This document shows, one piece after another, positions 1 through 64,000 of a DNA stretch of 64,000 nt (within the stretch, counting starts at the first letter, position 1; each line of letters starts with the position of its first letter). Position numbers and translations under genes: made by a program. The notes beneath the pieces are model-generated. The model ran no database searches. It was not told the DNA's origin and was given only the letters and a program-made list of their open reading frames with translations. Source of the stretch: Phlegmacium glaucopus. Lineage: Eukaryota > Basidiomycota > Agaricomycetes > Agaricales > Cortinariaceae. The stretch covers positions 2,722,555 through 2,786,554 of the forward strand of contig MU130378.1 in assembly GCA_015039465.1 (NCBI GenBank). The letters are read 5' to 3'.

Positions 1-540
1 TTGTGGGGATGCGCTGCCTCATTTAGTTTATTACTGATACGCGTCATGATTCAGGCGATGCCAGTATTACCTGAGGTAAGGAGGAATCCGGTTCATAAAT
101 TAAAGAAAGGAACTTTGAATAAGAGAGTGTTGCTTCATTCTTCGGCAATAACCAGTTTCAATGAGACACTCTCTGACGAGGTAATGATTATTTCCTGAGT
201 TCAAGGACATTCACACAGTTTCTCCGATTTCAACACGATTCGGAGCCGGTAACTACAACGTCACGGTTGCAGGGGAATACAGGTTCCAGAATATCCAAGA
301 ATCCATTGCCACAAATCCCCAATTTTCCTTGGTCCCACCGCATACATCGAATCCCTGGAAGAAACGAAGGTGGCGTTAATGACTTCGTCTTCGATCAAAA
401 CTTCGGCCAGTTTTACAAATGATGCGTTGTTATACAATAATTTCGTGAACTAGACTGTGTAAGGCTTACTAGCGGCAGCCAACCCCACAAATCGGGGCGA
501 CAGACGATAAAAACCCAATTAGATTATGAATGCTCAACTT
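1..540 (+). pseudogene. Degenerate 3' copy of the peroxygenase gene, cut by the window edge
   Basis: The stretch aligns with the intact peroxygenase gene downstream, from about 3265 to about 3970, including the small exon with its flanking introns, the exon encoding SFNET and the block FGAGNYNVTVAGEY. About 190 bases are missing near position 358, where sequence matching 3640 jumps to sequence matching 3830. Frame is lost in several places and FVNQT is followed by a stop (NN FVN stop). The 5' part, including the heme-ligand exon, lies outside the window if it exists. It meets the 3' end of GDT1 tail to tail. I take it as a dead paralogue from local duplication. Confidence 0.8.
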
Positions 541-557
541 TATGTTGGAGTATAGGA

Positions 558-1545
558 TTATGTCCTTGGCTCTGCCTCTGGGCTTATAGGGATAGACATT
601 CCGACATCGGGAGAAATGGCAAAGGCTTCGTATAGGTAGATAACTCCGAATAATAGGAAGAGGACCGAACCGCCAAAGGTAACTATTAGGAATTAACGAT
701 GGTTAACAAGTGAGGAATGGAATTAGGGGGAGACTAAATATACCATGTTTGACTGAGATTTTTGTTGATAGATATTTCCCTCCAACGACAGCTAATGTCG
801 TACAGCATCCATGTCCAATGATTGTACCCAGAGCCACAAGGTATACGTTCTGAGATATTTGTTTTGAATACCCCTCATATCGGAATATACAAAAAAGAAG
901 ACTGACATGTGCGGCTCCAAGTGCAATGGTAGCAATTTGACTGCGATCACCCCATTCTCCTAAAAATGTAAGTGCAAAGGCTTGAACAAATACCGGTCCC
1001 AGGAACAAGCTACAGAAATTCCGAGCGCCATCAGCTATCCAGCTAACTTTTGACGAAGGGCGGACGCTTTGATTCCGTTGAAGGTCTGTTTGATTGGCCG
1101 TATGACCACCGCTCTCCATCTCATCCAAAGGGATATCATGTTCGTGTAAGGTTGCACTATGATGCACTGAGTCATCATCTTCGATCTCTTCCTCTGCCTC
1201 ACGCATCTCTTCTTGAATTTTTTCATTACCCCCTTTCATCTGCCGTGCTTCCAAAAGCATTTTCGCGCCGAAGGAAAGGAAGAGAACGGATGCAGCTATT
1301 TGCGTCCATTTTTGTGGGATGAGGGTGGGTAGGAGGTGACCCATCGCGGCTGAAAGAATGGACATGACGACAAGAGAACCGAATGCTCCTGCGAAGACTA
1401 CCAGTCGTGGATGGCGCATGGCCAGGATAGCAGAAATGAGAAAGGTTTTATCGCCGATTTCGGAAAGGATAATCATTGCAAAGGATTGTAGTAAGATCTG
1501 GGGGCTGCTCTCCCCATTGTCTAGCAGTTCACTCGTCGGCGCCAT
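558..1545 (-). CDS. GDT1: GDT1/TMEM165 (UPF0016) family cation transporter, 3 exons
   Basis: Exons on the minus strand are 1545-907, 849-744 and 682-558; introns of 57 nt (906-850, phase 0, GTCAGT..CTCAG) and 61 nt (743-683, GTATAT..AATAG). The product has 289 residues. It shows the two inverted family motifs, EIGDKT at residues 29-34 and EWGDRS at 197-202, each in a three-helix half, separated by an acidic and polar linker (residues about 100-165). Family members are Golgi or vacuolar Mn/Ca transporters (yeast Gdt1, human TMEM165) that supply Mn2+ for glycosylation. The first intron is a multiple of three and open, so a naive ORF reads through it; the splice restores NVYLVALGTIIGHG after GAAH. 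The second splice adds the last helix (FGGSVLFLLFGVIYLYEA). No long signal peptide is visible upstream of the chosen ATG. Confidence 0.9.
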
Positions 1546-2573
1546 GGCTGCGGTGGTGACCGTTCTATGGTGGATGTGGAGCTCTCAGCTGTCAGAAACA
1601 GAATGATATCACGTGACTGTCGTCCACAAGACACTTGATTGCCGCAGCCTCGGCGAGGCATGTGGGCGACGAAATCAACAATGACAACATAGATTATTAA
1701 ATACATTCATTGACGTTGTTTGAGGAGTGAAAGGTGGCTATCCATGGGGAGGTTGGGAATGAGTAGGTTGGGATTATGTAGTATGGATATCGTGGTATTT
1801 TGTGCAGTGGTTTCAGGTAATATTCCATAATTAGTTGGCAGAGCATTCTCAAGTTCATCTTGCATTTGTTCATCCATTATTGAGAGGTGTAAATGTGTTA
1901 CAGCGCATTTAAATCTTCTCGGAGATACTCATAGGGTACTGATAAGACGGCACAGTGCTTTCGGAAACCTGTCGGACTATGAAAATTCTCAACTTTTGGA
2001 GGCTCCCGGTAAACCGTCACCTCTGTGGAGTACGTCAGCACATGTTACTTCCGGATCATGTGATCGCCTGGCTAGCGAACCAAATTTCGTGCGTTCATTC
2101 CCAAATATCACACAAGCAAGTCTATCTAATGATGTTGCGAGCGTTAAGCGTGGCTTTCCGAGGCCAACTAATTGCCTGTAGATGGCGAAAACGACCAACT
2201 TGGTTCTGGATCAGATTCCGAGGAAGACTGACAAAGAGCGACAAAACCCACTGCCACTGCCACTAACACGCAGCACCCACAAGTTCTGCGTTGTATGCAC
2301 CTATGTACAGGATATCATTTTTTGTTTGTTCTTTCGAGACTGTCATTACTTTTTCCCCTTGCACGATAACAATCTTGAAGTTACATCCGATGTACGGGGC
2401 TATGTTTTTTTTTCCCAACTATCCGGGGAATCATCGTTCGAGTCGCGATGCTAGTCACCATAGCCACCAAATTAACGGGACTCTCTAAGTGGCAGTTGGA
2501 GTCATTGCGGCCGCAGCTACTCCAGGGTATGCCTTGCAGGTCTCTGAGCGGAGGCAGTGGATTTTAGAGCCAC
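1546..2573. other. Intergenic region between divergent GDT1 and peroxygenase genes
   Basis: About 1 kb without a convincing gene. It must hold the promoters of GDT1 (minus) and the peroxygenase (plus). Small ORFs around 1955-2490 overlap in several frames and show no recognisable product. Confidence 0.5.
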
Positions 2574-2580
2574 TATAAAG
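2574..2580 (+). promoter_or_regulatory. TATA box of the peroxygenase gene
   Basis: TATAAAG lies about 40 bases upstream of the peroxygenase ATG, followed by a CA-rich leader (AATAACAATAGCA) just before the start codon, as expected for a short fungal 5' UTR. Confidence 0.55.
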
Positions 2581-2615
2581 TCCTCATCCATTGACTAATT
2601 GAAATAACAATAGCA

Positions 2616-4051
2616 ATGAAGCTCATGTACCTTCCTACATTTTTAGTTCTTACTTTCGTCTCAACCGTCTCCGCCTTTCCAGCCTATGGATCGCTTGCTG
2701 GTCTTTCCATCGAAGAGCGGGACCTCATAGTTTCTACACTTCAAGCTCGCCATGCTGAGCCTCCCCCTGGGCCGCTGAATGACACATCGGCGAAACTCGT
2801 CAATGACAAGGACCATCCATGGAAGCCTCTTCGACCAGATGACATCCGTGGGCCTTGCCCAGGATTAAACACCCTCGCATCCCATGGTGTACGTCCAGCT
2901 CAAAAACAAAAAACCATTTTCAATCTTGTCTAATTTCTTGCTTTTCAGTGGCTTCCGCGCAATGGCATTGCTACCCCTGCACAAATCATCAACGCAGCCC
3001 AAGACGGTAACTTATTATAATAAAGTTTTACGGGATTGAATTTAGCTGACTCGATACCTACTAGGATTTAATATGGGGAATGACCTCGCCGTCTTTGTCA
3101 CTTACGCTGCATTCCTCGTGGATGGCAATATGATCACCAATCTACTCAGTATCGGTGGCAAGTCTCATAAAACTGGACCGGACCCTCCTAAGCCCGCTAT
3201 TGTCGGTGGGCTTGACACCCATGCCGTTTTTGAGGGTGCGCTGGCCTATTTCGTGTTCTATTATGCCGAGTTACTGATAAACGTCATGATCCAGGTGATG
3301 CCAGTATGACCCGAGGTAAGGAAGAATCCTGTTTCATGAGTAAAAGAAAGGGACGCTGAATGAAAGTGCCTTGTTTAGGTGACGCATTCTTCGGTGATAA
3401 CCACAGTTTCAATGAAACACTCTTCGATGAGGTAAATAGTTATTTCCTGAGTTTACAGAAGTTCAAGCACTGACGGACTTATTCACACAGTTCTCCGATT
3501 TCAGCAATCGATTCGGAGCCGGTAACTACAACGTCACGGTTGCAGGGGAATACAGATCCCGGAGGATCCAAGAATCCATCTCCACAAATCCTCAGTTCTC
3601 CTTCGTCGCACCTCGTTATTTCACCGCATTCGCCGAATCCGTATTTCCATTCCTCTTCTTCGTAGATGGACGCGTCTCCGATGGTCAACTCAACTTAACC
3701 GTTGCACGCGGATTCTTCCAGAACAGCTCCATGCCCAATGGTTTCTTCCGTGCCAATAGATCCCTTGGTCTCAATGAGATTGGAGGTCCCATCCAGACCG
3801 TATTCGACGCTCACCCGATCCAACCTGGCAAAAACGAAGGTGGCGTTAACAACTTCGTCTTCGATCCAACTTCAGCCAGTTTCACCAATGATGGGTGTTT
3901 GTTATACACCAATTTCGTGAACCAGACTGTACGATCTTTGTACCCCAACCCGACTGGTGCTCTTCGCGATGCTTTGAACTTTAATTTGGACAATTTATAC
4001 ATTCCAATCAGTACCTCGGGGTGTCCGCAGATATTCCCGTTCGAGAAGTGA
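2616..4051 (+). CDS. Unspecific peroxygenase (heme-thiolate peroxidase, chloroperoxidase family), 6 exons
   Basis: Exons: 2616-2888, 2949-3006, 3065-3235, 3295-3315, 3379-3431, 3491-4051; product 378 residues, the length of the long-type UPOs (AaeUPO-like). A signal peptide ends near SAFP (residue 20). Key residues: PCP with the axial heme Cys81; EGD at 167-169 (Mg and heme-propionate site); the acid-base pair Arg234 and Glu241 in RYFTAFAE; FSNRFGAG; and two C-terminal Cys (DGC, SGC) at the positions of the known disulfide. Exon 4 is only 21 nt and encodes the residues right after EGD, so it is easily missed by gene finders. UPOs are secreted enzymes that oxyfunctionalise aromatics and alkanes with H2O2. 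Several N-x-T/S sites fit secretion. No lesion seen. A broken relative lies at the left window edge, so the family has been locally duplicated. Confidence 0.93.
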
Positions 4052-4650
4052 TAGATAATTCCTGTTTTATTTTTCATACTACAAACCGGTCCTCATAGCT
4101 ATGTAGGATTACTTAAAGTTTCTAGATAATTCTTCTTCACACTCTGTGAAGATTACCACTCCTTTCCCCTTCAAAGCTCTTGTAACTTTGTTATCTGTGT
4201 TAATTAATTGATTTGTTTGCTGTGATTGCCGCCCAATTGGTATGTGCGGAGTTCAAAATTTAAAGCGCCTGTAAATTGCTTCCTTGTTTTTAATTTCATT
4301 CCTCTTGTCGTCTTTTCGTGAATTCACTCCTAGAAAGGTGGTACTCCTAGAAAGGTGGTAATCCTATGAATAGATATGCTCCCCTCCAATCACGGCCTTT
4401 CTTAGCAGGTTCTCAACTGCTAACTGGCACTGAATCATCGGGCCTTCTAGAATTTGCTGCATGTCTAATTGTCTTCACTGGGAGGTAAGTAGGACTGACC
4501 TCCCCATATGATCATTATTATTTCTACGCCAATGGTGGAATGTATATTTGCTTCATTATCCCACCGACAGTCCATGCAAAGTATCAGACCATTAGTCATT
4601 ACGTGTGATTCAGATTCTCTTCAATGTCATGTTCAAGACCGCGACCGTCT
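4052..4650. other. Intergenic, no gene seen
   Basis: AT-rich 3' flank of the peroxygenase gene. I see no ORF or RNA gene with support. A duplicated 18-base phrase (CTCCTAGAAAGGTGGTA) occurs twice near 4328-4362. Confidence 0.4.
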
Positions 4651-4741
4651 GTCACTTTGCCGGAGTGGTTAACGGGATCGCCTGCTACCCTATATCAGCG
4701 GTTGGCCTTTGGCCGCGAGTGTTCGAATCGCTCAGGTGACG
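4651..4741 (+). tRNA. tRNA-Ser(GCT) with a 9-nt intron
   Basis: Acceptor arms GTCACTT and AGGTGAC pair over 7 bp with one G-T. The D arm carries the A box (GGAGTGGTTAACGG). The anticodon arm is ATCGC, loop CTGCTA then A, and GCGGT. A 9-nt insertion CCCTATATC sits one base 3' of the anticodon GCT, the canonical position for eukaryotic tRNA introns. A long variable arm (GGCC-TTT-GGCC) is typical of serine tRNA. T arm GAGTG-TTCGAAT-CGCTC contains the B box. It decodes AGC/AGT. Confidence 0.93.
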
Positions 4742-4742
4742 C

Positions 4743-4747
4743 TTTTT
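4743..4747 (+). terminator. Pol III terminator of tRNA-Ser
   Basis: A run of five T two bases after the discriminator G of the tRNA. Confidence 0.75.
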
Positions 4748-5185
4748 ATGTCAACCCGTTACTAAGAGTTTAAATTTAACGCAGCCGAGTGCACTCTAAA
4801 AGTATCGGATCCATGTTCTGCCATACATTTTAGCTGTCAGATAATCATAATCATTCAAATTCATGACTCAAGATCTTTGACCTTGAGCAGTGTTTAGAAT
4901 CTAGCATTTGGGGCTTGGCGAAAAGTACACGTATACTTTAGACCACGCTCAAATTTTAATGCGGTTGGTTTGTATTAGACTGTGAATACTTATAGTACAA
5001 ATAGAGATGGAGTTCTAAAGGCCTGCGCAAAAAAACCATCAATATAGTCCATCGATGTCGATAATTAGTAAAAATTAGACATCAGCCAAGTAGCTAGAAG
5101 GGATTTATCGCTATATTCGGTAAACTCAAATCGTGAGAAATGTCATAGGTATTCATACATAATTGCCTTCGTATCAGAGTAAATA
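4748..5185. other. Intergenic, no gene seen
   Basis: Between the tRNA terminator and the 3' end of the LysM gene. AT-rich, with no feature I can support. Confidence 0.4.
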
Positions 5186-5970
5186 TCACGGCCGGCGGCG
5201 AGTTTGCTTTTTGGGAGGAGGCAAGCACATAGATGTCCCAGGCATGAGAGGGTCACACACAACGTTCGAATTGATTTCTTTGAATTTTTCGAGTGACCAT
5301 CCATTCTTTCGTGATAGTTCCCAGCAATTGTCGCCAGGTTGGGCCCAGTAAGATGATGTGCCTTCCGGACATTTTTTTGTTGGGATTGAGAGTCCTGGCG
5401 AGACGACCAGACGCCAGACGAGGAGAAGGACGACAGCGATAATAAGGAAAAAGGGAAAGAGTTTCCTATATGACATGTGTATTGTCGAATGATCAGCCAT
5501 GGGGCGAGACTGTAAGAATAAGAATCAGCGTCGACCACAGCCTTGAAGTGGTGGCGGTGCTCACAGGGTCCGTGGATAGCGGCTGGTAACCTCTAGATTG
5601 TGTACGAGGCGAAGCATAGGCTTCAACATCGTCTCCACGATTTTCATCATCGTCGAGTACTACAGATGAAGGTAGTCTGTCGACTGTCCAAAAGTTCAAA
5701 AGACATGCAACACAAATTCATGAAAAGGATAGCTCCACACCTCTGGTCATCTCCCCATATTCTGCACCCTCTGCGCCTTGCCACACACTGCCATCCTGAT
5801 CCCGAAAGTAATACCGCGTAGTGTCAGAATCATAACCAATTCGTTTCATTCCTTCAGGTAGACGATAATCATCCTAAGCAATTGCGCAGTAACGCTAATG
5901 AGCAACGAGAGAGAGAGAGAGAGGTGTAAATAAGACTGCTCACTTCATCATACTGAGTCCAACGGCCCAT
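5186..5970 (-). CDS. Single-pass membrane protein with C-terminal LysM (CBM50) domain, 4 exons
   Basis: Exons on the minus strand: 5970-5944 (MGRWTQYDE), 5873-5741, 5683-5542, 5465-5186; product 193 residues. The cytoplasm-facing N part has a WW-like stretch (RIGYDSDTTRYYFRDQDG..W) and an acidic, Ser/Thr-rich linker. One transmembrane helix follows (about 103-121), then a LysM domain (about 138-182) starting YWAQPGDNCWEL and ending LMPGTSMCLPP, with paired cysteines. LysM domains bind chitin or other GlcNAc polymers. The last intron has a GC donor (AAG|GCTGTG) where the duplicated copy keeps AAG|GTGGTG; acceptor CATATAG. An alternative is the GT two codons downstream. The start is supported by a second copy of the same first exon at 7671-7645. 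It could be a cell-wall or glycan sensor; the ligand is not known. Confidence 0.82.
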
Positions 5971-8760
5971 TTCGAATGTCGAAGGTGTGAGAATTACACA
6001 GGTGCTCGACTACGCTGCTGTTTGGTGGGTGGGTGACTGGTGAAAGAGCGGAACGTCAGCAGACAATAATATTAATAAGATCCCCGCCGCTTTTGGCTAA
6101 TCATGCCATGATGCCATCAAAAACGTCTTTCAAAAACCGCTACCAGATACAAAGTACAATGCTCGAGGGGTCCATGAGACGACAATCTGAGAATTTGGCT
6201 GGTGGTCATTCCGTGGTCACAAGGATGGCTACTCAAAGCCTCACCCTATCATTCTCTGCTTATACGCTGTACTCCACGTGTCAACCTCGTTCCGTTCTTT
6301 ATATAGATTTCTCTTACTCAAGGATGATCTTGAACACCAGAACTTTGGAGCTTTTATTTGGAAAATAACGCGAAACTCAGCTTGAGTTTCTCGAACAAGA
6401 AACCGGGAACAATCGAGCAGGACAGCGTATGAGCGAAGACCCATCGACTTTCGACAACGAACTTGCTTCCATCAAACGTGTTCTTCGTCCTCAAATTACA
6501 TAAAGAACAACTGCTCAACGTTGAACTTTTAAGGTTTGAAAGCAAATAACAGTAAAAAATAGTGTGTATCAATGCTATATAGGCGAAATAAATTCAATCA
6601 CCAGCCCAAAAGCACAATCCTGCCCAAGGAGAATCGAGACGAGATCATAGTAGTCTTTGGGACACTTACCTACATACATTTGCTACTAATTACACATATA
6701 AATTACACTCAGAACATTCCCAAGCGATTTTTAAAAGGACAACGAAGTATATCTCATGAAATCAAAATGGAACAATCTGCAGCATCTGCTGAGGATCTTT
6801 GAGATACATAACCCATTGTATTCAAGCCGTTGAGCATTTTCGCAAGTCACCTGACCCAACGAAATTACCTTCAAGTGCACTGAGTGACTGGCAACATGTT
6901 CTTATGCCCTCATCCTTGATTAATATTTTCCTGTACTAGTTTCACCCGTTTAATACGCTTTCTACTACTATTTGGTGTAGCGGTTTTGATCACATGGCAA
7001 GGGTCCGCCTCTGGATTCATCTCCGACATGGGTTTCTGCCAGAAAGTTAACATCATCCGCTTTTTAGTGTTGTTAGATACCTGTACCTCATTTCCTGCAT
7101 CTCTGCCTCGTCTGCGACAAACTTTGGCGAAAAATATGCTAGGTACAGAGATCCGGACGAAATTTTGGAATTTTGAGGAGGCCAGGCGCAATCCGGACAA
7201 AAATACGTTGCCTCTGTCCAGACGAAAGGTGCCCTCCCGGGAACAGGCCTCACCTACCATTGCCCGGGGTCCTGTCCTCGGCCACCACCTTGAAGTGGTG
7301 GTGGTGCTCACAGGGTCCGTGGACAACGGTCGGTAACCCCTACTAGTAGATTGTGTACGAGGCGAAGCATAGGCTTTAACTACATAGTACAGATGAAGGT
7401 AGTCCGAAATTTCAAAAGACATGCTACAAGTGCATGAAAAGGATAGCTGCACACCTCTGGTCATCTCCCCATATTCTGGACCTTGCCACACACTGCCATC
7501 CTGATCCCGGAAGTAATACCGCCTAGTATCAGAATCATAACCAATTCGTTTCATTCCTTCAGGTAGACGGTAATCATCCTAAGCAATTGCGCAGTAACGC
7601 TAATGAGCAACGAGAGAGAGAGAGTTGTAAATAAGGCTGCTCACTTCATCATACTGGGTCCAACGACCCATTTCGAATGTCGAGAGTTACACAGGTGCTC
7701 GACTACTGGGTCACCGTGGGTGGCAGTGATTGGTAGAAGGGCAGAACGTCAGCAGACAATGATATTAATAAGATTCCGCCGCTTTTGGCTAATCATGCCA
7801 TGATTCCTATCAAAAATGTCTTCAAACTATTAGTGTTACCAATTACCCAGGTTCCTAAATCCAGCTCGAAGGAGCTTCATCTGAAAGTGTGAACTGTTAT
7901 CTTATCATATCTTTTTCATCAAAATGCGAATCCAAAAGTTTGTTTGCTCATCAAAATATTTGTATCATGTTTGTACAACTCCACGAGATGAAGCGATACG
8001 AGCACGCTGGTTTTAGGAGCCTGCCGTTTACCAAAGTATAATACTCGAGGGGTCCATGAGACGACGACACAGCTGAGAACTTGGCTGGTGGCCATTCCGT
8101 GGTCACAAGGATCCTGGATGGCTACTCAAAGCCTCACCTATCTTAAAGTTATACGCTGCACTTCCATTTCTCAACCTCGTTCCGTTCTTTATATAGATTT
8201 CTCTTACTCAAGATGATCTTGAACACCAGCTTGGCGCTTTTATTTGGAAATAAAATGAAACTGAGCTTGAGTTTCTTTCTGAAATCCGAGCAAGAAACCG
8301 GGAACCGGGAGCAATGAGCAGGACAGCGTATAAATGAGTGAAGAATCGAGATGAGATCATAGTGGTCTTTGGGACATTTATCTACATACATTTGCTACTA
8401 ATTACACATATAAATTATACTCAGAACATTCCCAAGTCGTTCTTAAGAGACACATAACTTAAACCCGTTGCATTCATTTCCTCGTCGCTTCTCAACTTTT
8501 CACTTTCCATTTGCTAATTACTTTCTCCTTTTTTTCTAGGTCTCTCAAGGGAATACAGTATCCAGTGGTTGGCTGTTGATTGAATTTATTTCGCGTACAC
8601 TACATCATTTGCACCAATTCGTCTTCGAGCTTTGGGTAAGTTGAACGGATGTTTTTTGATTCGCGTATCGGAACGCGCGGGTGAAGCCGTTGAGGTCGCA
8701 AGTCACCTGACCCACCGAAATTACCTTCAGCGACTGGCACACTCTCAACATGTTCTTGTT
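5543..8760. repeat. Local direct duplication of the LysM gene 5' half and upstream DNA
   Basis: Unit 1 (about 5543-6910) and unit 2 (about 7290-8770) run in the same orientation with about 1.7 kb offset. Shared blocks: LysM exons 1-3; a GA microsatellite (5909-5922 and 7611-7624); CTCGAGGGGTCCATGAGACG (6161 and 8046); the block around 6280-6320 and 8180-8230; the block 6630-6725 and 8345-8435; and the 5' region of PIG-X (8690-8760), whose mate is 6840-6905. Unit 2 has lost the LysM/TM exon and unit 1 has lost PIG-X downstream of its start region. Confidence 0.75.
7295..7671 (-). pseudogene. Truncated second copy of the LysM gene
   Basis: Exon 1 (7671-7645) and exon 2 (about 7576-7455) are nearly identical to the intact gene. 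Exon 3 has lost its start: the acceptor and the codons for the acidic linker are deleted, so intron 2 has no AG at the expected place. The exon 3 end with a normal AAG|GTGGTG donor is kept (about 7311), but no exon 4 follows; the transmembrane and LysM parts are absent. Open sequence to 6910 on this strand is unrelated to the family. A WW-like N-terminal fragment might still be transcribed. Confidence 0.8.
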
Positions 8761-9598
8761 TTGTCTTCTTTTAGGCCGTTTGATAAATGGCGTCGTAGCG
8801 AACACAGAAATAATCAACTTCTCAGCTACAGGAACTGAACTTTCAAATCTGCCGTTCACGGATACTTGGTCAGTTTCAAATTTTCTCAGAACACTCACTT
8901 CTATCATTTTCAATCTCTGATAAGCAGTTATAAAGGCATATCTTACGTCCTGAAAATTCGACTCTGCGATGGAATGTGATTTCTGCTCCTTTGGAATATA
9001 CGCTTTCTCAATCAATATGCAACGATCTACACGAATGGCATCCAGTACAGAACACTAATGTCTGCCCGCACGAGTTTTGGCTCGTCCTTGATTTAGACCA
9101 AGATGGATGGAAGACCTATGACAAGTTCACTCTTCGACTTTCGTGGCCAGCTTATGTGCGTCGATGGGTTACCCTCGTACTGTATCATGGTTCTTGACCC
9201 CTCTTGTTTAATATCAGCATCCCACCGACATACATCTTACCGTTTACGACCCGTCATCTCTAATAATGTCTCGTGATACACGAGTCACTCAAAGTCAACT
9301 CAAAACGCGTCGGAAATATGCACGAATTCAAATGGTCCATACTGGTGTTCTTACACCAGTCATCAACGGTTTTACGCGTTCTTTCAACGAGACCTCACGT
9401 TATGACGTCCCTTTTATCATAACTCTGGAGCCTCTTCATTTTGGAGTCCTTCCTTCGTCTGTTGTTCCTGTGGTGCTGACTATCTTGGCCATCCTTGTTG
9501 TGGGCTTACCGATTGCGAGAAAAATTCACCGTTACTTGGAGGGTATTGCTCAACGGGCCAGAGAAGATGAATCGGTGGCAGAACAGAAGGAAGACTGA
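8750..9598 (+). CDS. PIG-X / PBN1-family subunit of GPI mannosyltransferase I, 3 exons
   Basis: Exons: 8750-8868, 8936-9155, 9218-9598; product 239 residues. It has a signal peptide (MFLFCLLLGRLINGVVA), a luminal domain and one C-terminal transmembrane helix (about 198-216) followed by a short charged tail. The motif FIITLEPLHFGVLPSSVVP is the family's hallmark before the helix. PIG-X/Pbn1 stabilises the ER mannosyltransferase PIG-M/Gpi14, which adds the first mannose of the GPI anchor. Intron 1 must use acceptor ATAAAG at 8935, because the nearer AGCAG puts a stop in frame; the join gives DTWHILRPENSTLRWN. I infer the family from this C-terminal pattern and topology; sequence conservation in the family is low. 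Confidence 0.78.
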
Positions 9599-9599
9599 T

Positions 9600-10570
9600 G
9601 GATATGGACTCCTGTGGAGCTTCGCCACATCTGATCGTCATGAGCCCCATTAGCGGTTTGGTAATATCACTGGGGAAGATCTTCGATTGATACCATTTTG
9701 TTGGATGATCCCTCTTCACTGTTTGCAATCCTCAACCTTTATTCTAAGGGATTTGAACCCGTGCAGCAGGAGGGCGCTAGTAGGATTAAAGGGTTATAAA
9801 TTAATATAATGCCCATAATTTCAGCTAGCCATCACTTTCGACAAGGATATTTTAATGGAGATACTCAGACTGGCCAGCATTCAACCCAACAGTCCTGGTT
9901 ACGTGCCCTTAGGATTAAAGTTTCAAACGTTTCAAGTTGTGTTGATCTGCAAGATATCTGTTCCTATTGATATGCCATGAACATTACAAGGCCAAGTATA
10001 ATCGACTGGGAGTTCCCTCTGCTGTGCCTTCCGTTCCTGCTCGAAATGTCATCCACCGGTCATCGCAATTTTACATGCGCCACTGACAAACAGAAATTTC
10101 TTTGCATCATTCTCAAGCTGGCAGCACCGGGTGGCACCTAGCATACAACGTAATACAAGATGCGGCGTCATATTTGTCCCACAGGTCCCATAGGTGCCGG
10201 ACTGGTCATTAGAACCATTTCGGTATGTTCGTTTATGTGTTGGGTTCTCGGCAACGGGTGCTCACTGTCGAGCAGTAGGCGGTGATGAGGGTTACCGGTG
10301 GCAATGACAGGCTGTTCTAAAGTAGCTTGAATCGATCTCAAAGAAATGCTCGAATTGAGATGTTGATTGAACCTGCGGTCTTATCTGAGAATAATCAAAC
10401 AGCCGGAAGCAGTATTCAATCTCCCAAAACTGAGAAAATGAGTAGTGAATGTAATTAGACTGAACAAACAACTTACTGATTGTGAACATGAGCGAACTAG
10501 GTCCACAACCTGAGAAACGAGGCACTTTAGAAGAAGGTCGGCTGGGAGCAGAAGATTGCGAAGAACCTGC
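9600..10570. other. Intergenic, no gene seen
   Basis: About 1 kb between PIG-X and the peptide array. Minus-strand ORFs at 10292-10700 overlap the promoter-like region of peptide gene A and show no recognisable product. Confidence 0.4.
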
Positions 10571-10678
10571 CTAATCCGGAAAAGCGTTTGTCCAAATTTA
10601 GTTTGGGACCTTTGTCGTTCAACCTCATATGGAACCTCCTTTGTCTCTCTGCTCTCTTCTCGCAACTTCAGCACCGGG

Positions 10679-10687
10679 TATAAATAA
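10679..10687 (+). promoter_or_regulatory. TATA box of peptide gene A
   Basis: TATAAATAA about 100 bases before the ATG of peptide gene A. Equivalent elements precede copy C (15716-15725) and copy D (18991-18999), and a weaker TATTTAAAG precedes copy B (13220). Spacing of about 85-120 bases to the ATG is shared. Confidence 0.55.
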
Positions 10688-10783
10688 TATAACAGCAACT
10701 TGGAAGAAGATGCAAAGCCCCTCGCCCACTCTTCCCACTTCCGAGGTACCCCAATCCTTTTGCTTTCTCTCTAAATCCAGAAA

Positions 10784-11059
10784 ATGCAATTCCAACTTTA
10801 CACAACCTTTTTGCTGATTTGCCGTGCGTTACAAAAAAATCTGTCTCTCTTTCTTGCAGTTGCTAATTGATCTTCCAGTGACAACCCTTGTGTCAGCTGC
10901 TCCAGTACCTTCAGTGGATGTCGAACTTCGTGATAACATAGTGAGTAGCTAACTAACGCTACACTAAAACATGCAAATTCATTATTATCACTTTAGGTCC
11001 GCGATCTCCAAGATAACGACGTCCGCGAGCCTACTTGCTACAGGTTCCTATGCGAGTGA
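10784..11059 (+). CDS. Small secreted cysteine peptide precursor, copy A (54 aa, 3 exons)
   Basis: Exons 10784-10823, 10879-10940, 10997-11059. The precursor starts MQFQLYTTFLLI and has a signal peptide with likely cleavage at VSA|APVP. An acidic spacer (VDVELRDN, then VRDLQDNDVREP) follows, and it ends CYRFLC-E, a C-X4-C pair one residue before the stop. Intron 1 splits the signal peptide in phase 1 (donor C|GTGCGT); intron 2 is phase 0 and puts the spacer end and the Cys ring on exon 3. The same structure recurs in three more copies downstream. I recognise no known family. A role as secreted signal, effector or modified peptide is inference only. Confidence 0.7.
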
Positions 11060-13345
11060 TTCAACATGGCCAAGAACCCTACGCTACCCACGATTCCTGA
11101 CCTTGGAACTTTTTGCATTCCTCGTGTCTGGGTTTCTACCAACAAAACTCGCGTCCCTCCCGCTCTCATCCAAGAAGCCTCCTAGATTGTTTCCACCGTC
11201 CTTTTCTCCAATTTTTGGTCACAACCCATTCTACAAACTCTCTTCACGATCCTTACTTCGCATCGTTGACCATTATCACATTCGTTACGTTCCTCGACCT
11301 CCTTCGCTTTCCACGCTTCTTCGGCCGCTATGAACGGGACTTATCCCACTCAGGCGATTGGCGCAATTCGTAAAACCCGAGCTAGGGCATTATACCTTTA
11401 GACATACGTGCGCGCACTTTACAAGTCGGGATGTCCAGTTGCCGATGCCCGATTTCACTTAGACTTCACAGTCGCAAATTCTATCGATTCGAAAATTTCC
11501 AAGGCCACGAAGTCCTAACACATTCTTTTGTATTTTCGACACATCACATCTACCGTATCGATTAGCGTTTTCGGTCTTGATATCCTTTTTTTTTGGATAT
11601 CCAAATGTATACCAGCATTTTTCGCTTTCTTCGGATTCTTCGGATTACATATTTAAATCGTTTATTTAAACGTTAACACTGTCATATACTTACATACATA
11701 AAAACCTTTGTTGTATTTGTAGCTGCAATTCTGTTTTCGCACCGCTATCAAGTTGTCCTGACACCAATGTTATGGTACTCAAAATTTTCTGAGAGCTAGC
11801 GTGAAATGTGGAGATGTAAAAAAGAACTAGCCAGCCGAGACGAGTTACAAATGATGCATTTCAGGCAGATTGACAGTCATTGATGATAGAGTTGCTTTGA
11901 AAATTTCTTCCAGTCCCTAAGCACCTAGATACGGGATTGCTCTACAGCCGAATGTTGACAAAAGTGACAGGCACCCGATACTACATTAATTAATTATCGG
12001 AGGATTTAACTAAAATGCTTACCTGCACTGCAAGACCCTACAAATTTCTACATTGAGCTTATGTACATTGGCCTATGTAAAACCAACCAACCAAGTCTCC
12101 TTCCAGACAAATTTGGGCTGCCATATTTCAGCGACCCCATTATTCCATCTCAGCAATCCATGCAATTGTCCTACGCTAATATCGCAGACGCCAGGGAACT
12201 GAGAAGACGAAAGATGCAATCTTCACGGGATAAGCGCCCGCAAAGGTGGCTACCTCCAAGCAGCTAATTAAACTCCAACAGGTTTCGTTTGAGGGGGGCG
12301 TGTTGGAATATCAAGCTCGGTGTTGTCGTCATCATCGTGTCGTGTTGCATCATTAACCAATAGCGTTATGTACTCGTACTAGTGTACTTGTACTACAGTT
12401 GATTTTCCCATAACCCATAGCGGGGTGGCATTTCGGCTATGCATTAAGAGGAGCGTGACAGATAACACAGATAAGATTGTCGTAATTAAGAACCAAAAAA
12501 TCTGTCGAGCGTCACCTGAGTCGATTTACTCATGCCTTCGAGCTCTGAATTTCCGGAGCTATTTGGTCAAGTCAAAACCCAGTTCCTGAGTAGCTGCAGG
12601 AATGAGTAAGCATGGGGGTCTGGGAATGCAAAAAAAAATTTCTTCGGTTTTCCCCTGCCAATATTTTACAGCTCCATTAAACTGGTTTGAGTGGGCCGTT
12701 GCCTTCAGCATGGCAGATCTGGGTTCTGTCAGATCAATTGTTGAACAGATATCTTATGATATTATTAGGGAGCTCACTTATCTGCATTGTAACGCCAAGA
12801 CTTTTGTTTTATGGGGTCGTTCGTGTTCCTCCAAGCTTTCTAACTGAATTCCTAGGGCTCTGTAGATGATACCTGTTAGTTTCGAGACATTTGATGGAGT
12901 GAAAGATGGCGGAGACGGGCAGCCAAATGTTGGCACTTCTGCTGAGTTTGAAATACAATTGCCTTCGCAGTGCAAAGTCCGAGATCCGAGAACTATATTC
13001 AGAAGCTGACCGGCTAAACCCGCACGAATAGATGCCAACCCATTTGATTTTGCCCAGGTTGTAAGGCCGAGTGCCCAATACTGAGAAGCTAGAACTCGGA
13101 ACGCCACAATGATTCAGCGCTCAGCGCTCAGCATTTATATTTACCAATCCACTAATGCATAATTGGCTCAACTGACCTATCCATTATGCGTTATGACTCG
13201 CATAGCCATGGGACATATGTATTTAAAGTAGACTGTTGGAGCTTCCCCCACTTAAAATAATTCCTTGCCTTGTGCCCAGCGATCTATTCATCAAACCGAC
13301 TTCAAATTTCTACACTATAAGCCAACATCCAGCATTTCTAACAAC
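11060..13345. repeat. Array unit between peptide genes A and B
   Basis: It holds the conserved 3' region (CACGGCCAAGAACCCTA-like, then TTTGCATTCCTC.TGTCTGGGTTTCTAC and a C/T-rich tract), a block at 11675-11890 (repeated at 13998-14185 and 16457-16655), a block at 11935-12090 with CCCGATAC.ACATTAATTAATTATCGG (repeated at 14235-14360 and 17045-17145, and inverted at 18350-18455), and a block at 12500-12675 (repeated at 15200-15365). ORFs in these blocks shift frame between copies, so I read them as non-coding. Confidence 0.7.
12676..13100. other. Segment present before copy B but absent before copy C
   Basis: Flanking repeats are continuous at 15365 (TTACAGCTTCATTGAACGCCACAATG) but are split here by about 425 bases. 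The segment is either an insertion in this unit or a deletion in the other. A minus-strand ORF of 109 residues (13107-12778) covers it. I do not recognise the product, and no terminal repeats stand out. Confidence 0.45.
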
Positions 13346-13648
13346 ATGCACTTTCAACACTTCACGACCTTTTTATTGATCTGTAAAGAAATTTATCAAA
13401 AACAAACTGTCAACAATTATTGTTAACTGAAACTTTTTCCAGTTACAGCCATTGCGTCTGGTGCTCCAGTACCTCCAGTGGAGCTCGAACTTCGCGAATA
13501 TGGAGTGAGTATTTGATTAACATTTGATTATACTAAAAATGTGAATTAATTATCATTACTACTGTAGATACACGCAGTCCGGGATGAAGTCGTACGCGAG
13601 CCATCCCCTATGCCATATCCTGGTTGTCGTGAGGAATATTGCCAATGA
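13346..13648 (+). CDS. Small secreted cysteine peptide precursor, copy B (59 aa, variant ring)
   Basis: Exons 13346-13382, 13443-13504, 13568-13648. Leader MHFQHFTTFLLI..TAIASGAPVPPVE and spacer LELREYG, IHAVRDEVVREPS match the other copies. The C-terminus differs: PMPYPG, then CREEYC-Q. The interior of the ring has changed completely from (Y/F)RFL to REEY and four residues are added before it, yet the C-X4-C spacing, the single trailing residue and the stop position relative to the conserved 3' flank (TGATATAACACGG) are kept. Splice sites are in the same phases as in copies A, C and D. Confidence 0.7.
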
Positions 13649-14776
13649 TATAACACGGGCAAGGAACCCTAAAGCTACCCCACAATTTTTTGACCTTTTT
13701 TTGCATTCCTCTTGTCTGGGTTCTACTAGCAACGAAATTTGCATCCCCTCCCCCTCCCCCCACCCACTACAAAGCCTTCAGATTGTTTCCAAACATCCTA
13801 TCCCGTCTTTCCCATTTGGTCACAACCCGTTCTGCGAATTCTCCCTCTCTCTCCCCCCCCCCCTTTTTTTTTCCTCCCTTTCGCACAAGTTGTCTATGTA
13901 TCCACGTTCATTAATGTTTCCCCCTGGCTCTTCTGTTTCTTTCGCCTCTTGTGAATAGCTTGCACTTCTATAGCCCGAGTCTGGGCATTGATTGAAACAA
14001 AGTAAATACTTACATACTTAAAAACCCCTGTTGTACTTGTAGCCGTAATTTTGTTTTCACACTGCTTTCAAGCTGTCTTGACATCAATGTTGTTGTACTG
14101 AAAAAAATTCTGAAAGCTGACGTGAAAGATGGAGATGTAAAAAAAGGATTAGCCTGCTTGAGACAAAGTACTAGTAACGGTCATTGATGATACTAAGAAC
14201 AGAGTTGCATTGAAAATTTCTCTCAATCTAAATACAGGATTGCTCTACGGCCGAATGTTGAAAGAGTGATAGGCGCCCGATACTTACATTAATTAATTAT
14301 CGGATTTAACTAAGATGCTTACCTGCACTGCGAGACCCTACGACCTTCTACATAGAGCTATGTACATTGGCGATAACAACCTATGTAAGACCAATGTTTT
14401 CCAGTGCGTTTTAGATATCATCATTAATTGCAAATGAATATTAATGAATGGTGGCAACTTGATACCAGGACCCCAGAAAAGGGCGTATCCCAATCCGGAC
14501 AGAAATAGCCCAAAGTTTAGGTACGGCCCGAGTCTCCTTCGGAACAAATTTGGGCTGCCGGCCCCATCAATATTTCAGCGACCCCATTATCCCATCTCAG
14601 CAATCCATGCAATCCTACTATGCTAATATCGCAGACACCAAGGAACTGAGAAGATGAAAGATGCAATCTTCACGGGATAAGCGCCCGCAAAAGTGCTATC
14701 TCCAGCAGCTAATCAAACTCCAACAGGTTTCGTTTGAGGGGGCGCATTGGAATATAAAACTCAGTGTTGTCGTTAT

Positions 14777-14803
14777 CGTGTCGTGTCGTGTCGTGTCGTG
14801 TCG
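14777..14803. repeat. GTCGT microsatellite
   Basis: Five copies of a GTCGT unit (cgtgtcgtgtcgtgtcgtg) in the spacer between copies B and C. Confidence 0.7.
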
Positions 14804-15809
14804 CATCATTATCAGCTAGAGGACGACTGACCAATAACGTTATGTACTTGTACTAGCCGTACTACTAGTATGTCAAGTTGCTGTACTATGGTGTGCGGTA
14901 AATGTAATCAAGAGATGACTCAGGTCCTCAGGAAAGGGAAGAGAGAGATATAGAGAAGGATCTTGGTGATATTCCGAAACCGCAGATGATCGAGAAGGTT
15001 TAGTACAGCGTAGTGGCATTTCGGCTATGCATTATGAGATTTATGCATTAAACCCGGATTTGTCACGATTATGTGACCCATGTAGCAAGGAGACAGATAA
15101 CACACTGGCAGATAAGATTGTCATTATAAAGTCGAGCGTCTACTACGCCGTCTAGGACGCTTTGCCCATTTTGACGATCTGTCACAGGTCTATCGAGCAC
15201 CACACAGGTCTATCGAGCGTCGCCTGAGTCGATTTACTCATGTCTCGAGCTCTGAACTTCCGGAGCTGTTTGGTCAAGTCAAAATCAGTTCCTGAGCAGT
15301 TGCAGGCACGGGGGTCTGGGGATGCAATTTTTTCTTCGGTTTTCCCCTGCCAATATTTTACAGCTTCATTGAACGCCACAATGATTCAGTATTGTATTTA
15401 CCAAAGACCTAGGTAGCATAAAGGGACAAAATTGTACGAGGCGGGTTCCTCATTTCTGACTTGTCCTGAGTCACGGTCCTCCTCATTCCGACCAAATTCC
15501 GACTATTCCGCTCAGAATGTGTGAGGGAAGGTAAAGTATTGATTATTCTTGTCAGTAATAATTAGTCAGATGTCTTTTTCCGAGTCATCAAGGTGGATAA
15601 TACAATATAATTCGACATGTCAGCCCCCCAAAAAGCTGACAGACTGGTATGCTGACTTCTTCATATCTGTGTATATATGTCAATCTCGAGATTTCCGAAA
15701 GTCCTCCAGAAATTTTATATAAATACAAGAACAGCAAGCAGAATGAAAAGTGCAAAAAGCATCATCACCCCCCATCCCCGAGAGAAAACCCATTCTCCTA
15801 TCTAGGAAC

Positions 15810-16097
15810 ATGCACTTCCAACGCTACACAACTTTTTTATTGATCTGTAAATAAATTGATCAAAAACTAATTGTTAACAATTGTTAACCGATTTTTTTTC
15901 CAGTTACAGCCATTGCATCAGCTGCTCCAGTACCTCCAATGGAGGTCAAACTTGAACTTCGTGAATATGGAGTGAGTATTTGATTAATATTTGATCATGC
16001 TAAAAAAGTGAATTAATTATTACTACTGTAGATACGCGCAGTCCAGGATGAAGTCATACGCGAGCCTCGTACTTGTTTCAGGTTTCTGTGCGAATGA
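15810..16097 (+). CDS. Small secreted cysteine peptide precursor, copy C (56 aa)
   Basis: Exons 15810-15846, 15904-15971, 16032-16097. Leader MHFQRYTTFLLI..TAIASAAPVPP, spacer MEVKLELREYG and IRAVQDEVIREP, terminal ring CFRFLC-E. Compared with the others, exon 2 has two extra codons (VK..LE duplication). A TATATAAATA box lies 85 bases upstream. No lesion seen. Confidence 0.7.
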
Positions 16098-16657
16098 TAT
16101 AACACGGCCAAGGAACCCTAAAGCTGCCCCACAATTTTTTGACCTTCAAAACTTTTTTGCATTCCTCTTGTCTGGGTTCTACTAGCAACGAAACTCGTGT
16201 CCCCTTCCCCCTCCCCCCACCTACTACGAAGCCTCCAGATTGTTTCCAACCGTCCTATCCTGTCTTTCTTGTTTTTGGTCACATGAACTCTCTTCCTAAT
16301 TTTTAATTCTCCCTCTCTCTCTTCTCCATAATCTCCTTCCTTTCGCACAAGTTGTCCATGTACCCACGTTCATTACCGTTTCCCCTCGGCTCTTCCATTT
16401 CTTCCAGCTCTTGCGAACAGCTTGTACTTTTATAGCCCGAAGTCTGGGCATTGATTTAAACAGAGTAAATACTTACATACATAAAAACCCTTGTTGTATT
16501 TGTAGCTGCAATTTGTTTTCGCACTGCTTTCAAGCTGTCCTGATATCAATGTTGTCGTACTCAAAAAAAATTCTGGAAGGTGACGTGAAAGATGGAGATG
16601 TAAAAAAAGAACTAGCTTTCTTGAGACAAAGTACTACTACTAGTTACGGTCATTGAT

Positions 16658-16984
16658 ACAGTGTATACGACTCAGGCAGATGACGATGTGTCGCTGATCT
16701 TGGATGCTCGCCATCGACTTCTTTTGACACTCCGGCGAGTCTGCCGGTTAGGCGCCGCTGGGTTTGGGTTGGGCTAGTAATTGGTTAGGATTCTGTTTAG
16801 CGTTAGGGGTTCGCTTTAGTGGTTCGCGTTCAGGTTGGCGGTAGGGTTAGTGGGCAGGTATATCTCCAAGTTTTCGCGCGGTCTTGGGTAGATTAGGTGG
16901 TTAGAACTCCGGCTGCCATGAGGCAGCCGAAGGGCGGTGTGACAACTTCCTCCATTTGGGGATGTCGAACGGCGTATATCCTCT
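16658..16984. mobile_element. 327-bp insertion with hAT-like features (non-autonomous DNA transposon)
   Basis: The sequence is absent from the matching place in the other array units, where GTCATTGATGATACTAAG is continuous. Here it is flanked by two copies of CATTGAT (16651-16657 and 16985-16991; 8 bp if the preceding T is counted). Ends ACAGTGTATACG and, inverted, AGAGGATATACG match at 9 of 12 positions. It has no ORF. The target length and small size suggest a hAT MITE. Confidence 0.6.
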
Positions 16985-17349
16985 CATTGATGATACTAAG
17001 AGAGTTGCATTGAAAATTTCTCCCAATCCCTAAGCACCTAAATACAGGATTGCTCTACGGCCGAATGTTGATAAGCACCCGATACTTATATTAATTAATT
17101 TTCCTGCACTGCAAGACCCTACAAGTTTCTACATAGACCTTGTGTACACTGGCGATGACAACCTATATAAGACGTTTCTATAGTGAATTCCTGATCGGCA
17201 CCCGATCATAAAAAAATAGATATCGTTAACTACAAACGAACGTTGAACTAGCAACATTGATACCAGGACCCCAGAAAAGGGCGTATCCCAATCCGGACAG
17301 GAATAACCCAAAATTTAAGTATGGCCCAAGTCTCCTTCGGACAAATTTG

Positions 17350-18190
17350 TGGTTAGTAAGGACAGCCATCGTAAATAGTGTATGTAGTGTGGCACTGTGG
17401 CAAAACGAAAAAAAAAATTTGAGTGTGGGTTTCAATCGTGTATATTTTGACCAACATGGTCCTCACAATTCCTTCTAAGGCACCCTCTATCGAGCTCTTG
17501 CGGCCTATGACACGATTTCAGGCACTTCAGCGTGGCGGGAAAGAATTTACGGCCGCGTTTGAAAGTTGAAACTCTATCGAAAGTGGAGTAAGGATTCCAG
17601 TGAAGATGAGGGTGAATAGACTATGGATAGCCTAGAGATATATTTGGGTGATTGGCAAGAGATTTATATCGAGTTCAGATGCCGTTATCGTCGATAATAG
17701 CCGTAGTGTGCACTACCAATGGAGGAGCCAGCAGTTTCCGAGGGACCGGAGTATCTGGGTTTTCGTCATTTGGCCGCTTTTTGGTCCGTTTTTTGTTGGT
17801 GGGGTGGTGCGTAATTGTATTTGGAGCTTGATGCGGTCGATGAACCGAGTTGAAGTTGGATGGATGTAAGATGTTTGTTGCCAGGTAGTAGAGATTTGTT
17901 GATACGGTGTCCTGAAGAGGGGTTTCTAGTATTAAAATGGTATTAAAGATGTTTTAGATGCATATTGGGGTGTTTTGCTGTGCGACGGAGACCAAGAAGC
18001 CATTGAATTCTCAATAATCAACCGACGCGACGGGCACGTGTCCTCGTTTAGCAGAGTCACATGATATGTGTGCGTGTGGTACGGTTTGATGTGTGCAACT
18101 AAGAGCAGACTCCATATGAAAGAGATCGACCCATCATTAACTGATTGTTGATAGTTTACGAAGTCTGCCGTAGTACGGGAGATTAACAGT
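17350..18190. other. Unassigned segment inside the array
   Basis: Not shared with the other units. ORFs at 17648-17869 (plus) and 18213-17932 (minus) have no recognisable product. I see no terminal repeats. It makes the C-to-D spacing about 0.8 kb longer than the other units. Confidence 0.35.
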
Positions 18191-18350
18191 AATCTGGAAA
18201 AGTGTTTGTCCAAATCTAGTTTGGGATCTTTGTCGTCTACCTCATAATATTATGGAAGCCCCTTTGTCTCTCTGCTCCCTTCTCGCAACTTTAGCGCGGG
18301 GGTATAGATAAAATAACAGTGACATAGAAGTAGATGCAAAGCCCTCAGTC
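18190..18350 (+). repeat. Orphan copy of the promoter region of peptide gene A
   Basis: It matches 10570-10720 (GAAAAG.GTTTGTCCAAAT, CCTTTGTCTCTCTGCTC, GGGTATA-A-A) but is then joined to an inverted copy of the CCCGATACTTACATTAATTAATT block. No coding part follows: a fifth, broken unit. Confidence 0.65.
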
Positions 18351-19101
18351 TCCTAAATACGGGATTGCTCTACGGTCGAATGTTGAAACTTGTAGGGTCT
18401 TGCATTTTAGTTTAATTCTCTGATAATTAATTAATGTAAGTATCGGGTACCTATCACGATCATATCATTAACTACAAACGACTGGTATTGAACGTTGGAC
18501 TGGCAATATTGTCAGTGATACCAGGACCCCAGAGTCACTACCTAATCCGGATAGAAATAGCCCAAAATTTAGGTATGGCAAGGCCCCAAGTCTCCTTCCG
18601 GACAAATTTGGGGTTAGTACACAAAGACAGCCATCTCGAATTCCGGACATAAATAGTGTGTCGCTGTGGCACTTGCAAAGCGAAAAAAATAATTGTAGCC
18701 TGGGTTTCGATCTTGTATATTTTTGATACCATGACAATTTATCTTATTCTGAATTCATGTTGTTTCGGGTGCTACAAACATTCTGAGAGTGGCGAGGCAG
18801 TATCCACCAAAATGGATATTCTATACAGAAGGCCCCAATGGCTACTACCCGGGGTCCATTGTTACCACTGGCAAAACAAGGGGTTACAAAATACAAAGTC
18901 ACAAGTGTTCTTCATGCCTAATCCGGAATAATCCTTGTCCACTTCGTCCGACTAACTTCGGTTGGCAGTCCCCTTGTCCCTTCACCACTTTATATAAATG
19001 CAAGAACGGCTCAGCATGAATCAAAAGTGCAAAAAGCCCCATCGCCCCCCATCCGATTCTCTGAGAGAAAAACCATTCCATTCCCTACTTAAACTATCTA
19101 A

Positions 19102-19384
19102 ATGCACTTTCAACATTACACAACCTTTTTATTGATCTGTAAAGAAATTTATCACTTTTATAAAAAATTGTTAACTGATCTTTTTTTCCAGTTGCAGCAA
19201 TTGCGTCTGCTGCTCCAGTACCTTCAGTGGAGGTCGAATTTCGCGAGAATGGAGTGAGTATTTTGATTAACATTAATTATACTAAAATGTGAATTAATTA
19301 TCATTACTGCTGTAGGTACGCGCAGTCCAGGATGAAGTCGTACGCGAGCCATCTCCTAATTGCTACAGGTTTCTGTGCCTGTGA
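19102..19384 (+). CDS. Small secreted cysteine peptide precursor, copy D (55 aa)
   Basis: Exons 19102-19138, 19192-19253, 19316-19384. Leader MHFQHYTTFLLI..AAIASAAPVPS, spacer VEVEFRENG and VRAVQDEVVREPSPN, terminal ring CYRFLC-L. The ring is the same as in copy A, but the last residue is Leu, not Glu. TATATAAAT lies about 103 bases upstream. No lesion seen. The C-terminus is not a CaaX box, so a farnesylated pheromone is not supported. Confidence 0.7.
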
Positions 19385-20102
19385 TATAACACGGCCAAGG
19401 ATCCCTAAAGCTACCCCACAATTTTTTGACCCCCAGAACCTCTCCGCACCTCTCTTATCTGGATTCTAGCGACGAAACCCGCGTCCCCTCCCTTCCCTCA
19501 TCCACCAAGACTCCATATTGTTTCCACCTGTCCTGTCCTTTCTGTTTCTTGATCACACAACCCGTTCTGCGAACTCTCTCTCTCTCCCCTCATAATCTCC
19601 TTCCTTTCGCACAAGTTGTCCATGTATTCACGTTCATTACCGTTCCCCCCCTCGGCTTCTTCGCTTCTTCCACCTCTTGCGAATGGCTCTTCTCTCACTC
19701 CATCTAAATGCGCTTTTATAGCCCGAGTCTGGGCATTGTTTTTCTTGTTAGGCACTTACCTCCTGGGCTTGAGGAGTGCCCTGTCACCACCACCATCCGA
19801 GATTTCCCTCCCCCCCAGACTGCAAATTCACAAGATTTTTTTAAACGAAAATTTTTTAACCACTGTCCTTTCTATGTATCAATTCTTTTTACTGTATCAA
19901 TTTACATAGAACTTTTTCTTCAATCCGGATATACATTATTTGAAAATTTCATTCTTGTCATTTCCATACTGTAGCATATACATATAAAAAATTTGGATAA
20001 AATTCTTGCATTTTATAAAGGCTACAAAAAAGCGGCAAGTAAAAAAGCAACGTCTACAATATCTTTAAAAAAAAAACAATTCTACCCAGTTGGTCCATCG
20101 TC
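19385..20102. other. 3' flank of copy D and end of the array
   Basis: It keeps the conserved post-stop region (GATATAACACGGCCAAGGA and the C/T-rich tract) to about 19640, then diverges into AT-rich sequence before the 3' end of the transporter gene. No gene seen. Confidence 0.5.
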
Positions 20103-23100
20103 CTACCTAATGCACTTCCACCATGACCGATTATACCCATGACGACGATCATTATCTTCTTCTCTAACATTATTCTCCCGAATGACTTTAAGAAACACAC
20201 TTTCCAGCGTTGCCTTCTCAACTGTATACTCCGTAAAATCATCATGGCTGGATAACGCATTGAAGAGTTGCGCAAGCGACAAGCCGTTCTCTGATTCGAT
20301 AGGCACTTCGAAACGTGTCGCTACATCATCTGCCATGCGAGATCCAGGGATTAATGCCATCAACGCCCGAGCTTTGACAACTTCTTCACGTGTTCGGCAG
20401 GTGAAATGGACTTCGTATGCTGCATAACGAGCAGATAATGATTCAGTGCTACCCACAGCTGCAAGCAGGAATCGATAAATCAGTCATCTGAATTTGAAAC
20501 ATCTTATGTTCACTCACCAAGCATTTGTTTAGCTAAGATACCAACACTGTTGGCCAGCGCAGATGCTTCTTCCATGGAATCTGGAACGAAACATAAAATA
20601 AATATAGGGACATACCTACATAAAACAGAAAACTCACGAGTTGTAATGATCACAGCTTTGCCTCTCGCCACCCTCCGTAACGTTTGCCACATCTCTCGTT
20701 TCATCTTAGGATCAATTCCAGTAGAAAACTCATCAATCAGTAAAACAGACGGATTTCCAATAAGTGCAATAGCAAGCGAAAGTTTTCTCTGGTTTCCTCC
20801 AGAAAGTTTGCTAGCCAATCGATCAGCGTACATATTCAAAGCAGTATCTTCAAGTATGGCTTCAACACTTTCGTCTAGTTCTTGACCTTTACGTAGTCCT
20901 TTAAGTCGTCCATAGACAATCAAGTGTTCTCTGACGCTGAGTTGGGAATCGATAGCAGTGAACTGAGGGCAAACTCCAAGAGCAGAACGGGCTGTCCGGG
21001 GATGTCGAACAACGGATATGCCATCGATGAGCACATCGCCTATATCTGGCACGACATCGCCACCTACCAAACAAGGTTGTCATTAGGATGAATCTAAGCC
21101 TCGGGGATAAGACTGCATACTCACGGATGATATTAAATGTAGTCGTCTTTCCAGCACCATTTGGTCCAAGCAGAGCAAATAAAGTATCTCTGGGTACCCC
21201 GAGGCTGACGTCGTCGACCACTCGTTTACTATTGTACATTTTTGACACATTGAGGACCCGGAGCAAGTCGTCAGAGTTAGACACTGCATTAGCAGCAGCG
21301 ACAACATCTTCCTTAGAACACGATACTGATTCACTTCTTGAAGAAATTCCTTTGCGAGGACGCAAACGTCGCGGAGCCAGAGATCCCGAATCCGCCCATA
21401 CAAGTATTGAAAGTAGGACGAACGAGTAGACAAACAGATAGAGGATAGGACCTCCAAACTGCTTGATTGAGCCCATTGCAGTTGTGTTGACTATGCTATT
21501 CCCCTCGCACAACAAAGAGAACATGTTGATGGAAACGAGGGCAGCACGAAGCTACTCAGATTATTGATTAATATCCGAACGCGATAACCATATAACTGAT
21601 GAACTTACCACATTTGCCACTGGTGCAACTATTGAAGTAGTAAAATGTATGATCGTGATCAAGCTACTGGACGCCGTTACTTTTCCATAAGTAACCACAA
21701 GCAGAGGCGAGGCCAAGTAAAGCTGTTAAATCAGAATCAGAATCTGGCAAGGAGTCGAGTGATATATAGTACTCACTACGCTTATGAGGAACTGATACCC
21801 AGCGGCTGTGGCAAAGGCCGCGAGAGGTGATGGGACTATTAAAGAAACGCAATACGAAAAGAGGGCACCCGCGAATCCATAGAGCACGAAGACAACCCAC
21901 TGTAATACTACACTTAGCTAGTTGAACACCTATCAACAGTGAAAAAAAAAACCCACCAAAAAGCCCAAACCATGGAACTGATTGGAAACCGCGGCAAAAA
22001 TGATAATAATGATAGATGAAAGTACAATGGACCATATGACATCGAACATGAGATGTCCCAACCACAGACCGATCGGATCCGTTAGACCATTCGAAAATTG
22101 CATGGCTTGTACGGATGAACGACGTTCCTTGGTGGCATAGAGCGCATAGAAAGCAGTGTGTACGGCCTGAAATTGTCAGGTGTAAACGGTAATAGATAAA
22201 AAAGGTATTCAAGACCAAACTCACCATCGCAGCCCCGAAGATGATGACCCATCTCAGGGAAACAAGGGTACCTGCGTCTACTGGAGGGAAACTTGCATAA
22301 TTGGCCTGAATAAGAATAGGTGTCCGTGCTGCATTTCCCGACACATTCAGAGCACGATTGTAAAGAAGGTTCGTTGCCAGGTTCAGCATAGAAAGTCCTG
22401 TAAAACCAGGCGGTGAAGCTTCCCAAGCTATCAAGGAAGCGCCAGTGTTTACGTCAAACGAAACACCACCCAAAGAAAGGTTAAAGAAGTTTTGAGAAAT
22501 ATAATTGACGAAGGTGGCATTATCAGGGACATTTGTGATTTGGAGGGGGTTAGTGCTGTTGCCCAAGGCAGCCACAATGTTAGGAGGTGAAGCGACCACG
22601 CTAGGCGGCGGAAGTTCAATGGTAGGAGGGACCACTGGCACTGGCGGGGAAGGAAGGTACAGGGGCATGGATGTAGTGTTCAGGAATCTCACTGAGCACG
22701 ATGCGGTTTCGTTACTGATGAAGACAAGAGGGATGGTGGCCCCGGCGATTGCAACGATCACGGTAAGCACAGGCGTCAACCAACTTCGCTTCAGGATCAA
22801 GGTACGTTTATAGAATATAGTAAGTGCCTGTTGGAAAGGCGACATTGGTCTGCCAGTTGGTAAGTCCATTACGGCGGCTTTGTCTTCAAGATGAGGTGAT
22901 ATAGCACCCTCAGAAAGTTTCTCAGAGTCGTCTGGGATGTCATTCTTGCTCATGAGATCCAGAAAGATATCCTCAATCGTTGTCCCAAGGATGTCATAGG
23001 AAGCAATCGCATGGCGGTTTGTTTCATTATCTAGCAATCCAAGAACTTGGCGAACGACCTCGGTGTCCTTGGCTTTCAGATGATAACAGAATTGGTTTGG

Positions 23101-25846
23101 AGTAGGCATTGTGACATATGTGTGCGGTGCAATGGTCTTGATGCCCAACAGAAGTTCGTGTCTCGATGGAGTATCTATCTTCTCGGAGTCGGCAGGGGGT
23201 GTAAATGTAACCTGTATTGAGTAACCTTCACCCAAGTCACGCTTGAGAGCAACAGGAGGCCCCGAGGCAACAACTTTTCCAGGAGCCGCAAGAATCGCTA
23301 TGTGGTCGGCTAGTAGGTCTGCTTCGTCCAAGAACTGTTGACAATCCCCTCTAAATGCTAGGTGGTGGTAAAGAAACATCGAAAAAAACGCACATGGGTA
23401 GTAAAAACGATGCATCGGTCATCACGGAAAGATGTTAAAATCTTCCATAAGGCCCTTCTACTGAGAGGATCAACTCCGGAGGTACACTCATCCACAAGCA
23501 TGACTGTAAGATGGGGGGTAAATAAAACGCAATATGTTATTGAGAGTGAATAACAACATACTCTGAGAACCACCCAGAAGCCCAATAGCCAACTGCAACT
23601 TCCGTTTCTGTCCACCAGAAAGTGTAGCAGCATTGGAATGGATTTTCGTTTCCAGATCACAATCACGCAAGAGTTGCTCCAAGTCTTCATCCGCCAACGA
23701 ATTCTTAGACCACTTCACAGCTTTCCACACGCGCAGAGTTTGTAAACAGGTGAGTTCTGAAAACAGAACATTCTTCTGCGGCACGAGGCCCAAAGTCCCG
23801 CGAGGAGGTCGAGGAAGTCCACCTTGAAATGTAATTGTTCCACTGGTAATGCTTGAAAGACCTCCAATGACTGACAAAGCCGTTGACTTCCCCGCTCTTT
23901 ATATACAGCGTAAGATGATGGATAAAAACCCCTACAAGAAAGGTAACTCACCCATTAGACCCCAATAATACGAAAATTCCTGTTTTTGGAATATCAAGGC
24001 TGAGATCTGAGACTGCAGTAACATCTCCTTTCGAGGTAAACATAGAGGTTTTGTAGGTCTTGGTTAAGCCACGAATCGAGATAGCGACATCTTCAGGCAA
24101 TTGGGGTGTTTCCTCGCTCATTGTTCGCTTCTTCCAAAATGCCCAAGATCTCTTCGACGGCACACTAGCACCATACAAGTGTCTCTCCCAGAGAACTGCG
24201 AGATAAGGCCATAGGAAGACATCAATCTAGGCAAAATTTTAAGCCTCGTGAACAAAAAACAAAGTCATCAAGAGATTGGCTTACAACAGCTGCGATTATC
24301 AAAGGAAGAAGCACAATGCCTCTGTCTGGGTCACCTTTTAGAACATTTGTCGCGAGTTGATGATTCTCATAGCCACAGATGGCCTTGAGAGCAAAGATGT
24401 AGAAGGATGGCGGAAAGAGAAGGGAAAATATGAAAAGGGTGCCGGATTGAGAGGATTTTAAGACAAGAGCAAGGATGGCGAAGACTAGTCCTAAGAATGT
24501 CGAAGCTACAGCAGCCAAATGAGGGCTTTTCCCGAAAGGAGCGGAAACAAAGAACGACCAGCTGGCAAGAACTAGTCCCAGCAGAAGGTGGACGACGACG
24601 ATGAGGCCTGTATTTGATTCGGTAAAGATACGGAATTTCCATGTAAGGGCCACAATGATCCAAGCAGGGAGGTAAGTGACAGAAATACTGATATACCAGG
24701 ACCTGCGAGTATATTTGTCAGGTTGAAGCGAGATGGGAAAAAATAACTATAAAAAGTGAGGTGCGTACAATATTCTAGCAGAGTCCAGAAGTCCCATTGC
24801 TCTCATGTATTCCGTGATAAGTGTAGCACGTTCCCCTGCGACTGAACCAGGAAGTTGATATGCAATTCCGATAAACGTTACATATCTGCAATTGTCAAAT
24901 TACATCAGGTATCGCAGGTCATAGGAAGTGCGCTTACAAGGCTATTGCCAAAAGCTGCCGAATTCCTCTGATAAAACCTGAAATACATAGGTTAGAAAGG
25001 TTTCTACGCGAGGAAGTCAAAGTAACTGACTTAAACGAATCCTTGTCGACTGCTCTTGGTTCGTTTCTCTAGTAAACGGCCATTCTAGAGGTATTTGTTG
25101 TTGGACGCCAGTTTGAAGTTCGATAATAGCCTGTAAATGCCGACGGTCAAGGATGACAAAGAACGAAGACAGGGAGAAAAGTTACCTGATCAATCGCCCA
25201 TTGCAATGGCAATATCCGCATCTCGAAATCGCTGGTATGGTGTTTTACGTCTATGAAAGCCAGAGCTCCATCCCCAAATATCGTATAATTAATTGGGTTT
25301 GACGCGTTACCATCAGCCGGAATGCTGGTGAAGGCAACGGCAGCAAAACATTGTGAAAAGGAGCGGAAATTTTGAGGACAAGTTGCAGGTATATCCAATG
25401 GACTCGAGAGTTGCTTTACAGATGTAAGCTGATTGGGGGTAAAGTTCGTTGTTATATGGGATATGATTTCCTTCGGAGTCGGATTGCTGGTTCCATCTGT
25501 TCCGTCTGCCCACACCAGAGTAGTTTTGCCATCGAATCGACTTTGCAAAGAAAATATGGATACGGGTGTTCCGAGGCCAAACTATATCTTGAATTAACGA
25601 TATGTGAAGAAGATTTGAGAAATGAATAACATACATTGTTTTGTCTAATGAGAAAGGACTGAGCAGTGGCGAGAAACACTCCAAATGCAATTGGGAGGAT
25701 AACGCAGCGCAATATGTTCAACTGTGTTTATGGGATTGAGGTCAGAGGCAGAACACAGTGCAAGGACATACAATTGAGTGCTTCGATAACACGATCCAAT
25801 TTTTCCAGAAAAGGGCACGAAACTGTAGCCAGAAGATCTGGGCCAT
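20103..25846 (-). CDS. ABCA-type full-size ABC transporter, 18 exons, 1593 aa
   Basis: Exons on the minus strand: 25846-25772, 25721-25635, 25581-25186, 25130-25031, 24977-24938, 24885-24769, 24702-24285, 24226-23952, 23896-23562, 23503-23394, 23334-22225, 22166-21957, 21899-21777, 21722-21609, 21551-21125, 21063-20638, 20580-20518, 20458-20103. They sum to 4782 nt with no frame break. Layout is (TMD-NBD)2. NBD1 has Walker A GSNGAGKS (about 501-508, split by intron 8), LSGGQKRKL, Walker B VMLVDECTSGVDP and H-loop FTTH. TMD2 has a long Pro-rich extracytoplasmic loop. NBD2 has GPNGAGKTT (about 1303), LSGGNQRKL, LLIDEFSTGIDP (Phe where Pro is usual after DE) and TTH. N-terminus MAQIFWLQFRALFWKNW and the cytosolic WKKR segment before NBD1 are ABCA-like. 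ABCA proteins move lipids; the substrate here is unknown. All catalytic residues are present. Confidence 0.9.
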
Positions 25847-26768
25847 GAGGTTAGAGTGATATGGATGTCTTTTCAGACCACCAGCATGGTATTTAACGAA
25901 AGTCAAATAGCCAGTAGAGAACCACTAGAAGCCGTCTCTCTGAAGGCGCCCATGAGAAACCTTTTGTCAGTTTTGCTGTGGGCAGTCTGTCATCCCCATC
26001 TTGGTTGTGCATCAATGATCACGCAGCAGAGGCTGTTTCGGCGATCAAATTCAGCCAAATTGATACTATGGAATCCCACGATCCGACGGAATATTCAGCG
26101 ATAGGCTTGTTTAGACCGTGTTTGGCAGGATCCTGCCAAACACGGTCTAAACAAGCAGGAAACGTCGGGGCTATGAAAACGACAGTCGGCTCCCTCTTGC
26201 ATTCACCTTCTTACATTCCAGCAAGAAACAATTCTTACGGAAACCAACCTCAACATTAATCTGAAGAAAGAAAGAAAGGATGAGGTTGTTCTAATGCCGC
26301 CTGAGGCTAATGGTCAGGAGGTAAACTTCCTCCCTTATTTGATTGTTGACAACCCAGCATTTGACCTATCGACCTGATAGCACTAACCCCAGCACAGTCC
26401 ACCTTCCTGCAAATTTACTGCAACTAGGTGATGAATCTGAAGCACTAACAGAACAGAACTTACTTGCAATGGTCAACACCGATATCTGCCCCCTAAAAAT
26501 GGGATAGAGCATTATTTGACATGATATCAGAAGGCGGAAAGAAATGATACGAAGCATAAATGACGTCCTGGTGTCCACGGAAATGAATACGAAGATTAGC
26601 TACATATCAGGAGCTTCGCGGACTAGTTTGAGAGCGGTGGGGCTTAGTTAACGTCTAAAGCGTCTCTTTCATGCAAATATCGAGCTTCGAGTTATGAAAA
26701 GATAACAGACTACTAGCCATGTTCGGTTGCGAATAACACTGTTGCACGAAAATCAATAATGTTTATGC
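25847..26768. other. Promoter side of the transporter gene
   Basis: Upstream of the ABCA gene. It contains a 52-bp perfect palindrome (listed separately). Small ORFs here read through the palindrome and have no recognisable product. Confidence 0.4.
26105..26156. repeat. 52-bp perfect palindrome
   Basis: Left half GCTTGTTTAGACCGTG then TTTGGCAGGA is followed directly by its exact reverse complement, with no spacer; the centre is GGATCC. Every base pairs. It lies about 260 bases upstream of the transporter ATG. Confidence 0.95.
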
Positions 26769-27020
26769 TTTGTATTGAGTCTTGACGTGATTGTACTATG
26801 CAGGACCCAGGTGTAATGATGTCCAATTCATTATAGTCTCCTCTTGCAGCAGAGCCAGTAGAGTCGGGCAGACAGACTGTATTGAATCATGATTTTCTTT
26901 GTATCGAGTCTTGATATGATTGTACTATGCAGAACCCAGGTGTAATGGTGTTCAATTTGTTATAGTCTCCTTGCAGCAGAGCCAGTAGAGTCGGGCAGAC
27001 AGACGGATTGTATTCGCAAG
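26769..27020. repeat. Two-unit tandem repeat, about 129 bp per unit
   Basis: Unit 1 starts TTTGTATTGAGTCTTGACG at 26769; unit 2 starts TTTGTATCGAGTCTTGATA at 26898. Both end in GAGCCAGTAGAGTCGGGCAG. They differ by scattered transitions and a few small indels. No coding sense. Confidence 0.85.
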
Positions 27021-28016
27021 CTGGAAAACAATCGTACAAGAAATAAAAGAGCAGAAGCAAGGATCGGAAGACAGTCGCCAACAGAGGCACTATCAGCTGA
27101 ACTTGAGCTTGAACCCTAGACATGAGCCATCTGGAGTTCTTAGATTTCTTTTAGCAGTCTATCGAGCTACGAGAGTAGATTTGGTGAGTCTAAAGAACTC
27201 AAAAAAATGGCCAGTAGGAAAACTCACCTCTGAGGAAAACAATTTTTCATTTCTGACAGGGAGTAATGGCAAGTGAAAGAAATTCGGGTGGTGGTCCTCG
27301 AACAACCATAGTTATTATTTGTCCCTGTCAGCTTTAAACCGTAAAACTCCGCTTTATTGACAGCACGCGCTCATCTTGTCGAATCTTCATCGCAATACAA
27401 CTTGACAAGTTATTCTATATATAATCCCATCCAAGTCTTGAGCCTACTAGTACTAGAAGTGGGGTCATCGCGTTAAAAATTTACAAGCATCCACTGAGCG
27501 CTGAGCACTCACTCCAACCAAGCATCCTGTCCAATGTCTCAGTGGTTTTCTTGTGCTATTAAACGTTGTACTTCAAGGACCGTTCTCCGCTTCCCACTGG
27601 CATGCCAGTCTTTTTTCAAGGGCACGCCAAAGTCACATGTATGACGTAGTCCCTGTGGGGCAGGATTTCCAGGTACTGGGCTCAGCCGCTCAATGTAAAG
27701 CTATCTCTTCAAGGTAAAGCTATCTCTTCAATGGAAAGGCATCACTGTTCTCATGATTTTTTTCATTGCGACCCAGCTAGAACCGAAGGTATACTTAGAC
27801 ACTGTCAGGCGGCGTTGTAGCAGTGAACTTATCCTATGCCAGTGTACGGTGAAGCTCGACCGATAGCTTGATTCTCGTGCAAGATTCATCTTGACCGCAT
27901 TGGTTCGTCCTTTTTACACCTGGCTAATCTTGTTTTGGCCGACCGTCATCTTGGGTATAATCTTCATCCACTAGCCGAACCTAAAATCTCAATGTCTTTT
28001 TTTTTTCCAAGCCAAG
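27021..28016. other. Intergenic, no gene seen
   Basis: No supported feature apart from a short direct repeat CAAGGTAAAGCTATCTCTTCAA at 27690-27735. Confidence 0.35.
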
Positions 28017-28628
28017 CTATGCCTGCATGTCAGACTCATGTGAACGATTGTACTCTTCAGGGCTGCCGTTAATTGCCCTACTTCTCACTTGGGAACTATG
28101 ATTGCAACTTGAATGCCGAGGAGCGATGTAATCTCCCCTATTGTGTCCTCTGCGGCTATGTAGAAGAGACCGCAGATTGTGCTGATGACGATTCAACTTG
28201 TGAATCTGCCGGGTCAGCGGCGTCAGTGGTTTCGTACGATACTCCACAAAATGATTCTGGAAGTTCGAGAAAAACTTCGACGGAACGGCCCTTCTTATGT
28301 CTATCGTCGAAACCAGGCTTTTGGGGCTTACAAGGCCTTTAAGTTGCATCACAATGCTTTCGATCTTCACTACGATTGGATTGCAGTCCTTACGTATCAA
28401 GTATGGAGCTCCAAGTAAACTCCCCGATATCACGATGCCTCTCACGCTCTTGATGTCAGCTTTAATTTGGACTCTGGGGCCGACGGGACTGCCGTCCTCT
28501 CTCCACATTGATCCCTCTTTTTCGAGATCTATAAATGGACTCACTCGCCTACTTTCAAAATTCAGCCGACTTCCAACAGGTTTCGCATGAGTCGATGTCA
28601 TAACCTTCCGACGGCCTGCCGTTGTCAA
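28017..28628 (-). CDS. Hypothetical ORF, coding strand uncertain
   Basis: The longest open frame (203 residues) runs on the minus strand, with segments such as DGSPVGPRVQIKADIKSVRG. On the plus strand, three overlapping ORFs (28073-28590) cover the same DNA. I recognise neither. Basic, low-complexity C-terminal residues on the minus frame argue against it being all coding; introns may break a smaller gene. No domain assigned. Confidence 0.25.
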   Translation of the reverse strand: MTTAGRRKVMTSTHAKPVGSRLNFESRRVSPFIDLEKEGSMWREDGSPVGPRVQIKADIKSVRGIVISGSLLGAPYLIRKDCNPIVVKIESIVMQLKGLVSPKSLVSTIDIRRAVPSKFFSNFQNHFVEYRTKPLTPLTRQIHKLNRHQHNLRSLLHSRRGHNRGDYIAPRHSSCNHSSQVRSRAINGSPEEYNRSHESDMQA

Positions 28629-29269
28629 ATACCTAAGGGATGAATAGCGCTCCCAATCTCAGGCTTACCTCACCGGACATAATTTAGTTCTTCTCATGCC
28701 AAGCAACCAGATGGACGACAGTAACATGGTAATTTTAAATTGGTACCTCACCGTCATCAGCTGGTTGAGCTGGTCCAATTCGAACGGCGTAGAGACATCT
28801 GATCTCCATCCACCTGGTTCGTGCATCTAGGACGGTGGTTTCGGAGGATTCTTCCTTTTCCGCGGATCGCTTCGTCGGTCACCTGCAGTTGATCTATCCA
28901 GGGAAAATAAAAAATAGGCACGGCAAACTCTTGATGAAAGCCAGTTGCGGTTATCTCGGGGGCGACTATATGGTCCAGGTTAGCAAAAAGAGACATTATT
29001 TTCAAACAAAAAAAGATCGATATGTAGGGTCAATTGGTTGTAAGCATATCGGAAAATAAAGGAACAAGCAGACCCATGCAGGGCTCTTAGAGGCCAGGTC
29101 ACAATAATATTTGTGACGCCGGTCCACCCCAAAGGGGCGGTCACAATCCTGATGTGACCCCATTGATGCTGAGGTGACCTCTGCAGGTATTCCTCCTCCC
29201 TCCCTCCCTCTATGCTATTGTCCACCTAATTTATTATTTATTCTATAATATAAATTTAGTGAGTGTATC
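28629..29269. other. Boundary between gene territory and the transposon nest
   Basis: No supported gene. A short hairpin-rich stretch near 29085-29180 (AGAGGCCAGGTCAC..GTGACCTCT) may be the remains of a very small inverted-repeat element. Confidence 0.3.
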
Positions 29270-29625
29270 TGTTAGGGCAGCTGCGATGCTGACTTAGTCA
29301 AGCTAGCAGGGGATCCAAAGAGGAAAGGATGGGGATCCCTGCTAGGCTGGGGGTATTTAAGTACTAATATGGACATAATGGAGATATAAAATAAATAAAG
29401 GAATGATATGATAATAATTAATTAATTAAATAAGAAGTGGTGTGATATGAAAAATAGAAATAAAAGACGGAGCGAATCGGAGGATTGGAGTTGGAGTGGA
29501 ACTGCGGGGTCTTGGGGTAAACCGGCGGTGGGAGCGGAGTTGGACGGAAGGTCAGAGGTCGTTGGAAAGGCGGGGTGTATGATTCTAAGATTGAGGTTTG
29601 GGTTAAAGTCAGGTGTCCCCTAACA
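29270..29625. mobile_element. Solo or truncated LTR, TGTTAGGG family
   Basis: Starts TGTTAGGGCAGCTGCGATG and ends AGGTGTCCCCTAACA, so the ends are inverted repeats of the TG..CA type. A second, split copy lies inverted at 57072-58780. The flanks GTATC and CCGGC do not match, so either one flank was lost or this is one end of a larger deleted element. Confidence 0.7.
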
Positions 29626-29774
29626 CCGGCACCTGTTGGCCAGGAATCCTGACACCAGGCACTGGCACATGAGAGAGCAGAGGGGACACCAGCATAGGAG
29701 ATGGCGCCGGTGCCGGTGTTGCTGAATGCTGAGCAGACTCTTCACTGTCTGATGGTGGTGTCGGACGTGGACGT

Positions 29775-30670
29775 TGATAGGATCCATATAGCCTCTAGGT
29801 TCGTAAACAGGTTATTTTTGCGATTTAACAACTTCGCAGTACACACGGATGCCTCGTGGGTACCAACTTCATTTGCACTCTCACTCGTGGTTCTCGCACA
29901 TCCTTCGCACCTTGCATAACATGATATAGTACTTGCATAACCTTCGCACATCACTTCTATGACCTTCATAACTATCCAAAGCATCCCCATTCCTCTTCGC
30001 ACTTCATACTTTGACATATCTTCAGTTCTCTCAGTCATTATTGGACTTATCCATTCGACCCCTTCGCAACCATACCTTCGCACAGCCATTCTCTAATCTT
30101 GTGGTCTTTCACGGTTTGCACATGTGTTCCTTATCTCTCCGTGCCTCCCTTGCATTGGTTTTATTGTGGTTCGTGTTCTTTTGCATTTGCTTTCTTTCAT
30201 CTTTCCATATATATATATATTTATCATTCTTTCGAAACAGGAGGTCATTCAACTGATCTCCTTACTCATCACCTTTATTTTTACTTTATCTCCTATCCCT
30301 TTGTTACCAAACTATTGGGCCTATGTGACTTCGCATTAGCTCAATTCTTACATTACTGTTTTGCATATCTGCACCTGGTTAGTTCTTTACTCTTGTATTA
30401 AGTACCTGTAGCAAGTAGGAAGGCAGGTGAACAAGAGACAGCCAGAGTTTTGATCCCATAAACTTTGCAGCAACATTCTAAGTCAATAGTCTCATTCTTT
30501 AAGCTACTTCGCGTACCACATTATTGTTTGCGAACCTCGCTATCTTTGCAGTCTACTCTTCTTGCGTATTTCAATACCGCGGACTTCTCTTTAATTCTAT
30601 CGAGGAAATCTACATTAACCCCTCCGAACTACATTACTACTTGTGGTCTGATCCCACCACAGGTACATCA
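29775..30670. mobile_element. Solo LTR, TGATAGG..ACATCA family, copy 1
   Basis: 896 bp, starts TGATAGGATCCATATA and ends GGTACATCA. Target duplication ACGT (29771-29774) and ATGT (30671-30674), differing by one C-to-T. A second copy is at 54478-56516. It contains a TA microsatellite (30210-30220). No coding capacity. Confidence 0.85.
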
Positions 30671-30801
30671 ATGTGATGGGCCAGCTATGGGAGGACGGGT
30701 GGGCATCATTGCCTGGAACTGTACCTGGTGTGGGGGGATGATGGGGGTGGTGGGATGGACAGGGGGTGGCACACCGGGGATCGGGGCACGATGGCCAGTC
30801 A

Positions 30802-31135
30802 CAGTACTTTTCTGTCCCCCACCAGATCTGATCAGATCTGACCAGTTCTGATCTGATCTGATTAGAATCTGAGTGGATCCAAGTAGATCTGAGAAAATAG
30901 ATACCTCAGTACTTTTCTGTCCCCACCAGATCTGATCAGATCTGATCAGAATCTGAGTGGATCATACCTCTGTTAAGGTTTGGTTAAGGTTTGGTTAGGG
31001 TTTGGTTAAGGTTGGGTTAGGGTTGGGTTAGGGTTTTTATTAAGGTTTCAGGGGTATATAGTTTCTATTCTGCTCAGAATGCCCCCAAAATGTGCTCAGA
31101 TCTGATCAGATCTTGTGGGAGACAGTAAAGACCTC
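30802..31135. mobile_element. Non-autonomous TIR element with AGATCTGATC repeats
   Basis: 334 bp. Left end CAGTACTTTTCTGTCCCCCA and inverted right end GAGGTCTTTACTGTCTCCCA are followed by clustered AGATCTGATC motifs at both ends. Target duplication GCCAGTCA (30794-30801) and GCCAGTCG (31136-31143). A second copy of the left end (CAGTACTTTTCTGTCCCC) occurs inside at 30903. It sits in gene Y. Confidence 0.75.
30967..31040. repeat. Telomere-like interstitial repeat
   Basis: Imperfect array of GGTTAAGGTTTGGTTAGGG-type units in the core of the TIR element. It resembles the fungal telomere repeat TTAGGG but is degenerate and short. Confidence 0.6.
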
Positions 31136-31864
31136 GCCAGTCGGATGTCTTTGGTTGAAGTCTTGAAGTACTTGTCCTAGCCCATCCCAAAAGGCACCAT
31201 CGAGGCGTTGGGCCCTCCTGGCTCCTTGGTAAACATCCGCAAATCTCCAAAGGAAACATAGCACCTGGAATTCACATTTGACTTTGGCATCGTCTGCAGT
31301 TGCTTGACTAGTCCGCATTAAGGCATCCTGTTGCCACATTGGCGTCAGTAGTACCCCCTGTTTTATCACCAAATCACTTGTGATGGCCTTTCATTCCACC
31401 ACAAAGACCCCTTGAACTGTTCTGTTCTGGGCAGCAGTGCGAAATATATTGTCAAGGTCATTGATGACCTTGCATATGTCGGCAGCGTTGTAGGTAGACA
31501 TTTGGGTTGTGTTTTGTAGACGGAGATGCTGGGATGGTCCTGTAAAAGTTTATATATGCCAGTGAAAGGAGGGGATCGGCACTCACCTTGTGGTAGGGAA
31601 ATGCAGGAAAATGGCTTGGGGAAAACTTACGGTAGTCAAAATCAACATGCATGTGACATGGTAAACATAGTCACATGACTTTGTAAATAGCGCCAAACAG
31701 ATCAGATTGTCTGGCATCAGAGTGATCAGTCAACTTATATGATATGCTAATGGCAACAACTATCAATCAGAATGCTCTGGAATGTGACCCTGCTGGCATA
31801 CCAGAGGGGTAGTCATAATCGGCCCTGGTAAACAATGTTATGTGGTGCCCCAGTTCATGGTACC

Positions 31865-32582
31865 TGTTAAGTTTAGAACAAAGGGAAAATATTGGAGTAA
31901 CACCGGATTGGACGGAACAGAACCAGAACAAGTAACAGAAAGGACTTTGGCCTCAGCATATGTGCTGTGCCGCCCAGCTCCTACAATGTCCTGATTTCAG
32001 AACTGGAAGAGAATGGAAAGATGGAAGACCTCAGTGACTTAGAGGACAAACAAGAGGAGGAAACTAAGATGACAGAAAAGGACTATAGCCTCAGCGTATG
32101 TGCTGTGCTACCCTAAACCTTTGTGTCCTAATTTCGGAGTAAGAACAGAATGGAGTGGAACCAGAAGTTGTGGGAACTTAGAGGATGACTAGGAGGAGGA
32201 AACTATGTTGATATTTGAACTGAGGAAAACATACAAGTTTCGAGTACTTTAATAATAAAAGGAATAGCATCTGAAATATAAAAGATAAATATAAGTGCTG
32301 CATTCTGCTCCCGGAAAAGGTCCTGCATTCTTGGGTGAATAATCCATAGCTGGTGTGCTGACTGATAGTGGGAAAGTGATGACAAAGAAATAGTTGTTAT
32401 GGCAAAGGTGTGGTAATGGGTTTGGAGTATTGTCGGAAGAGTTGGAATGATACAGAGAAGTCTCAGAGTTGGATGTAGGAGGAGTAGAACCGGAAACAAG
32501 GGAAAGTACTGGAATGGAGTATGGACTACCAGAAACAACTCCGACAGAGTCGGACCAGAGTAACATATGATGGAATGTAACA
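31865..32582. mobile_element. Solo LTR, TGTTAAGTT..GTAACA family
   Basis: 718 bp, ends TGTTAAGTTTAGAAC and GGAATGTAACA, perfect 5-bp target duplication GTACC (31860-31864 and 32583-32587). It is about 90% like the LTR at 32635-33212 by eye. It contains ACTCCGAC-type repeats near its right end. Confidence 0.85.
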
Positions 32583-32634
32583 GTACCAGCCCTACATCAA
32601 ATGTTCAATGGATACCGGAAAAAAACAGGATTTG

Positions 32635-33851
32635 TGTTAAGTTCAAAACAAGGGGTCACGTCGGAGTAACACCGGATTGGACGGAACAGAAATGGAACAA
32701 GTAACGGAAAGGACTTTGGCCTCAGCGTATGTGCTGTGCTGCCCAGCTCCTACAATGTCCTGATTTTGGGAACGGAAGAGAACGGAAAGTCGGAAGACCT
32801 CAATGACTTAGAGGACGAACAAGAGGAGGAAACTAAGTTGATATTCAAACTGAGGGAAAACATACAAGTTCAAGTACTTTAAATATAAAAGAAATTGCAA
32901 CCGAAATATAGAATATAAATATAAGTGCTGCGTTCTGCTCCCGGAAAAGGTCCTGCATTCTAGGGTGAATAATCCATGGCTGGTTTGCTGACTGATAGTG
33001 GGAAAGTGATGACAAAGGAATAGTTGTTGTGACAAAGGTGTGGTAAGGGGTTTGGGATATCGTTGGAAGAGTCGGAGTGATACAGGGAAGTCTCGGAGTC
33101 GGATGTAAGAGGAGTAGAGTCAGAGACAAGGGAAAGTACTGGAATGGAGTACGGACTACCGGAAACAACTCCGACAGAGTCGGATTGGAGTGACGTGTGA
33201 CAGAATGTAACAGTACCTCCCTGTCAAGGCCAAGACCCTCGAGGCCACGTGATGGTCTGTGCAAGGTTGGCAAGGTATAAAGACCGTTGGAGACTGACGA
33301 AGACTCTTCACTTCGGATAACTTCCTTAACCTCCATCCTCCAACCAAATACCATGAACAACAACAACAACAACAACGCTGGCTCTTCCAAACAAAACAAG
33401 TTGGAAGAGGCCCGGGCTCGAATTCAAAGCAAGCGGGAGGCGGAGAAGCAGGCGAGGGAAGCGGAAGAGCGAGCACGGGAGGTGGAGGAGAAGGAGTTGA
33501 TGGAGTTGGAGGCAGCAGCAGGAAGAGGAGGACCGGAGAGCGGAGGAGGAAAGGAAGGGGGTAGAAGCGGAGAGGAGAAGCAGAGAGGAGCAGCAGCGGG
33601 CTCGAAAGGCAGAGGAGCAGAAGAGGAGAGAAGCGGAGGTCATAGACCTCGACGACTATGGAGCAGAAGAAGAAGTGGAAGAGATCGGAATGGAGCCAGG
33701 ACCAAGAGAGTTGGAGTGATATGGGGAAGTCTCAGAGTTGGATGTAAGAGGAGTAGAGTTGGAGACAAGGGAAAGTACTGGAACGGAGTATGGACTACCG
33801 GAAACAACTCTGACAGAGTTGGACCGGAGTGACGTGTGACGGAATGTAACA
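32635..33851 (+). mobile_element. Truncated LTR retrotransposon of the same family with internal gag remnant
   Basis: Left LTR 32635-33212; internal part 33213-about 33696; 3' fragment of the right LTR (33697-33851, matching 33072-33212). Outer target duplication ATTTG at 32630-32634 and 33852-33856. The internal part keeps only the start of a gag-like ORF, so most of the element, including pol, has been deleted between gag and the right LTR. Confidence 0.8.
33353..33696 (+). CDS. Gag-like N-terminal fragment (coiled coil, Asn- and Arg/Glu-rich)
   Basis: ATG at 33353 opens MNNNNNNNAGSS followed by a highly charged helix (LEEARARIQSKREAEKQA, REAEERAREVEEKELMELE) and a Gly/Arg/Glu-rich tail. 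A TATA-like GGTATAAAG at 33270 lies upstream. It is in the internal region right after the left LTR, where gag is expected. The frame then runs into the right LTR fragment. Confidence 0.55.
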
Positions 33852-34219
33852 ATTTGGAGGTGTTTAGGGCTGCAGGAAGTGTGAGTACATTCTGTTGGCT
33901 CTCAAAGGAAATATCATTGGCCAATGTTGAGTGCCGGTGAAATGGCATGGCATACACCAGCATGTGACATACACCGGTGATATGACTCAAAATTGCATAT
34001 GCATGGATTTTGCAAATTTTGTCTATTATTTCAGCATTATTAAATCAATAAGTGCACCCAACTGTTAAATACAACTGATAATTAAATAACAGAATTAGAG
34101 TTGTATGCCCTACAACTGCTAATTACTGTTTCTGTTGACTCAAACACTTAGTAGTTTTTGAATATGGTCAAATGACTATTTATTCAATGCTACAAAATAA
34201 TATAGTCAAGAGTTAAAAC

Positions 34220-34604
34220 TAGGGCTGCGCACCGTACCGTAACGGTAGTCGGCCGTAGACATACGGCCGTATTTTTTTGTATTTAAGCCCTCCACGATAC
34301 GGGTACGGTTCGGTACCGAACCGTACCGTACACCGTAAAATACGGTTCGGCAGAGTATTTTTACCGATGCCGAGCAACAATAAACGGTCAAAAAATTAAT
34401 TTGACGTCGGATTTAGCCTCTTTAGGCTAATCCGGCTCCCCCCAAGCCATTACATTATTGCTAACCCTAATATTTGGCTGACCCGTATGGCAGCCGTAGG
34501 TTTATGGCCGTATTTTTGATATCCCAAACCCTTCACAGTACGGGTACCGTAGCCGTATCGGTTCGGCCGTATACCGTACCCTACGGTCACGGTGCGCAGC
34601 CCTA
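34220..34604. mobile_element. hAT-type MITE with ACGGTACGG repeats
   Basis: 385 bp. Termini TAGGGCTGCGCACCGT are exact inverted repeats, and the 8-bp target duplication GTTAAAAC (34212-34219 and 34605-34612) is perfect. The interior is full of (T)ACGGTTCGG / CCGTACCGT motifs. An 8-bp target and TAGGGCTG ends are hAT traits. Perfect duplications suggest recent insertion. Confidence 0.9.
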
Positions 34605-35027
34605 GTTAAAACCATAAACTCCATGATAACTCTATATTATACAGAAACAGTACCTAAACACAGGGGGCAAAGTCACACAAAGCATGCCGATGTTTTAGAC
34701 CATGGGAGAATCGCTCGGAGTTCCAAACAGGCGCTCATACGAGACCAAACAGTTGAGATTTATACTGTGGGAAAGTTTTGGAATGTTCCAAAAATCGTCG
34801 GAAATAAATGATAGACATATGAAACCAATATAACTCTGGGCTCGGAGTTGATGTGGGAGTGATTAATTAATCACAAACCCAGAGTAGCCCAGAGTATCTA
34901 TCAATCAATTAATTAATCTACCTGTCTCTGACAGCTGTATCGTTTGTTTCAAAGAGATTGTATAAAGACTTTTCTAGCTATTTCCCCTTTTGTAAATATT
35001 TGTATGTATATAAAGGCAACCAGAACT

Positions 35028-35127
35028 NNNNNNNNNNNNNNNNNNNNNNNNNNNNNNNNNNNNNNNNNNNNNNNNNNNNNNNNNNNNNNNNNNNNNNNNN
35101 NNNNNNNNNNNNNNNNNNNNNNNNNNN
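35028..35127. other. Assembly gap (100 N)
   Basis: Run of 100 N inside the TGATATGA-family LTR. The true length is unknown; the homologous LTR at 40503-42110 gives an estimate of the missing sequence. Confidence 0.99.
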
Positions 35128-35912
35128 TGAGTGTTGTTGAGGTGTTAAGTTGGTGTTTTTGTTAGTCACAGCAAAGGAACAAGAGTTCCTTTAGTGTGTG
35201 CAATTTATTGTGTTAGTCACAGCAAGGGTACAGGAGTCCCTTAGTGTGTGCAATTTTGGTTGTTTAAGTCATGTTAGGCCTTGGGCTTGTCTGTGCACAA
35301 TAAATTGTTGAAAATCAATCTAAAAGATTTAAGGAACTTCTTGTTAGATTGTTGGTGCAAACCATAAATTGCAAATACACTCAAAAAGTTTGACCACACT
35401 TTAAAATTGATCCAAATCATTAGTTTTCTGTGTTGTATAAGTTGAAGTGAATTTCTTAATTTTGGAACAGTTAAACTTTCCAGGAAACCCAAATTCATCT
35501 TTTACACAGATTTGATTGAGTATAAGATTGAGTAGAGATTTTATATCTCCAAAAGTCCTATTTTCTCTATCATCCCTGAGTAGTCATTTCACCGGCATAT
35601 CCCATACATCGGCAAGCAACTATAGACGACCCTAAATCTACTTAAAATCTATTAATAGCTTCTTTCCTTATTGAGAAAGGGCTATATTAAACAAACTTAA
35701 GTCCAAATTTGAGTTGTATCATTTAGAGACTTAGAGTTGCCTTTCTTGGACGATAGCTAAATATAAATACTGTGTGCCTGCCAAGACTTTATTTTTATAT
35801 TTGTTTGCATTTGAGGCCATATGTTGAAATGGTGGTGGAGTCTGCCAGAGTCCACCAGACAAGTCTGGTGGAATATGTCCGGTAAGACTCCACCGGAATC
35901 TGCGGACTCCAG

Positions 35913-38286
35913 TATAAATCATTGTCTGTGTTGTTATATAAACACTAACCAGAGAGCAGTGGACCAGTCTTTAGGTCAAGAGACTCCCTGTTATTCATTT
36001 AGGGAAGGCTTAGCCTTAGACTTGTAACACACAGAGGTAGGGGGAAAGAATAGAGATGAGAAGGATGAGGATGAAGGTCTTGGAAGGTGACTGAGGTAGA
36101 GGATGGGGATGAGGATGGGTAAGAAAGAGTCTTCAGCAAGACTATAGAAATTGACAGTAGGGGACAGTAACAGATAAAAGGTTGAAAAAGTGAACTTAGA
36201 GGGAGGAATTCACTGGAATTCCACTGAGAGGATGACTGTTGGGGAGTAAGAATGAATTGGGAGAAACTGGGAGAAACTACCTATCCTGGTACAAAAGAGC
36301 AGTATTTATACCCTAAGGATGAGGCTATGTAGAACAATAAAAAAAAAGAAGTACGCACTGTCAAAGGAAGAAAGATAAAGAGAGGACAGCTGCGAGAAGA
36401 AAAGAACAATGGAAAAGAAGAAGGAACAATAAAAAAAAATCTGTAAAGTGTCAAAGTGTGAGAGAAAAGAAAAGAAGGCAGTATACATAGTCCAATAGCA
36501 AAAATATATCAACTCCATAGGCGTGTGGTCATGTCAAAAATGTGAAAGGTCCTGAGTCAACACTTGAAAGGTGCAGCCTTGTTCCTGAGAAAACACTACT
36601 TGCCCATGATCCCATGTCACGCAGCCTTGATAACATTTACTTTACCCTCCCCCATATAATCCATATGGAATGGATGGAGTCCATATGGAATCCATAAAAT
36701 AGAGGGTGGATTCCATGGAATGGGGGGTGGAATCCATGAAATAGGGATGGATTCCACCTTTATTCCATGGAATGTACATATGGATTCCATACTCATTCTA
36801 TGGAATATAAGGATGGATTCCATGTTCATTCCATAGAATATAAGAATGGACTCCATACTCATCCCATCAAATTTAGGGGTGGACTCCATACCCATTCCAT
36901 GGAATATACAGATGGATTCCATACTAATTCCATATAATATAGAGCTGATTCTATAGCCATTCCATGGAATATAGGGATAGACATACCTATTTCATGAAAT
37001 AGAGGGATGGACTCCAGACCTATTTGGAATATACAGATGGATTCCACACCTATTCCACACTCATTCTATATAGAATCCATACACAATCCATATAGAATAG
37101 GTGTGGAATAGGTGTGGAATCCATCTATATATTCCATGGAATGGGTATGGAGTCTATCTGTATATTCCTTGGAATGGGTATGAAATGAGTATGGAATCCA
37201 TCTGTATATTCCATGGAATGGGTATAGAATAGGTATAGAGTCCATCTACATATTCCATGGAATGGGTATAGAATGGGTATAGAGTCCATCCACATATTCC
37301 ATGGAATGGGTATGGAATGGATATGGAGTCCATCTCTATTCCATAGAATGGGTATGGAATAGGTATGGAGTCCATCTATATATTCCATGGAATGGAGGTA
37401 TGGATGCATCCATATGGATTCCACCTGGAATCCACATGGAATGAAGTTGGATTCCATCTGGAACATGACCATTCCATAGCCATTCCATATGGAATCCATA
37501 GTGACTATGGAATGAGAAAATGGCTGGGGACTCAGCCAAAAGTCATTCCATATGGAATCCATGGAATGGCTGATGGACTCCATGGATTCCATATGGATTC
37601 CACATGGATTATATGGGGGAGTGTAAAGACCTCTTGATAACACTTGACACACTGAGAATAATCCTCTGCTGCTGATTCATCTGCAATTCCTGCTTAGTCG
37701 TGATCCTCCTGGACTTCCTAAGTTGTCATAAAGAGGGTGGGAAGGCTTCATGTACCGTGTGAATAATGGTTTTGGCTGTGAATGATAAGATAAGAGGTAG
37801 ATAATTGAGGATAGGGGACTGAGTGCGATCCAAGAGTGAGGGATGGCAAGATAGATGGCTGAAGTGAAGACTTGTGGGTCCATAGCCACAACAACAATGA
37901 CAAAGCCTCTGACATAATGGGAGATGTGGCTGATGCATCCATAAAGGGGCTGTTCTTGAAATGATGGACCAAAGATATGATCAAACACAAGCTGATGACC
38001 GATGCAAATAGTAGATTGATTGCTTTGTTGGATTGCTAGTCAAGGAACAAATGGATGGTAGATGCTTAGGAGCATGTCGATAGTGTAAACAATAGACAGC
38101 ATAGTGTGAGACATTGCAAATAAGATGAGCGATGAGGATGATAATGTTGAACAAATGATTTGTCGACCAGGAATGTGATTCAGGGCTGCTTCCAAAATAG
38201 GTAAGTGAATTCAAAGTCTGCTTATTTTCATGATGGCAACTTTTAAGCTTTCTTCTCATGCTACCAATCAGTATTGGTGCGCAATA
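35913..38286. mobile_element. LTR-like element, TATAAATC..GCAATA family, copy 1
   Basis: Ends TATAAATCATTGT and GTGCGCAATA, 4-bp target duplication CCAG (35909-35912 and 38287-38290). Core length about 1.37 kb once the nested TIR element (36635-37633) is removed. Other copies: 47347-48683 and 57231-58522 (inverted). All have a TATA box read on the minus strand here (GGGTATAAATACTGCTC) and open frames with few stops. I read them as solo LTRs of one family, though full-length elements are not in the window. Confidence 0.75.
36635..37633. mobile_element. 999-bp TIR element made of CCATATGGAATCC repeats
   Basis: Inverted ends CTTTACCCTCCCCCATATAA (left) and CTTTACACTCCCCCATATAA (right, inverted) and a perfect 8-bp target duplication TTGATAAC (36627-36634, 37634-37641). 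The interior is almost wholly built of CCATGGAAT / CCATATGGAATCC units. The ORFs it gives (long MES.., FHG..) are repeat artefacts. Confidence 0.85.
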
Positions 38287-38559
38287 CCAGTGGATTTTAC
38301 CAGACTCCACTGGACTTCAGCGGACTGGACTCACAAATTTGGCCCATGTCACACTGAAAAAATCCTGGACTGGAGTCCAGTGGAGTCCAGTGAAGTCCAC
38401 TGGATTCTGGCGGAGTATGTGGGGGAGTGTACAGTCCTCAACAGTTGATATTGTATTGAGCAGCATTTGCCTGTATGCCCCGGTCATCAGAGGCTGGCCC
38501 TGTGCAACCTCTGCCGCCTACTCCCATGATTGTAAGGGTTTTAATTTGTTTTTTTTCAG

Positions 38560-38903
38560 GTACATGACTTTAATGGTTCAGGATTTGGTATCATTGGACA
38601 GGGTGAAATAATGGCCCCAGCCATTCCGGTAAGTAGGAGGTTCTATTATTAGGCTTGTGTTCCTGAGACCCTTTCTAGGGAAGTAGTGATCGGGAATGTC
38701 TGTCGGCACATGCCGAGGTGTTAGCCCTGCAGGATCGGCTCGGTATATCATACAAGGATGCTTCACATTGCTTGTATATGATAGAGCTGGAGAGATTGAA
38801 ATCTGATGAGAAAATGCACAAGGCCTTTGCCAATTTGCAGGTTTCGACAGAGCAGGCACTCAAAAGGGCCTACAACTCAATGTGTCCAAAATCAGCTGGT
38901 TGA
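38560..38903 (+). pseudogene. Partner gene Y': 3' exons of the SYKDA-HCLYM protein (5' part lost)
   Basis: Two phase-0 exons, 38560-38628 (VHDFNGSGFGIIGQGEIM..) and 38679-38903 (GSSDRECLSAHAEVLALQ.., LGISYKDASHCLYMIELE, ..STEQALKRAYNSMCPKSAG, stop), joined by a 50-nt GTAAGT..TCTAG intron. It is homologous to the third exon of the gene at 58987-59780 (SYKDAAHCLYMAKVEWLK). The 5' exons should lie to the left but are separated by or lost in the element at 35828-38435. Family unknown to me. Confidence 0.5.
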
Positions 38904-38905
38904 GT

Positions 38906-39430
38906 CATGTCTGAGGAATGATGGCAGTGTTCACCTCGACACTCTGATGCCAGCACTTCCACTCCCACCGGCATTGACACACAGACTGGCACTGGAACGT
39001 CATTGGTACAGACATTTTGCCACATCCTCAGTACATTGCACTGGCATTCACTGTCAGCACTTGAGGCCAGGGAAAGGTGATGGCCGGTCTCACATCAGCA
39101 TGGATACTGGCATACACATTGGCATGGATACACCAGCATGCACACCAGCATACACATCAGCATGGGCACACTGGCTGCATACACCGGCATGCACAGGGGC
39201 ATGCACACCGGCATGCACATTGGCATACACATTGGCATACACACCAGCATGGACACACCGGCACTCATACACCAGTATGTGACACACACTGGTGCTGGTG
39301 CCCCGGCATGCACTCAGGCATCAGAACTCTTAGTTCCTGGCATCATGGCTGGCACCTCACATCAGCACCATCAGGGCCCTACAATGTTTTCTGGCCGCTA
39401 CATGTGGGGAATGCCAGTCCTCAGAAATGT
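38906..39430. mobile_element. Possible TIR element with GGCATACACA(C/T)C repeats
   Basis: Ends CATGTCTGAGGAATGATGGC and, inverted, CATTTCTGAGGACTGGCATT are similar. The core (39077-39310) is a run of GGCAT(G/A)CACAC(C/T) units. ORFs such as repeated HQHGHT and MHTGMH are repeat artefacts. No clear target duplication, so the element status is tentative. Confidence 0.4.
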
Positions 39431-40336
39431 ACCTCTCGGAGGTGTTCTGCGATTTGATCAGGCTGGTAAAGGTGTTTCTATCATTACTTTAGAACACATT
39501 AGACCCCAAGGTACATATACATGTGCATATACCAGCCCTGGGCCCTTCCTGTGGCCTAGGGATGGGACCAGAGCTGGCAGCAGCATTCATGGTCAGCATT
39601 TGAAGGCATTCCTTGAGTCTGTGGAGCACGGCACACTGTGTATTTCTATATATAGTAGGTGATATTCCCAGATTCAAGGCATTCCAGGAATGCGTACCAT
39701 ACAGCACACTGTGTCTGTTCTGGGAATTGTACCATACGACACACTGTAGTGCCCTTATGTGCCTGCAGCACCATCAATACACAAAAGCAGCAGACACAGA
39801 CAAAGAACGGAACCTGGGCAGAAGTGAGGTAGGGCAGCCGCACCCAACCAAGGAGGGGGACATGAAGAGGCAAATGGGAGCCCTGTAGTTTCATCTCTGG
39901 TACTATAACTGGAAATAGAAGGAAACTCACAGGAGGAACTTGGCAGACTTGAGCGGCAGTGGCAGCCACAGACAACCAAGGAGTTGCAACTCGGACGTGA
40001 GGTTCATAGGCAAGGGAGAAGCCACACAGAAAAACTTAGAAGTACAAAACACTTGCCATGAACTCACAGGATTCTTAATAAATTACAAAGAACTTGAAAG
40101 GCTTTATATATTTACTTTTGGACAAGGTATACAGCAATCTATGACAAAATGCAGCCAAAAATTGAGTGTGTGAAGTGCAAGAAAATAACAAACAACCCGC
40201 TGCCATGTTTACTTCTGATGTTTTCCAGACCATTCTTGACCCTCATTGTCTGCTTTTTGTTTGACCATGATGCTCTCAGATTCAGTTGGAGAAGGCGGAC
40301 AACCACTCTGTGAACAGGAGCGGGTCATGGGACATT
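39431..40336. other. Unassigned sequence 3' of gene X
   Basis: It holds short direct repeats (ACCATACGACACACTGT / ACCATACAGCACACTGT near 39698-39746). No gene I can support. Confidence 0.35.
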
Positions 40337-40502
40337 AATGCAGCTGAAGTGTTGACTCAGAGGGAGCAGCTGTGGGTGCAATTGGGGAGCAGCTACACAT
40401 AGGTTCCTCAGCTTGTGGCCTGTGAGTCTGAGGCATGGCCTGCACTGCCTCCTGTGATGTTTGAGGTGTCGGCAGCTGAAGTACAACAGCAGGCAGCACC
40501 GC

Positions 40503-42110
40503 TGATATGATTTAAATCTGCATAAGCATGGTTTTTGCAATTTTTATCTATTATTTCAGCATAAATATTAATTAATGCACCAATAACTGGCTAATACAAC
40601 TGATAATAAACAAGGGAATCAGAGTTGTCTACCCTACAACTGCTGATTAGACCTATTACTGTGTGACTTAAATGCATATAGTTAATAAGTGTGGTCAATA
40701 GACTATCATTTGTTACACTACAAATTGCATGTCTGGATTAAAACCAATAAATCCATGAATATCCTTATAGACTTGGCACAGGAAAAGTTAAATAAACAAT
40801 ATTGGGTTAGCAAATGTCATGGGGTGTGATTGTGGAGCAACAGAATATTATTAATAAATATTCAGGGGAAGGTTGGTGCCCTAGCAACAGTGGAAGCAGA
40901 ATAACCAAGATAGTGGAACTGTTAGGGGACACCTATTGTGTCCGCCTCTATGCTTGCTTAGTATGTCATCACCTTCACTCACTCTACGATCATGTCCCAT
41001 ACCGCATCCCTTATCCTACTCCTTGTGTTTGCCTCTCTATCGTTGTAGTAGTTGTCCCTTTGCCGATGACATCGCAACAGGTGTCAGTTTATATTTAGTT
41101 TTACCTTGTCCTACCTTCCATTACATCCTAGTCGTATATAGTCAAATTGGCTCTCACACCTGTAGTATATAGACAAAAGGTGGTTATCTTCAATAACCAC
41201 CTTTGTATTAAACTTGGTTCCTAGGTTCTCTTATTGCCCTAACAGGAACCATGTGATTGTGTGGGAATCATGATGAAGGATAGGGGGAGTGCTGAACAAT
41301 CATAAAGATTGTTTCCAGGCACAATAGGCACAGTTACCATCAAGAGGGGTGGAAATTACCTAAAATTAGTAACATGGGGCTAAAAATAGACAACCCCTAT
41401 ATTTTCAGGAACAATGTGTGCACATGGTGCCAGAACCAAAGCAAGGGTACCAGGAACCAGTATATCTTGGACATTATCTATTTTTAAATATCTCAAATGT
41501 ATAAAATACCTCCCAGGGTTTGTAAATAGTCAGAAAATTGGATTCTTTCTTTCCCCCCTCATTTGCAACCTAGTACAGCTCAATGTCTAAGACATTGAGC
41601 AAGAACACTTGTCTTTGAGATCAGGGTATTGAACATAAATCAGTTTCTCAGAGTGTTGAACTTGTTGTAACAATTGTTGAATTGTTATAAAAGTTGTGTT
41701 GTGTTAAAGTCATAGCAGAAGTTTGAGTCTTCTTGTGTATGCAATTGTGTTGAAGTCATAACAGAAGCAAGGGGTCTTCTTGTGTATGCAATTGTGTTGA
41801 AGCTGTAACAAAGTCTTGGACTTTAGTGTACACAACTAAATCAATCAGTAAAGTCTTAGGAATTCTTTGACTGATTGTTGGTGCAAGCCATAAATTGCAA
41901 AGCTACTTAAAAGTTTGATCATCCTTGAATTGATCCAAATTATTGTTGTTGTTGTGTGTACTAGTTGAAGTGAAATTCAAAGTCTTGGAAAGGTTATACT
42001 TTCTAGAAAACCCAACTTGCATTATAAGATTGTATAAAGTATTGATTGAGTAGAGATTTTATAATCTTGAAAATACACTTTTTCTCAACAACCTCTGTGC
42101 AGTTACATCA
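40503..42110. mobile_element. Solo LTR, TGATATGA family, copy 2
   Basis: 1608 bp, starts TGATATGATTTAAATCTGC and ends GTTACATCA; target duplication CCGC (40499-40502) and CTGC (42111-42114), one C-to-T apart. It interrupts gene X in its C-terminal part. Confidence 0.85.
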
Positions 42111-43370
42111 CTGCAATGGCAGTGAGTTCAGGCACCTCTGTTGAAGTGGGTGCAGGAGCTGGAGGTGGGGGACCGGCAAGAGGAGGATTGGCAATGGATG
42201 GAGCTGCAGAGGATGGACTGGCAGAGGAAGGAGCAGCAGAAGGTGAGGCGGCAGAAGGGGGAGCGGCAGAGCAGGGAGCGGCACATGAAGCAGCAGCAGA
42301 GGGTTCAGCAGCACTCACAGCTGCTGAGTCTAATGCAGGAGCTGCCAATGTTGTTGAAGGCATGGGCCGGCATGGCGGCATCAGGGATGTTCACAGTGGG
42401 TGTCAAATCAGTGGCATGACCAGTCGTCCCATTGCCAACTTGCACTATGCCATCATCAACATCCATCTGTTCTCCAAAGCTGTTGCTGACACCCTCAGCT
42501 ACATCCTCAGTGGCAGGTACTTCTGGAAGTTGTTCAAGGATGTCGTAGAGCAGTCCCTCAATAGCTGATTGTCCAGCCAAGTGAACCTTCAGAATACCTG
42601 CTCAGCAAGCCGCTCAATTGTGTCTGTCAGCCACTCAATGGTTTGAGACTGTTCCTTGACCTTTTCAGCAACCTGACCCAACTGCACTTGATGGCGACCA
42701 ATGGATGCATCTGAGACCTGATGTCAGTTGTTGTTGACAACAAGAAAAATATCTTACCAAGTTGATGGAGGGCTGTTGCTGTTGGAGCTGGACGTGCCAG
42801 TTGCATCGTGCCACTCATTGGATGAACCTGCCGCTTGTTTTTGGGGGCCGGCTCTGAATCAGAGATGTCCACCCAGTGGCCGGTCAGCTTGGGGCCTTGT
42901 GGGTTAGGGCCATCATCCTCATCTTCATCTTCAACAACTGCCTTGCTCTTGGGAGGCACCTTTTGCTTTGCAGGCACTTTCTTGCCAGATGCCTGCTGCT
43001 GCTGGTCCTTCTTGCCAGCCAGCTCTTGATGTGCCTCAGTCTCTGATCCCCCTCTATACAGTCTACCCTTCAAATACTCACAGCGATATTTATTCTTGAC
43101 ACATGGAAAGCATGCCCTGTTACCTACCTCCATTAGACACCATCACTCGGCTTTGAGATACCTGCCACATGGGGGGTCATGCTGTCCACCCACTCTCGTT
43201 GGATTTCTTCTCTGTTTGCCCGTAGTGGCAGGGGTGGCTGGCTGAGCTGGTTTTTCATCCTCATCTGAAAACACCGATGTTTTATCATCTCTGTCAAGCA
43301 TCCAGAAGGATGGCTGTTCCTTGGAGACAGGTTCAGGTGCAGGTGGAGGGCGTTGAATGTGAATGGCCCC

Positions 43371-44267
43371 CATCAGGAAAAATGATTTTGGCCCTAGGTA
43401 GCCTTGGGTAATTTGTTAGTATCACATCACTACTCAGGACATCCCAGGACACCCCCAGGACACCCCAGGACATCCTAGAGCAGCACAGGTAAAATTTGAG
43501 TGTTACACACTTATCCAAGGACACCTCAGGACAACCTAGGACAGCATAGATAAAGTTTTGAGTGTCACCCATTTTCTCAGGACACCTTTAGTGTATCCTG
43601 GTGCATTGACCATCTGGATTAAATCACATCTGGAGGCCCTGGGAGTCCCTTAGAATTTATGAATTTTGCTAGAAACTTGTTAACTTCCATGTCCAGGAAA
43701 GTATTTTGCAGTTTTCTTAATAAGGAGAGCTGCTAATAATATAATTTAAACATATTCAGGGTCCTAAAACAATTCTCTACCATCTTTTTTTTTTAAAAAT
43801 TCCTTTTTTGGAATTTATGTAATCTACCCTGACCCAGCACCATATGCTTGAAATCATGCTTATCTGTGATCATGTGACCAATGGTCTGTGCACCATCCAA
43901 AAGATATATAAAGCACCCACAATTTTGTTTTCTTATTTCCTACTTCCCCAGTATTATATATGTACCACTATTTTATTATTATTATTATTATTATTCTGTT
44001 GTGTGAGACCATTCAAATATCTGGTTTATATATGTTTTCTAGCATCAGATCCAAAGGGACTAAGGCTGCCTCAGGATGCTCTCAGGTTGCCTCAGGTTGC
44101 CTCAGGACACTCTCAGGTTGCCTCAGGTTGCCCCAGGACAGCCTAAGACTTTTCATACATAGGTAACTTGCACCCCAGGGCGACCTCTTGACCTGAGCAC
44201 CCTGAGCTGCCTGGGGCACCCCAGGACATTTCAGGACAGCCTAGGGCAGAAGTCATTTTTCCTGATG
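43371..44267. mobile_element. TIR element with CCTGAGG / AGGACACCCC repeats
   Basis: Inverted ends CATCAGGAAAAATGA.TT..GCCCTAGG at 43371 and 44267. Both subterminal regions are dense in CAGGACA.CC and CCTCAGG units; the middle is unique AT-rich sequence with a TTA run. The target duplication appears to be only 2-3 bp (GCC or CC), so it is a different class from the 8-bp elements. Removal restores the gene X frame. Confidence 0.7.
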
Positions 44268-44563
44268 CCATATCCAGAGGGAATGATTTCTGCAATGTGT
44301 GCGGGTGGGTGAGGCCAGTTGTGTAGACATGGAGGCCTCTTGTGGGGAATCCCCATGATGGGCAGAGGGACAGGCAGGACAACGGATGGCTGGAGCCAGC
44401 TGTTGGGAAGATGCAGCAGCAGGATGGGACACAGTGGCCTTCTGCGGGTTGGCTGTGGGCCTGCTGTCAACAGGATGGGTTGCTGCTTTTGCCTTCCCAT
44501 GGCTGGTTTGAGCCTGAGGCTTAGCCAGTATGTTTGTGGGGGTGATGGCAGGAGGGAACGCGG

Positions 44564-44751
44564 TGGAGTAGTCCAATTGGACAGCTGACCTGGTCTCGTA
44601 TGGTGGTTGTGAGGTAAAAGGGATGATTTGTCACCTGCACACGCCCCTTTTGGGTTTGCTGGCGCTGGGTCCGTAATCTACTTGATATCTAGTCTAGTTT
44701 CTAATCTAATATCTAATCCGTTGTCCTGGGATGCCCACTTGCACTGCCACA
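44564..44751 (-). repeat. 3' LTR of the gypsy element
   Basis: 188 bp, TG..CA ends; matches 54398-54477 plus 56517-56629. It is preceded on the minus strand by a purine-rich GAATGGGTGGGCACA that may be the polypurine tract. Confidence 0.8.
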
Positions 44752-44767
44752 TGTGCCCACCCATTCA

Positions 44768-46261
44768 TTAAGCAATGTCCTTGTTGCGTCCACCTCGACT
44801 GTCCACCTGTGCTTGTGTGTTGTTGTTTGCCCCGGTACCAGGGGGTTTGTTGACCCAGTTCTTCAGCTCCTCCTCCTTGTCCCTGCATGGCACGGCCAAG
44901 GAATTCCCATTGATGTCGACCTGCACTTCCAGCTTCTTTTCCTCTCCCACATCTCCTTCAAACTCCCTGTTTCCCCCATTGTCCTCGCCTCCTGCCTCCT
45001 CTTGTCTACACCACTCCTCCTCTAGTGCCTGCTGTGTCTCTTCCAGCTCTGTTCCTTTCCTGGGTACGAATAGCCTTAGCCTCCTTGAGCTGAACCTGCC
45101 CGCTATGGGCAATCCCTCTAAAGTCTCAAGGTAGAAGGAATGGAGGTTTTGCCTTGTGATTTGTTGCGGTGCGGAGAATTTTGGCATGAGTTTCCTATCT
45201 GTGCTAACCATGAAATCCAGATCGCTCCTATAGACTTGCACAAGGTCGCCTATTCTGAGAATGACCTTGCATGGCGGTTGAGCCAAGACCCACTTGTTGA
45301 ATGCTGCTTTGCGTTTGGAGGCATGTTCAAGCATGTTAGCATACCCTTCAAACCGCTGTTGGTCGATGTATGCCATCTGCATTTCTATTTCATCATCGGA
45401 CGGTGAGGCTGATATGTTTGCAGGTGGTGTTGGCCTTGTGTTGACAACCATGCCAAGGAGGAGTTCGTTAGGTGAGTATTTCAGATTTGGGAGGATCCTG
45501 TTGTTGATGTAGTGTACGGCGGCCTCTAGGTGGTCTGGCCAATCAACTGGCACTTCCATCCTCGCATGCTCATCTTCCCCCAAATCCGGCGCACACATCC
45601 TCTTCAACCATTCCAGCAAGATTGTGTTTGTGCCCTTGAGTAGTCCATTGACCCATGGTGAATATGCTGGGCAGATCTCCAGCTTTGTTCCTCTGCTGGC
45701 ACACTCATCCCTCAGCTCTCTATTATTGAACTCAGGTCCTCCATCCACCATTAGTGTCTCGGGCGCTGTGAAGATGTCGCATATATTGCCAAAGCTCTTC
45801 CTCGATGACTTGCCGGTAGCTGCTGATTTTAGTTTTGTTACCCATAGCCATTGCGCATATAGGTCCATCCAAAGCCCCAACTTTGTGAAGCCTCCTTTTC
45901 CTCTGGGCATCAACAGTGTGTCTGCCACCATGAGCTCGAATAGGTGCCGCCTTGTTATAGGCTCTAGCAGGGAATGCAGGTGTGTTGCACCAAAGCTTTT
46001 ACATTTTCCGCAGTCCATAATTGCCTTCACAATAGACTGGTCCATCTTGGGGCTTGTGATTTTATCCAGTAGTTTTGCCTTGATGTTGTCCCTGTGGAAA
46101 TGGCCGTGATTACGGTGTTCCTCCCAGGCAAGTGCTGTTGTTTCCTCCTGCGTCACACATTCTAACCATGCCCTAGCCCTCGACGATCCATCCCCCACCT
46201 TCCATAACCGCCCCTCCTCTATCATATACCCTTTTGCTTTGTGCCACACCCTCTTCTGCAT
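44768..46261 (-). CDS. Gypsy integrase (catalytic Glu replaced by Lys)
   Basis: 497-residue open frame. An N-terminal HHCC zinc finger (HRNHGHFHRDNIK.. and CGKCK) is followed by the DDE core: Asp in VADTLLMPRG and Asp in LMVDGGPEFNN; the third site reads WVNGLLKGTN, where family members have Glu before Gly. The change corresponds to GAG to AAG at a CpG (CTCGAG to CTCAAG), so the enzyme should be dead. The chromatin-binding tail is Glu-rich. It may still be fused to RNase H upstream via a disrupted junction at 46262-46381. Confidence 0.8.
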   Translation of the reverse strand: MQKRVWHKAKGYMIEEGRLWKVGDGSSRARAWLECVTQEETTALAWEEHRNHGHFHRDNIKAKLLDKITSPKMDQSIVKAIMDCGKCKSFGATHLHSLLEPITRRHLFELMVADTLLMPRGKGGFTKLGLWMDLYAQWLWVTKLKSAATGKSSRKSFGNICDIFTAPETLMVDGGPEFNNRELRDECASRGTKLEICPAYSPWVNGLLKGTNTILLEWLKRMCAPDLGEDEHARMEVPVDWPDHLEAAVHYINNRILPNLKYSPNELLLGMVVNTRPTPPANISASPSDDEIEMQMAYIDQQRFEGYANMLEHASKRKAAFNKWVLAQPPCKVILRIGDLVQVYRSDLDFMVSTDRKLMPKFSAPQQITRQNLHSFYLETLEGLPIAGRFSSRRLRLFVPRKGTELEETQQALEEEWCRQEEAGGEDNGGNREFEGDVGEEKKLEVQVDINGNSLAVPCRDKEEELKNWVNKPPGTGANNNTQAQVDSRGGRNKDIA

Positions 46262-46381
46262 GCGCAGGCTCTTCCCATGGTCGAGTTCCAGCAGTGAGTC
46301 GATGATGTCTATGAAGACTTTTTCATTTGCAAAACATGTTTGTAGAGCTGCGTACGTGGACTGTAGTTGTGTTGCTTGGAT

Positions 46382-46987
46382 TTAGAAGACATCATTGGCA
46401 AGTTTGGTGCGTGCCTCCAAGTCCTTGCTTACAGTCCATTCGTGACCATCTCCTGACTCTACAGGTAGATTAACAAACTTGCAGCTGAGACCGTCAGCCA
46501 CAACACTGAGACGTCCCAGCCAGTGGCGAACATCAATGATATTATGGGCCAGGACTGCATTGTGCCATCTGGCATGGGCCGAGTTCAATGTTGTGTTGAG
46601 CAGGTGGTTGTGAAGGGCTTGGCAGTCTGTTTCAAGTTCTACTGGGTACCCCCATATGACATTGCCAAATTTGTCTAAGCTGTGTTTCAAGGCTCCAAAC
46701 TCAAGAATAAAGGGCTTGTATTTCTCCTCTGTGGCTGATGTGCATTTCAATGCGAACCCTATAGGGTAAGTGGTTGTCTTCTCTGTTCCATTTGGGAGTA
46801 TGGTGGTGAACTTCTGTGTCAGCATTCCAGCAAAGCCGTATTTACAGCTGTCGGTCGTTACAATGAAGGGTGTCCCATCGTACTTTGGCCCTTTAAGTAC
46901 CAGCTCACTTGTCAAGGCCACTTTCAACCTCAGGAATGCATGGTCATGCTCTCTCTTCCATAGCCCAGCTAATGAGAACCCTTTCAT
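46382..46987 (-). CDS. Gypsy RNase H region
   Basis: 201-residue frame with the RNase H-like start IVTTDSCKYGFAGMLTQ, the central Glu region (FGALKHSLDKFG) and ETDCQALHNHLL, matching the RNase H of Ty3/gypsy elements. It is separated by stops from RT upstream and from integrase downstream. Confidence 0.75.
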   Translation of the reverse strand: MKGFSLAGLWKREHDHAFLRLKVALTSELVLKGPKYDGTPFIVTTDSCKYGFAGMLTQKFTTILPNGTEKTTTYPIGFALKCTSATEEKYKPFILEFGALKHSLDKFGNVIWGYPVELETDCQALHNHLLNTTLNSAHARWHNAVLAHNIIDVRHWLGRLSVVADGLSCKFVNLPVESGDGHEWTVSKDLEARTKLANDVF

Positions 46988-47089
46988 GGCCCAGGTATAT
47001 GCTGCCTTCCCTTTAAGCTTGGGCAGTTTGAGTTTTTGTGTGAGGTCGGTGAGCGGCTGCGCTATGGATGCATATCCTTTTATGAGAGG

Positions 47090-49237
47090 TCAGAAGTAGC
47101 CTGTTGGGCCCAGGAAGGATCCTAGGCTCTGTAAGTCTGTTGGGGTTTTCCAATCTGCGATGGCTGTTAACTTTGTAAGATCCGGCTTAATGCCATCTGG
47201 GCCAACCCTTCCTCCTGCAAATGTGGCCTCCATCATGAAGAACCTAGACTTTGCTGCTGAGAGGGAGCGACCCGTCTGACTGACCTGTTGTAGGAGCTGG
47301 TACATGTTGGCAAGCATGGTCTCGAAGTCGTCACCTGTTAGGCCGCTATAAATCATTGTGTGTGTTAATATATAACAACAACCAGAGGGAACTGGACCAG
47401 ACTTTAGGTCAGAATATCCCCCTGTGTTTGTTTAGGGACGGTATAACCAGAGACTAGTAAGCACACTTGGTTAGAAGAGTGTAGAGGAGGATGAGGATGA
47501 AGATCTTGGAAGGTGAATGAGGTAGAGGACGAGGATGAGGATGGGTAAGAAAGAGACTTCAGTAAGACTATAGCAGTTGACAGTAGAGGACAGTGACAGT
47601 AAGGGACTGAAAAAGCGAACTTAGAGGGAGGAATTCACTGGAATTCCACTGAGCAGATGACTGTAGGGAAGTAAGAATGAATTGGGAGAAACTACCTATC
47701 CTGGTACAAAAGAGCAGTATTTATACCCTATGGATGAGGCTATGTAGAACAATAAAAAGAAAAGAAGTACGCACTGTCAAAGGAAGAAAGATAAAGAGAG
47801 GACAGCTGCGAGAAGAAAAGAACAATGGAAAAGAAGAAGGAACAATAAAAAAATCTGTAAAGTGTCAAAGTGCGAGAGAAAAGAAAAGAAGGCAGTGTAC
47901 ATAGTCCAATAGCAAAAATATATCAACTCCATAGGCGTGTGGTCATGTCAAAAATGTGAAAGGTCCTGAGTCAACACTTGAAAGGTGCAGCCTTGTTCCT
48001 GAGAAAACACTACTTGCCCATGATCCCATGTCACGCAGCCTTGATAACACTTGACACACTGTGAGAATAATCCTCTGCTGCTGATTCATCTGCAATTCCT
48101 GCTTAGTCGTGATCCTCCCGGACTTCCTAAGTTGTCATAAAGAGGGTGGGAAGGCTTCATGTACCGCGTGAATGATGGTTTTGGCAGTGAATGATAAGAT
48201 AAGAGGTAGATAATCGAGGATAGGGGACTGAGTGAGATCCAGGAGCAAGGGATGGCAAGATAGATGGCTGAAGTGAAGACTTGTGGGTCCATAGCCACAA
48301 CAACAATGACAAAGCCTTGTACATAATGGGAGATGTAGTTGATGCATCCATAAAGAGGCCATTCTTGAAATGATGGACCAAAGATATGATCAAATGTGAG
48401 CCGATGACCGATGCGAATAGTAGATTGATCGCTTTGTTGGATCACTAACCAAGGAACAAATGGATGGTAGATGCTTAGGAGCATGTCAATAGTGAAAACG
48501 ATGGAGAGCATAGTGTGAGACATGAGCAATGAGGGTGATAACATTGAATGAATGATTTGTCGACCAGGAACATGATTCAGGGCTGCTTCCAAAATAGGTA
48601 AGTGAATTCAAAGTCCGCTTATTTTCATGATGGCAACTTTTAAGCTTTCTTCTCATGCTACCAATCAGTATTGGTGTGCAATACCGCCATCATCAACAAA
48701 CAGTTCAATTAGTGTCCCTATTAGGTCGCCTAAAGCAGTTGCTGTCATTTCTGTGAATGTTGACGGTGTGCCAGTGAGCCCAAACGGCATACATTTATAG
48801 GCAAAGTACCCCCTCCCTTCTACGTAGAAACATATGAATGGTTGATCTTCTGGTTCTATTTTGCAGGTGTAGAACCTGTTGGCAAAGTCGAAGACCGTCA
48901 CCCAGCGGTGGCCACTTAGGTTTTGCTGTTTCAAGTGGATGTCCCCTTGGGGCATTGGTGGTACCTTCGTGACCTGGTTTAACTCTGCAAAGTCCTGGCA
49001 TACCCACTATTTATTTTGGGTCTGAGGAGAACTCTTGTTGACGCCTTCCTCTTCTCTGGGTGGCAGCCCTTCAAACGCAGATGGGAAGCCTGCTGCTATG
49101 CACTCGTCATTGACGCGGTGTTTCAACATGTCCAGTGTGAGCCTGTCTCCTTCATGTGCCTTCTTAGCTAATGTTGTCGCCCCACAGCATTTGACGTCTT
49201 GATGTGCTATAGGTCTAATGATGTCTGCCGCGATCAT
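47090..49237 (-). pseudogene. Gypsy reverse transcriptase, split by a solo LTR at the active site
   Basis: Fragments 49237-49007, 49006-48684 and 47346-47090. Motifs VTVFDFANRF, FGLTGTPSTF and the active-site box FVDDGG, after which the LTR 47347-48683 is inserted; with one target copy (CCGC) removed the frame continues ..GGLTGDDFETMLANMYQLL. A stop near 49010 separates the first fragment. Confidence 0.8.
47347..48683. mobile_element. LTR-like element, TATAAATC..GCAATA family, copy 2
   Basis: 1337 bp, perfect 4-bp target duplication CCGC (47343-47346, 48684-48687), inserted in the reverse transcriptase. It gives the cleanest definition of the ends of this family. It has a TATA box on the minus strand near 47718 (GGGTATAAATACTGCTC). 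Confidence 0.85.
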
Positions 49238-49680
49238 CTTGTCTATGATGCCATTGAAGAACTCTTTCTGGGGCGGGCTCTGTGGGCCTTGATGGATGTT
49301 TGTTCAGAACTGCTTGTTACAGGGTATGTCAAGGCGATGGGAAGCCCCTTTAACTGGGGTGACTTCGCTCATTGATAACGCAAAGCATTCAGCATGCTCT
49401 GATATCATCTTCTGGATGAGGCTTCACTGGGCTGGTGAGAGATCTTGGCCAATAGTTATCTCTGCAATGATTGCCATGACTCTGGCTGGGTTATGTGGAT
49501 CTGTCTTCCTTGTCAGAAGATTGGGTTTGAATGTCCTCACAATCTCTGGCTGGGCTATTCCTGGGTGCGCAGGGTGGTCTCCCGCTACTGGATCTAGGAG
49601 CCATATTGCACTCCAATCCCCACTCTGTGTTCCCCTGTTTGACTCTGTGACAGCTGTTTCCTGATGCATATTAACATTAG

Positions 49681-50742
49681 TCAGGCATGGTTCGTGCTCA
49701 TGAGGATGAGGCTTGCAAGACTTCCCTCCAGGGGGATTGCAAATCCCCCGTGAAGTTTGTGTGTGTTCAGGTGTTCTGCTGTTTCTGCTCTAACAAGCTC
49801 CTTTGCCAGTTCAGATGACGTTGTCTCTGCTGTACTATTTGATGTGTTAATGGGTTTGATATTGGGTGAACAGATGGCATGTGAGACTTCCCTCAAGGGG
49901 GATATCATTCTGTCCCCCATCACATCTACAACTTGTTTGATGTCTACCGTGAGGTAGGCCAGGAGGTTTGCCGCGACACCTTGCGTGTTTGTGAACTGGT
50001 TGTCTAAGGTCACCCAGCTCTCGTTTAGGGGTAAGCAGATTACATCCTCAGAGTAATCGTGTATTGCTTTGAATGCTTCTAGTAGTGGTTTCCCAAATAG
50101 GACTGCCCATGCATTGTTGCTACTGAACACTTCAAAGACACCTTTGTGCCAGACCCCTCGGACTGTTACCCAACCTTTCCACACCCCCTTCGATGCAACC
50201 AGACGACCGTCTGCTATTTGGAGTATTTTTGTTGAACATTCAAGTGCTAACAACCTGTTTCTAGATTCCCGGTACATGACCTCATCAATGGCATTGACCA
50301 GGGCACCATCGTCAAACACGCTGCAAAACCTCACTACTTCACCCCTCGTTCCAGCCAGCTCTATTCCGTGCACAAAAGGTACGCACATCTTTCCCGGGAT
50401 TTTCTCTCTTGGGCTGTCAACAATGTACAGGTCAAAGACATTTCCATTCTCTTCTCTGCTGTACAAGCTATTGGTATCTGGGGTAACTGCTACACCTGCC
50501 GGTAAAGTACCCTCCCCTCTCATTGGGGTATACAATTCATTGACATGCCCTTCTTTGTCCCCAGACAGTGGCTCCTCATGCCTAGGGACTGTTGTGTTGT
50601 CTTGCTCTCTGCGCTCCGGGGCCATCAATGGAGCCATCTGCTCTACACTGACGGCCCATCTGCTTTCCCTGATTCGCAAGCTGTTGAAGGTGGGCCAGCT
50701 CATTAGCATCATACATCTGGATTTTGGCTGACTCCAGGGCAA
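49681..50742 (-). CDS. Gypsy aspartic protease region
   Basis: 353-residue frame. The active-site region reads CSVFDDGALVNAI (DDG in place of the usual DSG/DTG), followed by the flap and FEVFSSNNAWAVLFGKPLLEAF, typical for basidiomycete gypsy polyproteins. It lies between the gag zinc knuckle and RT and overlaps the gag frame at 50582-50742. Confidence 0.7.
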   Translation of the reverse strand: MPWSQPKSRCMMLMSWPTFNSLRIRESRWAVSVEQMAPLMAPERREQDNTTVPRHEEPLSGDKEGHVNELYTPMRGEGTLPAGVAVTPDTNSLYSREENGNVFDLYIVDSPREKIPGKMCVPFVHGIELAGTRGEVVRFCSVFDDGALVNAIDEVMYRESRNRLLALECSTKILQIADGRLVASKGVWKGWVTVRGVWHKGVFEVFSSNNAWAVLFGKPLLEAFKAIHDYSEDVICLPLNESWVTLDNQFTNTQGVAANLLAYLTVDIKQVVDVMGDRMISPLREVSHAICSPNIKPINTSNSTAETTSSELAKELVRAETAEHLNTHKLHGGFAIPLEGSLASLILMSTNHA

Positions 50743-52115
50743 CTATATTGACATTGGTAGCAGCGGCTGCTGCCACTTCAGCCCTCTTCCGTATGGTTTG
50801 TGCGATCAACCTCCATTTTGCTTTGAAGGTTGGGACTGCTGGTTGGGAACACGGTCTCGGGTGGTGCGAACAATATCCACATGTCCAGCATTTGCCAGAT
50901 GCAACCGGGGCTGAACCTGGAGTAAGAGGGTAGGGCCGGGTCTTGCTGGGTCCTTTCCCATTCTGACCATACGTGGCATGCCAGTTGGCTACCTGGTTGT
51001 TGTAGGTCGCTAACCCTTCCGGATTGTTAGGTTGGATGGGAAGAGCTTTGCTCAGCACGTTGGCGAGTTGTTCATGTGCTGGTCTCTCAACAAATGTGCT
51101 GAAAGGAGTGCGGGCTGCTGGTTGGTTGCGCTGAGGCTGATATTGGCTGGCCAGGGGAGTATGCTGCTGTGGAGCTATGTTGATGTTTTGGAAGGCCGCC
51201 CCAAGGGCTTTTGATGGAGTGTGTGGTGCCATCAGTGCATAGTGGGTCAAGTCTCTCTCCTCCTCAACCTTTTCCATCAACTCCTCCAATGTTATGTCTC
51301 AAACAGTGTCTGCAAGTACCTTCCAGGTCATCGGCTTCAAGCCAATGAGTTTGATGATGGGCCTGGGTATTTTTTTTTTGTGTTGATGCGACCAATAAGT
51401 TATTGGTGTCTGGTATGTCAGCGGCTAGTCTTTTAACTTTGTCTGCCCACACTATGTGTGACAATTCCTCCTCCACCCCTTTACTTGCAATGACCCTCCT
51501 CCCCAGATCACTCAGCTTCAGTACTGTTCCATCAAGCAGTGCCTGCTTCTCTGCTGTTGTATTCACCGTGATTGGCTTCACTGGCCAACGGAGCTCAAAT
51601 GCCGTCCTGACCGCTGCAAATGATGCTTTGTCCGTGCTCAAGAGGGTTGAAAACCAGGCATCAGCAGGTGATTTTGTCTTCAACCAGAGCTGTAGGAACC
51701 TGACCTTTTCCGGCTCTGTAAGTCTGGTTTTCATTAATATGATATGTTCAAGCCGGTTTATGAAGTCCTGCAGGTCCTGATCTTCAGGTTTCCCAGTGAA
51801 TGAAGGGCCAGTAATGTTGGCCATATCCATGTTCTCAGAGTGAGGTTTGGGGGTTGGGGATGGGGAGGCTTGTGAATTGCTCCAGGATACTTCTTCTGGT
51901 GTCCAGGTGGCTGGGGAAAGAGCAAACTGGGATGACGGTGATGAGAGATCTGTAAGGGTCGACTCTGAGTTGTCTGTTTCTGTGGTTGGGGTTGCACTAC
52001 GAGTTGGGGGCAGGTAGCGTTCCTGGGGATCACGCTCGATGCTCGCTATGGACTGGTGTGGGCCTAGCCTAGTCCAGGGTTCCGAAGTGTGAAGCTGAAT
52101 TGTGGATACTGGTTG
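50582..52115 (-). pseudogene. Gypsy gag with CCHC zinc knuckle, frameshifted
   Basis: The frame 51830-51264 (MDMANITGPSFTGKPEDQDL, then the capsid-like LWLKTKSPADAWF) extends upstream to about 52060. It shifts near the T9 run at 51370-51378 into the frame DITLEELMEKVEEERDL, which has a TGA in place of CGA just before it, then runs to the knuckle CWTCGYCSHHPRPC (C-X2-C-X4-H-X4-C, about 50890). The 5' end of gag is cut off by the TIR element at 52118. Confidence 0.75.
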
Positions 52116-52295
52116 GGGAGGTCTTTACAGTGCCCCACGGTTTCCGCTCAGAATCCGAATGGAATCTGAGTGGATTCCAAGCATTCCGAGGAGCAAACTC
52201 GGACTCCGAGCAGAATATTTTCTGGCAGGTAACCCCCTCAATTTTGTGAGTTTGGCCAGAATGTATTCCAAGTAAATTACTCGGAATCTGCTCAG

Positions 52296-52869
52296 TAGTG
52301 CTTAAAAGTCTGGTTAATTAACCGGAAAATAACCAAGACTGGACCGGACCTAACCGCAAAAAGACCGGACCACAGTTAGTGGTTAGTTGATTCTGAAAAT
52401 AAAATAACCGGTTATTTTGCGGTTAGCTAACCGTTAAAAAACCGGTTATAACCGGTTATAAACGACTCTATTATACCCCTTCAAAACGCACCCAAAAATG
52501 TGAGAAACGCTAAAAATCTGACTGAGTTATGGTCAAATCTTTAAAATATTGGCCAAAAGTAGACTTTCAAGAATATTATCATAGCTTTGTCAATTCTTCA
52601 TCAACTTTAGCATTATTGGGCTCATTTTAGAGCTACAATGCGTGGAAATAATGTTTATTGAGAGAAATATGTACAGTCTTGCCCGGTTATAACCGGTTTT
52701 TCATTTTTTCGGTCCTAACTGGTTAGTAACTGCAACTAACTGGTTTTGGTCAGTTATTTTCGGTCCGGTTAGGTTATTTTGGGTTTGGGAATGAAGCCTA
52801 ACCGGTCTCGGTCTCGGTTAGAGCCCCTGGGCACCAAATAACCGGACCTAACCAGACTTTCAAGCACTA
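52296..52869. mobile_element. hAT-type MITE with AACCGG repeats
   Basis: 574 bp, termini TAGTGCTTAAAAGTCTGGTT and, inverted, TAGTGCTTGAAAGTCTGGTT; 8-bp target duplication CTGCTCAG (52288-52295) and CCGCTCAG (52870-52877 minus one base of offset), one CpG transition apart. The interior is rich in AACCGGTTATAACCGG motifs. Confidence 0.85.
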
Positions 52870-52952
52870 CCGCTCAGACTCCAAGTCCAAATTGAGAATT
52901 CCAACTTGGATTCCACTCGGAATCCACTTGGAATCCCAAGGATTCCAAGTGT

Positions 52953-53923
52953 TTCCAATTGCCAACTTCCTAATCAAGTAATTAATCACCTGACTTGTAG
53001 CATATGACAAATAAAAGAATACCAGTAAGGAGGATTGAACCAAAGACCTTGAGAAAGGTCATGTGACATAATTCCCACACTGCATCAGTGATCTACCAAC
53101 TGCACCATCATTGCTTGTATATATATAAAAACTAATGGTTATATATACCCTTCCCACCTGACTAAATAATATATTCTGGCACTTGCTGAGGGGCTACTAC
53201 CATGTATTATATACCAAAATGTTCATAACAATGAGGGGAATCCATTGGTAATAAAATTGTGATGTGATACGCACTTTGATATGCAGTTATATGCAAAATA
53301 CTGCAGAATATACTGTAAAATAATGCGCTCTATGCTTATAAATGAAGAAAACTACACTGCTAGGGAATCTAACCATACTATTAGCATGGGAATATAAGCC
53401 CTTTTTCAATATTAAAACATGTAAAATGTGTAAAAACACGCACCAGACATGGTGCATGCACATGATTTATATATATTCTGAAAGCTGTTATTAGCACAAT
53501 TCTATCGGTATAAGGTGTGTCATGTTCGGCTCATTTATAAGCATAGAGCGCATTATTTTACTGTATATTCTGCAGTATTTTGCATATAACTGCATATCAA
53601 AGTGCGTATCACATCACAATTTTATTACCAATGGATTCCCCTCATTTTTATGAACATTTTGGTATATAATACATGGTAGTAGCCCCTCAGCAAGTGCCAG
53701 AATATATTATTTAGTCAGGTGGGAAGGGTATATATAACCATTAGTTTTTATATATATACAAGCAATGATGGTGCAGTTGGTAGATCACTGATGCAGTGTG
53801 GGAATTATGTCACATGACCTTTCTCAAGGTCTTTGGTTCAATCCTCCTTACTGGTATTCTTTTATTTGTCATATGCTACAAGTCAGGTGATTAATTACTT
53901 GATTAGGAAGTTGGCAATTGGAA
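52953..53923. repeat. Large inverted repeat (two 393-bp arms, 185-bp loop) with tRNA-like boxes
   Basis: Arms 52953-53345 and 53531-53923 are near-perfect reverse complements; I noticed only a couple of differences near 53240/53636. The right arm, read plus, has TGGTGCAGTTGGTAGA (A-box-like, 53769-53784) and GGTTCAATCC (B-box-like, 53835-53844), as in tRNA-derived SINEs. Both arms thus carry a Pol III-like promoter pointing outward from the loop. Confidence 0.8.
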
Positions 53924-54477
53924 TCCACTTGGAATCCACTTGGAATCCACTGAGAGTCCACTCAGACTCCATTTGGAATCCACTCAGAATCCACTCAGAA
54001 TCCACTAAGAGTCCACTTGGACTCTATTTGGAATCCACTCAGACTCTACTCGGACTCCACTTGGACTCTGTTCGGAATCTACTTAGTGACTTGGACTCCA
54101 AGCAGAGTCCAAGTGGAGTCTGAGTGGACTCCATTTGGAATCCATGATTCCACTCAGACTCCACTCAGACTCCACTGGGAATCCAGTTGGAATGCTTGGA
54201 CTCCACTTGGATTCTGTCAGAAGCGTGGGGCACTGTAAAGTACTGCTGGTTGGGGCACATTGTCAGATTTCTGTTTGCTGGTCCCTGGTTTCTTTTCTTT
54301 AAAAAAAAAGAGTCTGCTGTCTCATTCAGGTATTATATATTTGCTTTCACATGTAATTGATGGATTGCAGAGTAAGAATTGCTCTGTTGTCACCAGATGG
54401 AGTAGTCCAATTGGACAGCTGACCTGGTCTCGTATGGTGGTTGTGAGGTAAAAAGGGATGATTTGTCACCTGCACGC

Positions 54478-56516
54478 TGATAGGATCCATATAACCTCTA
54501 GGTTCATAAATAGGTTATTTTTGTGATTTAACAACTTTGCAGACACTCGCGGATACCTCGCGGTCACCATTATCACTTGCATTCTCGACTGCGGTTGTCA
54601 GTAACCCTCACACTATCATTCACATGTCCTACTATATTGCCTACTCTTCGCACATGTCTTGCACATCACCTCTACAACCCTCATAACCATTCAAAGTACC
54701 CTCTGTCCTCTTCGCGCTTCATACTTCAACATATCTACAGCTCTCATTAGCCGCAGTGGACTTAGCCATATTCACTCCTTTGCAGCCGCATCTTCACACA
54801 GCCACTATCTAATCTCGCAGTCTTTCATGGTTCGCATATGCATTCCTTACCTCTCCGTGCACCCTGTGCATTGGTTTTACCCTGGTCTGTGTTGTTTTGC
54901 ATTTACTTTCTTTTATCTTTCCATATATATATATTTATCATTCTTTCGAAACAGGAGGTCATTCAACTGACCTCCTTACTCATCACCTTTATTTTTACTT
55001 TATCTCCTATCCCTTCGTTACCAAACTACTGGGCCCATGTGACTTTGCATTAGCTCAATTTTTACATTACTGTTTCACATATCCGCTGATACACTGTCAG
55101 TACGCTAGGTGCTGTACTAACTGAGGTGTGATGTGGCTCGGGGCTTCGGTGGCCTAAACACTGAGTCAAGTATATGCAGAAAGGTTCCAACTAAGGTAGG
55201 GTGACAAGATATGAGATGAGCGAAATAAGGAGCGATGTAATGACAAAAGGGCGACAAAGTAACAATGTGGCGACGCAGTGACAAAGGGGAGATGCAGTGA
55301 CAAAGGGGTGACACAGTAACGAAGTATAGTCGCTGTATGGGCGACTTGCAGTAAAAATGCAATGAAACGAAGGCAAATGACGAGAGAGACGATGACAAGA
55401 CTTAATTCTATACTCTGGAGAGAGAGGCAAATACTTTCTTATTGTCCTTTGTAACTAAATTACAGGAGGTTTTTATAGTAGGTAGAGGAGATCACATGGC
55501 TAAGTTGCACATGGGTATCCATAAAACAAATCAACATGATGAAACAGGAGTCCAGGAGAGACTAGGCAAAATGGGGAGACAAAACATCAGGGATAGTGAG
55601 AGATAAATGAAAGAGGACCGGTCGTCGCTCCAAGGACCGGCAGGAGACATGTGGTATAGAGAGGCGATCAAGGAGCAATGGTAAATGTATCAAAAACAAA
55701 GGAAACAAAGTGTTTGAGGGAACCGAAGAGAAATAACAGAATATAAATGAACAGTGACCTAAAATACCCAATGGTGTTAAGGAACTTCTTGATCCGGTGA
55801 TTGTCGCTGGATAGGAGCGACTGGTAGGGTAACAACAACGATTCAACACAGAACAATTTGGTGTAGCATAAGAGGACATTGGTCTGGGCAGTGGATGTGC
55901 CTATGACTCTTAGACGAGTGAGCATTACCAAATATGGAAAATGCGTGACTATACACATGACCAATGGTGAAAGGGAGTGAAAGGGAGGCAGAACACATAA
56001 TGTCTTCCGGGTACTGCTGAAAAAGGGGGCGATAATACAAGTGAAATATAGCCAAGGCATTCAGGAAGCTTCTGGGACAGAGGGGGCGGTGACTGAATAG
56101 CCAGAGACTTATCTATGTGATAAAATAGAAAATAGTCGGTGTTAGGGGTGACATAGGGCAATGTCGCTGCCAAAAATGCGAAAAACGAAGGCAGGGAACC
56201 AGCATGTTCATCACCGCACCTGGTTAGTTTATTACTCTTGTATTAAGTACCTGTAGCAAGTAGGAGGCCAGGGGAAGAAGAGACGGCCAGAGTTTTGATC
56301 CCATAAACTTTGCAGCAATGTTCTAAGTCAATAGTCTCATTCTTTAAGCTACTTCGCGCACTGCGTTCTTGTTTGTGAACTTTGCTATCTTCACGACCTA
56401 TTCTTCTTATGTATTTCAATACCACAAACTTCTCTGTAAATTCTATCGAGGAAATCTACATTAACCCCTCCAAACTACATTACTACTTGTGGTCTGATCC
56501 CACCGCAGGTACATCA
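54478..56516. mobile_element. Solo LTR, TGATAGG..ACATCA family, copy 2, with a nested LTR
   Basis: It starts TGATAGGATCCATATAACC and ends GGTACATCA; target duplication ACGC (54474-54477) and ATGC (56517-56520), one CpG transition apart. It matches 29775-30670, with 1127 bp inserted at 55087. Confidence 0.85.
55087..56213. mobile_element. Solo LTR of another family nested in the previous one
   Basis: 1127 bp, ends TGATACACTGTCAG and CATGTTCATCA (inverted TGAT/ATCA), perfect 4-bp target duplication CCGC (55083-55086, 56214-56217). The matching site is uninterrupted in the sister LTR (30370). It contains GTGACAAAG-type short repeats (55240-55320). ORFs on the minus strand have no recognisable product. 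Confidence 0.85.
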
Positions 56517-57071
56517 ATGCGCCCCTTTTGGGTTTGCCAATGCTGAGTCCGTAATCTACTTGATATCTAGTCTAGTTTCTAATCTAATATCTAATCTGTT
56601 GTCCTGAGATGCCCACTTGCACTGCCACAGCAGCAGGGGTGGGTGCAGGTGATGGCTGCCGAGCGGCAGGTCTGGGTGCTGTTGGGCCTGATGGACTCGG
56701 GCCTCTAGTGGGTCCAGGCACAGCTTGTTTACCCTCCTGCCAGTCATAATCCCAAAGAGCACCTTGCTGCCGTTCAACAAAGTCAGGAGCCAACCTTTCT
56801 TTCTGCCTATTCCAAGATCTCAGGAAAATATATAGATACAGACGAGGAGGGAAAGCGCCTTCAATAGCCACATTTCCAGTTGTGCGCATGGCACATACAT
56901 CTCTCTGCCGTCCTTGTTAGTACTACTTCCAACTTACGTAAGAAACTCTGACCAATCTGTGGGCAATATGCTTCATTGTGCCTTGAATATTTCCTTCTTC
57001 CACTCCCTGTCGGACCTGTTCATCAAATTCGAGCAATTGCTCCCGAATTTGGTTGGGTGTGAGCTGACTTG

Positions 57072-58780
57072 TGTTAGGGGACACCCAATTTTAACCCAAA
57101 CCTCAACCTTAGAATCATACATCCCGCCTTTCCAATGACCTCCAATGTTCCATCCAACTCCACTTCCATCACCAGTTTACTCCGAGACTCCATAACTCTG
57201 ATCCAACTCTGATCCTCTGGTTCGCTCTGTTATCGCGCACCAATACTGATTGGTAGCGTGAGAAGAAAGCTTAAAAGTTGCCATCATGAAAATAAGCAGA
57301 CTTTGAATTCACTTACCTATTTTGGAAGCAGCCCTGAATCGCATTCCTGGTCAACAAATCATTCATTCAATGTTATCACCCTCATCGCTCATGATATTCT
57401 CAATGTCTCACACTATGCTCTCCATCATTTACACTATCAACATGCTCCTAAGCATCTACCATCCATTTGTTCCTTGGCTAGTGATCCAACAAAGCGATCA
57501 ATCTACTATTTGCATCGGTCATCGGCTCGTGTTTGATCGTATCTTTGGTCCATCATTTCAAGAACAGCCCCTTTATGGACGCATCAGCCACATCTCCCAT
57601 TATGTCAGAGGCTTTGTCATTGTTGTTGTGGCTATGGACCCACAAGTTTTCACTTCCGCCATCTATCTTGCCATCCCTTGCTCTTGGATCGCACTCAGTC
57701 CCCTATCCTCAATTATCTACCTCTTATCTTATCATTCACTGCCAAAACCATCATTCATGTGGTACATGAAGCCTTCCCACCCTCTTTATGACAACTTAGG
57801 AAGTCCAGGAGGATCACGACTAAGCAGGAATTGCAGATGAATCAGCAGCAGAGGATTATTCTCGCAGTGTGTCAAGTGTTATCAAGGCTGCACAACATGG
57901 GATCATGGGTAAGTAGTGTTTTCTCAGGAACAAGGCTGCGCCTTTCAAGTGTTGACTCAGGACCTTTCACATTTTTGACATGACCACACGCCTATGGAGT
58001 TGATATATTTTTGCTATTGGACTATGTACACTGCCTTCTTTTCTTTTCTCTCGCACTTTGACACTTTACAGATTTTTTTATTGTTCCTTCTTCTTTTCCA
58101 TTGTTCTTTTCTTCTCGCAGCTGTCCTCTCTTTATCTTTCTTCCTTTGACAGTGCGTACTTCTTTTCTTTTTATTGTTCTACATAGCCTCATCCATAGGG
58201 TATAAATACTGCTCTTTGTACCAGGATAGGTAGTTTCTCCCAATTCATTTTTTGTCCCCTACAGTCATCATCTCAGTGGAGTTCCAGTGAATTCCTCCCT
58301 CTAAGTTCGCTTTTTTCAGTCCTTTACTGTCAACCTTCTGTCAATTGCTATAGTCTTGCTGAAGACTCTTTCTCATTCATCCTCATCCTTCTCTTCTCTA
58401 TTCTTTCCCCCTACCTCTGTGTGTTACAAGTCTAAGGCTAAGCCTTCCCTAAACAAATGACAGGGAGTCTCTTGACCTAAAGACTGGTTAGTGTTATATA
58501 ACAACACAAACAACAATTTATACCATCTTTTATTGTTATTTTTCACATCACACCACTTCTTAATTAATTAATTAATTATGATCATATCATTCCTTTATTT
58601 ATTTTATATCTCTGTTATGTCCATATTAGTACTTAAATACCCCACAGCCTAGCAGGGATCCCCATCCTTTCCTCTTTGGATCCCCTGCTAGGTGAGTCAC
58701 TTGTAGATATACCTTTGAAATATTATTAACTTTGGATCCCCTGCTAGCTTGACTAAGTCAGCATCGCAGTTGCCCTAACA
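57072..58780. mobile_element. TGTTAGGG-family LTR (inverted copy) with a nested LTR
   Basis: Ends TGTTAGGGGACACC and TTGCCCTAACA, target duplication ACTTG (57067-57071) and ACTTA (58781-58785). Outer parts match 29270-29625 in reverse. Inserted in the ninth codon of gene X. The nested element is 57231-58522. Confidence 0.8.
57231..58522. mobile_element. TATAAATC..GCAATA family LTR, copy 3 (inverted)
   Basis: 1292 bp in opposite orientation to copies 1 and 2. Flanks CTGT (57227-57230) and CCAT (58523-58526) are both one CpG transition away from CCGT. A 172-residue frame (57322-57840) is also open in copy 2 but has no recognisable product, and other frames are open too. Confidence 0.75.
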
Positions 58781-58986
58781 ACTTAGGTGAGTAGCATGGT
58801 GGGCCATGTGCATATATCAAATGTAATTGGGTTGGAAGTGTGTGGCTAAATGTCAAGTAGAGATTGAGGGAAAAAAGAGCCCACCAATTGTTGCTGTTGA
58901 ACACATGGCATTTTTCTCATGCCACAGCCCAATTGACAAAATCACGTGTCCACATACCTCTTTATCAATGCAATCAGATTGTGTTT

Positions 58987-59780
58987 AAGTTCATATATTC
59001 TCTTATCATGGAACAGCAAAGTCCTGATAATGTTGTAACTGGTACACCTGCACATGCAGATGGTCGACCAATGGGAGCTCACCTCCATGGTGGGTACAGA
59101 GTTCAGGAGTATGGCGGCAAGCAATACATTGTCCCCAACTTCCTGGCTCCCAGCACGGAGCAAGTTTGGCAGCCATCAATGAGAAGGAGAAGATAGGTGG
59201 TGATATAACCTGCAAGGTAAGATATTTCTTGAAATAGCCGCAACTTATTTGAACACCACATTGTCAATCCACTACCATGTCCGCTGCTGCTCTATTTACC
59301 TGGTGCCGCTCCTTCTTTCCATCAACTGCCACCCACCCGCTACCTATATCTCCCCAATTGCCGCTCAGCTGCCCAACACTTATGGCCAACCATCTAATGC
59401 AATCGCAACTGGGTTGGTCACAACCCCACTTGACCCAGTGAGTCAATGCAGCTTTTGTAATGCTTGGTGAATCTGATCCTCTCAAAATATAGAGTCTGAC
59501 ACATCAAGAAGCATCATTTCTCCATGCAGAGATCAAGGCCCTGGCACAACAGTTGGGTCTCAGCTATAAAGATGCTGCTCATTGTCTTTACATGGCCAAG
59601 GTTGAATGGCTCAAGGTAGCTGACTTGGCAGCACACTCTTTTGCAGCCGTTAAAGAACAAATTAACAAGGTGGTCTCCCATGAGCTTGTCCCTGTCATTA
59701 GTGCAATTGATTCATGGGATTTTGATGATTATATTATCAATGATGGGCATTGGGGCAAGAAATCAACTGAAGATAAATAA
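58987..59780 (+). CDS. Partner gene X': protein with SYKDAAHCLYM block
   Basis: It starts 180 bases from the gene X start, divergently. Exon 1 opens MEQQSPDNVVTGTPAHAD, continues GGYRVQEYGGKQYIVPNFLAP and appears to need a frame change to reach SLAAINEKEKIGGDITCK, which ends at a clean donor (59217). A middle exon ends at 59437 (..TYGQPSNAIATGLVTTPLDP, donor GTGAGT), and the last exon 59493-59780 reads SLTHQEASFLHAEIKALAQQ, LGLSYKDAAHCLYMAKVEWLK, ending in an acidic tail (DSWDFDDYIINDGHWGKK). The last exon is homologous to 38679-38903. The exon 1/2 join is not resolved. Unknown family; possibly a helical or DNA-binding-like fold, which I cannot confirm. Confidence 0.5.
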
Positions 59781-60262
59781 AGTGAATATAAAAGATAACT
59801 TTGTAATAAACCTGTTCATTGGTGTCCGCTCACATGTGGTTTACTCTGCTCAAGGCAGCATCAGTGACCCAAACCAAGCCAGCTGTTTCCTCACATTGGA
59901 TCAAGCGGTTACTGCGTGGGAACGCTAGATAAATTATCCAACACTCATGCCATCACATTTGGCAGCTTTTCCATGCCACAATACCACTGACCCAGTCATT
60001 GACTCACACGGGTCGGGCCCATGTACCGCAGCTCATTTTGCCAAATTTGATGACAGGTGGCTGGATGATTAGTTTATATTTTCTGGACTATATACTGGAT
60101 GTCAAAAATATTTGTGTCATATCCTGATATATGAAATAACTGAGTTGATGTCTTCACAAAGTGGCATGACACCATTTGCCTGACTTGGCAACATGAATAT
60201 ACAAATCTACTTCAGAATGTCCATGCTGCTCTGCCAATGAGCCGCTTCACAAATATTGCCTG
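59781..60262. other. 3' region of partner gene X', no further gene seen
   Basis: Open frame 59641-59928 is a shadow of the last exon of X'. Nothing else supported. Confidence 0.35.
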
Positions 60263-60560
60263 TCTCCAATACTTGCAGCTGCAGCAGCTATCCTCTGCTC
60301 CAATATCACTGACCTGGTTTGGCACCACTGTCACCTTGATACGCCCGAACTGGCATGTCATAGTTTTTCTGACCCGGTACATTCAATACGGCAGCATCTT
60401 TACTTGCTGAGTCTCTAATACTTGCGGCTGCAGGAGCTTTCCCCCTCCTCCAGTCTCACTGACCCGGTTCGGCACCAGTGTCACCTTGATGTGCCCAAAC
60501 CGGCATGTCATAGTTTTGCTGACCCGGCACATTCAATACAGCATTATCTCTACTTGCCGA
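60263..60560. repeat. Two-unit tandem repeat, 149 bp per unit
   Basis: Units at 60263-60411 and 60412-60560 share AATACTTGC.GCTGCAG, GGCACCA.TGTCACCTTGAT and GGCATGTCATAGTTTT.CTGAC. They differ mostly by transitions. Confidence 0.85.
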
Positions 60561-60863
60561 TTAGATGTATATCATGACATGCTTGTAACACCTCCATGCA
60601 GACCATTCCATTAATTACAATGTCCACCATCCCAGCAGGAATGTTGACATTTGGCCAAGTGATTGTATTGGTCTTGAACCCACTAATCAATTTGTTAGTA
60701 ATGAGTGTTGATGGATGATGTCATATTTAACACATACACAGCTATTCCACATGTATTAGCCAATCTCAACCCCATCGTCACATTGGTGCATGTGTCCTGT
60801 GCAAAGGTAAATATTTCTGCCAAGTAACTAGAACATCAGCAGGGAAGTTTAAAAGACAACAAA

Positions 60864-61277
60864 TTGAGAAGGACTTCCTTACATATCGAAAGGACAATAT
60901 ATGAGAGAAGACTGGTGATTACCAGGCAAGAACAATGCAAGTTCTGTGCGGAAAGTTGGTGTATTGGCTACGATATCTTTCAAGGAAAAAGCAGAGGCAT
61001 TAAATTGAAATATTGGCTGCAAAGGCCTGTTGCTGGTGTGGAGGAGCATCGGATCCGCACCATGCAAAAGATTGCTATGAGAACAACGAACAGTGGTCAA
61101 CATATCTGGTTTTTGGAAGAGAAGTTGAATAAAATGTTACTTGTCAAAGAAAATATTGATATCACTACAAGCCATGAGGTTAGTTGTGGAGCAATCAGAC
61201 TGACTCTTCCCAATGATTGTCCAATCCATGGTCATATTACTAGTCAATGGATTAACACTGATGAGTACCACCTCTAA
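60864..61277 (+). CDS. Hypothetical ORF (137 aa)
   Basis: A single open frame (MRRTSLHIERTIYERRLVIT.., FCAESWCIGYDIF, ..WINTDEYHL). I do not recognise it. No introns needed. The neighbourhood is repetitive, so it may be a transposon remnant. Confidence 0.3.
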   Translation: MRRTSLHIERTIYERRLVITRQEQCKFCAESWCIGYDIFQGKSRGIKLKYWLQRPVAGVEEHRIRTMQKIAMRTTNSGQHIWFLEEKLNKMLLVKENIDITTSHEVSCGAIRLTLPNDCPIHGHITSQWINTDEYHL

Positions 61278-62160
61278 CAGGACCTGGAAAAGACGAGGTT
61301 AGCACTTGTCCACAATGTTTGTAAAAGGAAGATGTCACTGTATGACTGTCAAAAGTTGACTTGTTATCCAAATACTGGAAATTTTGAGCATGTAATTTGA
61401 GTCCCAGAAGGACAGATATTGGGGGTGACAATATGAGGAAACTAAGGCAGGCGGCGATCCACCATCAAACAATATTGCGACAATTTCCGGTCTCCTCGTT
61501 TGGTTCAGGTTTTTAAGTTCCTGAAGGTGGATATTTGATCTCTGGGTGAATTGGATGCTGGGATTTCAGTGAGCTAGTACTAGGTAGGGCTTGCTGGGAC
61601 TCATGGATAGAAGTGGGACTAGTCACCTTTCTGTTGGGTGACTGGGTTCTGGCGGTGTATCTTTATATGCCACGAACATTGTATCAGACCCTATCAATCA
61701 CTCCAATCCACTTCAAATTAACATTCTGCACGGGAAGTATCAGGTTTAGATATTGTGATAAGAACATCCAATATTACTTACTTCATTTACCCAGCCATTT
61801 CCATATGTTGTGTATAGTCCAAGCAAATAGCTCTCAGTATTAAGTTTCATTGATAAGTAGCCATGGGTGAAGGGAACATGTGTGGATCTGAATATGCTAG
61901 ATGTCAAAATTACAACTCCGCTTTTATCCCTTCAATGCATCATGGATTCAACAATGCAAATGGGTGACTTTCCATAAGGCTAACTTGATTTTTTCAAATC
62001 TAAACCTTAATTTCAGAGTTCAAAAGTGTACCTGGCAACCAATATTTAGCAGTTTTCTCAGGCTTTTAAAAGCAGCTGCCTGTCTCGCAAGCTATTCTTA
62101 CTATGAGGGAGCTTATCTAATCATTGATGGCTGAACAAATAAACAAACCTAAGGTCTTGA
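61278..62160. other. No gene seen
   Basis: Small ORFs at 61613 and 61901 have no recognisable product. Between the hypothetical ORF and the TIR half-element. Confidence 0.35.
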
Positions 62161-62470
62161 GAGGTCTTTACACTCCCCCACGTCTTCCTGGAGGAATCCT
62201 GGTGGATTCCTACCTATTCCTGGAGGAATCCTGGAGGAATCCTACCATTCCTGGTAGGAATCTTCGGATTCCAGGAGGAATTTCCTACCAGCCAATTTCC
62301 TCTGAAATTGACATTCCTGGCTCTTCCCAGTCCAGGAGGATTCCTGGTGGATTCCTGGTGGATTCCTGGTACACAATGAAATTGATACCAGGATTCCCGG
62401 AATTCCTTAGGAATCCCCAACACAGAATCCACCCGGAATCCACCCGGAATCCTGGGAATTCCAGCTATGA
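62161..62470. mobile_element. Half of a TIR element with GGAATCCTGG repeats
   Basis: Left end GAGGTCTTTACACTCCCCCA is the terminus shared with the elements at 36635 and 52118. It is followed by GGAGGAATCCTGGTGGATTCC-type repeats to about 62460. No matching inverted right end is seen, so the element is truncated. Confidence 0.65.
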
Positions 62471-62667
62471 ACTCAACTCTTACTTTTAAATATTATTCAA
62501 AATTAAAATAATCATATATAAGTCAATAGTAATTTAAATATACATAAGTCAACTGTAATTGTATATATAAGTGGTGGCAATACCTTGCCGCCATTCACGA
62601 CTATCCTGGGTCCTCTGCAGATCCCTACATTTGCGTGGTAAAAGCGCCAAAGTGTTGGAAACGTCAT

Positions 62668-62850
62668 ATGAGCGCCTACGAGTATATAGTAACGCCTATG
62701 AACGTCTAGTAGCGTCCAGTAGCGTCTAATAGCGTCTAGTAGTGTCCAGTAGCGTGTATGAGCGTGTATGAGCGTCGAGTAGCGTCTTGTGAACGTCTAG
62801 TAGCGTCTGTGAACGTCAGTAGTGGTTATAAGCGTAATAGTAAACGTCAA
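62668..62850. repeat. Minisatellite of about 10-bp AGCGTCTAGT units
   Basis: More than a dozen degenerate units of GTAGCGTC(T/C)AGT or GTATGAGCGT in a row. Confidence 0.8.
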
Positions 62851-63339
62851 CGGTCGACAAGAACGTTAGTAATTTGTGTTGAGGTTTGTTCCAGTGAGTC
62901 CACTGACATAATGAGTAGTGGAAATAAAAATAGAACAGAGGAAAATAAACCGAGAATAGAGGATACAAAGTAATGGTTAAATGGCCTAGGTACACTGAGG
63001 CGAAATTGGGTGTAAAATGTAAGAACAAAGTGGAAAGGCGTGAATCGATAACGATCAATGATATAATAATCGTCATCGTTCATCCCATTGTTCTCTGCTC
63101 CCCCTCTCTGCTTTAATGGTGTGAAAACTAGGGTGGAAACCTTGCAGCATGATTCGATGAGAACGTGAGGAAGTTTTAGTAGGACGTGTGAAGCGAAAAA
63201 GACGCGAAATAGAGCGTGAAATTTCGCTTGGAAGCGTGGAGTATTTTGGAGTGATAGTGGATAACTTCTCTTGATGTAGTTGGGGTGCTTGATGCATGAT
63301 GAACGCCAGACAGGGGTGGCGGCCATGTAGTGGCAAGCT

Positions 63340-63900
63340 TTATTTTATTGGGGGGGAGATGTCCCCCCCCATCGGCAGCACATTAACAGCAGCAAACAGC
63401 AACAAGCTGCAGCTGCAGCAGCAGCAGCAGGCATCTTTACTTGGGGGGGTATGTCCCCCCCCATTGGTAGTAGCGACAGCAGGCATCTCTATTGTGCTTG
63501 GGGGGGCCACTTCCCCCCCACTTTTCCACCACCACCACCAGACAGCTCCATCTCCTACCACCACCACCCTACCAGCAACAACAACAGCAACAGCATGCGA
63601 CGATCAAAACAATCAGTCAACTTTATCTTTATATTATTTTAAATATTTTTTTTTGGTTTTTGGGGGGACCAATCCCCCCATCGGCAGTATCGGCAACAGC
63701 AACAGCAACAGTGGCAGCTGCAACAACAACAACAACAGGCAACAACAACAACAACAACAGGTAACAGCACCCAGCAACCCAGGAGCAGCAGCAGCAACCA
63801 GCAGGAGCAGCAGCAATCAGCAGGAGCAGCAGCAACCAGGAACAGCACCAACTCTCAGCCACTGCCACTGCCACCACCACCAACACCACTGCCTGCCCAC
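63340..63900. repeat. Low-complexity region: four poly-G/poly-C hairpins and CAG/CAA tracts
   Basis: Four hairpins of the form G6-8, 5-6 bases, C6-9 at 63349, 63445, 63502 and 63661, spaced by 50-160 bases and followed by (A)TCGGCAG or ATTGGTAG. Between and after them are CAG/CAA/CCA triplet tracts. ORFs here are poly-Gln, poly-His or poly-Leu in every frame and are not evidence of a gene. Confidence 0.8.
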
Positions 63901-64000
63901 TGCCCACTGACTGCCAACACCAACATTTGCTTCACGACAAATCTACACAGTGTACGCCAGTACACTGGTATGGAGCGCCGGACTTGTTTTAAGTTTTAAG

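Follow-up and report, generated by a model that had tools for sequence, protein, structure and literature searches.

A tandem array of four three-exon genes in Phlegmacium glaucopus encodes candidate precursors of secreted cysteine-ring peptides

Background

Among animal hormones, urotensin II and vasopressin/oxytocin are C-X4-C ring peptides with a six-residue disulfide ring, and in urotensin II and the peptide related to it the C-terminus is C-X4-C-X. In yeast, the pro-region of the alpha-factor begins AP. The alpha-pheromone precursors described in PMC6339444 carry a single copy of the core in some species and two cysteines in some groups. The same account mentions some basidiomycete KEPs that clearly show the STE13 motif, which is presented in PMC9769878, for alpha-pheromones, as repeated XP or XA pairs behind a KEX2 site, with X often Asp or Glu. 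KEPs are defined in a section of PMC7329392 by at least three repeats between dibasic sites, and KEX2 sites are dibasic by definition in the surveys cited here. For C. cinerea precursors produced in P. pastoris, PMC9769878 describes products apparently cut after a single Arg, together with removal of XA/XP pairs. Here we describe a locus in a mushroom genome that shares parts of this layout.

Results

The window, a stretch of 64,000 nucleotides at C144:2722555-2786554 of the 60.5-Mb genome of Phlegmacium glaucopus (Agaricales, Cortinariaceae), contains at 10784-19384 on the + strand a tandem array of four genes in the same orientation, spaced ~2.5-3.3 kb apart and each with three short exons. 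The gene models are given below with the TATA-like boxes.

g1, 10784..11059, + strand: exons 10784-10823, 10879-10940 and 10997-11059; 54 aa, C-terminus CYRFLCE
g2, 13346..13648, + strand: exons 13346-13382, 13443-13504 and 13568-13648; 59 aa, C-terminus CREEYCQ
g3, 15810..16097, + strand: exons 15810-15846, 15904-15971 and 16032-16097; 56 aa, C-terminus CFRFLCE
g4, 19102..19384, + strand: exons 19102-19138, 19192-19253 and 19316-19384; 55 aa, C-terminus CYRFLCL
TATA-like boxes, read by eye: g1, 10679..10686, + strand; g2, g3 and g4, starting near 13220, 15716 and 18991

All introns are GT-AG, with identical phases in the four genes (intron 1 in phase 1, intron 2 in phase 0); a splice donor of g1 lies 3 nt further on than in the other genes, with one residue extra. 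Re-derived from the sequence, the features that the original prediction had given for this family were all found: a common leader resembling a signal peptide, APVP, an acidic spacer that ends (V/I)REP, the splice phases, the TATA-like box and the 3′ flank. The C-X4-C-X-stop ending was likewise confirmed in 4/4, with three rings of the form C(Y/F)RFLC (CYRFLC in g1 and g4, CFRFLC in g3) and one CREEYC (g2). TTFLLI, APVP and REP are among the invariant segments, and the leader holds a hydrophobic stretch in every protein (mean Kyte-Doolittle 2.25-2.60 over 11 residues), with small residues preceding APVP. The description as a tandem family of putatively secreted precursors that share a conserved leader, with the core replaced in one of them, is borne out, and g1-g4 are in all likelihood real genes; on sequence grounds, their products are predicted to be secreted, to form a disulfide and to have a biological role.

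With g4 DNA as query, the genome yielded the other three genes of the array, with E values of 1.8e-80, 3.0e-76 and 1.1e-28, so the similarity within the array is beyond chance; the g4 protein matched at the array places only. The ring pattern had 31 matches in the whole genome, compared to 25 for the reversed control, and the ring pattern with a stop codon had 9, compared to 1, three being array genes in each case. The six non-array matches of the latter kind showed no such leader in same-frame upstream sequence (introns not considered). The leader pattern matched eight places, comprising the four array genes, a relict on contig C24 and three others that had no C-X4-C-X-stop within 500 nt.

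The family had been thought too small for gene finders and possibly undescribed. This does not hold for g2, whose protein is identical, with the same splice model, to an nr hypothetical protein of Phlegmacium glaucopus (P0001, BYT27DRAFT_7190359); it may hold for g1, g3 and g4, which were not returned by protein database searches, P0001 being the only match. The search with g3 alone was empty and yet missed P0001, with which g3 has 13 five-residue words in common, so that this search was insensitive; the search with g1 alone was also empty, and there a miss of P0001 is expected, with only 2 such words in common. Within their limited reach, the protein database searches found no relatives outside Phlegmacium glaucopus. 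Among the papers listed from the open-licence PMC literature, none described the family, and the ring strings and the locus-tag prefix BYT27DRAFT had no match. The g4 tail, compared with PDB sequences in search of an animal-hormone or other relative, had no match up to E 10.

Across the four genes omega was 0.47 (lnL -520.29 vs -524.11 at omega 1, best kappa tried; 2 delta lnL 7.6). By part, it was 0.26 in the signal region and 1.33 in the spacer, with kappa fixed in the null of these sub-tests, and the spacer value is not distinguishable from 1. In pairwise comparisons, gaps were multiples of three in 9/9 coding cases vs 11/34 noncoding cases (Fisher p 0.0003, the pairwise cases being non-independent; 0.011 when four events are counted). 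Each of the four genes retains its frame, start, stop and splice dinucleotides. A neutral simulation that used substitutions only and started from g4 reached this outcome at frequencies of 0, 0 and 0.0006 (5000 runs) under three sets of assumed branch lengths. In the same simulation, chance alone kept both cysteines in every one of the four genes in 1.6-9.1% of runs. With intron ends left out, intron vs exon identity was 81/93 vs 145/164 nt for g2/g3, 79/88 vs 148/166 nt for g2/g4, 74/86 vs 142/165 nt for g3/g4 and 57/75 vs 128/162 nt for g1/g4. Introns thus resemble one another as closely as exons do, which means that the copies are either young or homogenised, that the selection test has little power and that nucleotide conservation alone cannot single out the coding parts. 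Taken together, these comparisons provide what we regard as moderate evidence for selection on the array genes.

Array units have been both gained and lost, as seen from a decayed copy and a promoter-only remnant. The decayed copy, on contig C24, matches over 58 nt at 83% identity, with a local alignment score of 119 against g1 (maximum 35 among 40 shuffles); where the start codon should align there is none, and the second cysteine of the ring is missing. The remnant lies inside the array and runs directly into array 3′-flank sequence.

18190..18344, + strand: what is left of another array unit, promoter only, matching the g1 promoter (10572-10720) at 83% identity

Both, like the annotation of g2, are additions to the earlier picture of the locus. 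The 3′ flank of g3 also holds a 326-base insert at 16658-16983, absent from the matching g2 flank and bounded by the 8-base direct repeats TCATTGAT (16650-16657 and 16984-16991), which looks like a small mobile-element insertion.

The ring of g2 differs sharply from the others. Between the cysteines, g2 matches g1, g3 and g4 at 1/12 nt each, whereas these three match one another at 9, 10 and 11 of 12. The binomial chance that independent point changes remove so many matches is 3e-10 (background difference ~11%), for a site chosen post hoc, and the g2 loop more likely arose through one replacement or through frameshifts in a pair than by point changes. In a search for a donor of the g2 ring, its 21-base stretch had a single occurrence in the window; the whole genome held one exact match and two matches with 3 mismatches (control 0), compared to a hand-estimated chance expectation of about one for 3-mismatch matches. 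As the other three rings are alike by descent, g2 is the only gene in which a swapped core between fixed cysteines can be seen. Of the diversifying peptide family that had been proposed, the conserved leader and the one replaced core remain; there is a single swap, and the analysis does not establish a spacer omega above 1.

The best clue to how these proteins may be processed is a feature missing from the original prediction, namely X-Pro dipeptides between the conserved Arg and the ring. The Arg is followed by EP-T-ring in g1, EP-SP-MP-YP-G-ring in g2, EP-RT-ring in g3 and EP-SP-N-ring in g4, which by plain count gives 1, 4, 1 and 2 pairs, the first being EP in 4/4. A single short duplication may account for the additional pairs in g2. 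In-silico removal of X-Pro yields TCYRFLCE, GCREEYCQ, RTCFRFLCE and NCYRFLCL, that is, 8, 8, 9 and 8 residues despite Arg-to-Cys distances of 3, 9, 4 and 5, a register likewise read by plain count; three of the four products are X-C-X4-C-X, and g3 is out of register, with RT ahead of its ring. Dibasic sites (KK/KR/RK/RR) are absent from all four proteins, which have single Arg only, and other Arg residues of the spacer could be cut as well. Genes of the kexin and DPPIV types are present in the genome: profile searches placed P_proprotein matches at two places (C237 and C242) and a set of DPPIV_N matches, taken as one gene, on contig C27. The PF02116 (STE2) profile had no match in the genome, but none in any control genome either.

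These observations suggest a route of maturation like that by KEX2 and STE13. Signal peptidase would remove ~19-20 residues, judging from the hydrophobic stretch and the small residues ahead of APVP, and the acidic spacer would serve as pro-region. A kexin-type protease would then cut behind the conserved Arg of (V/I)R-EP, and a dipeptidyl aminopeptidase of the STE13 type would strip X-Pro pairs (EP in g1; EP-SP-MP-YP in g2; EP in g3; EP-SP in g4) until none are left. The two cysteines would close a six-residue ring, exposing a four-residue loop as the gene-specific specificity part, quite different in g2, and the ring peptides would act extracellularly, with signalling from hypha to hypha or at the surface of roots as the likeliest role. 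That g1-g4 are precursors of secreted disulfide-ring octapeptides matured in this manner is the reading we tentatively prefer, giving it somewhat under an even chance; the likeness to alpha-pheromone maturation is a coherent hint.

Discussion

Several other explanations were weighed against precursor processing. The first is that these are small orphan secreted proteins that act whole, ~35 residues long once the signal peptide is removed, for example as effector-like proteins toward tree roots, the ring being a stabilised tail. No Pfam family lies above cut-off for any of the four proteins (a bMG3 match in 1/4 members, E 0.077, was taken as noise), and the lack of a dibasic site fits as well. 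Secreted orphan proteins of <300 aa are the usual SSP class, which is given as enriched in ectomycorrhizal fungi in the relevant section of PMC4649063, and species-specific, symbiosis-induced SSPs are described as common in a part of PMC7550596. The acidic spacer is less constrained, with omega not below 1, which would be odd in an active portion, and the X-Pro run ahead of the ring is left unexplained. We consider whole-protein action possible, although on balance unlikely.

It is improbable, to a further degree, that the array is young or fading and without present function, its recent tandem copies having frames that have not yet decayed. The equal similarity of exons and introns would agree with this, as would the turnover seen in the C24 copy and the promoter-only remnant and the failure of searches of limited reach to find a relative elsewhere. 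It is opposed by the intact frames and splice sites in 4/4, the frame-keeping gaps and the omega below 1.

A cyclic RiPP, a dikaritin or similar, in which a dedicated enzyme instead of a disulfide cross-links the ring, would match the conserved leader, the variable core and the Tyr in 3/4 rings, and the window holds a Peroxidase_2 gene ~7 kb from the array among the following neighbours.

703-1584, - strand: GDT1-type cation/proton antiporter gene (Pfam scan)
2595-4051, + strand: Peroxidase family 2 gene, at least two exons
20510-25717, - strand: ABC transporter gene adjoining the array; it has two ABC_tran parts, and its ABC2_membrane_3 match is weak and below cut-off
44768-47089, - strand: retrotransposon remains, with integrase (below cut-off) and RT RNase H domains

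The Pfam scan of the window covered 30/101 stop-to-stop frames of at least 100 aa, and a short-exon enzyme gene could escape it. UstYa (DUF3328) has 15 matches in the genome and none on contig C144, which leaves the suggestion of an enzyme-modified RiPP of that kind without support from this contig, and repeats and dibasic sites are absent; we give such a product only a slight chance. ABC transporters export a-type pheromones; nothing ties the transporter gene at 20510-25717 to the array. Prenylated a-type mating pheromone precursors of basidiomycetes, with which the size and the tandem arrangement would agree, are refuted on the CaaX end, since the Cys is second and not fourth from the end in 4/4, and are further opposed by the signal-peptide-like leader and by a nearest STE3 match 406 kb away on C144 (others on C127 and C240), leaving them a negligible probability.

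If the preferred reading of g1-g4 as processed precursors is followed further, the array could be a mushroom-evolved set of disulfide-ring octapeptide hormones built on one pro-leader. Its X-Pro run would bring a dipeptidyl peptidase to the same end point however long the spacer is, and its loop could be exchanged as a whole while the cysteines stay fixed, g2 being the example. This larger proposal is speculative and we hold it to be doubtful. A family of processed precursors with one core each would show that screens for KEPs, built around repeats and dibasic sites, overlook a class of agaric peptides. The predicted products are defined (8, 8, 9 and 8 residues) and easily synthesised, and their four exact masses allow a direct test.

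Of the known systems, the mycorrhiza SSPs/MiSSPs resemble the array proteins in that the latter are tiny, putatively secreted, orphan and from an ectomycorrhizal genus. At 54-59 aa they fall, if secreted as predicted, within the SSP definition (<300 aa, as worded in PMC4649063), which describes a size class and not a family. The Agaricomycetes KEPs with STE13 motifs are alike in the secreted precursor, which is a prediction for the array, in the XP/XA pairs ahead of the core and in the apparent single-Arg cuts described for P. pastoris in PMC9769878. In contrast to KEPs, the array has one core per gene in several genes, and since it lacks repeats and dibasic sites, its genes are not KEPs by definition. 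Ascomycete alpha-pheromone precursors resemble the array proteins, in which signal peptide and cut site are putative, in having a signal peptide, an acidic pro-region that starts with AP (as in yeast alpha-factor), a basic cut site with XP pairs and a short C-terminal peptide. They differ in that the array genes have a lone Arg where a dibasic site would be, one core at the extreme C-terminus, a six-residue ring and a basidiomycete host. The likeness is one of layout and not of demonstrated sequence relation. With the animal C-X4-C ring hormones the likeness is of shape only, without homology. If the hormone proposal is true, the array would offer a fungal counterpart in shape to those hormones, reached via the alpha-pheromone pathway and in a phylum that uses a different type of mating pheromone.
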